From contig VXNZ01000046.1 of NCBI GenBank assembly GCA_009840355.1, positions 1-64,000 on the forward strand: a stretch of 64,000 bases of DNA. The letters are read 5' to 3'. Positions within the stretch are counted from its first letter, which is position 1. Each line of letters begins with the position of its first letter. Shown in pieces: positions 1 to 64,000 of this stretch. This DNA comes from Chloroflexota bacterium (GTDB lineage Bacteria; Chloroflexota; Dehalococcoidia; Lucifugimonadales; JADFKI01). The notes under the pieces were generated by a model that saw only the letters and a program-made list of their open reading frames with translations, made no database searches and was not told the origin of the DNA. The position numbers and the translations under genes are program-made.

Positions 1-398
1 GAGGACGACCGAGAGAGCCAGCAGGGGCCATTTCATGAGTTTGCCCCCCCCCGAGCTTCAGGGAGTGAAATGGGCGGAATGGCAGGTTGCTGAACTGCCG
101 GGCCTTCGCGCCAAGCAGATTCAAGAGCGATGCGTTGAGCATTTTGACTATGTTTCCTTTCGCAGGCTGTATCGCTGCGCGCCTGCCGTCGTCTCAGGCA
201 CGGTTGAATATCACGTGTTCTCCTCCACTATCGGAAGAGGCAGAGGCAACTATAGCAACTTGCATGCAACATGTGGGTCACATCTTGTCCGATCTCCATT
301 ACATCTTGTAACAAGTTGGGAATTCCGGCATAATTGCCCTTATCGGCTCAGTATTTCGCGGGCCGAACGAGGCTGCCCGCCCTTACGGAGGTGACCGA
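1..398. other. Upstream region without a supported gene
   Basis: Short open frames exist here, but none has a convincing start, ribosome site or recognisable protein. The region ends in the ribosome binding site GGAGGTGA at 387-394, which serves the kinase gene starting at 399. A possible promoter lies at 306-334. Confidence 0.5.
306..334 (+). promoter_or_regulatory. Candidate sigma70-type promoter for the hybrid kinase gene
   Basis: TTGTAA (306-311) and CATAAT (329-334) are separated by 17 bp and lie about 65 bp upstream of the kinase start. The -35 box overlaps a small palindrome, CTTGTAACAAG. The match is by eye only and there is no transcript evidence. Confidence 0.35.
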
Positions 399-2759
399 AT
401 GAACCCAGCGGAACGGGGAGACCCTGAGATAGCAGCCCTGCGGGAGCGCCTCTCCCGCCTGAGCCAGGCCAGCCTGCGCATCACAGAGGACCTGGACCTG
501 GACGCCGTCCTTCAGCGGGTGGTGGACGGGGCTCGCCTGCTGACCGGGGCAAGCCGAGGCGGCCTCACCGTCCTGGACGACGCAGGGCAGCTTGAGGACT
601 TCATCTCGTCGGGCCTGACCGAGGAGGCCCACCGGGGGTTCGAGGAGCTTCCCGGAGGACTGGAGCTGTTCGCCTACCTGAGCGGCCTGCCTGACCCCTT
701 GCGGGTGGCCGACTTCTCCGCCTACACCGAGGCCTTGGGGCTGCCGCAAATCGGCCCGCCCCTGGAGCCGCTGGGCAGCTTCCTCAGCGCGCCCATCAGT
801 TACGAGAGCGCACGGGTCGGCAACCTGTACCTGTCGGACAAGCAGGGGGAAGAGGCGTTCAGCCAGGAGGACGAGGACACGCTGGTTCTCTTCGCCTCCC
901 AGGCCGCGCTTGCCATCGCCAACGCCCGCCGCCACAGGGAGGAACAGCGCACACGGGCCGACCTGGAGACGCTGATAGACACCTCACCTGTGGGCGTCGT
1001 GGTCTTCGACGCCAAGACCGGGGCGCCTGTGTCCTTCAATAGGGAAGTCCGCAGGATCGTCGAGGGGCTGTGCGACCCCGGCCAGTCGCCGGAGGACCTG
1101 CTGGAGGTGGTGACCTGCCGCAGGGCCGACGGGCGGGAGGTCTCCCTGCGGGAGTTCCCCATGGCCCTGCTGCTGAGCGCCGGGGAGACGGTGCGGGTCG
1201 AGGAGATGGTCATCAGCGTCCCGGACGGTCGGAGCGTGAGTGCCATCGTCAACTCGACTCCCATCCTGGGAAAGGATGGGACGGTCGAATCGGTGGTCGT
1301 CACCATGCAGGACATGACGCCCCTGGAGGAGGTGGAGCGGCTGCGCGCCGACTTCCTTGCTATGGTGAGCCACGAGCTGAGAATTCCACTGACCTCCATC
1401 AAGGGATCGGCAACCACGATTCTGGATTCGGTGGCCGACCTCGACCCGGCGGTGGTGCGCCAGTTCGTCCGGATCATGGGCGACCAGGCCGACCACATGA
1501 ACGAGATGGTCTCCGACCTGCTGGACGTGGCCCGCATCGAGACCGGCACGCTGCCTGTCAGCCCCGAACCCGCCGAGGTCGCGGCGCTGGTGGACCGTGC
1601 TCGGAGCGTCTTCAGCAGCGGAGGGGGAGGGAATCCCCTGGAGATCGATGTCGAGCCGGACCTGCCGCTGGTGCTGGCGGACCGGCGGCGCATCGTGCAG
1701 GTTCTGGTCAACCTGCTGACCAATGCTGCCCGCCACTCCCCGCCGGGCTCGGTCATCCGGGTGAGCGCCTCACGCCGGGACGTGCATGTAGCGGTGGTGG
1801 TGTCCGACGAGGGGAGGGGCATTCCGGCGGAGCGGCTGCCATACCTGTTCCGCAAGTTCTCCGGCGGCGGGCCGGAGGAGCTTGGCGGCGACAACGGCCT
1901 GGGTCTGGCAATCTGCAAGGGGATCGTGGAGGCTCACGGGGGCCGTATCCGCGCCGAGAGCGACGGCCTTGGTCTGGGCGCGCGGTTCACCTTTACCATG
2001 CCCACTGTCGGGGAGACCGGCAGCGGCGATGCGGCTCCGGCATTGACCCGCTCGTTGCGGCGCGAGAGAGGGGAAACGGAAGAACCGGTGCGGGTGCTGG
2101 CGGTGGACGACGACCCCAACGATCTCCGGTACATCCGCGACGCAGTGGCCTCGGCTGGCTACCAGCCGGTGGTGACCGGGGACCCGGAGGAGGCCTTGCG
2201 CCTCATGGAGCAGGAGCGCCCCCAGCTGGCACTGCTGGACCTTATGCTGCCAGACGCCGACGGCGTGGAGTTGATGGAGGCTATCTTTGAAAAGGCGGAC
2301 GTGCCGGTCATCTTCATCTCCGCCTACGGGCGGGAGGAGCTCATCGCCCGGGCCTTCGACCATGGGGCCGTGGACTACGTGGTCAAGCCATTCTCTGCTA
2401 CGGAGCTTGCGGCGCGTATTCGTGCTGCCCTGCGCCGGCGTCATGTGTTGGAACCCTATGTATATGGCGATCTGACCGTGGACTTCGCCCAGCGCCGGGC
2501 AACCCTGGGGGGACGCCCGTTGCCCCTTATGGCCATGGAGTACCGGCTGCTGGCCGAGCTTGCGGCAAACGCCGGTCGAGTGGTGACCTACGAGCATCTT
2601 CTGGTGCGGGTCTGGGACAGGAAGGACGGCAGCGACGTGCGGCCCATGCGCACCCTTGTGAGCAGGCTGCGCCGTCAGCTGGGCGACGACGCCGACCGCC
2701 CCACCTACGTCTTCACCGAGCCTCGGGTGGGCTACTGGGTGCCGGCGGGGGAGGAGTAG
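399..2759 (+). CDS. Sensor histidine kinase fused to an OmpR-type response regulator
   Basis: This 786-aa protein has, in order, a GAF domain (about 20-180), a PAS-like region (about 190-305), a HisKA helix pair with phospho-acceptor His325 in VSHELRIPLT, and a HATPase domain with NAARHS, DEGRGIP and NGLGLAI boxes (about 430-535). A receiver follows, with phospho-acceptor Asp614 in LLDLMLP and Lys in VVKPF, and then a winged helix (about 690-784) ending in RVGYWVPAGEE. It has no membrane segment, so it should sense a cytoplasmic signal. Sensor and DNA-binding output share one chain, so phosphotransfer may be internal. The start is fixed by GGAGGTGA six bases upstream of the ATG... at 399. A decayed copy of its two ends lies at 4311-4470. 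Confidence 0.9.
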   Translation: MNPAERGDPEIAALRERLSRLSQASLRITEDLDLDAVLQRVVDGARLLTGASRGGLTVLDDAGQLEDFISSGLTEEAHRGFEELPGGLELFAYLSGLPDPLRVADFSAYTEALGLPQIGPPLEPLGSFLSAPISYESARVGNLYLSDKQGEEAFSQEDEDTLVLFASQAALAIANARRHREEQRTRADLETLIDTSPVGVVVFDAKTGAPVSFNREVRRIVEGLCDPGQSPEDLLEVVTCRRADGREVSLREFPMALLLSAGETVRVEEMVISVPDGRSVSAIVNSTPILGKDGTVESVVVTMQDMTPLEEVERLRADFLAMVSHELRIPLTSIKGSATTILDSVADLDPAVVRQFVRIMGDQADHMNEMVSDLLDVARIETGTLPVSPEPAEVAALVDRARSVFSSGGGGNPLEIDVEPDLPLVLADRRRIVQVLVNLLTNAARHSPPGSVIRVSASRRDVHVAVVVSDEGRGIPAERLPYLFRKFSGGGPEELGGDNGLGLAICKGIVEAHGGRIRAESDGLGLGARFTFTMPTVGETGSGDAAPALTRSLRRERGETEEPVRVLAVDDDPNDLRYIRDAVASAGYQPVVTGDPEEALRLMEQERPQLALLDLMLPDADGVELMEAIFEKADVPVIFISAYGREELIARAFDHGAVDYVVKPFSATELAARIRAALRRRHVLEPYVYGDLTVDFAQRRATLGGRPLPLMAMEYRLLAELAANAGRVVTYEHLLVRVWDRKDGSDVRPMRTLVSRLRRQLGDDADRPTYVFTEPRVGYWVPAGEE

Positions 2760-3011
2760 GGTGCTGGGGCAGGGGCACAGGCCAGGGGTGACGGCCTGAA
2801 GTCCCGGAAGAGAATTGCTAAACTCCCTCTCCCATATACGAATAGGAAGTGCTGCAGTTATGTAATCGTCTCCACGCAAAAGACGGTACCTACTTGCAGA
2901 GGTGAAAGCTGTGTAATGTAGTCCTCGTATGGTTAGAGACGAGGACACCGAATGTCTGGCAAATCAACGACGGACTGAATATTGTCAGGCATCCAGGCTA
3001 GGAGCATCAAA

Positions 3012-3950
3012 ATGACTGACAGGATCCCCCATGACTTACATGAATGGATGCAACAGCTTCAAGTTGACATGGCCATGCACTACGACCAGATCAGAAAACG
3101 GTCGAAGGAAGACCCCGGCACAGCTGGAGACCAAGGTGAAACTGATTGGGCTGAGTTGTTATCCGAATGGCTACCGCCCACGCTACAAGTCGTCACGAAA
3201 GGCCGAATAATCGGACCCGACGGTACCGTCAGCCCTCAAGTGGACGTGCTGGTGTTGAAGGATATATATCCCAAAGGGATGCTCAGAAGGAAGCTCTACC
3301 TGTCTGACGGGGTAGCGGCCGCCTTCGAATGCAAAACTACCCTGCGGGGCCGCCACATCACAGAGGCAATCGAGACATCCGTTAAGATCAAGCGACTAAG
3401 CCAAAAACGTGATGGAAGTCCCTACGCCGAACTGCACGCTCCCATCATCTATGGCCTTTTGGCTCATTCGCACAACTGGGTACAGGATAACTCACGACCC
3501 GAAGAAAATGTTACCACCAGGCTTTTGGAGGCGGATCGCCAGTTCGTTAACCACCCGCGAGATTGCTTAGACTTACTATGCGTGGCAGATTTGGGTATGT
3601 GGGCAAGTTGGAAATACACATACAATCTGCCATCGTATATCACCACTAAATTTGGGATGGCAGAAACAGCAGAAAGTCTTTACGCACTGTCCAGTGCTCA
3701 GCGTAACAGACCCATAGGAAGTTTGATCGCCTATTTGTCTTCACGGCTCGCGTGGGAGATTTCTTCCCTACGCTCGTTGGCAGATTATTATTCCCGGGTT
3801 AGCTTATTCGGAGGAGGAACGGCGTATAAGCGCAGCTGGCCAAGTTCAATATACAGCGATCCTGTCCGTCGCCGGGTAGAAGGAGGTCCGCTGCCCCCAC
3901 AGATACGCGGAGAGTGGAACGAATGGAGCAGCAGTTTCTCTTACTTTTGA
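3012..3950 (+). CDS. DUF6602-like protein, possible PD-(D/E)XK nuclease
   Basis: The 312-aa protein resembles DUF6602 proteins found beside restriction and abortive-infection genes. A conserved core has Asp78 in SPQVDVLVL and, 28 residues on, Glu106-Cys-Lys108 in AAFECKTTL. This spacing is that of the D...ExK nuclease motif. The ATG at 3012 is preferred over an in-frame TTG at 2982 because TAGGAGC lies just before it. Base composition is lower in GC than the preceding kinase, which fits acquired DNA. The gene sits between the kinase and a decayed partial copy of that kinase. The nuclease role is inferred from the motif alone; a substrate cannot be named. Confidence 0.6.
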   Translation: MTDRIPHDLHEWMQQLQVDMAMHYDQIRKRSKEDPGTAGDQGETDWAELLSEWLPPTLQVVTKGRIIGPDGTVSPQVDVLVLKDIYPKGMLRRKLYLSDGVAAAFECKTTLRGRHITEAIETSVKIKRLSQKRDGSPYAELHAPIIYGLLAHSHNWVQDNSRPEENVTTRLLEADRQFVNHPRDCLDLLCVADLGMWASWKYTYNLPSYITTKFGMAETAESLYALSSAQRNRPIGSLIAYLSSRLAWEISSLRSLADYYSRVSLFGGGTAYKRSWPSSIYSDPVRRRVEGGPLPPQIRGEWNEWSSSFSYF

Positions 3951-4310
3951 GGCATGCAGAGTGATGCAAAGTCAGATGCTACGAAGCATCTCCGTATCTC
4001 TCACCGCCTCAGCTGGCACTGAGGTAGAGAGTAAGGCTGCACAAACTACGGGGTACGTCTTCGACTCAACGACTTATAAACGCAGACAGTTGGCCCAGCA
4101 CCAAAGACTACGGTTCAACATGAACTCTCAACTCAAGCTATATGTGCTACTGGCCGGATTGGTGTGCAACTACAGCATCGGTCTGTATATGACGGCGGAA
4201 GTGCTGGACCGGTCAAGGCTGTTAGAAATCCGCGAAATGATTGACCGTCATGGAGCGGAATCCTCTGTGTTTCCCTCAGAGGTGTTGATGCGATTTGTGG
4301 AAAGGACCGA
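3951..4310 (+). other. Gap with a doubtful open frame
   Basis: An open frame of 117 codons runs from 3961 to 4314, and an internal ATG at 4121 would give about 64 aa with one hydrophobic stretch. There is no clear ribosome site or recognisable family, and the frame runs into the start of the kinase remnant. I do not call it a gene. Confidence 0.3.
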
Positions 4311-4470
4311 ATGAACGAACCCGGGGGAGTTGGAGCGCATGTGCGTCGGCGTTTATACCTCATGCGCACCGTTGTGGTCAGGTTGTGCCGCAAGCTGGGC
4401 GACAACGCCGACCACCCCACCTACGTTTTCACCCAACCCCGGGGTAGGCTACTGGATGCCGGCGGGGTAG
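4311..4470 (+). pseudogene. Internally deleted remnant of a kinase/response-regulator gene
   Basis: The first bases (GACCGAATGAAC and the GC-rich run after it) match the start of the gene at 399. From about 4368 the sequence matches the last 100 bp of that gene, including the codons for LGD.AD.PTYVFT. Most of the kinase is missing between the two. One inserted G near 4440 shifts the frame at PRG and destroys the conserved end before a stop at 4468-4470. This is a decayed second copy, not an independent small gene. Confidence 0.65.
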
Positions 4471-4710
4471 AGGGGGCGTCACCGGAGTGAGGCAGGGTCG
4501 GAGTGAGCGGACTCGATGGCCCGACGACTTCACATTGAACACCTCACGACCTAGACGCGGCTCCTCCGATTTGATCCGTCTCGCTACCCGGATACCTCCG
4601 ACTCAAGGACAGCCGTCAGTGGAGAGACTGAACAGATTCAGTACGGGCACTGATGCGTTGGAGAGCGCAGGATGAACCGGTCGGACGTTAGTCTGCACGA
4701 CCCCAACACA

Positions 4711-5127
4711 TCACCCTGTTCCAGCAATGAGCTTCTTCAGATTCGGCCATGTCCAATTATGGATCTTGTCTCGACGGCGGGCCGACCTAGGTCTTGTGCA
4801 AGTTTTTCTCCTGCGGCCCTTCAGCAGGAAGTACGACTTACCTTCTTCCTGCACGATAGTGACCTCGGCCGCAACACCCGCCGCTTGGTGCGTATGTTCA
4901 CCGCAAATCACAATGGTTAGGTCGGCCCTGCGGATGAGGTCGCGGACATTCCTCCGCCAGTTTTCTGAAATCGGCTCCTTTACCGACCAATCAGTGATGC
5001 TGAACGGGGACTCGGGATTCTTGGCCTGGGCGACCAGATTGCCTCGCAGGTCTTGATCGTTATCGTAGTCAAAGCTGATGAACACGCTCTTGGTATCCAA
5101 CCGAGTCTCCTGTATCTGTTGGTTCAA
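4711..5127 (-). CDS. TIR-like (DUF1863/ThsB-like) protein
   Basis: The protein is about 138 aa from a TTG start. It opens with the strand SVFISFDYDNDQDLR and contains SITDWSVKEPISENWRR and a second strand, ADLTIVICGE, followed by VAAEVTIVQEEGK. This is the flavodoxin-like fold of the MTH538 TIR family, used as NAD-consuming signal makers in Thoeris-type defence. The tail is Arg/Lys-rich. It is the third gene of a minus-strand operon, 69 nt after the membrane protein gene. The start has no strong ribosome site and could be misplaced. Confidence 0.65.
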   Translation of the reverse strand: MNQQIQETRLDTKSVFISFDYDNDQDLRGNLVAQAKNPESPFSITDWSVKEPISENWRRNVRDLIRRADLTIVICGEHTHQAAGVAAEVTIVQEEGKSYFLLKGRRRKTCTRPRSARRRDKIHNWTWPNLKKLIAGTG

Positions 5128-5196
5128 TTCAGGCCCACCGGTCAGGATAGGACGGGCCGCTTTGTGACTTGGATCGGATATGAACGACTTGCCAAG

Positions 5197-5724
5197 TCAG
5201 TGGTCGAAGATCAATTGCGCTACCGAATATATCACCAGTCCAAAGAACAGGAGGAACATTATCACGGGTATAAACTGCTCCACCCTCGTCAGCTGAAAGT
5301 ACTTGGGTGAGTCGTCCGGCGGCCGCAACAGATTCCATTCATCTGAATATCCCTGGGCCGGCAAACTCTTTTCTAATTTATTGATGACCGTAAACTTCGC
5401 CGTGTTCAGTGAGCGATATGACCTGATGTTCACCAGCCACACAACCGATAAGAAGGACCCAAACAGACCGCCCACTAAGAACACCACGGCCCAAACGTCA
5501 TTAGAAATGTTGAGCCTCGCCAGGATAACCAAGAGGGCGATCATGCCAGCCAGCAGACTCGCATAAAAGCGGTTCGATTGATCTCTGCGCTGGCTTATGC
5601 GATCAGCCATTTCGACGTAGAGCTTGTACTGCTCAAGGAGATGGGCTGAGTAGTTCTCACCGTACTCGTTGGGTTTCAAATGGAGTTCCTCCGAATCGCC
5701 CCGACAATTGAGCTTGTGTTCCAT
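5197..5724 (-). CDS. Small membrane protein between two TIR genes, candidate effector
   Basis: The 175-aa protein has a soluble amphipathic N-terminus containing LLEQYKLYVEMADRISQRR. Membrane helices follow at about 53-72, 77-100 and 148-170. The architecture resembles small membrane proteins (SLATT-like, or the RipA-type octameric family) that accompany TIR and nucleotide-signal genes. It overlaps the end of the upstream TIR gene by 49 nt, so translation is probably coupled. By analogy, a membrane-disrupting or channel effector triggered by the TIR product is plausible. No nucleotide-binding domain (Macro or SLOG) is attached. Confidence 0.65.
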   Translation of the reverse strand: MEHKLNCRGDSEELHLKPNEYGENYSAHLLEQYKLYVEMADRISQRRDQSNRFYASLLAGMIALLVILARLNISNDVWAVVFLVGGLFGSFLSVVWLVNIRSYRSLNTAKFTVINKLEKSLPAQGYSDEWNLLRPPDDSPKYFQLTRVEQFIPVIMFLLFFGLVIYSVAQLIFDH

Positions 5725-6086
5725 CCAACCATTTCTGTCGCGGCCGACTGAACTGCGACGGGAACACGCTGCGAGCCCCAGGGCCTAATCCCGACTACCG
5801 GCTTGTTATAGCTCTGGGCCACTTCGATCTCGTATTGAATCCAATCCCTGTAGGTCACATACATCCCTGAGATGATAAGGACTACATTGACCGGCCGAAT
5901 CTGTCGGTCGAGCGCCGCCATAAGTCGAGAGGCATTGTTTGCATCCAGTGGGTCGTGCTGGGGGACGCTGTAGTTTCGATATTTGAACCAATTGGCGTCA
6001 TCCAAGAATTGGACCAGCCTGTAATAGTCGTCGTCGTACGTCCAAGCATGACTGATGAACAGATCATAGGTCTTGAGGCTCGGCAC
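5676..6086 (-). CDS. ThsB-like TIR-domain protein
   Basis: This 136-aa single-domain protein starts YDLFISHAWTYDDDYYRLV. It continues with FKYRNYSVPQHDPLD, the strand VNVVLIISGMY, and the helix DWIQYEIEVAQ, whose Glu sits where TIR NADases carry the catalytic residue. The last strand is KPVVGIRPWG. It matches the TIR family of Thoeris ThsB, which senses infection and makes a cyclic nucleotide signal from NAD. The GTG start has GAGGAG nine bases upstream. It is first in a three-gene minus-strand operon and is divergent from the split gene at 6237. Confidence 0.8.
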   Translation of the reverse strand: MPSLKTYDLFISHAWTYDDDYYRLVQFLDDANWFKYRNYSVPQHDPLDANNASRLMAALDRQIRPVNVVLIISGMYVTYRDWIQYEIEVAQSYNKPVVGIRPWGSQRVPVAVQSAATEMVGWNTSSIVGAIRRNSI

Positions 6087-6236
6087 TCTTGCAAACTCCT
6101 CTGATTACTCAAGAGTCCACGCAATGCACAAAGATAGCCAGCGGTGGCTCCATCCGGCTCGATTCAAGCTAAGGAGCTATTGTAACATGATCGGATATGT
6201 GTGCTCCCTTAGTTTCTCCCGCTTTACAGGTGTGAT

Positions 6237-6557
6237 ATGTCCAAGAAAAACAAGCGTAAGGGCAGAGCGAGGGAACCCCAGCCTTTGGAATACCTCCTGA
6301 GGGCTGGAGAAGGCGTTCTCTATGGACAGGTCTGCTGGTCGATAGCTAACCGAGGGACTGAAAGGCCCAGATTAGGGGAGGTAATTACCCTTGAGGTCGG
6401 AAACGATGAGGGAGGCCATACTCGAAGGGCGTTTCGCCTCACCCGAAAGACTATCGAGAACATCCAACTGTGCTTGGGCATGAGGACCTGCGGAGAGGCC
6501 ATAGGAATGTTTGCTGAGGAAAGGGAGGCGGAATCCTCGGACGATCCAATGGGCGAG
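6237..6557 (+). pseudogene. 5' part of a gene split by an insertion sequence
   Basis: This encodes the first 107 residues of a basic-start protein (MSKKNKRKGRAREPQ...) ending ...DPMGE at the insertion point. The following TGA belongs to the insertion sequence. Removing the element and one copy of the 5-bp duplication joins codon GAG at 6555-6557 directly to TGC at 8318, in frame, giving a protein of about 470 aa. As it stands a truncated peptide is made. No family was recognised for this half. Confidence 0.75.
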
Positions 6558-6596
6558 TGAACAACGACATTTATAATGGCCGCTCGCGTTGCCTCA
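6558..6596 (+). repeat. Left terminal inverted repeat of the insertion sequence
   Basis: It begins TGAACAACGACA and includes TGGCCGCTC and GTTGCCTCA. Its reverse complement is found at 8274-8312 with seven mismatches. Confidence 0.85.
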
Positions 6597-6678
6597 ACAA
6601 AAAGGTTACCGAACTCCGAGCTATTGCCTCACGTTGATGTTACCGAAATAAGGTCATTGCCTCACAATGGGTGTTACC
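6588..6678 (+). repeat. Three spaced copies of a probable transposase-binding motif
   Basis: The motif TTGCCTCA, 8-9 bp, TTACC occurs at 6588-6610, 6623-6644 and 6656-6678, about 33-35 bp apart (three helical turns). The right end has one inverted copy at 8259-8282. Such arrays usually bind the transposase. The third copy overlaps the region just upstream of the transposase start, which would allow autoregulation. Confidence 0.6.
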
Positions 6679-6697
6679 CAAATCGAGGAGGCAAGAG

Positions 6698-8242
6698 GTG
6701 GCTGGAGAGATTAGCCTGGCGACGAGGACCGAAGTGCTCGGAGCAATTCGCAGCCGGTACGGAGAGGCATCGAAGAAGGATAAGAGTCGGATGCTGGATG
6801 AGTTCGTAGCCATGACGGGATGTCACCGAAAGCACGCGGTCAGACTACTTGGGCAAGGTGAAGATGCATCGACTAGGGCAGTTCCCAGGGGGCGGAAGAT
6901 ATACGGCGAGGCGGTGAAGGAGGCGCTGACCGTGGTGTGGGAGGCATCGGACAGGATATGCGGGAAGAGGCTGAAGGCCGCACTGCCGAGTATGGTGGAA
7001 TCACTTGAGAGACACGGGCATCTCGACCTGGACTCTGACGTGCGGCAGCGACTGTTCGCTGCCAGCGCTTCGACCATAGACAGACTGCTCAAGCCCATCA
7101 GGGAGCAGGCTGGCAGTCGAAGGAAGCGAAGACAGAAGAGGAAGATGGGAAGTCGCATCCCGGTGCGCACCTTCTCCGATTGGAATGAACCCGAACCTGG
7201 ATACCTGGAGATAGACTTGGTGGCTCACTGCGGAGAGTCCGTAGCGGGTTCGTTCATCAGCAGTCTCGTGGTGACCGACGTCTGCTCGGGCTGGACAGAA
7301 GCGATCCCACTGCTGGCGCGTGAGCAGTCGCTGGTGGTCGAAGGGCTGGAAGCCATCGCGCGGCTGTTCCCCGTCCCGATCCGCGGCATTGACTCCGACA
7401 ACGACAGCGTGTTCATCAACGAGACTCTGCTGAGCTACTGCCAGGAGCGGGACATAGAGTTCACACGCTCGCGTGCGCATCGCAGTAACGACCAAGCCTG
7501 GATAGAGCAGAAGAACGGATCCGTAATACGGCGCTTCGCCGGTCACAATCGCTACTCGGGACCGATAGCCGGTCAGGCTCTGGCCCACCTGTACGGCGCT
7601 ATGCGTCTGTACGTGAACCACTTCCAGCCCTCATTCAAGCTACTGGACAAGAGTCGTAACGGCGGCACAGCCAGGAAGAGGTACGAGAAACCTGCTACTC
7701 CCTGCGACCGTCTGCTCAGACGTGCCGACGTAAGCGAGGAGACGAAGCAGAGACTGAGGAACAGTCGAGTAGAGCTTGACCCCGTGTCGCTGCTGCACAC
7801 GATACGGGAGGCGCAATCGGCGCTTGCTTCGATCAAGGACTCTGCCCCTGTGAGTGCATCGACCAGCGAGAGTCTGGAGAAGTTCCTCGGCAGGCTGCCC
7901 GACCTGTGGAAACAGGGCGAAGTTCGTGCGACGCACGAGTCAGACGCGCAGAAGGCGAGAAAGCCTCACACGTGGCGGACACGCGCTGACCCGTTCGAAG
8001 GAGTGTGGTGCGAGATACTGGACTGGCTTCAGTGCAAGCCGGACGCCACGGCCAGGGAGTTGCTGGATCGGTTGATACGCCGTCATCCTGAGCGCTTCAG
8101 CAGGAGTCACCTCCGAACGCTGCAACGCCGAGTACGACAGTGGCGTAGGGTTATGGCGCGAGAGCTGGTGTATGCTTCTGGTGAACGGAGTGAAATGATT
8201 GAGGCTGACCAAAGGAACATCAGACCCGTGGGCGTCAATTAG
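6698..8242 (+). CDS. DDE transposase with integrase catalytic core
   Basis: The protein is 514 aa from a GTG start with a perfect AGGAGG six bases upstream; an in-frame GTG at 6671 lacks this. An N-terminal helix-turn-helix (MTGCHRKHAVRLL) precedes the rve core with Asp173 (YLEIDLV), Asp234 (GIDSDND) and Glu270 (DQAWIEQKNG), a D-35-E spacing. The C-terminal third has further basic helices. The catalytic residues are all present and no frameshift is seen, so it is probably functional. Confidence 0.9.
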   Translation: MAGEISLATRTEVLGAIRSRYGEASKKDKSRMLDEFVAMTGCHRKHAVRLLGQGEDASTRAVPRGRKIYGEAVKEALTVVWEASDRICGKRLKAALPSMVESLERHGHLDLDSDVRQRLFAASASTIDRLLKPIREQAGSRRKRRQKRKMGSRIPVRTFSDWNEPEPGYLEIDLVAHCGESVAGSFISSLVVTDVCSGWTEAIPLLAREQSLVVEGLEAIARLFPVPIRGIDSDNDSVFINETLLSYCQERDIEFTRSRAHRSNDQAWIEQKNGSVIRRFAGHNRYSGPIAGQALAHLYGAMRLYVNHFQPSFKLLDKSRNGGTARKRYEKPATPCDRLLRRADVSEETKQRLRNSRVELDPVSLLHTIREAQSALASIKDSAPVSASTSESLEKFLGRLPDLWKQGEVRATHESDAQKARKPHTWRTRADPFEGVWCEILDWLQCKPDATARELLDRLIRRHPERFSRSHLRTLQRRVRQWRRVMARELVYASGERSEMIEADQRNIRPVGVN

Positions 8243-8273
8243 AAGCTGCGAAAGTCTTGGTAACATAATCCAA

Positions 8274-8312
8274 TGAGGCAACAGGAGCGGCCAGAATAAT
8301 TGTCGTTGACCA
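8274..8312 (-). repeat. Right terminal inverted repeat of the insertion sequence
   Basis: Read on the minus strand it starts TGGTCAACGACA and continues through TGGCCGCTC to GTTGCCTCA, pairing with 6558-6596. GCGAG follows directly outside at 8313-8317. Confidence 0.85.
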
Positions 8313-8317
8313 GCGAG

Positions 8318-9409
8318 TGCCCTCATGGTCATCAGGAAGCGGCTCTTGCGTACATGATGTACGGCATCGAGCCGAGTGAGCCATGCCCGAATTGCGGAGA
8401 GATACCCATCTTCTCCAACCCATCGATGAGCCTCGACCTCAATCCTGACGGGCCAGTCAAGGGTGTGGACGGGTCGGAATACACTGAGTGCCCACAGTGT
8501 GGAGACTCATTCTTGGAACTTCAAGGGTCTAACCCTGTGGAGTGGGGATGGAAGATAGTCTGCCTGAGCTGTGAGTGGGAGATCAAGCAGGCGGAAAGCC
8601 TTGACATAGCCCAGTACTGCGACCTCATGGAGGAGGTCAAGGACAGGATTGAATCGATCAACCAGCTGATGGAGCTTCCTGGAATCACGATTCAGACTCG
8701 CGTGGAATCAATCTGTCTCCAGCTCCGGATGCTACTGGAACTGATCGTGTTCAGTTCCTTGGTGTCAAATAAGGACGTCTGGCAGAGATCGCAGAAGGAG
8801 CTCAAGAGCTCGCAGGACATAAGCAAGAAACTGAGAGAACTTAAGCGCCTCCATCCCAATTTCTATCCGAGGGCCGTAGACTTGGAGGCAGGACTACGTG
8901 GAGCCGAACCGAGGGATCGGCAAGAGGGTTTCCTGAGTGAAGACAAGTTGACAGAGGTGTACGGGCGGCTGGGCAACATTCTCCACGCCGAGAACCCTCT
9001 GGGTAGAGAGACCGATTACCGTTACTTCATAGACGCGGTTCCAGAATGGCTCTCTCAAGTCACCAGCCTTATGGAGTACCATAAGGTATACCTTTATCAC
9101 CATCCGGAGGAGTTCTATCTGATCAAGATGTTCGGAGACGTGGATGTAGAGCTGCTGTGCATCCGCTTCAAGACGACCGCCGAAGGAAAGACGAAGTGCG
9201 CATGGCCGGACTGCGTCTCCTCCAGCGCGCGTCAGTACTGCGAATACATCCAACGGCCCTGGATGGAATGTCGGCTTCTGGAGATAGAACCTCAACAAAC
9301 ACAAGGCAAGCGGATAGCAGAAGGACTAAACATAGGCGCGGGGGAGGCTGAGGTGGGAGTCCAGGGAGCAGGCATGCCCGTAGGAAACGGACACCTGAGC
9401 CGAGTCTGA
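8318..9409 (+). pseudogene. 3' part of the split gene: zinc-ribbon protein
   Basis: The 363 codons continue the reading frame broken at 6557. Two Cys pairs near the start (CPHGH with CPNC, then CPQC with CLSC) suggest two zinc ribbons. A long helical region follows (about 95-250 of this part), then a Cys-containing tail (CAWPDCVSSSARQYC). A TTG at 8300 inside the insertion sequence could restart translation and make MSLTS-ECPHGH..., so the C-terminal part may still be expressed. No function is recognised. Its place between a TIR operon and a large defence-like operon suggests a defence role. Confidence 0.7.
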
Positions 9410-9590
9410 GCATAGGCACGGGCTCTTGATGCGACTTCGGAATAGCCTAAGTGGGTGAGTGTGTCTGATGGACTCAATGCAGTCTGGTTACCTTGGAGCC
9501 ACGGATTGACGTATTGTACGACGTTGGTATACATTAGCCGATATATACTGAGAATGAGCTGCATAGCAGGGTACCAGGCTGGAATTGCTT

Positions 9591-9818
9591 ATGGAAGCAA
9601 GGGATACTCGTTGGATTTCTGTCACTGAAGTTGCCCGGCATCTGGGTGTAGCCCGCGACACTGTGTACCGTTGGATCGACTCCAGAGGATTGCCGGCTCA
9701 CCGAGTTGGTCGCTTCTGGAAGTTTCAATTGTCCGAGGTTGACGCATGGGTAAAGTCAGGAGAGGCGGAAGTTCCCAACAACGCAGACTTAGGCGATTTG
9801 ACAAGACGGAAACGTTAG
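9591..9818 (+). CDS. Excisionase-like helix-turn-helix protein
   Basis: The 75-aa protein is a single HTH_17-type DNA-binding domain: WISVTEVARHLGVARDTVYRWI, then PAHRVGRFWKFQLSEVDAWV. Such proteins act as excisionases or small repressors. The ATG at 9591 is used rather than TTG at 9585. The stop is 3 nt before the methylase gene, so it heads the eight-gene operon and may control it or direct its mobility. No integrase is present nearby. Confidence 0.75.
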   Translation: MEARDTRWISVTEVARHLGVARDTVYRWIDSRGLPAHRVGRFWKFQLSEVDAWVKSGEAEVPNNADLGDLTRRKR

Positions 9819-9821
9819 AGC

Positions 9822-11351
9822 ATGGAACGCATCGATACTCTGCGGCAACCCTCCTCACCGGCGGCAAAGGCGGCTTCGGCTCCCCTTGTCTTCGCGGATC
9901 TCTCTATCACTGACGACGAGCGCGGTGACCATGACACTGTGGTCGTTTCTGAGGCGATTCGTCAAGGCGCACAAGGAAGGCAGCACAGCGGTGCAGAGAG
10001 TCAGGAGGGGCGAGTAGTTAAGGGACCTCCTTCCCATGACGTATCAGTAATGCAGCCGTTCTCCAACTACGTTGGGTCGATTGAGCGGCTGGCAAGGACA
10101 GTGGTGTCTGCAGGCTTAGGTGACCTAACTGCCGAAGCGACTCCTGTTCTAAACGGTGGACCAGGGGAAGCACTCCGAAAAGCTGTCGATCTTGTCACGC
10201 GCAAATCGACTGGGGCCTTCTTCAGCAGCTCCGATTTGTCGGATGAACTTGTCAGTACCCTTGCGAAGCCCATAAACGAAGATTCTAGGATTCTCGATCC
10301 AGCTTGCGGGTCCGGCGACTTGCTGCTGGCATGCTCACGTCATTTGCCCATAGCGGCTAGCCTGGTTGATACGCTCGAATCTTGGGGCCAACAGCTGTAT
10401 GGCCTCGACCTATATCCGGAGTTTATTCGTGCCACCCGAGCGAGGTTAGTACTGGCTGCCGCTCTCCGTGGTCGATGGAATGCAACGCAAGGGCTTGCAG
10501 AATCCGAATCTTGGTTTCCCGGGATCAGGGTCGGAGACGGTTTGGCGATTCCGAAGGACTTGGCACAAGCTACGCATGTCGTACTCAACCCCCCGTTTAA
10601 CCTCATCCAGACGCCCCAGGACGTAGAGTGGTCCAGTGGTCAGGTGTCGGCGGCAGCCGTGTTTCTGAATCACGTATTTGTTGCGTGTAAGGATGAGACC
10701 AATGTAGTGGCGATACTGCCGGACGTACTGAGGTCGGGAACTCGGTATGGAAGATGGCGCGAAAACATTAGCCAACAGGCTACTGTCAGGCGCGTCTCGA
10801 TTTGGGGGACATTTGACCCTTGGGCGGATGTGGACGTGTTCTTATTTGAGGCCTTGATCCGCAGTGGCAGCTTCGAAACCTCAATGGCTGCCTGGACTGG
10901 ACCCAAAGAAACGGAGGTTACGGCTACATTGAGTACAGTCGCAAAGGTCTCCGTCGGGTCTTTGGTGCCTCATCGTCACAGCAATCGAGGCCGTTGGCAT
11001 CCGTACCTGCATGCCTTGGGTTTAGCAAAATGGGGGACGGTCAAAGTTGTTGACCTTCCCAAGAAGCGCTTCAACGGGACGGTCTTCGCCCCACCGTTCG
11101 TGGTCGTGCGCCGCACTTCGCGTCCAGGCGATTCTGGCCGTGCGATCGGCACAGTGATACTCGGAGACAGACCCGTTGCTGTGGAGAACCACCTTATGGT
11201 CGTTAAACCCAAGGATGCCACCCTTGACACCTGTCTACAGATTTTGGATCTGCTACGAAGTGACGCGACAGATAGGTGGCTTGACCATCGGATTAGATGC
11301 CGGCATCTAACTGTTAGTGCCCTAAACGACCTACCTTGGCAGGCCGACTGA
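9822..11351 (+). CDS. N6-adenine DNA methylase-like protein
   Basis: The 509-aa protein has an unconserved start, then STGAFFSSSDLSDELV, the SAM-binding motif I DPACGSGD (159-166) and the catalytic motif NPPF (256-259), as in HsdM and type IIG enzymes. The last 130 residues include PPFVVVRRTSRPG, AVENHLMV and RIRCRHLTVSALNDLPW, typical of the target-recognition end of Eco57I-type methylases. No nuclease domain or restriction gene is nearby. It may methylate host DNA so that the downstream sensor or ABC ATPase ignores it, or act as a DNA-binding sensor. It ends 1 nt before the next gene. Confidence 0.8.
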   Translation: MERIDTLRQPSSPAAKAASAPLVFADLSITDDERGDHDTVVVSEAIRQGAQGRQHSGAESQEGRVVKGPPSHDVSVMQPFSNYVGSIERLARTVVSAGLGDLTAEATPVLNGGPGEALRKAVDLVTRKSTGAFFSSSDLSDELVSTLAKPINEDSRILDPACGSGDLLLACSRHLPIAASLVDTLESWGQQLYGLDLYPEFIRATRARLVLAAALRGRWNATQGLAESESWFPGIRVGDGLAIPKDLAQATHVVLNPPFNLIQTPQDVEWSSGQVSAAAVFLNHVFVACKDETNVVAILPDVLRSGTRYGRWRENISQQATVRRVSIWGTFDPWADVDVFLFEALIRSGSFETSMAAWTGPKETEVTATLSTVAKVSVGSLVPHRHSNRGRWHPYLHALGLAKWGTVKVVDLPKKRFNGTVFAPPFVVVRRTSRPGDSGRAIGTVILGDRPVAVENHLMVVKPKDATLDTCLQILDLLRSDATDRWLDHRIRCRHLTVSALNDLPWQAD

Positions 11352-11352
11352 G

Positions 11353-13410
11353 ATGATGAGCGAGCACCTACGATTCTCTCCCGACATTTTGCGTCGCCTT
11401 GGCGAAGAGCTTGTTCCTCAAATCGAACAAGGAATCGTCGAATTGGTCCGAAACTCCTACGATGCCGACGCCGTAAGTTGTCGAGTCGAACTCGTAGGCG
11501 TGGACAAGTTGGGAGGCACCCTCCGGATTGAGGATGACGGATTGGGAATGGACTACGACGCCATCCGGTCAGGCTGGCTCATCCTCGGACGATCAAACAA
11601 ACCGGGCCGTAGCCTAACGGCACTGGGCAGGAGGCCTGTCGGCGAAAAGGGGCTGGGCAGGTTGGCTGCGCTACGGATGGGCCGCCGCGTAACGCTGAGT
11701 ACTCGACCGGCTTCGAAGCCTTTGACTGAATACACGCTGGAAATAGACTGGTCTAAGTTTGAAGCGATAAGTGTAGTGGAAGATGTAGCCTTAGAGGTCA
11801 TCGAGGGATCGACTAAGAAACCTCCAGGCACCTCCATCGAGGTTACGGATCTATCCGTGACGTTTGGGCGCCGCGAAGTCGAACGGCTTGCCAGAGCGCT
11901 GCTGCTATTGGCCGACCCATTTGACGATAGCCAGGGATTTCACCCTGTATTGATATCTCCTGAGTTCTACGATCTGGAGCAGCGAGTGCGGAACGCATAC
12001 TTCGATGACGCGGTGTACTACATGCATGCAGAGCTCGACAAGCAGGGACGGTCGCACGTCGATGTGTACGATCCCAGAACCAAGGCACTTCGGTGGTCAG
12101 GACAAAATGCTGACCTGTCCAAGACTACATACTCTACGGTGGCGTCCGAATTCGAACTGTGGGCTTTCCTGCTCGATGGGGCTAGCTTCACAAATCGCCG
12201 CGCGACAGTTACGGAGGTGAGGAACTGGCTTGAAGTTATAGGTGGTGTCCACCTCTACCACCGAGGATTGCGAGTTCATCCGTACGGAGATTCGGGGCAC
12301 GATTGGCTCGACATGAATTTGCTCAGAACCAGAAATCCGGAGCTGCGACCTTCAACTAATACGTCGATTGGTCGAGTCATCGTCCCTGACCCGGATCAGA
12401 TCCTCACGGAGAAGACTGACCGAACAGGGTTTCTGGAGAGTTCAGCCTTTAGTGAGATGCGCCGCTTCGCGATCGACTCACTGGAATGGATGGCCCGTCA
12501 GAGGCTTGATGAACGAGAGACCAAGAAACGAAAGAGCAAAGCGAGTACCTCATCTGGCATAACGCGGGCCCGCAACAGACTACGCAAGGAGGTAGATGTC
12601 CTGCCACCCGAGCAACGTTCACGTGTATCGCAGGCCGTGCAGAGTTTGGAGACCGTTAGACAAAGGCAGGAGGCAATTCTGCGGGAGGACCTTCAGCTTT
12701 ATCGAACGCTGGCCAGTCTGGGCACAACAATTGCCGTGTTCGCGCACGAGGCTGCCAAGCCAGTCGGGCAAATCAAAAGCATGGCGCATAGCATAGGTCG
12801 CAGGGGCAAGAGAGAACTGGGACCAGCCTATCACAACGTGTTGGAAACACCCGTCTCAATAGTCCTAAAGTCAGCAAGGGCTCTGGAGAGCTATGCTTCT
12901 TTTCCGTTAGCAATGCTCCGGCGGGAGAAGCGACGCTTTGGTGAGGTCGACATCAATTCCGTGGCACTCGACATCATAGAGCTGTTTCAACCCTTTCTGG
13001 AAGACTCCAAGATCTCTTGTAAGGCACGGCTCGATGAAGGTCGGCCAAGAGTCTGGGGTAGCGTAGCTGCACTTGAATCCATCCTTAGCAATCTAATCAC
13101 TAACGCGGTCAACGCCTTTAGCCAACAGCAGCAAGCTCAACTGGAGCGCGAGATTCTGGTTGCGACTCAAGTGAGCGAATCCTCACTGCTCATCTCAGTT
13201 AAGGACAACGGACCAGGGATCATAGAGCTGCCAATTGAAGAAATCTGGCTCCCAGGTCGTACGAGCATACCCGGAGGCACGGGTCTGGGACTGACCATAG
13301 TCAGGGATGCTGTCACTGATCTTGGCGGAGACGTTCACGCAATAGCCAATGGGGAGCTGGGGGGTGCCGAGATCGTTGTGACTCTACCGTTAATGGGAGT
13401 TGAAGGATGA
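11353..13410 (+). CDS. Double-GHKL protein: Hsp90-like ATPase joined to a histidine-kinase-like domain
   Basis: The 685-aa protein opens with a complete Hsp90/MutL-like ATP site: ELVRNSYDADA (N-box), EDDGLGMD and VGEKGLGR. A middle region with a coiled stretch (about 380-455) follows. A second module has a kinase-like H-box with His465 in VFAHEAAKPV, NLITNAVNAF, KDNGPGI and GGTGLGLTIV. Residues for ATP binding are present in both. The next gene, overlapping by 4 nt (ATGA), encodes a receiver, so phosphotransfer from His465 is likely. The front half may sense protein or nucleic acid partners by ATP-driven clamping. No membrane segment is seen. Confidence 0.85.
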   Translation: MMSEHLRFSPDILRRLGEELVPQIEQGIVELVRNSYDADAVSCRVELVGVDKLGGTLRIEDDGLGMDYDAIRSGWLILGRSNKPGRSLTALGRRPVGEKGLGRLAALRMGRRVTLSTRPASKPLTEYTLEIDWSKFEAISVVEDVALEVIEGSTKKPPGTSIEVTDLSVTFGRREVERLARALLLLADPFDDSQGFHPVLISPEFYDLEQRVRNAYFDDAVYYMHAELDKQGRSHVDVYDPRTKALRWSGQNADLSKTTYSTVASEFELWAFLLDGASFTNRRATVTEVRNWLEVIGGVHLYHRGLRVHPYGDSGHDWLDMNLLRTRNPELRPSTNTSIGRVIVPDPDQILTEKTDRTGFLESSAFSEMRRFAIDSLEWMARQRLDERETKKRKSKASTSSGITRARNRLRKEVDVLPPEQRSRVSQAVQSLETVRQRQEAILREDLQLYRTLASLGTTIAVFAHEAAKPVGQIKSMAHSIGRRGKRELGPAYHNVLETPVSIVLKSARALESYASFPLAMLRREKRRFGEVDINSVALDIIELFQPFLEDSKISCKARLDEGRPRVWGSVAALESILSNLITNAVNAFSQQQQAQLEREILVATQVSESSLLISVKDNGPGIIELPIEEIWLPGRTSIPGGTGLGLTIVRDAVTDLGGDVHAIANGELGGAEIVVTLPLMGVEG

Positions 13411-14108
13411 ATGCGGAGCAAACGAGGGTTGCCCTAGTTGATGACGACCCTACTGCCGCCGCGACATTGAGTGTTCTACTAGAAGATGCTGGGTTTGAGG
13501 CCATTGAAGTAGAACATCCGCTTGAAAGCGTTGATGGAGCTGTTGCTCGAATCAAGAGCGTCGCTACGGCAGCCATATGTGATCATCGCCTGAGTCCCCG
13601 AGGCCTCGCGTCATTCAGCGGGGCAGAACTTGTCGCCCAGTTGTATTCCACGGCATTTCCAGCGGTGCTGATTAGCCAATACTTCAAGATCGACCAGAAC
13701 GTATCGATCCGAAAATATAGAAGCAGGATCCCCATATTGCTTGCGCGGGACGAAGTCGGACCAGACCAACTTGCCGATGCAATCAGGGTTTGCTCAGATG
13801 AGATCGGCGGCAGGCGTTTGCCGCAGAGAAAGGGTTGGCGGTCCCTAGTTCGGGTGGTCGCAAAGGATATTGAGGGTGGCGAAGATGTACTCGATGCCAT
13901 CATACCTGGCTGGCGCCCAGATGAAGCAGTGAGATTTCCAGCCGAACTTCTTGGTCATCACAGGAACTCATTGCCGGCCGGACGAAGTGATCGGCTTGAA
14001 CTTCGCTTTTTTGCGAGCGTCAATATCGGCGCTGAGGATGCTGGCGACTTATATCTAGAGGACTTTGAACCCGCCATTGAGCCACAGAATGGAACAATTC
14101 TCTCCTAA
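13407..14108 (+). CDS. Receiver-domain protein with an unrecognised C-terminal domain
   Basis: In this 233-aa protein residues 7-130 form a response-regulator receiver, with acidic Asp12-14 in VALVDDDP, probable phospho-acceptor Asp59 in ICDHRLS and the switch Ser in AVLIS. The usual Lys-Pro after strand five is missing (PILLARDEV). Signalling may therefore be altered, or the domain may act as a decoy. The C-terminal 100 residues are not a known DNA-binding output. The gene is coupled to the kinase by an ATGA overlap and to the MBL gene by a 20-nt overlap. The partner kinase is almost certainly the product of 11353-13410. Confidence 0.75.
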   Translation: MNAEQTRVALVDDDPTAAATLSVLLEDAGFEAIEVEHPLESVDGAVARIKSVATAAICDHRLSPRGLASFSGAELVAQLYSTAFPAVLISQYFKIDQNVSIRKYRSRIPILLARDEVGPDQLADAIRVCSDEIGGRRLPQRKGWRSLVRVVAKDIEGGEDVLDAIIPGWRPDEAVRFPAELLGHHRNSLPAGRSDRLELRFFASVNIGAEDAGDLYLEDFEPAIEPQNGTILS

Positions 14109-15102
14109 CCTGACAATCCTGGATGTAGGACACGGACAGTGCGTGGTACTTCAAGACGCACTCGGAATCGTGATCTTCGATGCGGGTTTAGGAGCGACAC
14201 TGCTGGAATTCCTGCAAGAATGCGCGATTACCCAGATTGATGCGGTCATAATCTCTCATGCGGATGCTGACCACATATCGGGACTCTTGGCGCTTCTATC
14301 GGCAGCGACTGTACAGGTCCGGCATGTCTACTTGAATTCAGACGCAACCAAGAACTCCGACATATGGGAGGACCTCCGGTACGCGATTGCAGACGCCACA
14401 GCAAGGGCGTCTATTAGTGTAAGCGTCGAACTTACTACGAGCAGCACCCAGCAATTTACACGGGGAGACGTTCAGATCGAAATTCTTTACCCCCAGCCAG
14501 CTGTGGCAATGGCAGGCCCTGGTGGAACTGATCTGAAGGGGCGTAAATTGACCTCCAATTCTATGTCCGCTGTCTCGCGCGTCAGTTATCAGTCGGTACC
14601 TCGGCTTCTGCTGACGGGCGACTTAGACGCGGTAGGTCTGGAGAACTTACTGGAGACTTTTCCGTCGCCGCGATCAGAGGTGTTGGTCTTTCCTCATCAC
14701 GGTGGACTGCCATCTCGCGCAAACCCTGTGGAATTCGCTAGCTTACTGGGCCAAGTTGTGCAACCAAGCTTGATCGTGTTCTCGATTGGCCGCGGTAAGT
14801 ATCAGACACCACGTCCCGAAATCGTCGCGGGGATCAGGCGCGTACTGCCTGGGGTTACCATTGCTTGTACCCAGTTGTCGGCACATTGTTCTGCGAGTGT
14901 TCCTTCTACTGACCCAACTCATTTGGAATCAATTGCAGCAAGAGGGCGCGTAAGTCATTCCTGCTGCGCAGGTTCAATTCGCATGGTCCTTGAACCTAGT
15001 AGCATCCGATATTTGAATGATCTACAGGGCCATCAAGATTTTATTGCTGCTAACGCCCCATCTGCCCTATGTAAGAGAGCTTGGCGGAGCTCATCCCTTT
15101 AA
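14089..15102 (+). CDS. Metallo-beta-lactamase-fold hydrolase, ComEC C-domain-like
   Basis: The protein is 337 aa from ATG 14089, which fits the family better than an in-frame TTG at 14065. Motifs are LDVGHGQCVVL, FDAG, the metal site HADADH (57-62), NSMSAVSRV, LLTGDLD, VFPHHGG and the late IGRGKYQTPRPEI. This is the soluble MBL family related to the ComEC competence domain, probably a two-metal nuclease or phosphodiesterase. There are no membrane helices, so it is not a DNA channel. Its place between a receiver gene and a SIR2 gene suggests an effector or signal-degrading role. Confidence 0.8.
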   Translation: MEQFSPNLTILDVGHGQCVVLQDALGIVIFDAGLGATLLEFLQECAITQIDAVIISHADADHISGLLALLSAATVQVRHVYLNSDATKNSDIWEDLRYAIADATARASISVSVELTTSSTQQFTRGDVQIEILYPQPAVAMAGPGGTDLKGRKLTSNSMSAVSRVSYQSVPRLLLTGDLDAVGLENLLETFPSPRSEVLVFPHHGGLPSRANPVEFASLLGQVVQPSLIVFSIGRGKYQTPRPEIVAGIRRVLPGVTIACTQLSAHCSASVPSTDPTHLESIAARGRVSHSCCAGSIRMVLEPSSIRYLNDLQGHQDFIAANAPSALCKRAWRSSSL

Positions 15103-15132
15103 GGTCTTGTGCAATGTGTCGCCTAATAGCAT

Positions 15133-16539
15133 ATGAATAGTAAACCAGAGAATAATACTCCTAGCCTTCCACCCGGCCTACTCCAGGCGATTTCTTCTCC
15201 CGGAGGTGGACGTGTTGTACTGGTGCTCGGAGCGGGATGCTCGAATGAAGAACCCACGTCTCTACCACTGTCAGGCGACCTTTCGGAAGAATGCCATCGA
15301 AAACTGATTCTCGATGGCATTCTATCGGAGGGTGAAGTCGGTGATAGGCGTGATTTGTCTGCGGTTGCGGAGGCCGTTGTCTGCAAAACCGGAAGTCAGC
15401 ATGACCTCATAGAACGGTTCCCTCCAGACGAATTCAGGCACGCTGAACCCAACGAAGGCTACCTAATTATGGCGGCTTTGCTCCGTGAGGGTGCCCTGGC
15501 TGACGTGCTGACACTGAACTTCGACTCAGCAGCTCGTACTGCCTTGGGTCGCCTTGGAGTCGGCTCGCGAGTGTCGACAGTCCGGAGGCCAGAGGACTAC
15601 ATTCATCTTGGCACACACAACCTCATCTACCTCCACCGTGACATTGACAGCGACGAGGACAGCTTAATCCTCCGCGCGAAAGATTTGGAGAAGGCATGGA
15701 AAGAGCGCTGGGAACAGGTCATCGCACAAAGAGTACTTTCTGGGCCCGTCACCGTATTCGTTGGGATTGGAAGTCCGGCCAGTGTTCTCATTGATACAAC
15801 CCGCCGTATACTGGCCGCCATTGACAAGCAGGCGAACGTCTACGTCGTGGATCCCATTGCACATGGAGATTCTGTTGTTGCCACGGAGCTCAATACTCCG
15901 TCAAAGGACTATGTTTGCATAGGGTGGGGTGACTTCATGGAGGCGTTGGCCCAGCGATTGGTCGAGGAGCATAGGGCGTCCATACAACATGAGTGCGATG
16001 AGCTGACCAAACAGCTCGGCCAGAAGAATGAGGACGTCACCGAACTCTGTCGTCGCCTTGCGGAACTAGGAATCCTTAGACTCGGTAAGCTGCGGGCTGC
16101 GTGGTTGGCGGAGGGTAGCTCATATCTTCCGCAAGAGTCGGGCACACCTCTCCGCCTCTTCGGGAGTCTCGTACTGGGTGTCCGGGCGGTGGAGAGGATA
16201 AGCGGCCATCAAGCCACCTTCGGTGAAGAGGGCGTAGTCGAGTTTTCCCAAGACACCCACATAACACGGGTGATAGTTTGCTCTGGAGGTGGTTGGATGA
16301 CAGATGCCCGGATGGAGACAGAGCTAAAGAAGCGTCAGCAAGCCTTGCGGCACCGAGGTATCACGTCGGCTGTGGCTTTGGTCGGAGGCGTAGACTCCAG
16401 TGCCAGTATAGCCGCACCTAGCGATATCGTCGCAGATACAGACCCGTACGATCTTGTCACTGGAAGTGATCATCTCAGGACCTTTAGCCTTGCCGAACTC
16501 CGAGCCAATCCCGAACTTGCCTACGAGGTTGTCCGTTGA
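15133..16539 (+). CDS. SIR2-domain protein, probable NADase effector
   Basis: The N-terminal half of this 468-aa protein is SIR2-like: VVLVLGAGCSNEEP (GAG at 33-35), LTLNFDSAAR with Asn129 and Asp131, catalytic-type His168 in LIYLHRDID, and VFVGIGSP. These residues match SIR2 proteins that deplete NAD+ in phage defence. The C-terminal half (about 290-468) starts with a charged helix and has no recognised fold. It carries its own ATG 30 nt after the MBL gene. Its stop overlaps the next start (TTGA). Confidence 0.8.
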   Translation: MNSKPENNTPSLPPGLLQAISSPGGGRVVLVLGAGCSNEEPTSLPLSGDLSEECHRKLILDGILSEGEVGDRRDLSAVAEAVVCKTGSQHDLIERFPPDEFRHAEPNEGYLIMAALLREGALADVLTLNFDSAARTALGRLGVGSRVSTVRRPEDYIHLGTHNLIYLHRDIDSDEDSLILRAKDLEKAWKERWEQVIAQRVLSGPVTVFVGIGSPASVLIDTTRRILAAIDKQANVYVVDPIAHGDSVVATELNTPSKDYVCIGWGDFMEALAQRLVEEHRASIQHECDELTKQLGQKNEDVTELCRRLAELGILRLGKLRAAWLAEGSSYLPQESGTPLRLFGSLVLGVRAVERISGHQATFGEEGVVEFSQDTHITRVIVCSGGGWMTDARMETELKKRQQALRHRGITSAVALVGGVDSSASIAAPSDIVADTDPYDLVTGSDHLRTFSLAELRANPELAYEVVR

Positions 16540-17156
16540 GTACAAGCGATACTCCGTTCACAATCACGACGCTCATCGCTGCCGCGGCCAGAATTCTCGA
16601 GGATTCTGGCTTTAGAGCTGTTGATCCAGTCTCGACAGGAGTGTGGAGGGCAACTGAGGCGAGAGTGTTCGAGGACGCCTACAGCGTCGTTTGCGTCTCA
16701 GTCTATGAAACTTGGAGAGATCTCTCGTCCCTCTGGGCTGATGATCAAGCGAACCTGGTTGATCTGATCTCAAGGCACTTCGCGAGGAACGAAGCCAAGG
16801 CGTGGGATGGATACCTTGTACTCCTTACCCCTAGCGTTGTACCGGCGGTCGACCACCAGGAAGCTATCGAGATACAAAGAAACACGGTACACGTCCGGAA
16901 GCTCTTCGCTGCAGGTGACGAACTAGAAACAATAGATGCTGTTCGTCGCACATTGCTCCCTCTGCTACCGCTTGACGTTCAAGAAGCGTCGCGTCCGAGC
17001 AACGTACTTCACTCCCTCCCAACTTTGCTTGCTCGCCATGGTGTTGACCATGAGGCTTCGAGAATTGCCATCGCAGCTTTTCTTGAGCAGCGGCCGATCA
17101 TTGAAGCAATCCATGGGTTTGTAGAAAAGAGAGAGGGTGCCAATCGTGAGGATTAG
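16536..17156 (+). CDS. Small linker protein, resembles the ABC-3C middle component
   Basis: The protein is 206 aa from TTG 16536, within a TTGA overlap with the SIR2 stop. Regions such as VFEDAYSVVCVSVYETWRDL, AWDGYLVLLTPS and RNTVHVRKLF resemble, from memory, the small middle component encoded just before the ABC ATPase in ABC-ATPase three-component conflict systems. It contains no catalytic motif. The order SIR2, middle component, ABC ATPase supports the reading. A likely job is to bridge the ATPase sensor and the effector. Confidence 0.6.
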   Translation: MSTSDTPFTITTLIAAAARILEDSGFRAVDPVSTGVWRATEARVFEDAYSVVCVSVYETWRDLSSLWADDQANLVDLISRHFARNEAKAWDGYLVLLTPSVVPAVDHQEAIEIQRNTVHVRKLFAAGDELETIDAVRRTLLPLLPLDVQEASRPSNVLHSLPTLLARHGVDHEASRIAIAAFLEQRPIIEAIHGFVEKREGANRED

Positions 17157-19278
17157 GTCCGTAGAAATCAGTGGATTCCGAGCCTTCAGTGGTAGCCATC
17201 AGATTGATCTTGACGGAGACATCGTGCTTGTTGTTGGAGTAAATGGACAAGGAAAGACATCACTGTTCGATGCGATCCACTGGGCAATTACCGGTGAAAT
17301 CTCCCGGCTTGGCCGACCAGACTCGGTCGTTTCGCTGTATTCGTCATCAGGCGAGGCGCGTGTCAACGTGACGCTAGTATCTGAGGATGATCAGGTCTTG
17401 GAAGTAACTCGCCACTCTGACGGCGAGAAAGTGGGATTGCTCGTCAATACGGGTGGTCAGACATTTAGAGGCGGGGACGCGCAGTACGAATTGCTTAGGT
17501 GTCTTTGGCCAGATGGGTTGGCGGCAAGCGAGTCTGAACCTGCGTTAAAGTCGGCTTTTGAACGCGGTGTATATCTACAGCAAGACGTCCTTACGGGTTT
17601 CCTGACTGCTGATACAGACCAGGATAGATTCAGGGCGATTGGTGAGCTAGTTGGTGCTGGGCGAACCACCGAGTTTCAGGAAGCTCTTGAGAGGTCTAGG
17701 AGGTCCTGGACTCGAACGACTACTCAGCGTACTTCGGAAATGCGGGATAGGGAGGAACGGCTAGAGAGACTTGAAAGACAATTGCAGGATTTGGCAGGAG
17801 CGAGGTCAATAAAGCCCTCTTCCGCAGCCGAGTGGAATGCCTGGTGGGCCCAAGCTAGAAATCTGGGTGTCTCATCAGTGGAGATTCCGAGAGTCGGTGT
17901 TTCAGACGCCCCTAGAGTTATCGACGCGGCGATGGCTGAGTTGCGTGCTCTGCGCCTTTCGTCAGAGCGGCGTGGAGAACACCTCCGGAACTTGGCGCTG
18001 ATGCAGCAGGACCTGCCACCGGCAGTAGAGAACCTAGATGCGCTATTTAAGGAATCCGAAGAAGCGACTGAAGCCGTGGAAGCTGCTCGGAAGACGTTAG
18101 CCGAAGCAGAGCAAGAAGCTGCCGAAGTCCGCCGGCAACAGATTGAGGCTCGCTCACAACAGGAGGATCTACGAGTTCTTGCCGAAATCGCACTTCGCCA
18201 TTTGGGACAGCATTGTCCTGTTTGCCAGCAGACATATGACCTTGATTCGACTCGTGAGCGACTCTCTAGGCTTCGGGAAGGGGTTCAAGCCACAACTACG
18301 CTTGCCAACGATCTGGGCCTCATTGCATTGATGAAGCATCTTCACGCGATGGAAGAGAGGGCTTCTTCTGCGTCGATGGCCCTACAAGTTGCCCAGCACC
18401 AAGAGAGTATGCGGGTTGATGGCCAAGAGCGGGTTCTCGCTGGCCTCGTCGAACTTGGAATCAGCACCCAAGACGATGGCAGTGTTACGGGTGCGATTGA
18501 GTTCGCAATAGAAGAGAATGCGAGGAAACTTGGGGCGCTTGTTGAGGTTGCATCACGTGGAGAATCACTTGCCCTTTCCCTAGCACGAACGGGACAACTT
18601 GCGCGGCAGACGGAACTTGATCTCGAGGTTCAGCGACTAAGGAGCGAGCTATCGAACTTCCAGGACGAGATCAAGATGCGTCAGGCAACAGGTGAACTGG
18701 TGTCGAAGATGATCGATGGCCTACGGGGTGCATCATCTGACCTCGTCGAAAGTGAACTGGAGAGATTGGAGCCTCTCCTGCGACGAATCTATGCAGCGGC
18801 TGATCCACACCCTGAATTTCGAATTGTGAAACTTCTGTCTCGCATGTACCGAGGAAGCGGACGCGTGCTGGCAGAGGTCGAGGATCCCCTGCACGATCGT
18901 CGGAGTGAAGCCCCAGGAGCGTTCTTGTCAAGTTCGCAAATGAACGTGCTGGCAGTGTCAGTATTCCTTGCGTTGAACCTAGGTATACCAACACTACCGT
19001 TAAGTGTGGCTATCCTCGATGATCCGCTGCAAAGCCTGGATGATCTGAATCTCCTAGGACTGATAGACCTACTCAAACGAATGCGCGAACGGCGCCAATT
19101 GATGGTGTCGACGCATGACAGCCGCTTCGCCTCGCTGCTAGAACGCAAACTAAGGCCAGTTTCTGATAACCAAAGAACAATACTCGTGGAGCTAAGTGGC
19201 TGGAGCAGCGAAGGGGCAGGGATTTCCCAGCGCGACATCGTGCCAGATCTGCTCCCTATCCGCATTGCAGTGGCTTAG
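17137..19278 (+). CDS. Rad50/SbcC-like ABC ATPase
   Basis: The 713-aa protein has Walker A GVNGQGKTS (34-42), coiled-coil arms (about 190-350 and 380-560), a CPVC zinc-hook motif (360-363) at the tip between them, a signature-like LSSSQMNVLAVS, and Walker B LSVAILDDP with Asp628-Asp629. The final block includes MVSTHDSRF. This is an SMC/Rad50-type DNA-binding ATPase without a linked Mre11/SbcD nuclease. It would sense DNA ends or invader DNA. The GTG start overlaps the preceding gene by 20 nt; a second GTG lies at 17146. It is last in the eight-gene operon. Confidence 0.85.
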   Translation: MPIVRIRSVEISGFRAFSGSHQIDLDGDIVLVVGVNGQGKTSLFDAIHWAITGEISRLGRPDSVVSLYSSSGEARVNVTLVSEDDQVLEVTRHSDGEKVGLLVNTGGQTFRGGDAQYELLRCLWPDGLAASESEPALKSAFERGVYLQQDVLTGFLTADTDQDRFRAIGELVGAGRTTEFQEALERSRRSWTRTTTQRTSEMRDREERLERLERQLQDLAGARSIKPSSAAEWNAWWAQARNLGVSSVEIPRVGVSDAPRVIDAAMAELRALRLSSERRGEHLRNLALMQQDLPPAVENLDALFKESEEATEAVEAARKTLAEAEQEAAEVRRQQIEARSQQEDLRVLAEIALRHLGQHCPVCQQTYDLDSTRERLSRLREGVQATTTLANDLGLIALMKHLHAMEERASSASMALQVAQHQESMRVDGQERVLAGLVELGISTQDDGSVTGAIEFAIEENARKLGALVEVASRGESLALSLARTGQLARQTELDLEVQRLRSELSNFQDEIKMRQATGELVSKMIDGLRGASSDLVESELERLEPLLRRIYAAADPHPEFRIVKLLSRMYRGSGRVLAEVEDPLHDRRSEAPGAFLSSSQMNVLAVSVFLALNLGIPTLPLSVAILDDPLQSLDDLNLLGLIDLLKRMRERRQLMVSTHDSRFASLLERKLRPVSDNQRTILVELSGWSSEGAGISQRDIVPDLLPIRIAVA

Positions 19279-19620
19279 CTTGTCTCCTCGTGCTTGGAGT
19301 TGACTTGCGGGGCACGAAGCCGTGACTATAATCTCCACTGCAGTGCGGCCCTTCTGGTCTGTCGGTAAGGGCATGAGCTCCAGTTTAACTGCCGAAAACA
19401 GTAGGCTGCACTCCAAGGCGGAGAGCAAGTTGCGCGTGCTGCCTGTGTAATCACAGCGCACCTAGAAACCATGCCGAGCTTTGTCAGGGTCGACCGCGCA
19501 TGGAAAAACTGTCTGTTGTCAAGCTTGGAGGGTCGGGAAGTACTCAATTGCCACTTCGGCTTATAGTCCATCCCTGACACCTCTCACCTTCCTGTTATCA
19601 CAGGAGGCGAAGGTGTAGAC
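19279..19620. other. Intergenic gap after the eight-gene operon
   Basis: No gene was found. A perfect TATAAT at 19327-19332 with TTGCGG 16 bp upstream could be a plus-strand promoter, but no gene follows in that direction for 1 kb. The operon's terminator was not identified. Confidence 0.4.
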
Positions 19621-19992
19621 TCAGAAGCGGCGTTGAGCGTTAGCCTTCGAACCAGCCGGAAGATGCCGGCGTTCAGCCGGTTGTGCGCCCTGCGTGAGAC
19701 CCTCGACGGGCTCAAGACGCAGTCTCAGCCCCAGGGCCCGGGTGACCTTCATCAATGTTGCCAAGGTGGGGTTGCCGTCTTCGGACAGCGCCTCGTAGAG
19801 GTTGCCCCGGTTTAGCCCGGTTTCGCAGGCGAGAGCGCTGATGTTATGCGTCCGAGCGACGTGCTTGAGGGTGGCGCGAAGCACGGCTCCGTCCCCAGCG
19901 TCCTCATCCATAGCCGCCCTGAGAAGCCCTCGGGCATCCTCCTCGGCATTTATGTAGTCTGCTGCGTCGAACTTTCGGTACTCCTCAGACAT
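19621..19992 (-). CDS. HigA-like antitoxin
   Basis: In this 123-aa protein the helix-turn-helix region (VARTHNISALACETGLNRGN, then ALSEDGNPTLATLMKVTRAL) matches the addiction-module antidote family that pairs with RelE-like killers. The ATG at 19992 overlaps the toxin stop as TAATG, with GGAGGA just upstream. A much longer frame upstream is rejected for that reason. It would neutralise the toxin and repress the operon at the palindrome upstream of the toxin gene. Confidence 0.8.
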   Translation of the reverse strand: MSEEYRKFDAADYINAEEDARGLLRAAMDEDAGDGAVLRATLKHVARTHNISALACETGLNRGNLYEALSEDGNPTLATLMKVTRALGLRLRLEPVEGLTQGAQPAERRHLPAGSKANAQRRF

Positions 19993-20288
19993 TAGCTCCT
20001 CCATTCTGCCGCCATTCTCTTGGCCCGCGCGATGTCCCGCCGCTGGCTGTCCTTGTCGCCGCCACATAGCAGAACGATCAGCTTGGAGCCTCGCGTTATG
20101 AAGTAGATACGGTATCCAGGTCCATACTGAATTCTCATCTCGGACACGCCGTCGCCAACAGACCTCACGTCTTCGAGATGTCCGCCTTCGGCTGCAAGCA
20201 ATCTGGCGACTATGCGATGCACCGCCCGACGTTCCCACAGTCGGCGCAGACACCGGTCGAAAGTCGCGCTTCGCAGGATCGTGTACAT
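19992..20288 (-). CDS. RelE/HigB-like toxin
   Basis: This 98-aa protein, YTILRSATFDRCLRRL... with RIQYGPGYRIYFI and LIVLLCGGDKDSQRRDI, is the RelE-superfamily killer protein, normally a ribosome-dependent mRNA nuclease. The ATG at 20288 gives the usual length; an upstream start at 20315 would lie within the operator. Toxin precedes antitoxin, as in higBA-type modules. The TAATG overlap couples the two. Confidence 0.8.
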   Translation of the reverse strand: MYTILRSATFDRCLRRLWERRAVHRIVARLLAAEGGHLEDVRSVGDGVSEMRIQYGPGYRIYFITRGSKLIVLLCGGDKDSQRRDIARAKRMAAEWRS

Positions 20289-20294
20289 GGCTGC

Positions 20295-20316
20295 ATTGTA
20301 CGATATATCGTACAAT
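20295..20316. promoter_or_regulatory. Perfect 22-bp palindrome, probable HigA operator
   Basis: ATTGTACGATA is followed exactly by its reverse complement, six bases upstream of the toxin start. Antitoxins of this type bind such palindromes to repress their own operon. Confidence 0.75.
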
Positions 20317-20337
20317 ATGTGAAGGAGGTTGAGTGTG

Positions 20338-20466
20338 ATGGAGGCATGGGTGGCGGCAAGCGTTCCCCATGCTGTCCCTTTGCGCTACTGGAATCGAGAG
20401 GCCGCGGTGCGTCGACAGGCTGCCGAGCCACATCTCGAAGACGATGGTTTCCACCGGGCGCGGTGA
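20338..20466 (+). CDS. Possible 42-aa peptide
   Basis: An ATG at 20338 is preceded by AAGGAGG. The short frame reads MEAWVAASVPHAVPL... and ends at a TGA at 20464. It is divergent from the toxin gene and shares its palindromic operator region. No family is recognised. The strong ribosome site is the only support; it may be chance or a decayed gene start. Confidence 0.25.
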   Translation: MEAWVAASVPHAVPLRYWNREAAVRRQAAEPHLEDDGFHRAR

Positions 20467-20567
20467 CGGATTCATCTCTCAAGATAATGCAGGATCTCTT
20501 CCGCACTCGACGAGCCTATCGTTGTTGATTGGGGAACCTACTTACCGTACCCAGCTAGGAGGCGGGC

Positions 20568-22130
20568 ATGAACAGTTCAGAGCTGATGGAAATGAGGGAA
20601 GATAGGCTTGCCAACTTCGCCGCCGCTGCCTTTATTGGTTCGCTTCTCATGGGCCAGTCGTGGGAAAGGTGGGAAGGTTCACGACGCACTATCAATCTGC
20701 TCGTGTTCACGGTGGCAGATTACTGGGGGTTAGTGCTCTTGACCCTCACGGCTGGCTTGTTCGCCTTATCGCTGTATCTGGCTGCAGCGTCAATGATAAC
20801 GCCCCTCCAACGTTCGGGACTTAGTGTAGCCCGCTGGGCTTCGTGGTTCATGCTCCCTATTGTAGCGGGTTCCTTCGCCCTAAGCTGGCTGCCTTCATTC
20901 TTGGAGCTTCCCCAGGGCCAGTGGTGGTCACCGGTCTTCTCCATTGGCGGTTTCGCAATGTTCATCTTCATAGGATTCAGGTCTATGGTGACTTCGTTCT
21001 TCAGATACATAGGTAGGAGAATCACACGAGCTGCCGTGTCCAAGCCAATTGACGATACCGAACTCGGAGGTAGGAACGGTGGGGAACCTAGCGGGACACC
21101 TGACCGAATAACCTTCTTTGAACGAATGTGTAACCTACGCTCAATATTCCGCATGCCAGAGTCGCGTGGGTTCTGGGCCACTGTTTCAACCATCGTAGTG
21201 ATCATTGAAGTCATTCTCGTGGTCACGCTTTGGGACTGGCTAGTCAAGGACGAGTCCGGAAGCGCAACGATACGGAACATCGGACTGGTCATTGCCGGCT
21301 CGGTGGCCATCCCACTGGCGATATGGCGCGCGGTGGCAGCCGATAAGCAGGCATCGTCAGCGCAACATCAAGCTGCCATCGCCCAGCAAGGCTTGTTGAA
21401 CGAACGCTACCAGAAGGCAGCCGAGATGCTCGGGCATGACAACCTTTCCGTTCGGCTGGGCGGCGTTTACGCGCTTCAGGCGTTGATTCAGGAACATCCG
21501 GAGCAATACTACGTTTCCTGTATGCATCTGCTGTGTGCATTTGTACGCAATCCGCCTGCTGACCAACAACTGCCTGTTCTATCTGACCGGGAGTTGACAC
21601 GCCACGTTGGTGGCAGCCGATTACGCGGGGATGTGCAGGCGGTGATGGATTTGATGCGGTTGAGGGACGACAGACTGGTCGCTCTGGAAAGAGAGAAGGG
21701 TTTCGAGGTGAACTTTCAGGGAGCGGACCTGAGAGGTTCCAACCTTCGAAGTGTAAACTTCACGCGGGTTGATTTCCGTGGTGCAGACTTGTCCGGAGCC
21801 AATGCTAGAGGTTCGAACAGGTCGCACGTTGGGTTGTCAGGAGCGAGGCTGTACAAGACCATATTGGCGAGGGCGAATCTTTCAGATACCTGGTTTGATG
21901 GCGCCGACGTATCGAGGGCTTGGTTCTGTGTCACGGCTCTTCGCTATCCTGATGAAGACTATAGTAGTCGACGTTTCACATCTCCTGCGGTCGGTATAGC
22001 CGTCCATAGGTTCTGGCATGCCCGTGCCAAGAAGGGCAACTCCCCAGTCCTTGGAGGTGTAGTTCTCGATGCTGAATCCGGAACACCTTTGGTGTGGGAT
22101 CCATCGGAGGGGATGGGAATAGAATACTGA
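20568..22130 (+). CDS. Membrane protein with C-terminal pentapeptide repeats
   Basis: The 520-aa protein has hydrophobic helices near 42-75, 88-110 and 118-140, and two more at about 203-225 and 238-255. A cytoplasmic region follows with a helix (AAEMLGHDNLSVRLGGVYAL). The tail has about ten pentapeptide units of the A(D/N)LXX type, such as GADLRGSNLRSVNFT and GADLSGANARGS. The start has AGGAGG upstream. Pentapeptide proteins with this NLSVRLGG block occur widely in bacteria; some sit near defence genes. The repeats form a quadrilateral beta helix, usually a binding surface. The function is unknown. Confidence 0.75.
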   Translation: MNSSELMEMREDRLANFAAAAFIGSLLMGQSWERWEGSRRTINLLVFTVADYWGLVLLTLTAGLFALSLYLAAASMITPLQRSGLSVARWASWFMLPIVAGSFALSWLPSFLELPQGQWWSPVFSIGGFAMFIFIGFRSMVTSFFRYIGRRITRAAVSKPIDDTELGGRNGGEPSGTPDRITFFERMCNLRSIFRMPESRGFWATVSTIVVIIEVILVVTLWDWLVKDESGSATIRNIGLVIAGSVAIPLAIWRAVAADKQASSAQHQAAIAQQGLLNERYQKAAEMLGHDNLSVRLGGVYALQALIQEHPEQYYVSCMHLLCAFVRNPPADQQLPVLSDRELTRHVGGSRLRGDVQAVMDLMRLRDDRLVALEREKGFEVNFQGADLRGSNLRSVNFTRVDFRGADLSGANARGSNRSHVGLSGARLYKTILARANLSDTWFDGADVSRAWFCVTALRYPDEDYSSRRFTSPAVGIAVHRFWHARAKKGNSPVLGGVVLDAESGTPLVWDPSEGMGIEY

Positions 22131-22565
22131 AGTGGCCGCCCTTGCACCTAATGGCAGCCAAAGGCGGAGATCTGTCCTCGCGTCCTGTGCTTAGCGACTG
22201 CAATGACCGGCCTATCGAGATGGCGTGCCGTAGATTAGCCGCGGGGAATCCAAGTGAACCGATACTGTGTATCGTGGAGAGATTTGATTGCACGGGGGCG
22301 TCAGTCTCCCTTGAGACAAGGGCACGATGCCTAAAGGCTGACCTCCCAACTAAAAGTTCGCAATTCAGTACGCCTTAGCCCACCAAATAACAACTTGCAG
22401 GCAGGATATGTGAAATACGCTGACTATGGGTTGGGCAAGCAGCGAAATCGTTAACGTCCGCGTATTTCCGCTTCCGGGCTCCGTGGTGACGGCGGTCTTC
22501 TACGCGTTCATTTCTTATCCAAGCCTAACGAATTCGAGCAAGTCATTCAGGCGCTTGTCTTCACG
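22131..22565. other. Intergenic gap, possible insertion sequence debris
   Basis: No gene is supported. It lies between the pentapeptide gene and a truncated transposase start, so part of it may be the 5' end of the same dead element. No terminal repeat was identified. Confidence 0.35.
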
Positions 22566-22724
22566 ATGCCCGATCCACTAGATCTCTACAGCAGAGAATC
22601 CGCACTGTTCCAGTTCACCACCAAGCGTCTCAGCGACTTTATCGACCCCAATCATCTCCTCATCCAGATCAACGAGCAGTTTGACTTCCCCAAGCTCGTT
22701 GAGCCTCAGCGCAGGTTAGGATAG
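22566..22724 (+). pseudogene. Truncated transposase, first ~47 residues
   Basis: The short frame contains FIDPNHLLIQINEQFDFPKLVEP, the characteristic opening of IS1182/IS5-type transposases. Homology stops at EP and the frame ends five codons later. The rest of the element is missing. Its 3' part overlaps the tail of the minus-strand histidine kinase gene, so its arrival probably replaced that gene's original end. Confidence 0.65.
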
Positions 22725-24138
22725 ACGGATAGATTCTAAAGACCGGGATGCGAATAGTCACAGTAGTTCCCCGTTCGGGCCCATCGCTTGACACCGCTAT
22801 TGATCCCCCGTGCGCTTCGACTATGCCCCGGGCTATGGCTAGTCCTAGCCCCGTGCCGCCAATCCCACGATCGCGGGCTCGGTCAGTACGATAAAAGCGG
22901 TCGAAAATGTGGGGAAGGTCAGCGGCGTCTATCCCGATCCCGTTATCAATGACCGCGATGGTCAACACATCATCTTTTCCCAGGTTCGCCCGAAGCGCGA
23001 CGGTCCCTCCGGGCTCGGTACAGCGGATCGCATTGCTCACGACGTTACCCAACGCCTGGCTCATTCGCATCCGATCGAGATCTATATCTGGCAGGCCGAC
23101 GGCTACGCTCATCGACAGCTCAACCTGTCGGGCCTGAGATGGCGCCTGCCAGCGGTCCACTTCTGCGGCGAGCAAGTCGTAGATCGAACTCGCTTCGAGA
23201 GCGAGCTTCAGTTCGCCGCTGTCAGTCTCCGCAAGCCAGTCAAGGTCAGTTGTGAGACCTCGCAGTCTATCCACCTCCCGAATGATGTTGTCGGACGCGT
23301 TCTCCGGTGTTTGAAGCCCGTCGCGCAACCCTCTAGCCTCCAGTTGAATGACGGTCAGTGGCGTGTTCAGCTCATGGGATACATCGTTAATCAGCCGCCT
23401 GCGGAGGTTGCGTTGGGTATTCAGGGCCGAGGTCATCCGATTGAAGGCAGCACTCATTCGACCCAGTTCATCCGAGGTTGTGACCGGCAATTGGGCAGTA
23501 TTCCCTTGAGCAGTTGCTTGGGTCGCCTCCGTCAGAGCCGTCACAGGGGCTGCTATACGCTTGGAAAGCCAGGCGGCAAGGAGTACTGCAATTCCAATGG
23601 TTAGTGCCCCGCCGATGACTATTACGTACAGGAACGTGTTAAGAAATCCTTTCGATTCAGCCGACAGGAGCTCACTGTTCACATCCACATAGACATGGCC
23701 TACAGGCTGATTTGCGGCTGTATCAAACACAGCCTCCCGATGCCCGTCCAGATCGGATGCGTAGGTCCCAGGAGATAGCTCGGACAGGTTGTCCCTCACC
23801 ACGCGTCCATCCGCGTCCACAATGACGACTCGTATCCGGTCCTCGTGCAGGAGTTCGTTGTGGCCTTCCTCTCTTCCTTCCGAACTTTCCCTCCGCACAA
23901 CACCTTCATAGAGGTATCCGGCTTCGGAAAGCGGTCTGCCCACCGTCCCCCAGTCACCGGTTGCGGTGTATTCCCTGCTCAGACTTTGAGCCAACCGGTT
24001 CGCCTCGTCACCGCCTATCTCGTCCACGAATATACCGAGGCGGGATTGGGTAGCGTAGTAGCCCACGCCGGCGCTGATCAAGACGGTAAGGACGATGACA
24101 AGGACCATCGGTCCCATGATTCGCCAGCGAAGAGACAT
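22669..24138 (-). CDS. Membrane sensor histidine kinase, BaeS-like
   Basis: The 489-aa protein has a membrane helix (about 8-28), an extracytoplasmic sensor (about 30-170), a second helix (about 172-192), HAMP, HisKA with the H-box DVSHELNTPLTVIQLE, and HATPase motifs (NVVSNAIR, IDNGIGID, GGTGLGLAIARG). ATG 24138 overlaps the regulator's stop as TGATG. The catalytic core ends at TTVTIRIPV; the last ~20 residues (FRIYPSIL...) are read through transposase debris and are probably not original. It phosphorylates the regulator encoded just upstream. Confidence 0.85.
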   Translation of the reverse strand: MSLRWRIMGPMVLVIVLTVLISAGVGYYATQSRLGIFVDEIGGDEANRLAQSLSREYTATGDWGTVGRPLSEAGYLYEGVVRRESSEGREEGHNELLHEDRIRVVIVDADGRVVRDNLSELSPGTYASDLDGHREAVFDTAANQPVGHVYVDVNSELLSAESKGFLNTFLYVIVIGGALTIGIAVLLAAWLSKRIAAPVTALTEATQATAQGNTAQLPVTTSDELGRMSAAFNRMTSALNTQRNLRRRLINDVSHELNTPLTVIQLEARGLRDGLQTPENASDNIIREVDRLRGLTTDLDWLAETDSGELKLALEASSIYDLLAAEVDRWQAPSQARQVELSMSVAVGLPDIDLDRMRMSQALGNVVSNAIRCTEPGGTVALRANLGKDDVLTIAVIDNGIGIDAADLPHIFDRFYRTDRARDRGIGGTGLGLAIARGIVEAHGGSIAVSSDGPERGTTVTIRIPVFRIYPSILTCAEAQRAWGSQTAR

Positions 24139-24815
24139 CACTCGCCCTCCTCTACGAACCTGTATCCAGCTCCATAGACGGTCTGAATAGGTTGCATTCC
24201 CTCCCTACCTATCTGCCTTCGCAGGCGCGCGACCTGGCTATCAATGGCGCGGTCAAATCCGTCGAAATCTTCGTTGAAGGTCAGTGAAATCAGTTGATCG
24301 CGGGTGAGGACCTGATTGGGATGGCGCATGAACGTCGATAGCAAAGCGATCTGTGCCTGGCTCAAGTCAACGGCTTCTCCATTGACGGTCACCATCCCGG
24401 TGGTCTCGTTCAATGTGATGTTGCCGCGGGTCAGGATCTGCTGTACCTTGCCCTTGACGCGGCGAAGCACAGCCTGCGCACGGGCGATGAGCTCATTCGG
24501 ATCAAAGGGCTTGACGACGTAATCGTCGGACCCGCTATCCAACCCGATGACCCGCTCGGCGTAGGCCTCCCTTGCCGTCAACATGATGATGGGAACATCC
24601 GACTCCCGGCGCAATATTCTGCACAGTTCCACGCCGTCGAGGCGCGGAAGCGTCAGGTCTAGTATTATCAGGTCCGGGTCCAGATGCCGTGCAAGAGTCA
24701 GACCGACCTCACCGTCGTGAGCGACCTCTGCGGAAAATCCCTCACGCTCGAAGTACACCTTTACCCAGTTGGCGATCCTAGTGTCGTCTTCGACTATCAA
24801 TATCGATTCGCTCAT
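24138..24815 (-). CDS. OmpR-family response regulator
   Basis: This 225-aa protein has a receiver with acidic pair ILIVEDD, phospho-acceptor Asp in LIILDLTLP, Thr in IIMLTAREA and Lys in VVKPFDP, followed by a winged helix ending TVYGAGYRFVEEGE. ATG 24815 is chosen because AGAGG lies 7 nt upstream; the in-frame ATG at 24821 is too close to it. It forms an operon with the kinase, overlapping by one base, and may control the neighbouring lipoprotein gene. Confidence 0.9.
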   Translation of the reverse strand: MSESILIVEDDTRIANWVKVYFEREGFSAEVAHDGEVGLTLARHLDPDLIILDLTLPRLDGVELCRILRRESDVPIIMLTAREAYAERVIGLDSGSDDYVVKPFDPNELIARAQAVLRRVKGKVQQILTRGNITLNETTGMVTVNGEAVDLSQAQIALLSTFMRHPNQVLTRDQLISLTFNEDFDGFDRAIDSQVARLRRQIGREGMQPIQTVYGAGYRFVEEGE

Positions 24816-24843
24816 TGCCATGCCTCTAAAGGAAGGTGTCCCA

Positions 24844-24874
24844 GTAGGAGGTGCCTCATCCAGGCACCTCCTAC
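24844..24874 (-). terminator. Perfect 13-bp hairpin between the lipoprotein and regulator genes
   Basis: GTAGGAGGTGCCT, a 5-base loop, then its exact complement. It follows the 3' end of the minus-strand lipoprotein gene by 78 bp and precedes the regulator start by 29 bp. It has no T-run, so termination is uncertain; it may instead be a regulatory site for the two-component operon. Confidence 0.5.
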
Positions 24875-24951
24875 TCATATCGGAGCTAGTTGACGAATTA
24901 TCTCATACGGAGCCATGTCTCAGGATCGGCCATATTCGGCTCCGGCTGGCT

Positions 24952-26433
24952 TCAGCCGCCTCCGCGCCTCTCCCCACGTCCGCCGTGCTCACCGCCGGAC
25001 TCACCGCCACTGCCATGCTCGCCGCCGCCGTCACCGCCGCCAACCTCGGCATGCGCTATCCAGCCGCTGAACGCTTCCTGTGTAGCAGGCATGTTGACCG
25101 CATATATCTCGCCCGAAGCCATGTCCACAGGTGTCGTAGGTCCTAGCTCGGTCCCATTCGACAGGTGTACTTCGATCCTGACATTGCTCAGTGTGTTATT
25201 GGTCGTGTTCTCCACGGTGCCGTTGAAGGAGTTGCTGGGAGCGTCATAGCTCATCACCAGCCGAGCGCCGCCGCGAGTCTCATCGAATGTTTCATCCAGC
25301 GCCAGGGTCGCGCCGCTGCCCTCTTCGCTGCCGGACGCTCCGGACTCACCGCCGGGACCGTGCCCCTCGCCGCCACTGCCTCCATGCTCGCCGCTGCCTT
25401 CCGCTACTGTGTGAGCCACAGGGCCGGTGCCGCCGCAGTCGAATACTTCCATGTGAACCACATACCCGTCGTAAGCAACTCCCGCGAGGCTAGGCTCATC
25501 GATGACCGACAGGCTGGACATCACGGTCTGTCCCGGATTCAGATCTCCCAGCTTCTGCGGCCCAAGCTCCCCCACCGTCTGCGTTCCCGACTTCAGGTGA
25601 GGCTCTGCCTGCACAAAGCACAGTTGCTGTGAGGACGTGTTTTGCACCGATGCGTTCACTGACTGGGTTGCATCGTCGTACTCTGCCGAGATAGCCAGAC
25701 CGCCGAGCACTCCGTTCCAAGACTGGTCAAGAGGCGTGATAGGGCTGGACATAGCTGCTTCCCTGGCGGCTTCACTCCCGCTCTCAGGGCCCTCGGTACC
25801 ATCGGGGCCGCTCTCACCACCTTCGCCACCGGACTCACCGCTGCCCTCATTAGCAGACTCGCTTCCGCTTTCACTGTCGCTGCCTGATGCATGCTCACCG
25901 CCTGACTCGGCTCCGCTGCCCACCTCCGCGTGCGCTACCCAGCCTGTGAACGATGCCTGAGTCGAAGGCAGGTTGACGGCCAGCACCTCGCCCGGCGCCA
26001 TGTCCACGGGTGTAGTGGGCCCGAGTTCGGTCCCGTTGGACAGGTGCACCTCTATCCTGACGTTACTCAGCGCGTTGCTGGTCGTGTTCTCCACAGTGCC
26101 GGTGAAGGCGTTGCCCGTTGCGTCGTAGTTCAGTACCAGCCGCGCGCCGCCACGGGTGGCGTCGAAGGTCGCATCAAGCGCCAGCGTAGCACCGCTGCCC
26201 TCTTCGCCCCCGGATGCAGCACTGCTGGAGGCGACCGACTCGCGACCACTCTCGCCGCCACTTTCGCTTCCCCGCTCTGAGATTTCCCGGCTCACCGTGA
26301 CTCCGCCGGAGTCCCTGCTTTCCATGATCCCGTCATTCGTGCAGGCGGTCAGTATTCCTACTCCGAGTATCGCTCCCAGGACCGGCCCAACCAGGAGAGA
26401 CTTCGACATCAGCTTGTTAATCCTTATCTTCAT
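24952..26433 (-). CDS. Lipoprotein with repeated beta domains and Gly/Ser/Glu linkers
   Basis: The 493-aa protein has a signal peptide with lipobox ILTAC (Cys about 31). Two near-identical domains of ~90 residues (about 77-170 and 370-465) both contain GSGATLALD, TRGGARLV, VEN-TTxNxLSNVRIEVHLS and ELGPTTPVDM. A diverged middle domain (about 232-340) has two Cys. Linkers are long runs rich in Gly, Ser, Glu and His. The domains look like FxLYD-type immunoglobulin folds. It is probably anchored to the membrane and surface exposed. The His/Glu-rich linkers could bind metals; that is speculation. Confidence 0.75.
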   Translation of the reverse strand: MKIRINKLMSKSLLVGPVLGAILGVGILTACTNDGIMESRDSGGVTVSREISERGSESGGESGRESVASSSAASGGEEGSGATLALDATFDATRGGARLVLNYDATGNAFTGTVENTTSNALSNVRIEVHLSNGTELGPTTPVDMAPGEVLAVNLPSTQASFTGWVAHAEVGSGAESGGEHASGSDSESGSESANEGSGESGGEGGESGPDGTEGPESGSEAAREAAMSSPITPLDQSWNGVLGGLAISAEYDDATQSVNASVQNTSSQQLCFVQAEPHLKSGTQTVGELGPQKLGDLNPGQTVMSSLSVIDEPSLAGVAYDGYVVHMEVFDCGGTGPVAHTVAEGSGEHGGSGGEGHGPGGESGASGSEEGSGATLALDETFDETRGGARLVMSYDAPSNSFNGTVENTTNNTLSNVRIEVHLSNGTELGPTTPVDMASGEIYAVNMPATQEAFSGWIAHAEVGGGDGGGEHGSGGESGGEHGGRGERRGGG

Positions 26434-26732
26434 TTCTTCACTCCTTCCGTGTGAATGTATTCCCGATGCACCACACGATAAGAGTGAATTGTTGCAGAAT
26501 TATGTCTCCTGTATCAGACTTCCTGGACCGGCGGATTCAGATGTGAAGACGCGTACGCTCACGTTGACTATCCCGCCGTCTTCCCGCATATTCTGCGTCA
26601 GGGCGTTCAGCCACACATAGCAGTACGGTCGCCCGCCCAGAGGACGGTCAATGAAGGTAAGAAACGGTACAGTTTTGCCGAACTCAAGCCGCCTATCAGA
26701 ATGCGCCATCGTTTAGATTGAGCGATGCCCAA
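26434..26732. other. Intergenic gap between two lipoprotein genes
   Basis: Nothing is supported in this stretch. Both flanking genes are on the minus strand, so it should hold the promoter of the repeat lipoprotein and the terminator of the nucleotidase, but I could not point to either. Confidence 0.4.
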
Positions 26733-28664
26733 TCAGTCAAGGCGCATTATGCGATCTTGTGGACCCGGAGCCACTTCGTTAGCGCTTGCGAAGTAGGCTG
26801 CCAGCGCCTCCACGTCTATAATGCCACCCGTCCTATCGGTTCCTTCCGTGAACACACTGAACCCACTACCGCCGTCTGCCAGAAAGCTGTTGGTGGTTAT
26901 CCTGTAAGTTGCGTCCGGTTCCACCGCAACACCGCTTATCTTTATGCTGGATATATCCACCCTGGCACCGACAGGCTGCGTTCCGTCCCACTCATAGCTG
27001 AAGCCTCGCGAGACCTGCAGTACTCCCCTTGTCGTAACATCTTCATCTCTGAATTGCTGCTCCAGCAGCGTGTCAATCTGCCGACCCGTAAGCGTCATTG
27101 TGACCATGCTGTTGCCGAATGGGTGTACCGAGAATGCCTCTGCGTATGTCAGTTCGCCGTCGCTCTCAGGACCAGAGGATGCGAACAGGATGTCATTCCG
27201 CATACCGCCTCTGTTCATAAACGCCACCACTGCACCGGCTTCGCGCGTCGCCTCAAGATGAGCGTCCGCGATCACATCGCCAAGGGCTGACTCGCCAGCC
27301 TCATTTGGCTGCCGGAGAATATCGGAGGTAGTCCTGCCGATTACGGCGTTTGCCCTAGGCGCCGACAGCGCTTCGTACTTTTCGATGAGCGCCGTGAGTT
27401 CCGGGTCAGGAGTTACTCCGTCCTGTGAATTAGGAAGATTTCTGATGTCCTGCACTGTCAGGTCTTTTGTTGTCCCATCAAGCGTAACGTCGATGACCGT
27501 AAACAGCCGCCCGGCGTTGTCTGCCATTGTTATCCACTTGCCGTCAATCTCGCACACGAACTCGTCGTTTGTGTGTCCGGCAATCACCAGGTCCACGGCA
27601 TCGTCAAGTTGTGCGGTGATCTCCGCGACCGCTCCATCAAGGCCAGACCCGCAATCATCCTTGCCACCATCGGAAGAGCCGCCCTCGTGCAGCAGGACGA
27701 CGACAGCCTCAATGCCCTTACTACGCAGTTCAGGAATCAGCGAGTTGACCGTCTCGGCTACGTTCGCAAATGTCAGTCCCTCAACGCTGCTTCGGGCTAC
27801 GATATTTGCGGTGCCTTCCAGCGTCAGACCGACAAATGCGATGCTGACTCCCCCAAATTCGCGGATCGCGTATGGCGGGAAGACCGTGTTGCCTGTGCGG
27901 TCATCGATGACATTCGCGGCGAGGAATTGGAAGTCGGCGCCAGCAAACGGGTCACCATCCAGATCACCATCTGTCGGATGTGCGCCGCCCTGTTGCATTC
28001 GAACAAGTTCTTCAATGCCATCGTCGAACTCGTGATTGCCGACGGAATTTATGTCCAAACCCATCAGGTTCATTGCTTCTATCGTTGGTTCGTCGTGGAA
28101 GAGTGCCGAGACCAGTGGAGACCCTCCTATGAGGTCACCCGCGGAGACGAACACCGAATGTTCGTAATCAGCTCTTGCAGCGGAAATGTTGGCTGCGAGG
28201 TAATCGACCCGGCCAACACCGCCGAAGGCATCGGAAGAAGTGGCGATGTGCCCGTGTAAGTCATTGATGGCTATGATGCGAAGCTGTACGTCCTGTGGCT
28301 CTGCGGTTGTAGCAGGTAGAGGCACGGGCGCTTGAGTTTTCATTGCCATTGGCGTGGCTGTGGGGACGGGCGTTGAGGCCGGTGTTGCTGTGACGACCAC
28401 TACGACTTCTCTGATGACCTCTACCGGAACTTCTACCTCTTTCTCGACAATCTTCTCGATTACTATCGGCGTCGCCGGAACCGCTACTTCAACAATCTTT
28501 TCGACGACCTTCTCAACCTCGACGATTTTCTCGACCACAATCGGAGTCGCGGTGTCAATCGGCGCTTGTTGTCTAGTCTGCCCACCGCATGCGACAAGCG
28601 CGATAGCGGACAGTACGAGCGCTATTCCGGGAACAATCCTTATAGTCCTTGCTAGTTGAGTCAC
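26733..28664 (-). CDS. Lipoprotein 5'-nucleotidase (UshA-like)
   Basis: The protein is 643 aa from GTG 28664 with AGAGG six bases upstream. It has lipobox ALVACGG, then a linker of repeated VEKIVE/EVEV units ending in TATPASTPVP. The metallophosphatase domain shows INDLHGHI, SAGDLIGGS, GNHEFDDG, LLHEGG and AGHTND. The 5'-nucleotidase C domain follows, with AFMNRGGMRND and YRITTNSFLADGG. It hydrolyses extracellular nucleotides or UDP-sugars for phosphate or nucleoside uptake. The linker style is typical of Chloroflexota secreted proteins. Confidence 0.9.
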   Translation of the reverse strand: MTQLARTIRIVPGIALVLSAIALVACGGQTRQQAPIDTATPIVVEKIVEVEKVVEKIVEVAVPATPIVIEKIVEKEVEVPVEVIREVVVVVTATPASTPVPTATPMAMKTQAPVPLPATTAEPQDVQLRIIAINDLHGHIATSSDAFGGVGRVDYLAANISAARADYEHSVFVSAGDLIGGSPLVSALFHDEPTIEAMNLMGLDINSVGNHEFDDGIEELVRMQQGGAHPTDGDLDGDPFAGADFQFLAANVIDDRTGNTVFPPYAIREFGGVSIAFVGLTLEGTANIVARSSVEGLTFANVAETVNSLIPELRSKGIEAVVVLLHEGGSSDGGKDDCGSGLDGAVAEITAQLDDAVDLVIAGHTNDEFVCEIDGKWITMADNAGRLFTVIDVTLDGTTKDLTVQDIRNLPNSQDGVTPDPELTALIEKYEALSAPRANAVIGRTTSDILRQPNEAGESALGDVIADAHLEATREAGAVVAFMNRGGMRNDILFASSGPESDGELTYAEAFSVHPFGNSMVTMTLTGRQIDTLLEQQFRDEDVTTRGVLQVSRGFSYEWDGTQPVGARVDISSIKISGVAVEPDATYRITTNSFLADGGSGFSVFTEGTDRTGGIIDVEALAAYFASANEVAPGPQDRIMRLD

Positions 28665-28935
28665 CCATCGCCTCTTTCAGAATTGTCAGATTTGGTGCGC
28701 GGGCGCAACTTTAGCAGAGTTAGTCAAACTCCTACAAACACGCATTTTATGATTAATCGGGCACATAGCCGTACAGGCGACTTGGGAAGCGTCCCTCTGG
28801 CAATGGCAAGCCAAGAGATCGGGAGATTGTAGGCTATAAAGACTGCCCGACGGGTGGCAATTACTCCCCTACCGCCGGAAGCGGAAAGAGGGATGTTCTC
28901 CTGCCTGCGCAAGGCAAAGCGCTGTCCCACCGCGC

Positions 28936-30462
28936 CTACCTCAGCAGCGCGGCGCTGGCGTGATGGGCCGCTTGCATTAGGGGGGCGGGGTAGATGCCCA
29001 GCGCTATCATTCCGGCGAAGAGCGCGCCCAGCAAGCCTAGCGTTAGGCGCGGGGCGGGTATTGTGGCGGTGGCGATGTTTTCTTCGGACGGCACCGGCTC
29101 GATGTATAACTGGCGGACGACCATTAGGTAGTAGTACAGCGAAATCAGGCTTGCGAATATCGCTATGCCTGCGACCCACAGCAACCCCTGCGCGGCTGCG
29201 GCGTTGAATAGGTAGAACTTGCTGGTAAAGCCCACGAATACGGGCAGACCGGCGAGCGAGAATAGCGACGCGGCGAAGACCATTCCGACCAACGGCGCGC
29301 GCCGCGCTACGCCCGCCATCCCTGCGATGTCCTCACGTCCCGTGATGTTGTACACCGAGGCGAGACACAGGAACGCAGCCATGTTTGTAACAGCGTATCC
29401 GACGAGATGCAGCATCACGCCGTTGGACGCGAGATGCGCCAGTTCCAGCGACGCGCCGGTTGCTCCGCCTGCAATCCTTGTTCCCCCAATGCCCATGCCC
29501 ATGTCCATTGACGCGAGCGCGGCGATGCCCATCAGCAGGTAGCCCACCTGCCCAACACTGGAGTAAGCCAGCAGCCTCTTCAGGTTGCGCTGCGCCAACG
29601 CGATGAGATTGCCCAACAGCATCGTTATCACGGCGAGCGCGATTAGCAGCGTCTGCCACTGCGCGGCTATGGGCAAGAACGCCTCGCCGAACAGCCGCAA
29701 CATCAGCGCGAACGCCGCCGCCTTCGAGCCGACCGCCAAGTGCGCCGTGATGGGTATCGGCGCGCCTTCGTAGGCATCCGGTGCCCACATGTGGAACGGT
29801 ACGGCGGCTACCTTGAACCCCAAGCCCGCTATTATCAGCGCGATGCCGAGTATCAAGCCCGGGCTGAGCGCGTCCGGCGATGACAGCGCCATGGCAATCT
29901 CGTCGAAGCGCGTCGTGCCGAGCAGCCCGTAAATCTGGCTCATGCCGTACAGCAGCAGCGCCGACGAGAACGCGCCCAGCAGGATGTACTTCGTAGCGCC
30001 TTCGTTGGACTTGGCGTTGTACCTGTCCCACGCGACCAGCGCGTACAGCCCGAAGCTCAGCAGCTCCAACGAGATGTACGCCGTCAGAAACTCACCGGAC
30101 GCCGCCATCAGCATCATCGCCGCGACGGTGAACAGCAGGATGCCGTAGTATTCGCCCGGGTGGTCGAGGTTGCGCCGCACGAAATCGACAGACGCCAAGA
30201 TGACCACACCACCGAGCGCGACGAAAAAGACCTTGAAGAACAGCGCATAGCCGTCTATGCGCACGACGCCGTCGTACAGCGTATCGTTCACGCCCCACAG
30301 ATACGCCAGCGATACGACGAGGGCTGCGGCAAGCCCCGCGACCGCGACGAACGGCAGCATCCACTTGCGGCGCTCCGGCAGGAACAAATCCAGCGTCAGC
30401 ACCACGAACGCGATGCCCACGACCATAATTTCAGGTATGAGAAGGAGGAAGTTGTTGTTCAT
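28936..30462 (-). CDS. nuoN: NADH-quinone oxidoreductase subunit N
   Basis: This 508-aa protein, starting NNNFLLLIPEIMV, has about 14 membrane helices. Family landmarks are the helix with SLELLSFGLYALVAWDR, AVPFHMWAPDAYEGAP, and LKRLLAYSSVGQVGY. It is an antiporter-like proton-pumping subunit of complex I. ATG 30462 is used; the frame upstream is not conserved. It is separated from nuoM by an oppositely oriented lipoprotein gene, and no other nuo genes are in the window. Confidence 0.95.
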   Translation of the reverse strand: MNNNFLLLIPEIMVVGIAFVVLTLDLFLPERRKWMLPFVAVAGLAAALVVSLAYLWGVNDTLYDGVVRIDGYALFFKVFFVALGGVVILASVDFVRRNLDHPGEYYGILLFTVAAMMLMAASGEFLTAYISLELLSFGLYALVAWDRYNAKSNEGATKYILLGAFSSALLLYGMSQIYGLLGTTRFDEIAMALSSPDALSPGLILGIALIIAGLGFKVAAVPFHMWAPDAYEGAPIPITAHLAVGSKAAAFALMLRLFGEAFLPIAAQWQTLLIALAVITMLLGNLIALAQRNLKRLLAYSSVGQVGYLLMGIAALASMDMGMGIGGTRIAGGATGASLELAHLASNGVMLHLVGYAVTNMAAFLCLASVYNITGREDIAGMAGVARRAPLVGMVFAASLFSLAGLPVFVGFTSKFYLFNAAAAQGLLWVAGIAIFASLISLYYYLMVVRQLYIEPVPSEENIATATIPAPRLTLGLLGALFAGMIALGIYPAPLMQAAHHASAALLR

Positions 30463-30626
30463 TGACAAGACCACGACTCTGGTAACATACTGATTATACT
30501 TCCCCTGAACCATTGGAGGGCAGGGTCGAGGCTATCTCACAGGAGGTAGCCTATGTTTTTATTCCCCGCATGTAGTAATGGACAATTAGCGGATGTGTGC
30601 GATTGCATTAGAACATTTGAGGTACG

Positions 30627-32591
30627 ATGATTCACAAAGTATTGACATGTGGAGTCATAGCAATAGTAGTGTTTTTCATGACTGCCACAGTTGCTGGATG
30701 CGGTGATGGCGTCGATACTCGCGGCGAACTCCCCAAATCGCAGGATGCGCCTGCATCGGTGGATACTAACACAACCGCGACAACAACAATGAGCACGCTA
30801 CTACCTACGGAAGCCGTACCTGCGACTTCAGATAATGACGATGAAATCGAAATATCTGCGCTGCCTCAATCTGAAAGGTTCGTATTCATAAGCAGCGGTG
30901 GTCGTCACGTATGCGGATTGCGTGCCGACGGCGTTGCCGTATGCTGGGGACATGAAGTTGGTCTGTCGTCGCAGCTTCCACCTTCGAATGAACGTTTCAT
31001 AGCACTAAGCAGTGGCCTCGACCATACTTGCGGGTTACGTAATGATAACACCGTGTCCTGTTGGGGTTCAGAAATTGGAAGTTATTCTAAGTCCGCTCCT
31101 GTGGATGGCCTCGTGGCTATCAGCAAGGGAGGAGAAACCACTTGCGGGTTGCGTGAGGATGGAAGTGCCATATGCTGGGATTCTGAATTTATTTATCAAA
31201 ATACGCCTAGTAATGAGCGCTTCGCATCTATCAGCGTAGGCAGTTACGGAGCAGAAATTTGTGGGTTGCGTGATGATGGCACTGCTATATGTTGGGGAGG
31301 CGACTATTACATTGACTCATTATCGCCGCCGGCAGATGAACGGTTCGTATCCGTCAGTATAGGTGGTAGGCATACCTGTGGACTGCGTGACAACGGCGTT
31401 GCTGTATGCTGGGGAGATAATGACAAAGGACAGTTGGCTGCGCCAGCAGATGAGCGTTTGATGTCTATAAGTAGTGGATATGACCATACTTGTGGGCTGA
31501 AGGAAGATGGTGTTGCCGTATGTTGGGGAAGCGATGAAGACAGTCCATTGTTACCACCGGTAGATGAACAGTTCGTATCCATCAGCACTGGCGGTGGCCA
31601 TGTCTGTGGCCTAAGAGAAGATGGAATTGTTCGGTGTTGGGGGCGATTCGCGATTAGTAGAGTACCGCCACTGGAGAACAAACTAAGATTGGAAGATGAA
31701 CGTTTTACCGACATAAGCACTGGTTGGTCGCATACTTGTGGACTACGAGAAAACGGCACCGCCGTATGCTGGGGGGATAATGGCGACGGACAATCGGCTC
31801 CGCCCTCAGATGAACGGTTCGTATCCATCAGCAGCGGTTTTGACGACAGCATTTGTGGGTTGCGTGATGATGGCACTGCTGTATGTTGGGGAGCTACTCA
31901 CACATCCACTCCACCCCAAGACGAGCGTTTTATATCTACAGCCAATGCTTGCGGATTGCGTGAGGACGGTGTACTCACCTGCTGGTGGGTAGCCCATAGT
32001 GAATTTCCAAGAACGCCTGAAATGTACTTGCCACCAGCAAATGAAAGATTTATTTCGGTGAGCTTTGGTTCTGTTCATGCATGTGGATTGCGTGAAAACG
32101 GCAGCGCGGTATGTTGGGGATCCGATTCTTTTATTGACCTATTATCGCCGCCGGCAGATGAGCGTTTCATGTCTATAAGTAGTGGATATAGCCATACTTG
32201 TGGGCTGAAGGACGATGGCGTTGCCGTATGTTGGGGAAGAGATTCTGATGGAGCATCGTCACCACCGTCAGACCAGCAGTTCAAATCTATAACCAGCGGC
32301 AAGTATTTCACTTGCGGGCTTCGTGAGAATGGAATCGCAGATTGTTGGGGGCGGAATGACTATGGTCAACTATCGCCGCCCTTCAATCAACGCTTTACGC
32401 AATTAAGTGGCGGTTATGAGCATGTTTGTGGACTGCGAGAAGACGGCGTTACGGCCTGCTGGGGAAATAATCAGAGTGGACAGGTAACACCAAATACGAA
32501 TGTAAGGTTTGCTGAAATAGTTACCAATGGAAAGCACGCCGTTGGAAATCTAATAGATGGCTTTTCAATTTCTTGGGAATTGGGGAAGTAA
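30627..32591 (+). CDS. RCC1-like repeat lipoprotein
   Basis: The 654-aa protein has a signal peptide with lipobox TVAGC and a Thr-rich linker, then 14 clear repeats and one degenerate copy. The unit is ERFxxISSGxxHTCGLRxDGxAVCWG, about 37 residues long. RCC1-type repeats build seven-bladed beta propellers, so about two propellers are possible. Each unit has two Cys, unusual for cytoplasmic RCC1 proteins and suggesting disulfides outside the cell. The gene lies between nuoM and nuoN on the opposite strand, with lower GC than both. Confidence 0.85.
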   Translation: MIHKVLTCGVIAIVVFFMTATVAGCGDGVDTRGELPKSQDAPASVDTNTTATTTMSTLLPTEAVPATSDNDDEIEISALPQSERFVFISSGGRHVCGLRADGVAVCWGHEVGLSSQLPPSNERFIALSSGLDHTCGLRNDNTVSCWGSEIGSYSKSAPVDGLVAISKGGETTCGLREDGSAICWDSEFIYQNTPSNERFASISVGSYGAEICGLRDDGTAICWGGDYYIDSLSPPADERFVSVSIGGRHTCGLRDNGVAVCWGDNDKGQLAAPADERLMSISSGYDHTCGLKEDGVAVCWGSDEDSPLLPPVDEQFVSISTGGGHVCGLREDGIVRCWGRFAISRVPPLENKLRLEDERFTDISTGWSHTCGLRENGTAVCWGDNGDGQSAPPSDERFVSISSGFDDSICGLRDDGTAVCWGATHTSTPPQDERFISTANACGLREDGVLTCWWVAHSEFPRTPEMYLPPANERFISVSFGSVHACGLRENGSAVCWGSDSFIDLLSPPADERFMSISSGYSHTCGLKDDGVAVCWGRDSDGASSPPSDQQFKSITSGKYFTCGLRENGIADCWGRNDYGQLSPPFNQRFTQLSGGYEHVCGLREDGVTACWGNNQSGQVTPNTNVRFAEIVTNGKHAVGNLIDGFSISWELGK

Positions 32592-32638
32592 TCAGAAGCA
32601 GCGATTGCCTAACTCCCACCAACAAAGGCAGCCGGCGA

Positions 32639-34294
32639 CTAGAACCGCGCTAGCACCTCCGCCACGCCGCTGTTGATGACGCGCATGAAGGGGAATGGCA
32701 GCAAGCCTACTAGCAGAATGAACATTGTCAGGATGGACGCGGCTATGATTTCTATGCGCGTGGCATCGAGCGGCTTGGCGGGTTGCGTTGCGCCCGTAGG
32801 TGCGGCGATATTCGTAGCGGCGGGGGTGGGCTGCGCTTCTACGCCGTTGTTGTCGGCTTGAGTCGCACGGAATGCTTCTTGCGGCGAAGTGGCGGCTTGC
32901 TCCTGCTCTTCGTATTCGGGAGGCAGGTCGCCCAGGGGTCCGAAGAAGACTTTGGCTAACAGGCGCAGAATGTACACGGCGGTTATGGCGGCGCCTATTA
33001 TGCCTAGCGCGCCTAGCCACGGGTAGGTCTGGAATAAGCCGAGGAATACCAGCAGTTCGGCGACGAAGCCGCTTAAGCCGGGCAGTCCCAGCGATGTCAG
33101 GCCGGCTATCGTGAAGAAGACCGCCGTCGCAGGCATGCGCTTTGCGAGACCGTCGAGCACCAACATATCTCGCGTGTGCAGGCGGTCATAGACCACGCCC
33201 ACGACCGCGAAAAAGAGCGCCGTCATGATGCCGTGCGAGAACATCTGCAAGACCGCGCCGCTCACGCCGAGCGGGTGCAGCGTGGCGATGCCCATCACCA
33301 CATATCCCATGTGGCTCACGCTCGAATAGCCGATGACATACTTCAGGTCTGTCTGCCCCATCGCCGAGATTGCGCCGTATATTACGTTCACCGCGCCCAG
33401 CCCTAGCAGCGCGGGCATCCAGAACTCCGCGCCTTCCGGCAGTATCACCATCCCGACGCGGATGATCCCGAACGCGCCCAGCTTCATCAGCACGCCCGCA
33501 TGCGCCATGCTGACGGCTGTCGGCGCTGCGACATGTCCGTCCGGCGACCATGTGTGAAAGGGCCATAGACCGGCAAGTATGCCGAATCCGATTGCCAAGA
33601 ATGGGAAGAATACCTTCTGGAATGTAGGTGAATAGTCTGCGTTGGCAAGTCGCCGTATGTCGAATGTGCCTAGTCCCGCCTCTGCGAATATCGCCATCAG
33701 CGCGACCCATATCAGCACGCTGCCCGCGACGAGGTACAGCGTCAACTTCATCGCGCTGTACTCCTTCGTGCGCGCGAACTTTGGGAATCGGCTGCTGCTG
33801 CCCCATACGCCTATGAGCAGGTACATCGGCAGTACGGATAGTTCATAGAAGAAGAAGAAGAAGAACAGATCGTAGGATGCGAATACGCCGAATACGCCCG
33901 CGAGCAGCAGGAAGTACAGGATGAAGAAGTCCTTGCTCCACGCCTTGATAGACCACGAAACGAGCACTCCGGTGAACATCACTATGCCGGTGAGAAGCAG
34001 CATCGGCGCGCCGACGCCGTCCACGCCGAGCGTCAGCGATATGCCGATGTCGCCGTGCGTCCAGGGACCGGGCAGACTGAGCCAGCGCCACGAGTTGGCG
34101 AATCGCGCGCCGTCGCCGTCGAAGTAGAACCGCGCGAACACATACAGCGACAGCAGAATGCCAACCGCGCCGAACGCCGTCGCCGAGCCGCGTATCGCGC
34201 CACCGCGCGCGCCCGGAATCGCCATCATCGCCGCCGCGCCAATCATCGGCAGCGTGATGAGCGCGAGAAGGATGTGCTGGTCGAAAAATTGCAT
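32639..34294 (-). CDS. nuoM: NADH-quinone oxidoreductase subunit M
   Basis: The 551-aa protein has about 14 membrane helices. NuoM landmarks are the Glu in FFFFYELSVLPMYLLIG, PFHTWSPDGHVAAPT, DLKYVIGYSSVSHMGYVVMG and FTIAGLTSLGLPGLSGF. It is a proton-pumping subunit of complex I. The C-terminal region has an Ala/Thr/Pro/Gln-rich cytoplasmic stretch (about 455-505) and then a final helix. nuoL, normally adjacent, is not in the window. Confidence 0.95.
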   Translation of the reverse strand: MQFFDQHILLALITLPMIGAAAMMAIPGARGGAIRGSATAFGAVGILLSLYVFARFYFDGDGARFANSWRWLSLPGPWTHGDIGISLTLGVDGVGAPMLLLTGIVMFTGVLVSWSIKAWSKDFFILYFLLLAGVFGVFASYDLFFFFFFYELSVLPMYLLIGVWGSSSRFPKFARTKEYSAMKLTLYLVAGSVLIWVALMAIFAEAGLGTFDIRRLANADYSPTFQKVFFPFLAIGFGILAGLWPFHTWSPDGHVAAPTAVSMAHAGVLMKLGAFGIIRVGMVILPEGAEFWMPALLGLGAVNVIYGAISAMGQTDLKYVIGYSSVSHMGYVVMGIATLHPLGVSGAVLQMFSHGIMTALFFAVVGVVYDRLHTRDMLVLDGLAKRMPATAVFFTIAGLTSLGLPGLSGFVAELLVFLGLFQTYPWLGALGIIGAAITAVYILRLLAKVFFGPLGDLPPEYEEQEQAATSPQEAFRATQADNNGVEAQPTPAATNIAAPTGATQPAKPLDATRIEIIAASILTMFILLVGLLPFPFMRVINSGVAEVLARF

Positions 34295-34586
34295 GCGCTT
34301 ATTTTACAACGGATGCACGGGATAAAGGGATACCGCTTGCGCATGTGCGCGAAAGTTCCACGGACGTGGCGTTGCCTAGCCTTAAACGCTTGTCATAAGA
34401 CTGACATGACTGCCGTTCCATTCGTCTCTTGCCCCATAGGGCTTACAGGGGTATGTGAAGTGCGAGACAGGTATGAGTATTTGGAAAGCGCGCGGCTTGC
34501 GATGTGGGTTGGCATCCGTATGCACGTCAGACAATGAATAGCGTATTCTGTCCCGACGGCGGCACGCGCATTGGTGGCGCTACACG

Positions 34587-35414
34587 CTACTCCCCGTCCC
34601 CGCGCTGCTGCTCCGGCGGCGTATAGCGCGGCAATTCATCGACTCCGGTCAGCGCTTTGATGCGCTCATAGATGGCAGCCACAGCGTCGTCTATCAGGCG
34701 GAAAAGCATCTGTGGATCGTCCATTACCAGCGCCGCGCTTTGGTATCTGTACTTGACTGCGTATTCGGTGAGCCATCTCAGCTCCACACCGGCCGGCGTA
34801 ACCAGTTCGTCCGGCACGTTCTTGATGATGCCAAGCAGTTCCTCCAAGTCGTGCGTGTTTATGTACTCCAAGCCCACTGCGGAAATCCATGCTTTCAGGA
34901 TATTCTCAATCGCCTGCTGCGCGTGAAAGCCTATCGCTTCCTGGGGTAAATTACTCTCTATCAGGCCTTCCAGCGTAATCAATTCCCTGTCGGTATTGAT
35001 TACGCGCTGGTTTATATCGCCCCAGTCGAAAGATTCGGGGTCTGGTTCGTATTCCGGCTTTTCACCGTTCATGTCAACTCCGTCTCTGGCTGCCTGCGCC
35101 GCCACATGGTTGATGCCGCCGCGACACTGATTGTACTTGCTCTTGGACATAAGCAGGAGGTCGACACCGACAACCCCGCGCTTTCCGAATGTCTCTTCAA
35201 TGGCGTCATACGCCGCATCGCCCGCCTTGTAGTAGTCGTCCCTGGACAGGGGCGCGTCGTGTATCAGCATCAGGTCGATGTCGGAGTCGGGACGGTAGTC
35301 GCCGCGAGCGCGAGAGCCGAACAGGATGACGGAGTCCAGCGCAACGGCGTCATAGACCGCGCGCGCTACCGCTACTGCCTTGGGGTCTGCTTTAGTTTGG
35401 GTTGCGAGCGCCAT
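34587..35414 (-). CDS. MNT nucleotidyltransferase fused to a HEPN domain
   Basis: In this 275-aa protein the N-terminal domain carries LFGSRARGD and DSDIDLML, the GS...DxD site of minimal nucleotidyltransferases. The C-terminal domain (about 130-255) is HEPN-like, with ELITLEGLIESNLPQEAIGF, HAQQAIENILKAW and INTHDLEELL. MNT and HEPN usually form two-gene toxin-antitoxin pairs in which MNT adenylylates the HEPN RNase. Here both lie in one chain, so inhibition may be internal. Confidence 0.8.
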   Translation of the reverse strand: MALATQTKADPKAVAVARAVYDAVALDSVILFGSRARGDYRPDSDIDLMLIHDAPLSRDDYYKAGDAAYDAIEETFGKRGVVGVDLLLMSKSKYNQCRGGINHVAAQAARDGVDMNGEKPEYEPDPESFDWGDINQRVINTDRELITLEGLIESNLPQEAIGFHAQQAIENILKAWISAVGLEYINTHDLEELLGIIKNVPDELVTPAGVELRWLTEYAVKYRYQSAALVMDDPQMLFRLIDDAVAAIYERIKALTGVDELPRYTPPEQQRGDGE

Positions 35415-35486
35415 AGGGCAGCCCTCATATTACAGATTACAGACGGAAATCTAACATTGATGAACGGTAAAAAGGATAAGACCATT

Positions 35487-36521
35487 CTACTCGCCGGCGA
35501 CAATCTCGGCAAAGCGGCCGGTGCGACCGGCGCCGAACATGTACGCCGTGACCCAGCTTCGCCACGGCGACCAGCGTTCCGAATATGCCAGAGCTTCGTC
35601 CGCGGGCATCGGCGAGCCGTCTCCCACCATTACGCCCATCATCCGCTGCAGCGCGAGGTCGCCGTGCGGGAAGCCGTCCGGCCGGCCGAACGCGCGTATC
35701 AGCATCCAGTGCGCCGTCCAAGCGCCTACACCACGCAGCGCCATCAGACCGCCGACAATCTCGTCGTCCGGCATATCGCGCATCGCCTCAAGCGACAGCT
35801 CGCCTGCCGCAATGCGCTCCGATATGCCCGTGATGTACTCCGCCTTGCGCCGGCTGAACTTGATGGTGCGCAGCCCGTCCACGCCGGCGTCCGCGAGGGC
35901 TTGCGGACGCGGAAACGCCCGCAGCGTCTCACCGTCTATGACGATGCGCTCGCCGTATGTCTCGATAATCAGGTTGCGCAGCATCCGCGCGACATGCGTG
36001 CTGATTTGCTGCCCCAAAATCGCCAGCACGAGCGCTTCGTATGCGGTGGGAGCGCATGTCGGACGCAGACCGTGCATATTCCTGACCAGCGGCGCGAGGT
36101 GCGGGTCGTCCAGAGACATCGCGTAGAACGCGGATATGTCTGCGTCCGTGGAGAGCATACGGCGAACTACCCGCAGAGCATCGTCCGCGCTTGCAGCGGA
36201 TAGACTTTCGCCGACTACATCGACCTCAAGTTCAGGTGTGTCCGTGCTGCCGGCGTCAACGGGGCTACTGTCGCTGTTATTGCCGTCCGTGTGGTAATTG
36301 TACCCACTTCCGTTGTCTCTGCCACCATCCACGCCGTCCTCACGATAGACAGCACGCACCGACACCAGCACGGGCGCGCCGTCGAGCGTGAGAACGCGGC
36401 GGTATTCGCCGTTTTCGTACATGTCGGCGGCATGACGCGCTTGGAAGTAGGTCATGCTGCCGACAGTCAGGGAGAAATCGTACGGTGCGGTGGGCGATAT
36501 GCGATATGAGAATCGGTTCAC
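35487..36521 (-). CDS. DNA-3-methyladenine glycosylase II, AlkA-like
   Basis: The 344-aa protein has an N-terminal AlkA-type beta domain with an Asp/Asn/Gly-rich insert at about 70-100. The HhH-GPD core has ILGQQIS, the hairpin LRGVGAWTAHWML and the catalytic Asp in FPHGDLALQ. It removes alkylated bases at the start of base excision repair. There is no Fe-S Cys cluster, as expected for AlkA. It is longer than E. coli AlkA (282 aa) because of the insert. Confidence 0.85.
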   Translation of the reverse strand: MNRFSYRISPTAPYDFSLTVGSMTYFQARHAADMYENGEYRRVLTLDGAPVLVSVRAVYREDGVDGGRDNGSGYNYHTDGNNSDSSPVDAGSTDTPELEVDVVGESLSAASADDALRVVRRMLSTDADISAFYAMSLDDPHLAPLVRNMHGLRPTCAPTAYEALVLAILGQQISTHVARMLRNLIIETYGERIVIDGETLRAFPRPQALADAGVDGLRTIKFSRRKAEYITGISERIAAGELSLEAMRDMPDDEIVGGLMALRGVGAWTAHWMLIRAFGRPDGFPHGDLALQRMMGVMVGDGSPMPADEALAYSERWSPWRSWVTAYMFGAGRTGRFAEIVAGE

Positions 36522-36558
36522 GGCTGGTGTGCGCTAACGGGCGCAGGGGATAGTGGAA

Positions 36559-37188
36559 CTAGCCCGAGCGCGCATCGAACTCAAACGGCGGGTAGTCGTC
36601 GTACCAAAGCGAAGTATAGCCCTGAACGCGCCAGTTCCAGCGGTTGAACGCCATCTGCACGCCGAACATGTCGCTGGGATAGCGTTTGGTGAATAGCATC
36701 ACCACGCCTGCGAAGATTGAGAGCGCGAGCCCCAAGCCGCCTATGAGGTACAGCACTATGTAGTGCGGCAACGCCATAAGCCACCACTTGAACACGACCC
36801 GCAAGCGAGACAGCCGTTCCGGGTATCTCACATACAAGTCGGCCGGGTAATCATCGTCCGTCGCTAGGCTGAACGGCGGATAACGGTCAGTGCCCAGCAC
36901 GCCGCAATAGAAACTCACACGCCACCACCATCGCGATACGCCGACCGTGAAGTTGAACAGCCCCTGGGGGTATCGCGCCGTGAACAGAATGGCGAATATA
37001 GCGATTATCCATACGATAATCGCGACGACCGTCAGGAGTATCAGAATGATGAAGTGCGGTATCGCCAAAAACCACTTGACAAGCCACAGCCAGCGGCTAG
37101 GATCTTCCGGATATTCGCCGCGAATTTCCAACGGATAACCTTGTGTTTCTTCGTTTGCATCGGTAGCCATTGCATCGGTAGCCATCAC
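36559..37188 (-). CDS. DUF4389 membrane protein, duplicated domain
   Basis: In this 209-aa protein a unit with WLWLVKWFLAIPHFIILILL, ARYPQGLFNFTVGVSRW and DRYPPF is repeated as VVFKWWLMALPHYIVLYLIG, KRYPSDMFGVQMAFNRW and DDYPPF. Each unit has a membrane hairpin. DUF4389 proteins are common in actinobacteria and Chloroflexota and their function is unknown. Either of two adjacent ATGs (37188, 37185) may start it. Confidence 0.8.
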   Translation of the reverse strand: MMATDAMATDANEETQGYPLEIRGEYPEDPSRWLWLVKWFLAIPHFIILILLTVVAIIVWIIAIFAILFTARYPQGLFNFTVGVSRWWWRVSFYCGVLGTDRYPPFSLATDDDYPADLYVRYPERLSRLRVVFKWWLMALPHYIVLYLIGGLGLALSIFAGVVMLFTKRYPSDMFGVQMAFNRWNWRVQGYTSLWYDDYPPFEFDARSG

Positions 37189-37401
37189 AGCCTCCTTTCA
37201 TAAACATTCTGTCTTGCCCAGCCTGTCAGTTACGGATAGGGCAGGGCGTTGTCGCTCTCCTACCTGCCCACTATGATGCCTTTTTGCCGCGCCTTGCATT
37301 CTCTAGCTTCGCGTACGATGTCTCATTTCTGCCGATGATAGCATATTTTCGTTGAATTAACTTGTCGGGAACCGTCCCGGGAAGATGATGCACAGATTCT
37401 C

Positions 37402-37430
37402 TTGAAGGCGTACAGGCGCTGTGCTATTCT
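37402..37430 (+). promoter_or_regulatory. Candidate promoter of tRNA-Pro
   Basis: TTGAAG (37402-37407) and TATTCT (37425-37430) are spaced by 17 bp and end 10 bp before the mature tRNA. This is a reasonable position for a short-leader tRNA promoter. Match by eye only. Confidence 0.35.
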
Positions 37431-37440
37431 GATAATTGGC

Positions 37441-37517
37441 CGGGGAGTAGCGCAGTTTGGTAGCGCACCTGCATGGGGTGCAGGGGGTCGCTGGTTCGAA
37501 TCCAGTCTCCCCGACCA
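37441..37517 (+). tRNA. tRNA-Pro, anticodon GGG
   Basis: The acceptor stem CGGGGAG pairs exactly with CTCCCCG (37507-37513), followed by discriminator A and an encoded CCA. The anticodon arm is CCTGC-ATGGGGT-GCAGG, giving anticodon GGG with G37. The T arm has GGTTCGAATCC. All stems pair, so it should be functional. Confidence 0.95.
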
Positions 37518-37680
37518 TATCCTCAGCCTTGTCTTTCCTCGCCCGAATACCTCTGCGTCATATGCCGCCGCCTAGCCTTGCTAGACCCGCAGCTTTCATT
37601 CGCCCCGCCCATGTACACAATGAAACGATGCAGGAAGACTCCTCCGCACCGCCCGACGAACTTGCTCGTAGAGAGATTAC

Positions 37681-37756
37681 TTGGATATACAGGATTAACA
37701 GGATAGGTCAGGATTATTCCATCCCGCCTATCCTGTCCATCAATGTAATTCTCGCG
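37681..37756. repeat. Dispersed intergenic repeat with inverted arms
   Basis: ACAGGATAGG (37698-37707) is the exact inverse of CCTATCCTGT (37737-37746). The right part on the minus strand reads ACATTGATGGACAGGAT, the core found in several gaps of this window. It lies at the 3' side of the TPP enzyme gene. Confidence 0.55.
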
Positions 37757-37760
37757 GTGG

Positions 37761-39416
37761 CTAGAACTGCCTGAAAGGCATGTCCTTCTCGTCGGCGTCC
37801 GTTACTATTTCTAGGAGGGCGGTTTGGCCGGATTGGACTATTCCGGCGCAGCGCTGGACGGCGCCTATGACTTCTTCGGGCTGCGTTACTCGCTCGCTGT
37901 GCGCGCCTAGTGCTTCTGCCATCTTTACGAAGTCGCCGCCGGTGGTCTTCGTGCCGTATAGGTCGTGCGCGGTGGCGAAGTGCTCGGGACGGTATATGCC
38001 CATCGATGAATTGTTGAGTATGACAGTCAGGATAGGGATATTCTCGCGTACCGCCGTCTCGAGGTCAGTGCCGACCATGCCGAATCCGTAATCGCCGATA
38101 ACATTGACGCACAGCTTGTCCGGAGCTGCCAGCTTGCTGCCCATCGCGGCGCCTAGGCTGTACCCGAGCTGGGTGGACTTGCCCCAAGCGATGAAGCCAC
38201 GCGGCGTAACGGTGCGGTAGAACGGGATCATCTGGTCGCGCGGGCTGCCGGAGTCGTGGTTCATTATAGTCTTGCCGTGGTCTATCGCCTTCGACAGGTC
38301 GTTGAGCGCGCGGTATGGGTTGATAGGCGTGGCGTCCGAGTGCATCTTGGGCAGCCATTCGCGCATCCACTCGTCGCGCACCGCCTGCACCTCGCCCGCG
38401 ACATCGCCGCGGTCCGCACGCTCACTGCCGTCATCTGCCTGCATCGCCTTTATCTCGTCGATGAGCTGCTGTATCACCAGCTTGGCGTCGCCCACGACTG
38501 CGACATCGGGCGAGTAGTCTTTGTTCACATCGTTCTCATCGTTGGTGATGTGCACCAGCGCCTTGCTGTCGAACAGGTCCGCGCCGTAGTGTATTCGCGT
38601 GAAGCTGCAGCCGATTCCGAACACGACATCCGCCTTGTCAAGGAAGTGCACGACCATGCCGGTCGTGGTGCTGGAGCGCGTGCCGAGCGATAGCGGGTGG
38701 TCTTCGCGGAATGCGCTCTTGCCCGCCATAGATGTCATCACAGGCGTCTGCGTGAGTTCCGCCAGTTCTTGCAGTTCGTCCCACGCCTCAGCGTACAGCA
38801 CACCCTGCCCGGCGTGGATGATCGGATTTTGCGCGCCGAGCAGCAGCTTCGCGGCATCACGCACATCCTGCGGGTCGCCTGCCGAGCGGCGCGGACGCAC
38901 CGGGATGTATGGCGCGGCGCCATTGGACAGTTCGCCGCGCAGGATGTCGCTGGGGATGTCGAGCAGCACGGGGCTGGGACGACCCATTCGCAGCTGGCTG
39001 AATGCGCGGCGCAACGCGTTTGGGATTTCTTCCGGCAGGTCGATTCTGCCCGACCACTTGACGACCGATTCGTAGGTGCGGCTGGGGCTGAATGTGGGAT
39101 GCACACCCGATCGGTTGCGCGGCGCGGATGCGGGCAGCAGCAGTATCGGCACGGAGTCGGCGTAGGACTGCGCGACTCCCGCGAAGGCGTTTTCCGCTCC
39201 GGGACCCGCCTGCATCGAGAATACGCCGGTGCCCTTGCCGTTCGTAACGCGAGTGTAGGCGTCCGCGAGGTTCACGCCCACGCGTTCCTGCCGGAATATC
39301 AGCGGCCGGATACCCGCCTTCGCCGCCGCCTCTTCCAGCGAGTTGAAGGGTATGACACCCATAAAGTCCACGCCTTCTTGCTTCAGTATCCGTGCCACCA
39401 AGTCTGCGCCGGTCAT
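37761..39416 (-). CDS. Thiamine-pyrophosphate enzyme, acetolactate synthase-like
   Basis: The 551-aa protein has the three-domain layout of the family. The N-terminal pyrimidine domain has Glu in RQERVGVNLADAYTR and GPGAENAFAGVAQ. The central domain has PIIHAGQGV. The C-terminal domain has the TPP signature GDYGFGM...NN. Members act as acetolactate synthase, glyoxylate carboligase, oxalyl-CoA decarboxylase or sulfopyruvate decarboxylase; the substrate cannot be fixed here. No small ALS subunit or other ilv gene is adjacent, which argues against branched-chain synthesis. Confidence 0.85.
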   Translation of the reverse strand: MTGADLVARILKQEGVDFMGVIPFNSLEEAAAKAGIRPLIFRQERVGVNLADAYTRVTNGKGTGVFSMQAGPGAENAFAGVAQSYADSVPILLLPASAPRNRSGVHPTFSPSRTYESVVKWSGRIDLPEEIPNALRRAFSQLRMGRPSPVLLDIPSDILRGELSNGAAPYIPVRPRRSAGDPQDVRDAAKLLLGAQNPIIHAGQGVLYAEAWDELQELAELTQTPVMTSMAGKSAFREDHPLSLGTRSSTTTGMVVHFLDKADVVFGIGCSFTRIHYGADLFDSKALVHITNDENDVNKDYSPDVAVVGDAKLVIQQLIDEIKAMQADDGSERADRGDVAGEVQAVRDEWMREWLPKMHSDATPINPYRALNDLSKAIDHGKTIMNHDSGSPRDQMIPFYRTVTPRGFIAWGKSTQLGYSLGAAMGSKLAAPDKLCVNVIGDYGFGMVGTDLETAVRENIPILTVILNNSSMGIYRPEHFATAHDLYGTKTTGGDFVKMAEALGAHSERVTQPEEVIGAVQRCAGIVQSGQTALLEIVTDADEKDMPFRQF

Positions 39417-39510
39417 GTTTGTACTCCCTTATGCTTATGTCGATCTATGATTATTTGCTTGTCCGGCTAGTGCCGTGTGGGAATCTAGCCTTGCCATTTG
39501 GTCTTGTTAT

Positions 39511-40095
39511 CTAGCTCTGCTCGCTGAGCAAAGCCAACACATCCGCGTCGAAAATGTCGTCCACATCGAGCGCGAAGCCCGGCAGGATAGGCGATACGAG
39601 CGTGTCGCCCATCTTGTACACGCCGGCGACATCGTAGTCGTCGCCCGCGAGAGTCAGGACGGTCACTTCCAGAGTATCCGAGTCCGCCTGCCAGTATTCG
39701 GGAACGCGGAATCGGGCGTAGAGTTCGCGCTTGCGAACCGTATCGTGTTGAGTATTCGAGGGCGAGAGTATCTCTACCACTAGGTCGGGCGCACCGTTGA
39801 TAACGCTATATGTCATTATGCTCGCCCGCGCGTTGCTGACAAACAGGATGTCCGGCTGCACTACATTTATCTCCGAGAGCAGCACATCCGTCGCCGACCA
39901 AAGGACTCTGCCCAAGTTGTTATCATGCACAAATAGGCTCAGCCGTCGTCCGATGTTATCCTGAATCAACTGATGCACTACGCTAGGCGCGGCAGCCATA
40001 ATTAACTCTCCGTCAATGATTTCGTAGCGCTCGTCATCAGGCATTTCGCGGTAGTCTTCGTATGTGACCATCGTTCCGCTGCGCTGCGTAGCCAT
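39511..40095 (-). CDS. Uma2-family putative endonuclease
   Basis: This 194-aa protein opens VTYEDYREMPDDERYEIIDGELI. It has the nuclease-fold residues VVQPDILFVS and APDLVVEILSPSNTQHD, then K.ELY...VPEYWQAD. The Uma2 family is a PD-(D/E)XK fold widely expanded in cyanobacteria and Chloroflexota; its biological role is unclear. ATG 40095 is chosen because GGGAGG lies 6 nt upstream; a longer frame exists but is unsupported. Confidence 0.85.
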   Translation of the reverse strand: MATQRSGTMVTYEDYREMPDDERYEIIDGELIMAAAPSVVHQLIQDNIGRRLSLFVHDNNLGRVLWSATDVLLSEINVVQPDILFVSNARASIMTYSVINGAPDLVVEILSPSNTQHDTVRKRELYARFRVPEYWQADSDTLEVTVLTLAGDDYDVAGVYKMGDTLVSPILPGFALDVDDIFDADVLALLSEQS

Positions 40096-40282
40096 CTCGC
40101 GCCTCCCTTGTTTGCGCTTGTGATTTGTGCTTGTGCGCCGTGTCGTATGTTCGCGGGTATCTTGACGGAGCACGGGTGCACGCTGATTGTAACATGCGAG
40201 TGTGTGTTGAACGGGGAATGTGGAAGATGCGTGGAGCGACCGCATGGAGAGTGAGGCAAGGATGGGGCGTGAGCAAGCGGGG

Positions 40283-41344
40283 CTAGTTGCGGCGGAGGGA
40301 GTTGCAGGCTACGCCGTCGCCATCGCCGTCTAGGCGGTGCGGGTCGTCGTTGGGGCCGCCGGCTGCGAGGAAGAATGCCTGCGCGTCGTCCCAGGTGTCG
40401 AAGTCGCCGCAGTTGCGGTCGGGTCCGTCCGGGTCATAGGGCAATTCGCTGGACGATGGCGCTGATGGCGGTATCGGAGTCGCTGTCGATGCGGGCGGCG
40501 CGGACGGCGATGTGGCAGCGCCTGTGCCTGATTCGATTACCAGCGAAGTCGGTTCGTCGCAGGTCGCAAGCATTTCGCCTAGCGCGTCTGCCTCGCGCTG
40601 GGTCGCCGTGAGACCCCAGTTCTGCTTGATGGTCGCCCAGTCAATAGCGTATTGGCACCAGTACTCTCGGCGAGACGGCCGCCATTCTTCGGGTCCCTTC
40701 CTGCCTTTCTGCCGGTTCGCGGACGCCTTCACAGCGATTAGGTGGTTGTCGTACAGCAGGGCGTTCGCGTAGTCCGCCTTGCGCTCGCGCGACCACGCCC
40801 AGCCGCCGGAGTCGTGGGCGTTCGCGAGCGGTACCATGTGATCGACATCTAGGTCGCCGGGGTCGGTGAACGACTCGCCGGTATAGACGCCGAACCATTC
40901 GCCGCTCTCCACACGGCAACGGTCAGCGTTCCGGTACGATACCGCGCTACGAGACTCGGCGATGAGAGTTTCCTGCCGCGCGTCTTGGCAATCGCGGTCA
41001 TCGTCGTTCCAGTGTCGCCAATCGTCGCGGTCGTAGTCCGGCAAGTCGCGTGAGACCGGCGCGATGCTGACGGTTATCGTGCGCCCATCGCTTGGCGCTG
41101 GCACAGCGGGCGTCGATGCGGCGGATGTAGGCGGAACGGTTGCGGCTGGCGATACGCTTGTGGGCGATTCCGCAGGCGCCGCCGGAGTCGCGGACGGCGA
41201 TGTTGTCGGTACGGACGGCACTGGAACCGACGCGGACGGCAACGGCGGCTCAGTCGCTCCGCAGCCGAAGACGAACAGCAACATGACGACCATCGTCAGG
41301 ATGGGCGTGACGATGTTGCGATACTCTTGACTATTCACCCGCAT
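40283..41344 (-). CDS. Secreted HNH nuclease-like lipoprotein with Excalibur domain
   Basis: In this 353-aa protein a membrane signal with FVFGCGA leads into a Ser/Thr/Pro/Ala-rich linker. The DUF1524-type HNH core has DVDHMVPLANAHDSGG, YANALLYDNHLIAV and KGRKGPEEWRP. After a second linker, the C-terminal Excalibur calcium-binding motif reads NCGDFDTWDDAQAFF and HRLDGDGDGVACNSL. This matches extracellular nuclease-like proteins. ATG 41344 places the signal peptide correctly. Extracellular DNA degradation for nutrients is a plausible role. Confidence 0.85.
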   Translation of the reverse strand: MRVNSQEYRNIVTPILTMVVMLLFVFGCGATEPPLPSASVPVPSVPTTSPSATPAAPAESPTSVSPAATVPPTSAASTPAVPAPSDGRTITVSIAPVSRDLPDYDRDDWRHWNDDDRDCQDARQETLIAESRSAVSYRNADRCRVESGEWFGVYTGESFTDPGDLDVDHMVPLANAHDSGGWAWSRERKADYANALLYDNHLIAVKASANRQKGRKGPEEWRPSRREYWCQYAIDWATIKQNWGLTATQREADALGEMLATCDEPTSLVIESGTGAATSPSAPPASTATPIPPSAPSSSELPYDPDGPDRNCGDFDTWDDAQAFFLAAGGPNDDPHRLDGDGDGVACNSLRRN

Positions 41345-41529
41345 CGAAAATCTCGTCCTATCTAGGCTGCTGCCAACTTGCTTCGATGCGACCTGGCAGG
41401 CGATTGACACTTCTTCATCGCACCACCTTAACTGTTTCGCTCATCAAAAGGCGAGGGATTTATGAAATCGTCGCTGATGCAAAGCTTACACATCAGCAAG
41501 TCAGGGCGCCACATCGAAGCACGCCGCGC

Positions 41530-42159
41530 CTAGAACATGCTCAGTTGCTGTGCGGGCGTCTCCGATTCATCCGGCGCGGCATCGTCCTGCTGCATGTCGC
41601 TTGGCATGGCGATGACTTCTTCGACTAAGGGCAGCAGGTTGCGGAAGTCGTTTTGCAGCGCGGGACGTAGGCGCGGGTTGTGGAGCGTTGCCGCCGGGTG
41701 GTACATCGGGTATATCATTCTGCCGCGCCATGATCGTGGCTTGCCTCGCTCGCGGCTGATGCTGCGGCCCGGGAAGAACTTGCCGAATGAAAATCGCCCT
41801 AGCGTGACGATGACCTTCGGGTCGATAAGCTCTATCTGCGCGTCGAGATACGCTGAGCATGCATCCAACTCGGCGGCGAGCGGATCGCGGTTGTTGTCCG
41901 GACGGCACTTGACCATGTTTGTGATATACACATCCGAGCGGCTCAGACCGATGCCCGCGAGCAAGTCTGTCAGCACATTGCCCGCCGCGCCGACGAACGG
42001 CAGCCCTTGCCGGTCTTCGTTGTAGCCCGGCGCCTCGCCGATGAACATTATGTCCGCGCTCGGCGAGCCGTCGCCCGGCACGGTGCGCGTGCGCCGCTCC
42101 GACAGCGCGCAACGGGTGCACCCGGCAATCTGCCTAACAATGTCGTCATAGTCGTTCAT
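41530..42159 (-). CDS. Uracil-DNA glycosylase, family 4 (Fe-S)
   Basis: The 209-aa protein has Cys14 and Cys17 in GCTRCALS, with later Cys in VKCRP and LDACSAYL, giving the 4Fe-4S ligands. Catalytic motifs are [20 protein letters not shown] and [10 protein letters not shown]. It removes uracil from DNA and is common in thermophiles, Chloroflexota and archaea. The acidic tail ends QQLSMF. Confidence 0.95.
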
Positions 42160-42444
42160 AGCACATTCCTCATCGCGGCGGCGTTCCAGCAGTTCACATA
42201 TTCAAGGATATCGTAAGCAGTGCGCGGCGTGTGGGTCAATGCGCTTGCAGGCGCGATAGTGGTCAATCGTCTTGTACTAACGCCGCTCCCTTGCCTAACA
42301 TTTCCCCATGCCTTACCGTCCGCCAGAAGGAAAGCGACCATCATCCTTCCCATCCCGTATCGATGTTAGCGTAATGACCGCTTGGCGGCTTGCTGATATA
42401 CTTGATGCACGCAAACAGCATCCTCGCTCACAGGAGGCAGCATC

Positions 42445-43299
42445 ATGACACAGTTGGCAGGCATATTCGGCTACCCGCTTTCGCATTCGTTGTCGCCCGC
42501 ATTCCAGCAGGCGGCGTTTAACCATTACGGACTGGATGTGCGCTACCTAGCGTGGGAGACGCCGCCGGAGGGACTCGCCGAAGAGGTGGCGAAGATTCGC
42601 AGCGGCGACTTCATCGGCGCGAATGTGACGATTCCGCACAAGGAGAGCGTCATCGCGCTGCTGGACGAAGTGGACCCGCTGGCGCAGTCCATCGGCGCGG
42701 TGAACACGATAGTCAAGACGGCGGGACGCCTCGTAGGACACAACACGGACGCGCACGGATTCATGCGCGAGCTGAAGGAAGACGGCGGGTTCGAGCCTGC
42801 GGGCAAGCGAGCACTGCTGCTCGGCGCGGGCGGCGCAGCTCGTGCCGCGGCGTTCGCGTTATGTCGCGAGGGCGTGTCGTCTATCACCATCGCCAACCGC
42901 AATGTTTCCCGCGCGGAGGCGCTCGCGGAATCGCTGCACAACGACGCCGTGAGCGTGCTCGCCGCCGTGCTGGATGACACGACCTTAGAGCCTGTCGCGC
43001 TCGAATCCGATCTCATTGTCAACTGCACATCGGTGGGCATGCGGCACGGCGAATCCGAAGGGCAGACGCCACTATCGGGCGGCATAATACCGCACGAAGC
43101 GGTGGTGATGGATATGGTCTATAACCCGCAGAACACGCCGTTCCTAGCAGGCGCACGCAACGCAGGCGCAACGGCGCTGGGCGGCTTGCCTATGCTAATC
43201 TACCAAGGCGCAACAGCCTTCGAGATGTGGACGGGCAACAAAGCCCCCATAGACGCCATGTTCGCGGCGGGCAATGTAGCCTTGCTGAAGATGGGGTAG
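42445..43299 (+). CDS. aroE: Shikimate dehydrogenase
   Basis: In this 284-aa protein the substrate-binding domain has FGYPLSHSLSPAFQ and ANVTIPHKE, with Asp in NTDAHGF. The NADP-binding domain has LLGAGGAARAAAFAL and NRNVSRA. The C-terminal block has VMDMVYNPQNTPFL and GLPMLIYQGATAFEMWTG. It reduces dehydroshikimate to shikimate. It has a strong AGGAGG upstream. aroK and aroB follow 0.9 kb away, separated by an inverted accessory pair of genes. Confidence 0.95.
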   Translation: MTQLAGIFGYPLSHSLSPAFQQAAFNHYGLDVRYLAWETPPEGLAEEVAKIRSGDFIGANVTIPHKESVIALLDEVDPLAQSIGAVNTIVKTAGRLVGHNTDAHGFMRELKEDGGFEPAGKRALLLGAGGAARAAAFALCREGVSSITIANRNVSRAEALAESLHNDAVSVLAAVLDDTTLEPVALESDLIVNCTSVGMRHGESEGQTPLSGGIIPHEAVVMDMVYNPQNTPFLAGARNAGATALGGLPMLIYQGATAFEMWTGNKAPIDAMFAAGNVALLKMG

Positions 43300-43332
43300 G
43301 TAGTTGTGGGGAGTAGTGTGGCGTATGTAAGG

Positions 43333-43806
43333 CTAACTTCGTCCGGTCGTGCGCCCTAAGCCGAAGCCGCCGACAAAGCTGAGGATCGCAACTATAACGA
43401 TCGTCAGATTCACCCCATCATCCGTCAGCGAGAAGAAGACGATAAGCCCAATAGCGGCGATTAGACCTATCAGGAAGTAGAGGAATTGGTATCTTCGCGC
43501 GATGCTTGTGATTCGTGCTCACGCTCGTTGCTGCTTTCACGCCCAGCTATAATCGCAGTGATATGCTCAGAAGTGATGCGCTGGAACATGGGGTTGATGC
43601 TTGGAATACGTACTGATGTGAAACTGGCGAAGAGTCGCTGAGTGAGTATTTTTTCGAGCATCAGGGGATATGCGTTGAGCTTCTTCAATACCTATCAGTT
43701 CTGTCAACCCGTTGTTGCCTTCATCGGTGCCTAATAAGGGAGATTGTTCTGGCTCGGTATGTTCTTCCTTTGAGCTATCTTCGTTGTGTTCCATACTTAC
43801 ATCCAT
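43333..43806 (-). pseudogene. Frameshifted small membrane protein, DUF2335-like
   Basis: Three frames must be joined: an acidic start MDVSMEHNEDSSKEEH... from 43806; a middle with FQRITSEHITAIIAGRESSNEREHE; and a C-terminal membrane hairpin FLYFLIGLIAAIGLIVFF, then TIVIVAILSFVGGFGLG, ending at a stop at 43333-43335. The order resembles DUF2335-type proteins. At least one frameshift is certain if the pieces belong together (near 43500), and a second lies near 43650. It is a broken gene or sequence with indel errors. Confidence 0.4.
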
Positions 43807-43816
43807 TCAGAAGTCT

Positions 43817-44131
43817 CTATCTTTCAAATTCCGGTTCAAGACTATCGAACAATCCCACGAATAATTCTTCTATTGCATTCGAGATCGAATTGGTTTGCTG
43901 GGCTATGTGCAATGCCAGCAACACCTTCAGAACGGCTTCAGCATCAGACCAGGATAATTCTCCCTCGCTGAGTAGCTTAGCAACAGTCTCTACGTCTTCA
44001 GCAAAGACGGCTTCCACAGGTCCATATGCAGGCAGTGTGGAGAATTGGGAGTTGATTTTCGCAGGCAACATACCGCGTACATCTCCTTGCAGTGTCCGTT
44101 GATTGTGAGCGCGATTATAATCGCTTAACAT
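43817..44131 (-). CDS. Hypothetical protein
   Basis: This 104-aa mostly helical acidic protein (AKLLSEGELSWSDAEAVLKVLLALHIAQQ) has no recognised family. It ends 10 nt before the frameshifted membrane protein gene on the same strand, so the two look like a small accessory cassette inserted between aroE and aroK. Base composition is lower in GC than both neighbours. Confidence 0.5.
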   Translation of the reverse strand: MLSDYNRAHNQRTLQGDVRGMLPAKINSQFSTLPAYGPVEAVFAEDVETVAKLLSEGELSWSDAEAVLKVLLALHIAQQTNSISNAIEELFVGLFDSLEPEFER

Positions 44132-44240
44132 TAGTATATCAAATGTATTTCAAACGCAGACGAGATGACATTAGGCGTAGTTTGGACGTGTTTGATAGGC
44201 TATTATTGCTAGGGTACGCTCACCAACTAGGACAACTCAA

Positions 44241-44894
44241 TTGAAACGCAACATCTTCCTCACAGGCTTCTCAGGCACCGGCAAGACTACTGTCGGGCGC
44301 GAGGCGGCTCGTATTCTTGGCTGGCAGTTTGTGGATTTGGACGAGCGCATCGAGGCGGACGCGGGCACTACTATTGACGCCATTTTCGCAGAACATGGCG
44401 AACCGCATTTCCGCGAGACCGAGGCGCAGACGCTGCTTACTGCTTGCGAATCCGAGCGGCAGGTCGTCTCCACAGGCGGCGGCATTGCGGAGAGCGCGGA
44501 CAATCGCGCCGCTATGATGCAGCACGGCGCGGTCGTATGCCTCGAAGCCACGCCGGAGACGATTTTCGAGCGAGTGCTGGCGCAGAGCACCGGCGACGAC
44601 GCCATCGTGCGCCCTATGCTCGCCGCGAACGACCCGCTTGAACGCATCCGTTCCTTGAAGTCCCTGCGCCAACTAAATTATACTCTTGCCCATTGGACAG
44701 TCCACACCGACATACTGACACCCGAGCAGGCGGCGCACGAAGTCGTCCGAGCGTTCGACATTCTCAATGAGGGCGACACCGCTATCTGCTGGAAAGCCTA
44801 TCCGGATTGGATGCGCCAAAGAGCCGAAGATTTGCGCGCCGCCGACATGCAATCATCTGAATTACAGGCATCAGACCGGCAAGCATCAGACTGA
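44241..44894 (+). CDS. aroK: Shikimate kinase
   Basis: The protein is 217 aa from a TTG start. Walker A is GFSGTGKTTVGR. Other motifs are FVDLDERIE (shikimate-binding Asp), the GG loop VVSTGGGIAES, and the lid region RPMLAANDPLERI. It phosphorylates shikimate with ATP. The last ~40 residues extend beyond the usual ~175 aa and are rich in Ala, Gln, Ser and Asp. It is followed by aroB after a 55-nt gap. Confidence 0.9.
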   Translation: MKRNIFLTGFSGTGKTTVGREAARILGWQFVDLDERIEADAGTTIDAIFAEHGEPHFRETEAQTLLTACESERQVVSTGGGIAESADNRAAMMQHGAVVCLEATPETIFERVLAQSTGDDAIVRPMLAANDPLERIRSLKSLRQLNYTLAHWTVHTDILTPEQAAHEVVRAFDILNEGDTAICWKAYPDWMRQRAEDLRAADMQSSELQASDRQASD

Positions 44895-44949
44895 CGGACA
44901 TCTGACCTGCACGACCGAACTTGAGCAAGGGAAAGACTGGAACGCCAAT

Positions 44950-46053
44950 ATGACCGAATATTCAGACCTCGCCGCAATCGTCAAATCAACACAAGGGGAC
45001 TACCCGATATGGGTGGGTTGGAACACTATTGACGAGATTGGTGAGCGCGTCAATTCCATTCTCGATGTGTCCACCGCGTACATCATCACCGACGAGGGGG
45101 TGCATCGACAGGCGCGACGCGCGCAATTCTCGCTCGAAGCAGCCGGCATCGCCGCGCACATGTTCATAATGCCAGCCGGCGAGACGCATAAGACGCTGGA
45201 AACGGTGCAGCTCGTATATCGCTGGCTCGCAGAGCGCAAGGCAGAGCGCGGACATATGATAGTCGCGGTCGGCGGCGGCGTTGTGGGCGACCTCGCGGGC
45301 TTCGTCGCGGCGACATACCTGCGCGGCTTGCCATTAGCGCAAGTGCCAACAACCCTGCTCGCGATGATGGACGCGGCAGTCGGCGGCAAGGTCGCCGTTG
45401 ACCTGCCGCAGGGCAAGAACCTCGTGGGCGCGTTCTACCAGCCCAAGTTTGTGCTTGTCGATGTCAGCACACTGCAAACACTGCCCAAGCGCGAGCTGAC
45501 ATCTGGCTGGGCGGAAGCCATCAAACACGGGCTGATTCTCGACCGCGACCTGCTGGACGCGTTCGAGACGCACAGGCACTCGCTGCTCGCGCTTGAGCAA
45601 GACATCGCCACCGACATCATCCGGCGCAGCGTGGCGATCAAGGCGAATGTAGTCTCTCAGGACGAGCGCGAGACGCTGGGCATACGCATCCTGCTGAACT
45701 ACGGGCACACCATCGGACACGCCATCGAATCGACTACAGGCTACAGCAGTTTCCTGCACGGCGAGGCGGTGAGCGTGGGGATGATGGGCGCGGCGCGCAT
45801 CGGCAACGCGATGGGGATGTTGGCGGACGAAGAAGTGGAACGGCAGCGCCAATTGCTCGAAAGCTACGGTTTGCCGCTGACCTGCGGCGAGATGGACATT
45901 GCAGCAGTTACAGACGCGATGATGTCCGACAAGAAGGTGAAGGGACGCGCGAACCGTTGGGTGCTGCTGGACGGCATCGGCAACGCCACCGTCCGCAGCG
46001 ATGTTCCCGCCGCAGTTGTGCAGCAAACCTTAGAGGCGCTGGCGGTGGACTAG
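44950..46053 (+). CDS. aroB: 3-dehydroquinate synthase
   Basis: The 367-aa protein shows MPAGETHKTLETV, VAVGGGVVGDLAGFVAATYLRG, VPTTLLAMMDAAVGGKVAVD, GWAEAIKHGLI and the metal site LNYGHTIGHAIE with HGEAVSVGM. NAD- and Zn/Co-dependent, it converts DAHP to dehydroquinate. ATG 44950 matches the family length; an earlier in-frame start inside aroK is rejected. The next gene begins directly after its stop. Confidence 0.95.
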   Translation: MTEYSDLAAIVKSTQGDYPIWVGWNTIDEIGERVNSILDVSTAYIITDEGVHRQARRAQFSLEAAGIAAHMFIMPAGETHKTLETVQLVYRWLAERKAERGHMIVAVGGGVVGDLAGFVAATYLRGLPLAQVPTTLLAMMDAAVGGKVAVDLPQGKNLVGAFYQPKFVLVDVSTLQTLPKRELTSGWAEAIKHGLILDRDLLDAFETHRHSLLALEQDIATDIIRRSVAIKANVVSQDERETLGIRILLNYGHTIGHAIESTTGYSSFLHGEAVSVGMMGAARIGNAMGMLADEEVERQRQLLESYGLPLTCGEMDIAAVTDAMMSDKKVKGRANRWVLLDGIGNATVRSDVPAAVVQQTLEALAVD

Positions 46054-46992
46054 ATGCCCGAGCTGGATTGGCTTACCGGCTCCGGTCCGGCTTGGCTGAT
46101 AGCGTGGCTGTCCGCACTGGAATGGCAGCAAATCGCCGAGTGGATAACGCTTGCCATATTGGGCTTCGGCACCGGCGTCTTCGGCGTGCTGGTTGGCGCG
46201 GGCGGCGGCTTCATACTCGTGCCCATGCTGCGCATTCTCTTCCCTGAAGAAGACCCCTCCGTCGTGTCCGGCACAGTGCTTGCACTGGTCGCTGCCAACA
46301 GCATATCGGGGGCATTCGCCTACAGGTTGATGCGTATCGTGGACAAGCGCAGCGCGTACCTGTTCGCGGCTGCGGCAATCCCGGGTTCCGTCATAGCGCC
46401 TTTCGTCCTCAAAAAGGCGCTTGAAGAGCTGCCCGGCATATACGACGCCGCTTTCGGCGTAATACTGGTCCTGCTTGCTTTTCGTATAGCAGCGCAGCAG
46501 TTTAATACGCAGGAGCGTTCCGCGCTCGCCCGCGCCAGGAGACGCCGTCGCAGTTTCATCGATCCCCAGACACTTCACCGCCGACGCATAACCGCCGAAT
46601 CCGGGGAGACCTACCGCTACCGCTTGAGCGAAAGGTGGGCAGTCCTCATCAACTTCGTGCTCGGCTTCATATCCAGCTTCTTCGGCATAGGCGGCGGCTT
46701 CCTCCGCACTCCGATACTCGTCTATGCCTTCGGCTTCCCGGTGCAGGTCGCGGTCGCCACATCCATATTCGCCCTGTCCTTCTACACCACCGCGGGCGCG
46801 GCGACCCATGCGATCATCGGCAACATCGAGTGGTTCCCCACATTCGTATTCGCGGGCATAGGCTTGGTAACCGGCGGACAGATTGGCGCGCGCCTCGCCG
46901 GAAGGGTACGCGGACCCTGGATACTGCGCCTTCTCATGGTAGTCATCCTCATCCTGGGCGTGCAGCTAATCATCCAGGGCATACGTGGGTAG
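46054..46992 (+). CDS. TauE/SafE-family membrane exporter
   Basis: The 312-aa protein has about eight membrane helices in two halves. Each half has the family Gly-rich turn: GVLVGAGGGFILVPML near residue 45, and FFGIGGGFLRTPILVYAFG near 210. A basic cytoplasmic loop (about 150-185) separates them. The family exports sulfite, sulfoacetate or related organic anions. The start codon directly follows the aroB stop, so they are probably co-transcribed, though a functional link to aromatic synthesis is not obvious. Confidence 0.85.
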   Translation: MPELDWLTGSGPAWLIAWLSALEWQQIAEWITLAILGFGTGVFGVLVGAGGGFILVPMLRILFPEEDPSVVSGTVLALVAANSISGAFAYRLMRIVDKRSAYLFAAAAIPGSVIAPFVLKKALEELPGIYDAAFGVILVLLAFRIAAQQFNTQERSALARARRRRRSFIDPQTLHRRRITAESGETYRYRLSERWAVLINFVLGFISSFFGIGGGFLRTPILVYAFGFPVQVAVATSIFALSFYTTAGAATHAIIGNIEWFPTFVFAGIGLVTGGQIGARLAGRVRGPWILRLLMVVILILGVQLIIQGIRG

Positions 46993-47010
46993 AGCGCGGG
47001 GTATTAAAAC

Positions 47011-47077
47011 TAACATGGATGCGCAGGATGGGAAGGATGAGTTCCTTTCCCTTCCGGATGAAGGCTAGGATGGGGGT
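47011..47077 (+). repeat. Dispersed AGGAT-rich intergenic repeat
   Basis: TAACATGGATGCGCAGGAT is followed by AAGGATGAG and further GGATG units. It is a diverged member of the family whose core is ACATTGATGGACAGG, here between the exporter gene and tgt. Confidence 0.4.
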
Positions 47078-47134
47078 TGTTAGGATTGGGACAGTCAACA
47101 TGCGCCAACCACACCATCGCTGTACAATAATCCC

Positions 47135-48316
47135 ATGAACCTGAACGACATGCCTTTCTTCACGCTTAACAAGACTGACGGAGACGCGCGCGCGGGTGTT
47201 TTGCAGACTCCGCATGGGGAAGTGCCTACGCCTGCGTTTATGCCCGTGGCGACGCAAGGGTCGGTTAAGGCACTGGACTCTGCGGACTTGCAGAACATCG
47301 GCGCGACCATCGTGCTCGCCAATACATATCACCTATACCTGCGACCCGGCGTGGACATTGTGAACGACCATGGCGGGCTGCACGGCTTTATGCAGTGGCA
47401 TGGCGCGACTCTCACTGACAGCGGCGGATTTCAGGGGTTTAGCCTCGAACATCTGCGGAAGATTACCGAAGACGCCATCATATTCAAGTCGCACATCGAC
47501 GGCAGCGAGCATACCTTCAGCCCGGAAGCGGCGGTACAGCACCAGCAGATGATAGGCGCGGACATTATCATGCCGCTGGACATTTGCGCTCCGGCGGACA
47601 GCGACCGCGAGACTGTGAGCGCGGCGGTGGACAAGACGAACCGTTGGCTGCTGCGCTGCGTCGATGCACACACCCGCTCCGACCAACGCATCTTCGGCAT
47701 CGTGCAGGGCGGTTTGTTTCCCGATCTGCGCCGCAAGTCCGCACAGTTCATCACGAGCGTGGGCTTCCCCGGCTACTCGATTGGCGGGCTGAGTGTGGGC
47801 GAGTCGAAGCAGGCGATGTACGACACGGTGGAATACACCGCGCCGCTGCTGCCGGAGGACGCGCCACGCTACCTGATGGGCGTCGGATCGCCGGAAGACC
47901 TTGTGGAGTGCGTTGCGCGCGGCATCGACATGTTCGATTGTGTGCTGCCGACACGGGTCGCCCGCAACGGCGCGCTGTTCGTGCGTGAGGGCAGGCTGAA
48001 CATCACGGCGGCAAGATTCAAGCGCAAGTACACGCCGATCGAAGAGGGCTGCGACTGCTACACCTGCCGCACATTCTCGGCGGCGTATGTGCACCACTTG
48101 TTCCGCGCGAAGGAGCTTCTGGCGTACCGTCTGGCGACGATACACAACTTACGCTTCATCCTACGGCTGATGGAAGAGATGCGCGCCGCGATAACATCAG
48201 GCGAATTCGCAGAATACCGCCGCGAGTTCCACAGCCGTTTCACACCGCCAGACGAGCGTGTCCGCCGCGCGCAAAAGCAAAAGTGGCTAGCCTCGTTCAA
48301 CCGTGGAGTGAATTGA
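47135..48316 (+). CDS. tgt: Queuine tRNA-ribosyltransferase
   Basis: This 393-aa protein has the nucleophile/recognition region ATLTDSGGFQGFSL, the sequence GGLSVGESKQAMYD, catalytic Asp in MFDCVLPTRVARNG, and the zinc site CDCYTC...H. It exchanges guanine-34 of tRNAs with GUN anticodons for a queuosine precursor. It is of normal family length and lies alone between repeats, closed by a hairpin terminator. Confidence 0.95.
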   Translation: MNLNDMPFFTLNKTDGDARAGVLQTPHGEVPTPAFMPVATQGSVKALDSADLQNIGATIVLANTYHLYLRPGVDIVNDHGGLHGFMQWHGATLTDSGGFQGFSLEHLRKITEDAIIFKSHIDGSEHTFSPEAAVQHQQMIGADIIMPLDICAPADSDRETVSAAVDKTNRWLLRCVDAHTRSDQRIFGIVQGGLFPDLRRKSAQFITSVGFPGYSIGGLSVGESKQAMYDTVEYTAPLLPEDAPRYLMGVGSPEDLVECVARGIDMFDCVLPTRVARNGALFVREGRLNITAARFKRKYTPIEEGCDCYTCRTFSAAYVHHLFRAKELLAYRLATIHNLRFILRLMEEMRAAITSGEFAEYRREFHSRFTPPDERVRRAQKQKWLASFNRGVN

Positions 48317-48355
48317 CGGGAGTTGGCCTGCAACGGCTTCATCATCCCATCCTAA

Positions 48356-48383
48356 CCTTCCCCCATAAGGGGGAAGGGACTTT
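48356..48383 (+). terminator. Rho-independent-like terminator after tgt
   Basis: A 9-bp stem, CCTTCCCCC / GGGGGAAGG, with loop ATAA is followed by GACTTTT. It lies between the converging tgt and moaD-like genes and may serve both. Confidence 0.65.
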
Positions 48384-48395
48384 TATGGAGCGATG

Positions 48396-48674
48396 TTAGT
48401 TTCCGCCTGCTACGGCTGGGACGATGCTGACTTCGTCGCCGCTCTTGGTGGCGGTGCCGATCCCGTCTAGGAAGCGCACATCCTCGCCGTTGATGTACAC
48501 ATTCACGAAGTTGCGCAACTCGCCCTCTTCATCGCAGAGTCGCGCCTTGATTCCGGGGTATTGGCTTTCCAGCGAGCCGATAAGCTCTTCCAGCGTGGCA
48601 CCGTCCGCGTCCACCTTGTCTGCGCCGTCGGTTACGCGCCGCAGTGGTGTCGGTATCCTGACCGATATGCTCAT
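48396..48674 (-). CDS. MoaD/ThiS-family sulfur carrier protein
   Basis: This 92-aa ubiquitin-like beta-grasp protein (ISVRIPTPLRRVT, LEELIGSLESQYPGI, ELRNFVNVYINGEDVR, DEVSIVPAVAGGN) is of the type used in Mo-cofactor, thiamine or cysteine sulfur transfer. It ends GGN rather than GG; an exposed Gly-Gly is needed for thiocarboxylate formation, so one residue would have to be removed first. It is last in an operon starting with threonine synthase, which suggests sulfur amino acid synthesis rather than molybdopterin. Confidence 0.85.
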   Translation of the reverse strand: MSISVRIPTPLRRVTDGADKVDADGATLEELIGSLESQYPGIKARLCDEEGELRNFVNVYINGEDVRFLDGIGTATKSGDEVSIVPAVAGGN

Positions 48675-48732
48675 GTCGAGTATTCCTCCGATTAGTTAGT
48701 TGATTGTCAATCTGTCGATTGGTCGCCAGCAG

Positions 48733-49100
48733 TTAATTGTCTGGGATTTCAGGGAAAAAGTTCAGAACGAAATAAGTGAAGCTACGAACGCGCGGACGCT
48801 CCTCCGCAATTTGAATGTCAGTGAGATGTCCTTGGTAGAAGTTAGAACGGAAGCGCTGTGCCACTTTGGATTTTCTGCCATCGTAATGTTGCCGGATTCT
48901 TCGACAAGCTGCCTAGAGTTGATAGCAAAGTGTCTATGTCTGCCGTAATCCCAGCCGCGCTCCATGGCAACTGCTGTCAATGCGTGCGCCACTGCTCCCC
49001 AGAGTTTCTCCGATGCCTGCATTCGCCTGCCTTCGGCGAATTCTTCGTCCGACACTGCCAGCCATGCCACAGCAAGTTGGGCGTGTTCTGAAGCGTTCAT
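48733..49100 (-). pseudogene. PaREP1/HEPN-like protein with an apparent frameshift
   Basis: The first ~75 residues (AQLAVAWLAVSDEEFAEG, ASEKLWGAVAHALTAVAMERGW) match the upstream neighbour at 49129. The uninterrupted frame then reads a poor tail and stops at 48762. Shifting frame near 48860 gives VAQRFRSNFYQGHLTD and ends at 48733, restoring the F..NFY helix expected in this family. It is therefore either a recent pseudogene or sequence error. Confidence 0.55.
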
Positions 49101-49128
49101 AAATCTAATTCAGCGCACTCTGATTTGT

Positions 49129-49536
49129 CTATTCGCCTGTGGCGCTGTTGCATGTGTCCACTCCATTTTGGTTGAGCAGCTTTAACACGAAGCGACTCGT
49201 ACTCGGGGCGAAGAAATCGAACTCGTAGTCTTCAAGGTAACGAACGTTCATGTTGTCCTTGAATATGCCGGCGCCGGACATATAGTCCAATATCTTATCC
49301 TTGCCGCGCTCTTTCTCCAAGCGCTTAACGATTTCTCGCAATTCCGTCTCATCGTCGGTCTGCGGCGGCTGCCAGCCACACTCTACTGCTGCCGCTGCTA
49401 AGGCGTGTTCTAAGGCGCCCCACAGCATCGGGGAAACGCTGTCGTAGTCGCGCGCCATTAGAGCATCGTCCGCGCGCACCAGCAAGTCCAACGCCATTTG
49501 CTTGTACTCGGCGGCGGTCAGGTCTTGAACAACCAT
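49129..49536 (-). CDS. PaREP1/HEPN-like small helical protein
   Basis: This 135-aa protein, with AAEYKQMALDLLVRADDALMA, SPMLWGALEHALAAAAVECGW and FKDNMNVRYLED, is the all-helical PaREP1/HEPN-like fold first noted in archaea. ATG 49536 is preferred; the longer frame overlaps the NIL gene. It is a paralogue of the next gene downstream, inside a sulfur-metabolism-like operon. No function is known for it there; HEPN proteins often pair with nucleotidyltransferases, but none is adjacent. Confidence 0.65.
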   Translation of the reverse strand: MVVQDLTAAEYKQMALDLLVRADDALMARDYDSVSPMLWGALEHALAAAAVECGWQPPQTDDETELREIVKRLEKERGKDKILDYMSGAGIFKDNMNVRYLEDYEFDFFAPSTSRFVLKLLNQNGVDTCNSATGE

Positions 49537-49544
49537 GCGCTTGC

Positions 49545-49787
49545 CTACCCTTCTATCAGGTCGCCCGTAATCGGATCGACCCGCACGCCCGCCGCTATCA
49601 TCCATTCCAGCCCGCGCTCTATCTCGTCCTCGTCGCCTTCGAGTTCCAGCACGACCCAGCCCACACGCTCTTGCACATTGGCGCGGCGGATGTTCGTAAC
49701 AATCTCGAATTTGCGGCCGAGGTTGTATATCAGCGGCTCGGTAATCAATTGTTCGGGGAAGGTGAACCTGACTCTTCGCCTAGCCAT
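49545..49787 (-). CDS. NIL-domain protein
   Basis: The 80-aa protein (RRVRFTFPEQLITEPLIYNLGR, VTNIRRANVQERVGWVVLELEG, GLEWMIAAGVRV) is a lone NIL domain. NIL domains form the regulatory end of methionine transporter ATPases and also occur in small ferredoxin-type proteins tied to homocysteine synthesis. There are no Fe-S cysteines here. The ATG at 49787 overlaps the threonine synthase stop by 8 nt; a second ATG at 49799 is possible. Confidence 0.8.
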   Translation of the reverse strand: MARRRVRFTFPEQLITEPLIYNLGRKFEIVTNIRRANVQERVGWVVLELEGDEDEIERGLEWMIAAGVRVDPITGDLIEG

Positions 49788-51030
49788 GACTCGTACCATT
49801 TCTTTCTTTCCGCGCTGCCATGTTGGTCATGAAATCTTCGTATGCGGGCGTGGTGAACACCGGATCGACGACGGATTCGACCACCTCTTGCGTCTTCAGC
49901 CCGTTGCCGGTGATGTACGCCACTGTCAGGTCGTCGGGCTGTATCTTGCCGCTCTTCGCAAGCTTTCGCAGTCCGGAAATCACAACGCCGCCTGCCGTCT
50001 CCGTGAAGATGCCCTCGGTTTCAGCGAGAAGCTGAATGCCTTCGACGACCTCATCTTCGGGCGCAGCGACCGCGCTGCCGCCGCTGTTTTCGATGGTCTT
50101 GATGGAATAGAAACCGTCCGCCGGATTGCCGATGGCGAGCGACTTGGCGATGGTGTCCGGCGTAACCGGGCGCACATGCGGCGTATCCTCATCGTATGCG
50201 GTGACGATGGGAGAGCAGCCCTCTGCCTGCGCGATGTGCATCTTGGTGTGCGCCGTTTCTATAAGCGACAGGTCTTTGAGTTCGTTCAAGCCCTTCCAGA
50301 TTTTGGTAAAGAGCGAGCCGGATGCGCCGGGCACGACAACGGCGTCGGGCGCGCGCCAGCCGAGCTGCTCCGCGACTTCGTACGCCAGCGTCTTGCTGCC
50401 TTCCGAGTAGAACGGGCGCATGTTGATGTTCACGAACGCCCAGCGGTGGTTGTCCGCGAGTTCGCTGCACAGGCGGTTCACTTGGTCGTATGTGCCATCC
50501 ACGGCGACGAGCGTTGCGCCGTATATGCCCGCACCTAGTATCTTGCCGCGTTCGAGGTCGGACGGGAAGAAGACCATCGTGTTCATGCCCGCCTTCGCGC
50601 CGTGCGCCGACACCGAGCCGGCAAGATTGCCGGTCGATGCGCACGCCAGCGTGTCGAACTCGAACTCCAGCGCCTTCGCGGACGCCACGGACACGACTCT
50701 ATCCTTGAAGGAGAATGTCGGGTTGACGCTGTCGTTCTTGATGTACAGGTTGTTCAGCCCGAGCAGCCTGCCCAGGTTCTTGGCGCGCACGAGCGGCGTG
50801 AAGCCGGTCTGCATATCCAGAGCCATCTCCGCGTCCACAGGCAGAAGGTCGTGGTAGCGCCACATAGTCAGCGGACCCTTGGTGATGCGCTCGCGGCTGA
50901 TGACGCTCGCTACGGCATCATAGTCGTAACACACCTCGAGCGGCCCAAAACAGAAGTCGCAGACATACTGCGGCTCGACAGGGTATTCGCTGCCGCATTC
51001 GCGACAACGCAGGCTCTTTACATAAGACAA
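49780..51030 (-). CDS. thrC: Threonine synthase
   Basis: The protein is 416 aa from TTG 51030, with GGAGAG eight bases upstream. An N-terminal zinc-ribbon-like region (LRCRECG, VCDFCFG) is typical of the long class. PLP-fold motifs are NPTFSFKDRVVSVASAKA (the Lys of SFKDR binds PLP) and ACASTGNLAGSVSAHGAKAG. It converts O-phosphohomoserine to threonine. It leads an operon with NIL, two HEPN-like proteins and a MoaD-like carrier, so a sulfur-incorporating variant reaction is conceivable. Confidence 0.9.
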   Translation of the reverse strand: MSYVKSLRCRECGSEYPVEPQYVCDFCFGPLEVCYDYDAVASVISRERITKGPLTMWRYHDLLPVDAEMALDMQTGFTPLVRAKNLGRLLGLNNLYIKNDSVNPTFSFKDRVVSVASAKALEFEFDTLACASTGNLAGSVSAHGAKAGMNTMVFFPSDLERGKILGAGIYGATLVAVDGTYDQVNRLCSELADNHRWAFVNINMRPFYSEGSKTLAYEVAEQLGWRAPDAVVVPGASGSLFTKIWKGLNELKDLSLIETAHTKMHIAQAEGCSPIVTAYDEDTPHVRPVTPDTIAKSLAIGNPADGFYSIKTIENSGGSAVAAPEDEVVEGIQLLAETEGIFTETAGGVVISGLRKLAKSGKIQPDDLTVAYITGNGLKTQEVVESVVDPVFTTPAYEDFMTNMAARKERNGTSHG

Positions 51031-51368
51031 GGCTGGTGCTCTCCGTATCGTACTAGCGCACACACGCACGCAACCCACATGGTAGCAACGCGCTTGTAAG
51101 AATGTCAATTTAGACTAGCGCGTGAATACAATCACCTCCGTCGCGAGCCAAGATGTTCTCCCAGACGGGGAAATAGATTATGAATGCGAGCAAAATTGGG
51201 GTTGACACGCAGGCGAATATATGTTCTACTTACTCTGTGAGTACAAATGTTCAACATCTATAGCAAATTTGCAAACCGTTAGGGAAGGAGGGAGACGGTG
51301 ATGCCTTCGGATGAGAGAACATCTGTGATATACAGACCTTATGTTCATCAGAAAGGAGCATAGAAACA
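51031..51368. other. Intergenic region between divergent operons
   Basis: This 338-bp gap holds the promoter of the minus-strand thrC operon (not pinpointed) and a good promoter candidate for the plus-strand pair at 51369. No gene or known riboswitch is seen. Confidence 0.4.
51202..51230 (+). promoter_or_regulatory. Candidate promoter for the hypothetical pair at 51369
   Basis: A perfect TTGACA (51202-51207) with TCTACT (51225-51230) after 17 bp. It would give a leader of about 130 nt ending in GAAAGGAGC before the ATG. Confidence 0.5.
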
Positions 51369-51809
51369 ATGCCAGGACCAGATTGGGATTACGAAGCTAA
51401 TTGGGAAGAGCATACTGCTGACTTGGACAAGCTGAAGAAGGATTTGGAAGACGAAACCGGTATCCGTTACAATATCTATTACCACGATAACGGATACTTG
51501 GTCATACACCCGGAAACCTCTGAGTTCGGAGCCGGCTATGCGCTCGCAGACGGTTTCTCCACTTGGCAGTCGTACATGGAGTTCGCATTTGGTGCGCTTG
51601 CTTGGGTGGGTAGCCCTGGCTTCCCGTCTAGGTTCTTGAGAAGGAAACGGGCAATCAATATCGCTTTCTCTCTGGACGACGCCCTGTCGGCTATCAAGCG
51701 CATCAAGGAAATGCCCGACGACCCAGTGGTGATTACTGACGAGCGTCCCGATGGCATATTCGATTATACTTACCACAACGGGATGTACACCTTTGAGTTC
51801 GTTCGGTAA
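51369..51809 (+). CDS. Hypothetical acidic protein
   Basis: This 146-aa protein (start PGPDWDYEANWEEHTADLDK, later YYHDNGYLVIHPETSEF and FSLDDALSAIKRIKEMPDD) has an alternating strand/helix pattern. It has no signal peptide or membrane helix. AAGGAGC lies 9 bases upstream. It is followed after 4 nt by a basic 77-aa protein, so the pair is probably co-translated. No family was recognised. Confidence 0.65.
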   Translation: MPGPDWDYEANWEEHTADLDKLKKDLEDETGIRYNIYYHDNGYLVIHPETSEFGAGYALADGFSTWQSYMEFAFGALAWVGSPGFPSRFLRRKRAINIAFSLDDALSAIKRIKEMPDDPVVITDERPDGIFDYTYHNGMYTFEFVR

Positions 51810-51813
51810 TACG

Positions 51814-52047
51814 ATGACGCGACGCAAGGCGAATGACGACAAGAGGCCCAAGTGGGTTTGGGATGATGACTTGGAATGGGGAGACCCTCCGTTTAAGGAT
51901 TTCATTACCCCGCTTGTGTTCAACCTGCTGGTTACATTCAAATGGTGGCGCAACAAAGAGCGCCGCAAGCGCGAACGCTACCGCAAGTGGCTCGGAAACG
52001 CGCGGCGCAAGTTCAAGATACTGCCGCGAGATAGCCAAGACCGATAG
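51814..52047 (+). CDS. Hypothetical basic protein with one hydrophobic segment
   Basis: In this 77-aa protein an acidic Trp-rich start (RPKWVWDDDLEWGDPPF) precedes a short hydrophobic stretch (FITPLVFNLLVTFKWW) and a strongly basic tail (NKERRKRERYRKWL). It could sit at the membrane. It lies 4 nt after the preceding gene. Its function is unknown. Confidence 0.5.
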   Translation: MTRRKANDDKRPKWVWDDDLEWGDPPFKDFITPLVFNLLVTFKWWRNKERRKRERYRKWLGNARRKFKILPRDSQDR

Positions 52048-52078
52048 TAAACTCGCCAAAAGTATAGAACAACCCTAT

Positions 52079-52116
52079 CAACGCCGACTCTGTCCCTCCG
52101 GGGTGGGTCGGCGTTG
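52079..52116 (+). terminator. Hairpin after the hypothetical pair
   Basis: CAACGCCGAC and GTCGGCGTTG form a perfect 10-bp stem around an 18-base loop, 31 bp after the stop at 52047. There is no T-run, so intrinsic termination is uncertain. Confidence 0.45.
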
Positions 52117-52223
52117 CACTTGTGCCCACTCCTTCCAGTCCCGCTCTCAAACCATTACAATTATGTTCATCCATCCCTTGACCGTCATTCCTGCGAAAGC
52201 AAGAATCCAGCCGGAGGTCTAAC

Positions 52224-53057
52224 ATGAGCAAGTTTGCAGGCAAAGTGGCTATCGTTACCGGCGGCGCGGCCGGCATTGGCGGCGCGACTTCACGGCTGCT
52301 GGCTGCGGGCGGCGCGAATGTCCTTATCGCCGATGTCAATATGACCGAAGCGCAAGCCAACGCAGAGACGATTCGCAGTGCGGGCGGCAATGCCGAAGTG
52401 CTGTACACCGATGTGGGCAAGCACGAGCATATCGCCGCGATGGTGCAAGTCGCCATCGACAATTGGGGCAGGCTGGACATCGTGGTGAACAACGCGTTCA
52501 GCCCGACGGACGAGAGCGACGGCGACGCGCTGACCGTTACCGAGACGGCGTGGGACGCAGGCATGGCGACGCTGGTCAAGGCTCACTTCCTCGCGGCGAA
52601 GTATGCCGTGCCGCATATGCGCGCGGTCGGCGGCGGCAGCATCGTCAACATATCGTCCGTGCACGGGCTGCTTATGGCGCCGCAAAAGCTCATATACGAG
52701 GCGGGCAAGTCCGCCGTCATCGGCATCACCAAGCAGATGGCGATAGACTTTGGTCCCGACGGCATCCGTGTCAACGCGATATGCCCCGGGCACATCGTTA
52801 CCGAACGGCAGCGCGAACGCTGGGACGAAAACCCGTCCGGTTTTCGCTACTTCGAGGATCAATATCCCGTGCGCCGCACCGGCACGCCGGACGACATCGC
52901 AAACGCGGTCGCGTTCCTGTCATCGGACGAGGCGTCGTTTATCACCGGACACGCGCTCGTCGTAGACGGTGGCTTAACCGTGCAGCTGCAAGAAGACTTC
53001 AGCGTGCGGCAAGTCCACTACATCCGCGAACACCCGGAAACGCAAATGCCATACTAA
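52224..53057 (+). CDS. Short-chain dehydrogenase/reductase
   Basis: This 277-aa classical SDR has the NAD(P) loop VTGGAAGIGGAT, VNNAFSP (usual NNAG), catalytic Ser in SIVNISSVHG, YEAGK, and ICPGHIVTERQ. ITGHALVVDGG lies at about 250, and a 25-residue tail follows. The Asp in LIADVN favours NAD. The substrate is unknown. GGAGG lies upstream. Its last codons form part of the 9-bp duplication made by a downstream repeat insertion, so the stop is intact. Confidence 0.9.
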   Translation: MSKFAGKVAIVTGGAAGIGGATSRLLAAGGANVLIADVNMTEAQANAETIRSAGGNAEVLYTDVGKHEHIAAMVQVAIDNWGRLDIVVNNAFSPTDESDGDALTVTETAWDAGMATLVKAHFLAAKYAVPHMRAVGGGSIVNISSVHGLLMAPQKLIYEAGKSAVIGITKQMAIDFGPDGIRVNAICPGHIVTERQRERWDENPSGFRYFEDQYPVRRTGTPDDIANAVAFLSSDEASFITGHALVVDGGLTVQLQEDFSVRQVHYIREHPETQMPY

Positions 53058-53059
53058 TG

Positions 53060-53219
53060 AGACGATTTCACAAATTCCTAATATTGTCATTCCGCGCTGT
53101 CTTTGTCATTCCGAACGCAGTGAGGAATCTGAAATCGTTGCATGCAAACCTGTTTCCGACTTTAGATTTCTCGCTTCGCTCGAAATGACAGGTATAAATT
53201 GCATTTGTGAAATCGTCTT
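53060..53219. mobile_element. MITE-like element with 16-bp inverted repeats and 9-bp direct repeats
   Basis: AGACGATTTCACAAAT (53060-53075) is the exact inverse of 53203-53218. ATACTAATG lies on both sides (53051-53059 and 53220-53228), a probable target duplication. The inner part (53104-53190) is a second palindromic repeat with ends TGTCATT / AATGACA, also found at 60481-60578. It carries no gene, so it must have been moved in trans. Confidence 0.7.
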
Positions 53220-53284
53220 ATACTAATGCTCATCCACTATCCTACCCATCCAGTCCATACTACCCATCCCGTTAAGTAAGCTCC

Positions 53285-53803
53285 ATGGACACCTTACCGG
53301 ATTATCTGCAAGAAAACTTGGACATCGTGCTAGTGGGCTTGAACCCTAGCCTGTATTCGGTCGAAGTCGGGCATTACTTTGCCACGCCGCGCAACCGTTT
53401 CTGGCGCGCGATAAATCGCTCCGGCTTGCTCGCCGAGCCGCTAGACTCCGCGACCGATTACAAGCTGCCGGAACAGGGCATCGGCTTGACCGATGTGGTC
53501 AAGCGCCCAACGCGAGGCGCGTCCGACTTGCGCGCCGCAAACTACCGCGAGTGGGCTCCCGTGCTGAAGGCGAAGATGGAACGATTTCAGCCGCGCATCG
53601 TATGCTTTCACGGCGCGGTCGCCTATCGCAATTACCTGCGGCATGGCGAGGGCGTCCGGCAATCGACCATCGAGCTAGGCTTGCAGAAGCGCTGCATCGG
53701 GCAGTCGAAGGTGTTCGTCGTGCCGAATCCGAGTCCCGCGAACGCCGCTTATTCGCTGGACGCACTGGTGTGCTGGTATAGGCGGCTGGGCGAGATGATT
53801 TAG
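53285..53803 (+). CDS. mug: Mismatch-specific uracil/thymine-DNA glycosylase
   Basis: In this 172-aa protein the active-site block GLNPSLYSVEVGHYFATPRN and the later VPNPSPANAAYS are those of the Mug/TDG family. It excises uracil, or thymine and ethenocytosine, opposite guanine. With the family-4 UDG and the AlkA-like enzyme, this is the third base-excision glycosylase in 18 kb. thpR follows after 28 nt. Confidence 0.9.
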   Translation: MDTLPDYLQENLDIVLVGLNPSLYSVEVGHYFATPRNRFWRAINRSGLLAEPLDSATDYKLPEQGIGLTDVVKRPTRGASDLRAANYREWAPVLKAKMERFQPRIVCFHGAVAYRNYLRHGEGVRQSTIELGLQKRCIGQSKVFVVPNPSPANAAYSLDALVCWYRRLGEMI

Positions 53804-53831
53804 CGGGATGGGTAGGATATAGGGGTCGAGT

Positions 53832-54443
53832 ATGGATACTTTGCGCGTCTTTGTTGCCATTGAGCTGCCTGATGATGTGAAGCGGGTCGTGGCGGATGCG
53901 ATAGATTCGCTGCGGCGCGCGCGCATTGACAATCTGCGGCTTGTCCGTCCTGAGGGCGTTCACCTGACACTGAAATTTCTCGGCGACATTGGTGTTGATA
54001 GGGTGCCGGTGGTTAAGGATGCGATGGCGCAGGCGGTTGCCGCGTTTTCGTCGAAGCGCCGGTCGGATAATGCGCCTAACGCGCCGTTCTGCCTTACGCT
54101 TGGCACAACCGGCGTGTTCCCTAACGCGAATCGCGCTCGCGTGCTGTGGGTCGGCGTCGATGGCGATATGCCGGCGTTACGCTCGCTGCAAGTCCAAGTC
54201 GAAGACGCGCTCATTGCGGCGGGCTTTTCCGCAACTCAGCAGCAGCGATTCAACCCGCACCTGACCGTCGGAAGAATGCACCACAGAGCATCGCGAGCGG
54301 ACAGGCAATTTGCCACAGACACCCTATCCGCATTGCAATTGCCCACAACTCGCATCATCGCGGTGAACGGTATCAGCCTTATGCGGAGCACGCTTCTGCC
54401 CGGCGGCGCGAAGTACGACCGCATAGCCCACGCGGATTTATAG
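53832..54443 (+). CDS. thpR: RNA 2',3'-cyclic phosphodiesterase
   Basis: This 203-aa 2H phosphoesterase has HLTLKFLG and HLTVGRMH as the two catalytic HxTx motifs, with FVAIELPD at the start. The family opens 2',3'-cyclic phosphates on RNA. It is of normal length, with a Ser/Lys/Arg-rich insertion near residue 75. It is probably co-transcribed with mug. Confidence 0.9.
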   Translation: MDTLRVFVAIELPDDVKRVVADAIDSLRRARIDNLRLVRPEGVHLTLKFLGDIGVDRVPVVKDAMAQAVAAFSSKRRSDNAPNAPFCLTLGTTGVFPNANRARVLWVGVDGDMPALRSLQVQVEDALIAAGFSATQQQRFNPHLTVGRMHHRASRADRQFATDTLSALQLPTTRIIAVNGISLMRSTLLPGGAKYDRIAHADL

Positions 54444-54451
54444 GGTGGGAG

Positions 54452-54498
54452 ATTAACATTGATGGACAGGATAGGGATGAACAGGACGGGAAGGATGT
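54452..54498 (+). repeat. Dispersed repeat, TAACATTGATGGACAGGAT copy
   Basis: It contains TAACATTGATGGACAGGAT followed by AGGGATGAACAGGAC and AAGGATG. It lies 8 bp after the thpR stop. The core matches copies at 37740, 56123 and 59930 (the last inverted). Confidence 0.6.
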
Positions 54499-54667
54499 TG
54501 GTCTCAATTATGCCCAAGACTGGGGCTTGCTTCACTTACGCAGAATCTGATACTTTCGCGCGTGTGGACATACTTGTTTAACTCAACATTATAATGATAC
54601 AATTGAGATATACTTCCTGAATATATTATCGGTATTCAAGTCGTGCAGGAAGAAGGAGGAGGGTGCC

Positions 54668-54877
54668 GTGCAACAGACTTGGCCGGAATGCAAAGCATGC
54701 CCACAGGGTAGCTTGCTTCCATTATCCGACTTCGGAAGTCAGGGAGCGCCGATTCACTACAAGGCTTGGGTGTGCAGCGATCCCGATTGCGGGTTCAACA
54801 TCAAAATCCGCAACGGCGATGTGTACCTGAACGAGCCCATAGCCAACGGCGCAGCTCATATCCCACGCATGCGGTAG
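54668..54877 (+). CDS. Small cysteine-rich protein, probable zinc binder
   Basis: This 69-aa protein starts at a GTG downstream of AGGAGGAGG. CKAC near residue 9 and CSDPDC near residue 36 would form a zinc ribbon, with YKAWVC between. The family is not recognised. A perfect TATAAT at 54590-54595 lies about 75 bp upstream. A sortase gene follows 120 bp later. Confidence 0.55.
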   Translation: MQQTWPECKACPQGSLLPLSDFGSQGAPIHYKAWVCSDPDCGFNIKIRNGDVYLNEPIANGAAHIPRMR

Positions 54878-54997
54878 GCATTCGCAGGCTCTCCCCAAGT
54901 CTCCAATTACGCTCTTGCATTAGATGCGGCGGATTTGTGCGCCATATCGCGTATCCTGACCATCGATGTCTATTTCCGAACCGGCAGCGACTAGCGC

Positions 54998-56125
54998 ATG
55001 AGAACCAGCCAGCAGCACAGCGACAATACGCGGCGTCCCGTTCGCCGGCGCAATTTGACGCTCGGCATTGCGATGGTAGTGGTGGGCGCGCTGCTGCTGA
55101 CCATCGTCAGCGGCTACTTCGCCTACGCCACAAGCGCACGCTCGCAGCTCGGCGACCTCAATTATGTTGTGGCGGCGCAGTCCGCGCAGTCCACGCTCGC
55201 CAATCCGTCTGCTCCGGCCGGCGCGTCGTTTGCATCGTCGTCATCGTCTTCTACCATGTCGTCCGCGCCTTTGCTCAGCAATCCTGTCGTCGCTCCGGCG
55301 CAAGGCACAACGACTGGTGCATCGGTGACAACATCATCGGGCAGCGCCGCCGTAAACCTGCCTGTCAACGCGGGTTCGCAAGCAGGCGCCGTCAGCCCGG
55401 CGCAGTCATCAAACCATACTGGCCCGACTGGTCCGACCAGTCCGGCGAGTCCCGCCAATCAGGAAGAATCCACTTTGCCGCCGTCGAGCTACACTGCGCT
55501 CTATCCTGCGTCGCACATTCACCCCAAGTTCTGGGCGCAGCCGCTTTGGGCAGGCGGCGAGCCGTATGTGTACAACCCGGACGGTGGCGGCAGCGGATTG
55601 CCGGACGGATTCCGCGCGGTGTCGGCGGTGGATGACGCGCTGCTTCGGGGTTCGGGCAGCGCAACCACGCGCATCGCCATTCCGCTGATAGATGTCGATT
55701 CGGAGACGAAGGAACTGTCCATATTGAACTTAGGTGACAGCAGAGCGTACGAGACGCCGAAGAATCTGGTGGGACACATACCACAGTCGCCGAACCCGGG
55801 AGAACGCGGCAATGCGTGGTATTTCGGACACTTGGAAAGCCCGATTAGGGGCGAAGGCAACGTGTTCCAGCGTCTGCCGGAGATACCCGACCTGCTGCGA
55901 GACGGCGACGATGTGTTCGTGGAGTTGGAGAACGAAGACGGCAGCATATTCCTGTACAAGATCACTCGCACCGAGGTGTTGCACCAGGACGAGCTCGAAC
56001 TCTACGGCGCAGATGTAGCGCAGCTAACGCTAGTAGCCTGCGTCCCTCGCCTAGTTTACGACCACCGTATAGTCGTAACCGCGGAATTGGTGGGCATCAA
56101 ATACGCGCCGGGCGTGGTTCACTAA
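54998..56125 (+). CDS. Sortase
   Basis: In this 375-aa protein a basic start and a membrane helix (about 22-46) precede a Ser/Ala/Thr/Pro-rich linker (about 60-170). The sortase beta barrel has catalytic His in YFGHLESP, Cys in LTLVACVPR, and Arg in DHRIVVTAEL. It would be anchored in the membrane with an outward catalytic domain that cleaves a sorting signal and joins proteins to surface acceptors. No LPXTG-type substrate is encoded in the window. Confidence 0.85.
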   Translation: MRTSQQHSDNTRRPVRRRNLTLGIAMVVVGALLLTIVSGYFAYATSARSQLGDLNYVVAAQSAQSTLANPSAPAGASFASSSSSSTMSSAPLLSNPVVAPAQGTTTGASVTTSSGSAAVNLPVNAGSQAGAVSPAQSSNHTGPTGPTSPASPANQEESTLPPSSYTALYPASHIHPKFWAQPLWAGGEPYVYNPDGGGSGLPDGFRAVSAVDDALLRGSGSATTRIAIPLIDVDSETKELSILNLGDSRAYETPKNLVGHIPQSPNPGERGNAWYFGHLESPIRGEGNVFQRLPEIPDLLRDGDDVFVELENEDGSIFLYKITRTEVLHQDELELYGADVAQLTLVACVPRLVYDHRIVVTAELVGIKYAPGVVH

Positions 56126-56168
56126 CATTGATGGACAGGAAGGGCAGGATTGGGGCGGAGATGGGATG
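56123..56168 (+). repeat. Dispersed repeat, TAACATTGATGGACAGGA copy
   Basis: It begins within the sortase stop codon region (CTAACATTGATGGACAGG) and continues with AAGGGCAGGATT and GGGATGAATG. It lies between the converging sortase and LysR genes. Confidence 0.6.
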
Positions 56169-56180
56169 AATGAGCGAAAA

Positions 56181-57074
56181 TTACCGATGCGAGCCTGCCG
56201 GCGACAGCACATCCTGCATTACGGCGATGAAGTTGCGGGTGGGCGTGGAGACTGTTTTGCCCTTTAGCGTTACGATGCCCGCTTGATCGACGGGCAGGAA
56301 GTTTGCCAGGCTTATGACGCCTACGCGCTGCGAGTCGTCCGGCTCTATCGACAGACGGGGTCCCACCGATATGCCCATGCCCAGCTCGACATACCGCTTG
56401 ATCATGTCCATGCTGTCCAGCTCGACTATTATGTCGTAGTCCACGCCGCGCCGCTTGAACTCTTCCTCCAAAATCTGCCGCGTGTGCGTGCCGCGTCCCA
56501 TTAGAATGAGCGGCGACCCCGCTATCTGCTCCAGCGACTGCAGCGGCTCGCGCATTAGCGGATGGTCCAGCGGCGTTATCAGCACGCGCTCGTACAGGAA
56601 CAGCCCCTGAAACTCCAGCGACTCACTCTTCTCCGCGTGCTGCACCACGCCTAGGTCAACATCGCCGCTCTCCACCATTTGCAGCACCTCGGTGCGCGTG
56701 CCGGAGCGCACCCGCAGGTGAACACGCGGATAGCGGTTCAGGAACACGCGCACCACGCGCAGCAGCGTATGCGGGATGATGTCCGGCGTGGACGCGATGT
56801 GCACCGGGCCCTCTTCTTCGGCGAGCGCGGTCATTGTCGGCAGCGCGTCGATGCCTTCAACCAGCGGCGTAACGATGTCCGCCAATCGCTGTCCGGCGAG
56901 CGTGAGCTGTATGGGACGCTTCACCCGGTCGAACAGCGTCATATTCAGTTCTTCTTCCAATTTCTTGATGTGCGTCGTAACCGTAGGCTGCCCCAACCCA
57001 AGTTCCCGTGCCGCCCGTGAAATGCTCCGCAGGCGCGCCGCCGTGCTGAAGCTCCTCAGTTCCCGAATTTCCAT
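56181..57074 (-). CDS. LysR-family transcription regulator
   Basis: The 297-aa protein has an N-terminal winged helix ELRSFSTAARLRSISRAA with RELGLGQPTVTTHIKKLEEE, then a substrate-binding domain (about 90-295) containing VHIASTPDI, DVDLGVVQH and SVGPRLSI. ATG 57074 gives the family's usual start at MEIREL. The divergent AT-rich gap to 57261 probably holds its operator. It may control its divergent neighbour or itself; the inducer is unknown. Confidence 0.85.
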   Translation of the reverse strand: MEIRELRSFSTAARLRSISRAARELGLGQPTVTTHIKKLEEELNMTLFDRVKRPIQLTLAGQRLADIVTPLVEGIDALPTMTALAEEEGPVHIASTPDIIPHTLLRVVRVFLNRYPRVHLRVRSGTRTEVLQMVESGDVDLGVVQHAEKSESLEFQGLFLYERVLITPLDHPLMREPLQSLEQIAGSPLILMGRGTHTRQILEEEFKRRGVDYDIIVELDSMDMIKRYVELGMGISVGPRLSIEPDDSQRVGVISLANFLPVDQAGIVTLKGKTVSTPTRNFIAVMQDVLSPAGSHR

Positions 57075-57260
57075 TTGTTGATAGACCTCTGCAAGAATGT
57101 AGAACCATGTTGTCATTGCTGTAACAAATATAACATATTCAGTAATATATCTTCAAGTAATGCTATGGATTGCCTATGATGGATACATACCGCAAGTGAA
57201 CTGCCAAACGTGGCAGAATGAAACGGTATTCTGCAAACCTTGAAGGCAAGGAGGTTGCAC

Positions 57261-57434
57261 ATGATTGACAGATTCGTAGGTTCTATTCGGGGAATCCGCC
57301 GCCACCGTACGGGGCTGGATTCCTACATCGCCGCCGTGCAGAACGACAGGCGCCCGGTCGGCCCCAAGTACGACGAAGCCCGCAAGGACTTCAACAACCG
57401 CATCCGCGGCGAAATAAGCGGATTCCTAAGTTAG
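57261..57434 (+). CDS. Small basic hypothetical protein
   Basis: The protein is 57 aa, with AAGGAGG seven bases before the ATG. The sequence MIDRFVGSIRGIRRHRTGLD is followed by a charged helical part, and a terminator hairpin lies 38 bp after the stop. The strong ribosome site and terminator support a real single-gene unit. No family was recognised. Confidence 0.55.
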   Translation: MIDRFVGSIRGIRRHRTGLDSYIAAVQNDRRPVGPKYDEARKDFNNRIRGEISGFLS

Positions 57435-57471
57435 CCGCAAGATAGTCGCCCATAAGGGCAAATGAAAACAG

Positions 57472-57510
57472 GCGGGGGCAGTCAAATAGGCTGCTCCCGC
57501 TTCTTCGTTT
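57472..57510 (+). terminator. Intrinsic terminator after the small gene at 57261
   Basis: GCGGGGGCAG pairs with CTGCTCCCGC (one mismatch) around a 9-base loop and is followed by TTCTTCGTTT. Confidence 0.6.
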
Positions 57511-57555
57511 GTCCCGGTTTGTCGTGGTTTGTCCCATTAGGGCAACGCAACGCCG

Positions 57556-57924
57556 TCACTCCCCCGCAGCCATCCCGTCTTCCCCCAGCACGCGCGCTCT
57601 TACTCTGCGGGTTTCGATTTCGATCTGCGTTAGGAGCGCTTCTTCTTCCTCTTGCTCTAGTTCCATGGCGCGCAGGACTATTGCCGCCTCTCGCATGTAT
57701 TGGCGGCGCAGCCAGCGATAGTCTTCTTCGGCCAGGCTGCCTATCGCGTACTCCAGCTCGGCGCTGCGGACGCCGTCTAGCGCGGCATCCCAACGGCGTT
57801 GCAGCGTTGCCATAGGCGAACTCTCGTCGTCCAGCCACTCGGCGCTTTCGCCACGATGCAGAAATGGGTACGCGATGATGACGGCAGGTATCAGCGCCAG
57901 CAGCACGGCAATTAACACAAGCAT
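57556..57924 (-). CDS. CcmI-like cytochrome c biogenesis protein
   Basis: The 122-aa protein has a membrane helix (LVLIAVLLALIPAVIIAYPF), then a helical cytoplasmic-type region with LQRRWDAALDGVRSAELEYA and GSLAEEDYRWLRRQY. This is the N-terminal CcmI layout, without the TPR domain of the proteobacterial form. It is third in the ccm operon, starting 6 nt after ccmF. It probably helps present apocytochrome to CcmF/CcmH. Confidence 0.75.
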   Translation of the reverse strand: MLVLIAVLLALIPAVIIAYPFLHRGESAEWLDDESSPMATLQRRWDAALDGVRSAELEYAIGSLAEEDYRWLRRQYMREAAIVLRAMELEQEEEEALLTQIEIETRRVRARVLGEDGMAAGE

Positions 57925-57930
57925 TGTCCG

Positions 57931-59916
57931 CTATGCCCTCGCTGCCTGCGCGCCGGATGGCACGCGCACTACAGCCGGCTCAGGACGCCTCGAGGGCCAA
58001 AGCCCGACCAGTATGCCCAGCGCCAGCACAGGACCGGACGCCCACATCCACCAGACCATCGGGTTTATCAGCACGCGGAATACCGCTTGGTCGTCCGCGC
58101 CGAATTCGGACGGCACGATGTAGAAGTCTTCGATGGGCGTGCTGCGAATTGCGCCCTTTGTGGACGCTATGCTGAATGTCGGGTAGAACGCGCGGAACGC
58201 CTCCATCCTGCCTGAGAATCGCTCGCCCTTCCACACATCGAACGCCGCTATCGACTCCGCTCTGTCGGTATGCACCGTGTGCACCGCGCCGACATACTTG
58301 AATGTGTAATCGCCGAACGCCTGCACATCGCCGGGCAGCATCACGATGTCGCGCTGCGCGCTGAAGAACGAAGACGCCACCACTCCAACAGCAAGCATGG
58401 ATATGCCGATATGCACGATGTATCCGCCGTAGCGCGGGCGATTGCCGGACAGCAGGTTCAGGAACGCCACCGGATACGCCTCGCCGCGTCTGTGTCGCGA
58501 TCGCGTGCCACGATACCACTCGCTCGCTATGCCGCCGACCGCCAAGCCAACGGCAGCGAACCCAAGCAGCGCGAATGGCTGACGCACGCCCACGATCAGC
58601 AGCGCGACGACTACCAGCAAGGCGGTAACGACCGGCGCTCGCAATGCCCGTATCAGGCTTTGCGTGGTGGATCGGCGCCACGGCAGCAGCGGCCCTATGC
58701 CCATCAGCGCGATTATTACCAGCAGGATGGGCCCATTCACGCGATCGAAGAACGGCCGACCGACAGTAATCACCGTGTCGTCCGCAGCCTCGCTGAACAC
58801 CGGGAATATCGTGCCCCACAGCGTTACGAACGCGACTGTGAGAAACAGGATGTTCTGCCCCAGGAACGAACTCTCGCGGGATACGAAAGATTCTAGGCGC
58901 GCGCGGCTCCGCAACGAGTCGTATCGCCACATGAAGACCGCGATGGATATGAGCAGCGTCCCCGCCATGAATGCGAGGAACAGCCAGCCCATCGTGCTTT
59001 GCGCGAACGAATGCACGGACGGCACCGGACCGCCGCGGTTGATGAACATGCCCATCTGCGCCATCGTGAACGCAGTGATGATGAGCGCCATGTTCCACAT
59101 GCGGAACATCCCGCGCCGCTTTTGCACCATTATGGAATGCACGAAGGCGGTCATCGCGAGCCACGGCATAAGCGCGGAGTTTTCCACCGGGTCCCAAGCC
59201 CAGTAGCCGCCCCAGCCGAGTATCGTGTACGCCCACCAGCTTCCGAGCAGCAGCCCGAGCGTCAGCACCAGCCACGACACCATGCCCCACAGCCTGCCGA
59301 GATCGACCCATTCGTCTCTGCCGCCGCGCCTTGCCGCAAGCGCGCCCATCGCTATGCTGAACGGCACGGCGACCAGCACCAAGCCCGCCATTTGCAGCGG
59401 CGGGTGGATGAACATGCCAAAATGCACCAGCAGCGGGTTGATGCCCTGCCCGTCCGGCGGCGTTACCGGCAGGCGTTCCAGAGGGTTGGCGAGGAACAAC
59501 ATTATGGCGAGGAAGAACGCCAGTATCAGCGCCATCACGCCGAGCGCGTAGGGCGTGGTGTGCGGCAAACGCTTGCGTATCGTCAGCACGGCGATGGCGG
59601 ATACGACCGCCAGCACCAGCGCCAAGTAGAGCAGCGACCCCGCGTTGCCCGCGTAAAACGCGACCCATGTGTAGATGTGCGACATCGCCAGATTGCTGTT
59701 TTCTGCGACATAGCGCACGCTGAAATCGCGCGTAACGAAGGCGTACACCAGCGCGGCAGTGGAGACGAACAGCAGCATGGGCACGGAGTAGAAGCCGTAG
59801 CGCGCGCTCGCCGTCAAGTCCGGAATGCGCTGCCACGCGCCCACGAACGAGGCGAGCGCGGCATACGCCGTAACCACCATCGCAATCACAAGCGCCAGCT
59901 GCCCAGCATCAACCAT
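57931..59916 (-). CDS. ccmF: Cytochrome c haem lyase subunit CcmF
   Basis: In this 661-aa protein with about 14 membrane helices, the WWD haem-handling motif appears in GWGGYWAWDPVENSALMPWL. Other blocks are GSLLYLALVLAV, LLVHFGMFIHPPLQMAGL and the C-terminal RYGGYIVHIGISMLAVGV. It ligates haem to apocytochrome c in the system I pathway. It lies 2 nt after ccmH. ccmE and the ABC genes are not in the window. Confidence 0.95.
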   Translation of the reverse strand: MVDAGQLALVIAMVVTAYAALASFVGAWQRIPDLTASARYGFYSVPMLLFVSTAALVYAFVTRDFSVRYVAENSNLAMSHIYTWVAFYAGNAGSLLYLALVLAVVSAIAVLTIRKRLPHTTPYALGVMALILAFFLAIMLFLANPLERLPVTPPDGQGINPLLVHFGMFIHPPLQMAGLVLVAVPFSIAMGALAARRGGRDEWVDLGRLWGMVSWLVLTLGLLLGSWWAYTILGWGGYWAWDPVENSALMPWLAMTAFVHSIMVQKRRGMFRMWNMALIITAFTMAQMGMFINRGGPVPSVHSFAQSTMGWLFLAFMAGTLLISIAVFMWRYDSLRSRARLESFVSRESSFLGQNILFLTVAFVTLWGTIFPVFSEAADDTVITVGRPFFDRVNGPILLVIIALMGIGPLLPWRRSTTQSLIRALRAPVVTALLVVVALLIVGVRQPFALLGFAAVGLAVGGIASEWYRGTRSRHRRGEAYPVAFLNLLSGNRPRYGGYIVHIGISMLAVGVVASSFFSAQRDIVMLPGDVQAFGDYTFKYVGAVHTVHTDRAESIAAFDVWKGERFSGRMEAFRAFYPTFSIASTKGAIRSTPIEDFYIVPSEFGADDQAVFRVLINPMVWWMWASGPVLALGILVGLWPSRRPEPAVVRVPSGAQAARA

Positions 59917-59918
59917 GC

Positions 59919-60452
59919 TTAACTTCCTTGTTCATCCCTACCCTGCCCATCAATGTTAGTATCGGATACCGACAATTCCACGCGGTCGTAATACGCCTGC
60001 AAATCATCGTCCGAGAGCGCGGACTGCATGTCGCCCGCATCGTAGTCCGGGTCCGGCTTGCGGCGCATATTGCGCACGACCAAGACGAACACGGCGAGCG
60101 CGGCGGCGACGCCCATCGGCGGCAATATCCACACGGCAAGCGACACGCCTTCGGTCGGCGGCTGCAGCAGCACGCTGGGGCCGTATCGTTCAACGAAGAA
60201 CTCGCGCACCTGCTCGTCGGTCCAGCCTTCTGAGAGCTTTTCGTCCACAATGCCGCGCATCTGCACGGCGAGCGCGACCTGCGACTGGTCTATCGATTCG
60301 CCTGGGCACACCGGACACATGATAGACCGATTCAATGCCTGCGCGCGCTGCTCCGCCGGCGGCACGTCCGCCCGTGCATTCGAGCAGCCCACCGCGAACA
60401 GCGCCGCCGCCATCACTATTATTATGCCAAGCCAACTATTGCCCATAAACAT
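59919..60452 (-). CDS. ccmH: CcmH-type thiol-disulfide protein
   Basis: This 177-aa protein has a signal/anchor with AVGCSNA, a redox motif in RSIMCPVCPGESIDQSQVA, then WTDEQVREFFVERYG and GPSVLLQPP, and a second membrane helix (about 106-125). It reduces the apocytochrome haem-binding cysteines. The last 12 residues (TNIDGQGRDEQGS) are encoded by the dispersed repeat at 59930, so the native end has probably been replaced. ATG 60446 is an alternative start. Confidence 0.9.
   Translation of the reverse strand: MFMGNSWLGIIIVMAAALFAVGCSNARADVPPAEQRAQALNRSIMCPVCPGESIDQSQVALAVQMRGIVDEKLSEGWTDEQVREFFVERYGPSVLLQPPTEGVSLAVWILPPMGVAAALAVFVLVVRNMRRKPDPDYDAGDMQSALSDDDLQAYYDRVELSVSDTNIDGQGRDEQGS
59930..59961 (-). 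repeat. Dispersed repeat overlapping the ccmH 3' end
   Basis: On the minus strand it reads CTAACATTGATGGGCAGG then GTAGGGATGAACAAGG. It lies inside the coding end of ccmH and supplies its last codons. Confidence 0.6.
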
Positions 60453-60480
60453 TTACACGGATATACCAGGATATTTCGGT

Positions 60481-60578
60481 TGTCATCCTGAACGAAGTGA
60501 AGGGTCTAAAATCGCTGTGTGAAAACATGCCTGTCCGTAGTCAACGCGTTTAGACTTCTCGCTTCGCTCGAAATGACA
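60481..60578. repeat. Second copy of the TGTCAT...ATGACA palindromic repeat
   Basis: It shares TGTCATyCyGAACGmAGTGA and the end TTCTCGCTTCGCTCGAAATG with the inner part of the element at 53104-53190. It lies upstream of ccmH and has no gene. Further AGGAT/ATCCTGTCC motifs follow to 60675. Confidence 0.65.
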
Positions 60579-60682
60579 TGAATAATCGAAAGATCCTACG
60601 AATATACAGGATGGGCAAGATGTCGGCTTGGCATGTTGATGCCGTATCCTATCTATCCTGTCCATCCTGTTCGTTTAGGGTT

Positions 60683-63529
60683 CTACTTCAGCGCTTCAGC
60701 CGCGTCGAACGCCTGCCTGCCCCACGAGTTTGCGCCGACAGCCGAGAACAACCTGTTCGCGATAGTCCTAGCTACGCCCGCGGGACCTTCAATATCGGGA
60801 TATTCGTCTGCGCCGGGGTGTATGAAGCGGACTAATGCTACCGTCAGATTCCGAGCGTCGATGAACCTAGCGTCGGTTAATTTTCTCTCCTCGCCACTCG
60901 ACAGATAATCCACATGCAAGCCGAGCATGTCATGGCCTATCTGATTTGCTATGAAAGCCTGCTCATGGTCATTTATGTTACCGTCAACGATAGTCCCGAA
61001 TTCACTCAGCGCGGTCGAGTAATTCAGACCGTGCCAACGCGCATTATCGACGATGTCGTATCTGGTGGCGATACAGACGATTGCGACATCCGATGTCGTG
61101 GCTTCAAGCCGGATTAGGTACTCCTGAACGATTCCATAGTAATTGCTGCGATATGTAAACGGACCGTACTCAACGACAGTCTCATAGTCACCGATATGAC
61201 TCAGGTCATCCGCGTTGCAAGCGGCTTCCTTGATGTCCGGAGCAGGCGGAGCAGGCGGTGTCGGTGTCGGTATTGGGGTGGGAGTGGCAGGCGGTGTCGG
61301 TGTCGGCGTGACCGTTCCCTCCATTTGCACCGTCAGCGTGAAGTCTCCGCCTTCGTTCGGATTGTATGTCGTCGCTTCGATGGTATAGTCGCCTGCCGCA
61401 AGTTCCTGCGATAGTTCGGATATCGTGGAACTGCCGCCGTCCTCCACTATCGCGCCGTCCGGACCATGCCCGGAGCGAATGTACAGATATGTGTTTATTT
61501 CCGATTCCAGCGTGACATCCACAACGGTATTGCCCGTGAGCGTGAATGTATAGAACCGTGCGTAGCGGTCGCCCTCGCCACCCGGAGCCGCCGTAGAAGA
61601 GAGGCAGTCCGCAGTCCACGAGCCGTCTATCGTCGCAGGGCCGGTCAGCGCTGCGATGCAGACATCGTCGGGTATCGGCGTGGCTGTGGGCGTGCTCGTG
61701 GGAGTAGGTATGATCGATGTCACATCGCTAGGCAGCTTGGCGAAGCCGTAGCCCCAAGTATTGTTGGGAACGGAGCCGCGCGCTTCAGCGTTGCTCTTCA
61801 GGTAATCGGCAATTTGTGCAGGTGTGTAATCCGGATTCTGCTGCTTGACAAGAGCGGCAAGCCCCGCAATGTGCGGAGCTGCTTGGCTCGTGCCGTAGAA
61901 GCGGCCCTCAGGACTTTCACCCGAGCGATAGGCCGCTGTCTGTCCCCCGTCCACACCCACGATTTCCGGCTTGATCCTGCCGTCCGGCGTCGGACCTTGG
62001 CTGCTGAAGAACTCGATTGTGGAAGTGTCGCTGTATCGTGTAGCGCCGACGGCGAGCATGCCGGGGTTTTTGCTTTCTGCAGGGCTAGTTATGCTGTAGC
62101 TATTGGTATGATGCTCCAGTTCGCGAATTCTCCATGCCTGCATCTGAAGCCACTCGGGTCTCCTTGCGCCCCATTGATTGACTGTCAAGCAATACTCTCC
62201 GCCTTCCTCCGAAGCGTACACAAACAGCTCAAGCGGTATATGCTCTATATCGCCGAATTGGTTATCCGTACTGGATGCGACAGGAAAATTACCGGAGGAT
62301 GTTACGCGGTTAAGCGTTAGGTCCAAGTCGCGGCTCGCGCCCATCCAGATGTCGCCCCAGCGTAGTTGGACTAGAATTACATCGCCCGGATCGAGAGTTA
62401 TGTTATTGCACTCGTCACCCGATTCGAAGCTATGCACGTTATCTCCATCAGGATCGTTAAACGTGCCATACCATGTGTCAGTCGCGCTATTGCCAGCAGA
62501 GTTGACCCAGATAATACCGCCATCTACGGCAATATCCACCGTAGTGAGTGGCCCAGATGCGAAGGGTGATATGCCATCGCCACGACCATGCCATATCCAG
62601 GTAACCGAATGATTGATCACATCCACATCGTTGGCGACCATCCATTGCGTAGCAGATTGCAAGTCGCTCCAGGATCCTGGATTAGAAATGTAGTAGGTGG
62701 CGTCCGGCGCTATGTCGAACACAGCTTCGGTTACCGCTGTACCGTGCCGACTGTCATACTCGCAGTCTGACAGGTCCGATGTGTACATCCCGAGGTCGTG
62801 GTAGCACCTAGTCTGCACCGTTGCTGGCACTTCGCTTCCCATCAGGCTAGCGAAGCCCTCGAACCCAACGTCAATGATGCCGATTTTCACGCCGACTCCG
62901 GTGAAGCCTGCGGCGTTCCAAGCAGGTGCGCCGTGCAGCGCTGCACCCTCGCTGACGATGCTGCCTTGCAGCGCCTCCGGCGGGATCATGGTTCGGATGA
63001 CGCCGACGCCGTCCTGCTCTGACGCTGCGCCTAGCAGCGATACGGGGACATACGCCTCGATGTAGTCGTCGCCGATGTTGCGCGGGGATGCCCCATTCTC
63101 TTCGAGCCAGTCGGCTATGCCTTCCGCGCTGCCCGATTCGACGAACAGCGTAACAGCGACCGATTCGCCGCTGTGCAGTGGCGCTTGCTCCGCCGCCGCC
63201 GCAAAGGACAGCGCGCCCACCGTGACCTGCTCGACCAGGCGGTTGAGGTTGGAATCGAGGTTCGGGTACGTCTGCGCCGCGCGCTCGTTGACGGGCGGCA
63301 TGTCATCGACTGGCGTCAAGTTTCGGGCGTCGAAGTCGTTGGGTGGTTCGCTGCCCGGCTGGTCTGGCGGCGGTACGGGTGTTGGTGTGGGCGTGTCCGA
63401 TGTCTGCGCGTGCGCGACACTGCCGTCGGGTTGCGGCGACAGCGGACCGCCAAACGCGCCGCTCGCCACGAGGACTATCGCGAGTGCGCCAATTACGATG
63501 GTTCCCAATAATAGGTTTCTTCGGCTCAT
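60683..63529 (-). CDS. Secreted subtilisin-family serine protease
   Basis: The 948-aa protein has a signal peptide or anchor (about 5-28), a Thr/Pro linker, and a propeptide-like region (to about 200). The S8 catalytic core has Asp in IGIIDVGFEG, His in DSRHGTAVTEAV and Ser in YGTSQAAPHIAGL, with an insert between His and Ser. A PPC-type beta domain (DRYARFYTFTLTGNTVVDVTLE) and a Thr/Pro/Ile linker follow, then a C-terminal domain of about 140 aa with four Cys. It digests protein outside the cell. All triad residues are present. Confidence 0.9.
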   Translation of the reverse strand: MSRRNLLLGTIVIGALAIVLVASGAFGGPLSPQPDGSVAHAQTSDTPTPTPVPPPDQPGSEPPNDFDARNLTPVDDMPPVNERAAQTYPNLDSNLNRLVEQVTVGALSFAAAAEQAPLHSGESVAVTLFVESGSAEGIADWLEENGASPRNIGDDYIEAYVPVSLLGAASEQDGVGVIRTMIPPEALQGSIVSEGAALHGAPAWNAAGFTGVGVKIGIIDVGFEGFASLMGSEVPATVQTRCYHDLGMYTSDLSDCEYDSRHGTAVTEAVFDIAPDATYYISNPGSWSDLQSATQWMVANDVDVINHSVTWIWHGRGDGISPFASGPLTTVDIAVDGGIIWVNSAGNSATDTWYGTFNDPDGDNVHSFESGDECNNITLDPGDVILVQLRWGDIWMGASRDLDLTLNRVTSSGNFPVASSTDNQFGDIEHIPLELFVYASEEGGEYCLTVNQWGARRPEWLQMQAWRIRELEHHTNSYSITSPAESKNPGMLAVGATRYSDTSTIEFFSSQGPTPDGRIKPEIVGVDGGQTAAYRSGESPEGRFYGTSQAAPHIAGLAALVKQQNPDYTPAQIADYLKSNAEARGSVPNNTWGYGFAKLPSDVTSIIPTPTSTPTATPIPDDVCIAALTGPATIDGSWTADCLSSTAAPGGEGDRYARFYTFTLTGNTVVDVTLESEINTYLYIRSGHGPDGAIVEDGGSSTISELSQELAAGDYTIEATTYNPNEGGDFTLTVQMEGTVTPTPTPPATPTPIPTPTPPAPPAPDIKEAACNADDLSHIGDYETVVEYGPFTYRSNYYGIVQEYLIRLEATTSDVAIVCIATRYDIVDNARWHGLNYSTALSEFGTIVDGNINDHEQAFIANQIGHDMLGLHVDYLSSGEERKLTDARFIDARNLTVALVRFIHPGADEYPDIEGPAGVARTIANRLFSAVGANSWGRQAFDAAEALK

Positions 63530-63667
63530 AGCCTTGCTGCATTCCTTTCGCCAATGGGGACAGTATGAGAATACCGCCGCTGTGTCTATTCGAGCGTTGC
63601 CATTATATACTAATGGCTATACCAATGGCGGATTATACCACTCAACCTACCCATCCTGATAAGTACC

Positions 63668-64000
63668 TTAGTTGAACACTGCCCTGTCCGTCTCGTGCGC
63701 CTTAATAAAATCCCAGTCGTATTGGACGCCTAGCCCTGGGGCTTCAGGGATGTCCACGCAGCCGTTTTCGTCTATGGCGTCCATAGCGTCGCGGTAGTCG
63801 CACTTGAACTCGGGCGTGTTGATTAGCGGCAGCTTTGGGTGCAGCAAGCCCATCTCGTAGTAGTTCGTGTTGCGCATCGACGCCATCAGGTGCCGCCTGT
63901 CCGGACCGGCTACATGCAGTTCCACATCCAAACCGAAGCCCTCAGCGGCGTGCGCTATCTTCATCGTGCCGGTTATGCCGCCGTCGTAATCCGGGTCGGC
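63668..64000 (-). CDS. Enolase-superfamily (mandelate racemase-like) enzyme, 3' end only
   Basis: The gene runs off the window edge; about 110 C-terminal residues are seen, including KIAHAAEGFGLDVELHVAG, NTNYYEMGLLHP and DIPEAPGLGVQYDWDFI. The GLGVQYDWDFI ending and the ELH strand fit the barrel end of mandelate racemase/muconate lactonising enzymes. The metal ligands lie upstream, outside the window. The substrate cannot be stated. Confidence 0.75.
   Translation of the reverse strand, partial: ADPDYDGGITGTMKIAHAAEGFGLDVELHVAGPDRRHLMASMRNTNYYEMGLLHPKLPLINTPEFKCDYRDAMDAIDENGCVDIPEAPGLGVQYDWDFIKAHETDRAVFN

Follow-up and report, generated by a model that had tools for sequence, protein, structure and literature searches.

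The window, the whole 64,000-nucleotide stretch analysed here, contains a gene split in two by an insertion sequence (IS). The 5′ part of the gene (6237..6557, plus strand, 107 codons) is separated from the 3′ part (8318..9409, plus strand, 363 codons and a stop) by a 1755-bp DDE transposon of the IS481/ISNCY kind (6558..8312, plus strand). Upstream on the minus strand lie divergent, defence-like neighbours (4711..6086): a ThsB-type TIR protein (5676-6086), an 8xMP membrane protein (5197-5724) and a second TIR-like protein (4711-5127), which may form a TIR-plus-membrane-effector defence unit. Downstream on the plus strand is a module (9594..15102) of helix-turn-helix (HTH), N6-methyltransferase, MORC/GHKL ATPase, response-regulator-like and metallo-beta-lactamase (MBL) fold genes, with genes for a weakly SIR2-like protein and an SMC/LmuB-like ATPase further on. 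The TIR and methyltransferase/MORC-type genes bear out the defence neighbourhood proposed in the preliminary description.

To the left, a further defence-like gene of the island (2982-3950) encodes a DUF6602 protein that PADLOC matched to nucleases of the PD-DExK/NucC type. A histidine-kinase/response-regulator gene (198-2752) has several 67-81% similar copies in the same genome and in the congener G001. When the window was compared with four congeners, positions 2.8-19.7 kb gave no DNA match except for the IS and one weak 8xMP match. Because this region is unmatched in all four, unlike the sequence past 20 kb (20-39.5 kb has a DNA match in each of them), we treat it as an accessory island of ~17 kb. 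We infer that the island was acquired horizontally.

Direct reading of the sequence placed copies of GCGAG at 6553-6557 and 8313-8317, the left and right target-site duplications (TSDs) that bracket the element. The chance of an exact 5-bp match at that fixed place is ~1/1024. A T follows GCGAG at both copies, and a 6-bp repeat (GCGAGT) is possible, judging by this one copy; the joined sequence is identical in either case. The left open reading frame (ORF) reaches 6557 and is stopped by TGA, the first codon of the element. The frame at 8318-9409 is in phase with it, and the joined frame runs for 470 codons with 0 stops. The inserted length (1755 + 5 bp) is not a multiple of three, and only the flanks are mutually in frame. 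The in-frame split by an IS with an exact GCGAG duplication, as first described, was thus confirmed by the sequence, by the recurring element tips (see below) and by the 470-codon joined frame. This finding applies to one assembled genome, that of the sampled strain.

To assess the continuity of the gene, genome contigs and relatives were searched for homologues across the junction. Two uninterrupted homologues, L008 (CATOSI010000002.1, the same record as L010, genome G117) and L011 (genome G143), span it as single open frames, both in Dehalococcoidia-type genomes. The 5′ part of the window gene can be aligned to the N-terminal region of the intact proteins (P0001/P0002). Protein identity to L008 was 55% for the left half and 71% for the right half; across both intact homologues it was ~47-55% and ~65-71%, respectively. 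A third relative, L009, lacks the N-terminal ~80 residues, and its frame is nevertheless conserved; because conservation starts at about residue 78 (~340 codons kept), its homology also crosses the junction. The homologues therefore neither end at the junction nor assign the two halves to different families, the two outcomes that would have spoken against a single ~470-aa gene. That the halves were never one gene, their joined frame being a coincidence, has a negligible probability, since L008 and L011 cross the junction as single open frames and chance joining is thereby rejected. The two halves are one once-continuous gene. C-terminal tails differ within the family, and the tail of the window protein is ~20-25 residues longer than in the homologues. 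Some form of the gene occurred in just 8 of the 250 genomes searched in the order.

We next describe the element itself. Its terminal inverted repeats (TIRs; left 6558..6596, plus strand; right 8274..8312, minus strand) are imperfect and ~39 bp long (TGAACAACGACATTTATAATGGCCGCTCGCGTTGCCTCA and TGGTCAACGACAATTATTCTGGCCGCTCCTGTTGCCTCA). An inner motif of the left repeat, TTGCCTCA, is found again at 6624-6631 and 6657-6664, and these copies are likely extra transposase-binding sites. A search with the 27-bp tip matched the window twice (0 expected), the complete genome at 5 places and G001 at 23; a reversed control gave 0 matches. Because the tip pattern recurs (23 times in G001), the correctness of the element ends does not rest on the duplication alone. 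Related elements also terminate at these tips. Most of the element is covered by its one long ORF (6671..8242, plus strand), which encodes a 523-aa transposase with an rve integrase core (Pfam rve, E = 3.4e-10, above cut-off).

The transposase scored 45.3 bits against the NCBIfam IS481 equivalog model (cut-off 224), and because this is under the cut-off we did not file the element as IS481 proper. Nor did we file it as IS1202, because its tips are TGAA and TGGT instead of TGT; outer tips of TGT...ACA are the criterion for the IS1202 family, here its ISAjo2 group (PMC10132070). Plasmid-borne transposase relatives, 45-49% identical over most of their length, carry the annotation ISNCY or DDE transposase. 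The rhizobial relatives L062 and L063 appear, from their flanks, to carry 6-bp duplications.

DNA relatives of the element were spread over the order, with a match in 27 of 197 genomes; many of these matches were only partial. In G001 (L087-L100) and in the genome of the window (L101 and L102), numerous ends of this family stand solo or on one side only, some of them just 27-45 bp long. One, L087, is a miniature element of ~65 bp made of a left tip and a right tip. Another near-full copy (L031 318-2019, contig C20 of genome G000) is 92% identical and has no recognisable outer 26 bp, symmetrically at both ends.

To assess whether the interrupted gene had decayed, we compared each half with the intact copies. 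Pairwise dN was far below dS in either half, with dS close to saturation. Private residues numbered 8 in the left half of the window copy, against 10 and 16 in the intact copies, and 18 in the right half, against 34 and 56. We saw no stops or frameshifts in the 470 joined codons. Given this low dN, and because the window copy holds the fewest unique residues, no relaxed selection is visible. Neither half shows decay, which makes the insertion young when set against how far the gene has diverged and agrees with its being recent, as originally proposed.

An open 3′ frame could also mean that this half is still a working gene, cotranscribed with the transposase and translated without the N-terminal domain. 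In-frame TTG codons at 8300 and 8306 (8300..8317, plus strand) may provide a new start behind AGGAG at 8283-8287, and the 3′ half is co-oriented with the transposase. Two comparisons are compatible with this reading: L009 is N-terminally shortened yet conserved over its remaining codons, and the middle domain occurs alone in other proteins. However, a TTG start and a 12-nt spacing are weak initiation signals, a consensus scan found no outward promoter at the IS end, and the insertion is possibly too young for decay of the 3′ half to show. We consider a working 3′ gene unlikely. A stronger version, in which the IS acts as a gene editor whose right end gives the start for a trimmed working protein, reversibly by excision, is less probable still. 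Because the 3′ frame is open and has possible in-frame starts, function may have been lost only in part.

The preliminary description had raised reversible switching, in which precise excision restores a costly defence gene in part of the population and so turns it on and off. The exact duplication and the intact joined frame fit such switching, but both are expected of any young insertion. A 23-mer of the empty site was absent from the strain's own assembly and from viral contigs, and the related island in genome G039 lost the gene through truncation. Precise excision that restores the site is rare for DDE elements of this kind. The switching proposal thus found no positive support, and we regard it as very improbable.

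The G039 island was informative about the fate of the same gene. At the threshold used, the MORC-type ATPase was found in 1 other genome, G039, among 250 in the order. Its HTH-to-MBL module has ~81% DNA identity to window 9504-15071. In front of this module, at the position that the gene has in the window, we observed only its last ~75 residues, fused to unrelated sequence (L028 9046-9270, minus strand, adjoining L028 9925-11448). Each lineage has therefore had the gene broken in its own way, by an IS here and by a truncation in G039. No genomes other than these two were found to carry the methyltransferase/MORC module, and the independent truncation of this accessory gene in G039 suggests that it is dispensable to that module. 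Next to the remnant are a Cap15 protein and an ORF resembling a nucleotidyltransferase, a CBASS-like pair; the nucleotidyltransferase was assigned by eye from the sequence rather than by a model.

We searched the encoded protein for domains. Nothing scored above cut-off against Pfam, NCBIfam and PADLOC models, and neither half had a PADLOC defence-family match. The CxxC pairs, which bear on the zinc-ribbon label, are present and conserved among homologues, but the Pfam zinc-ribbon models scored below their cut-offs, and we treat the label as tentative. The 3′ part encodes the CxxC pairs, a helical middle domain (8600-9130) and a Cys-containing C-terminal module. The structure model of the whole protein was poor (pLDDT 57), so a fold search with it was not meaningful. 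The middle domain gave a confident predicted fold (pLDDT 85) without a significant PDB match. A HEPN-like identity, guessed from an Rx5H-like motif, was not supported: the R is absent in L011 and HEPN-type matches had E > 1.

The middle domain also exists as stand-alone proteins of ~200 residues, both elsewhere in Chloroflexota and on plasmids of proteobacteria. These stand-alone relatives (L058-L061, L045 and L046) include Halomonas and Paracoccus plasmids and one viral contig. A phage search gave no relatives, and viral contigs searched with the whole protein gave none; one stand-alone middle-domain relative, L061, was found among the viral contigs. The 470-residue protein and these relatives make up a small uncharacterised family. 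From place alone, we infer a defence role for the interrupted gene.

Taken together, our data make it highly probable that an IS recently entered a 470-codon accessory gene and knocked it out in the sampled strain. In the proposed sequence of events, a DDE IS of the IS481/ISNCY kind would have transposed in after codon 107, duplicating 5 bp. The element's own TGA would then end translation and leave a 107-residue fragment, presumably inactive. The gene lost in this way was probably a passenger that a horizontally acquired defence island could do without. IS knock-out of a gene is a common event among bacteria, and the knock-out here is most likely an ordinary event of this known kind. The locus offers a clean snapshot of gene loss within a mobile defence island.

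The literature on IS in defence genes provided general background only. Compared to insertionally inactivated genes of defence islands, the locus is the same in that an IS with a TSD splits an otherwise intact accessory gene; it differs in that the gene here fits no described defence family, its putative role being judged from its place. Relative to L008 and L011, the domain order is the same along the full length, whereas those copies are without the insertion and have other defence-like genes as neighbours. The element shares with IS481/ISNCY (IS1202-like) elements a DDE (rve) transposase, imperfect TIRs with TG tips and a short TSD, and a repeated inner binding-like motif is also common to both. 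Its features are likewise similar to those of the IS481 and IS1202 elements described previously (PMC10132070, PMC10045372). The ISAjo2 group of the IS1202 family has 5-bp TSDs and internal transposase sites (PMC10132070); at 1755 bp and 523 aa, the element described here is bigger than the members of that group (1.5 kb, 441-457 aa).
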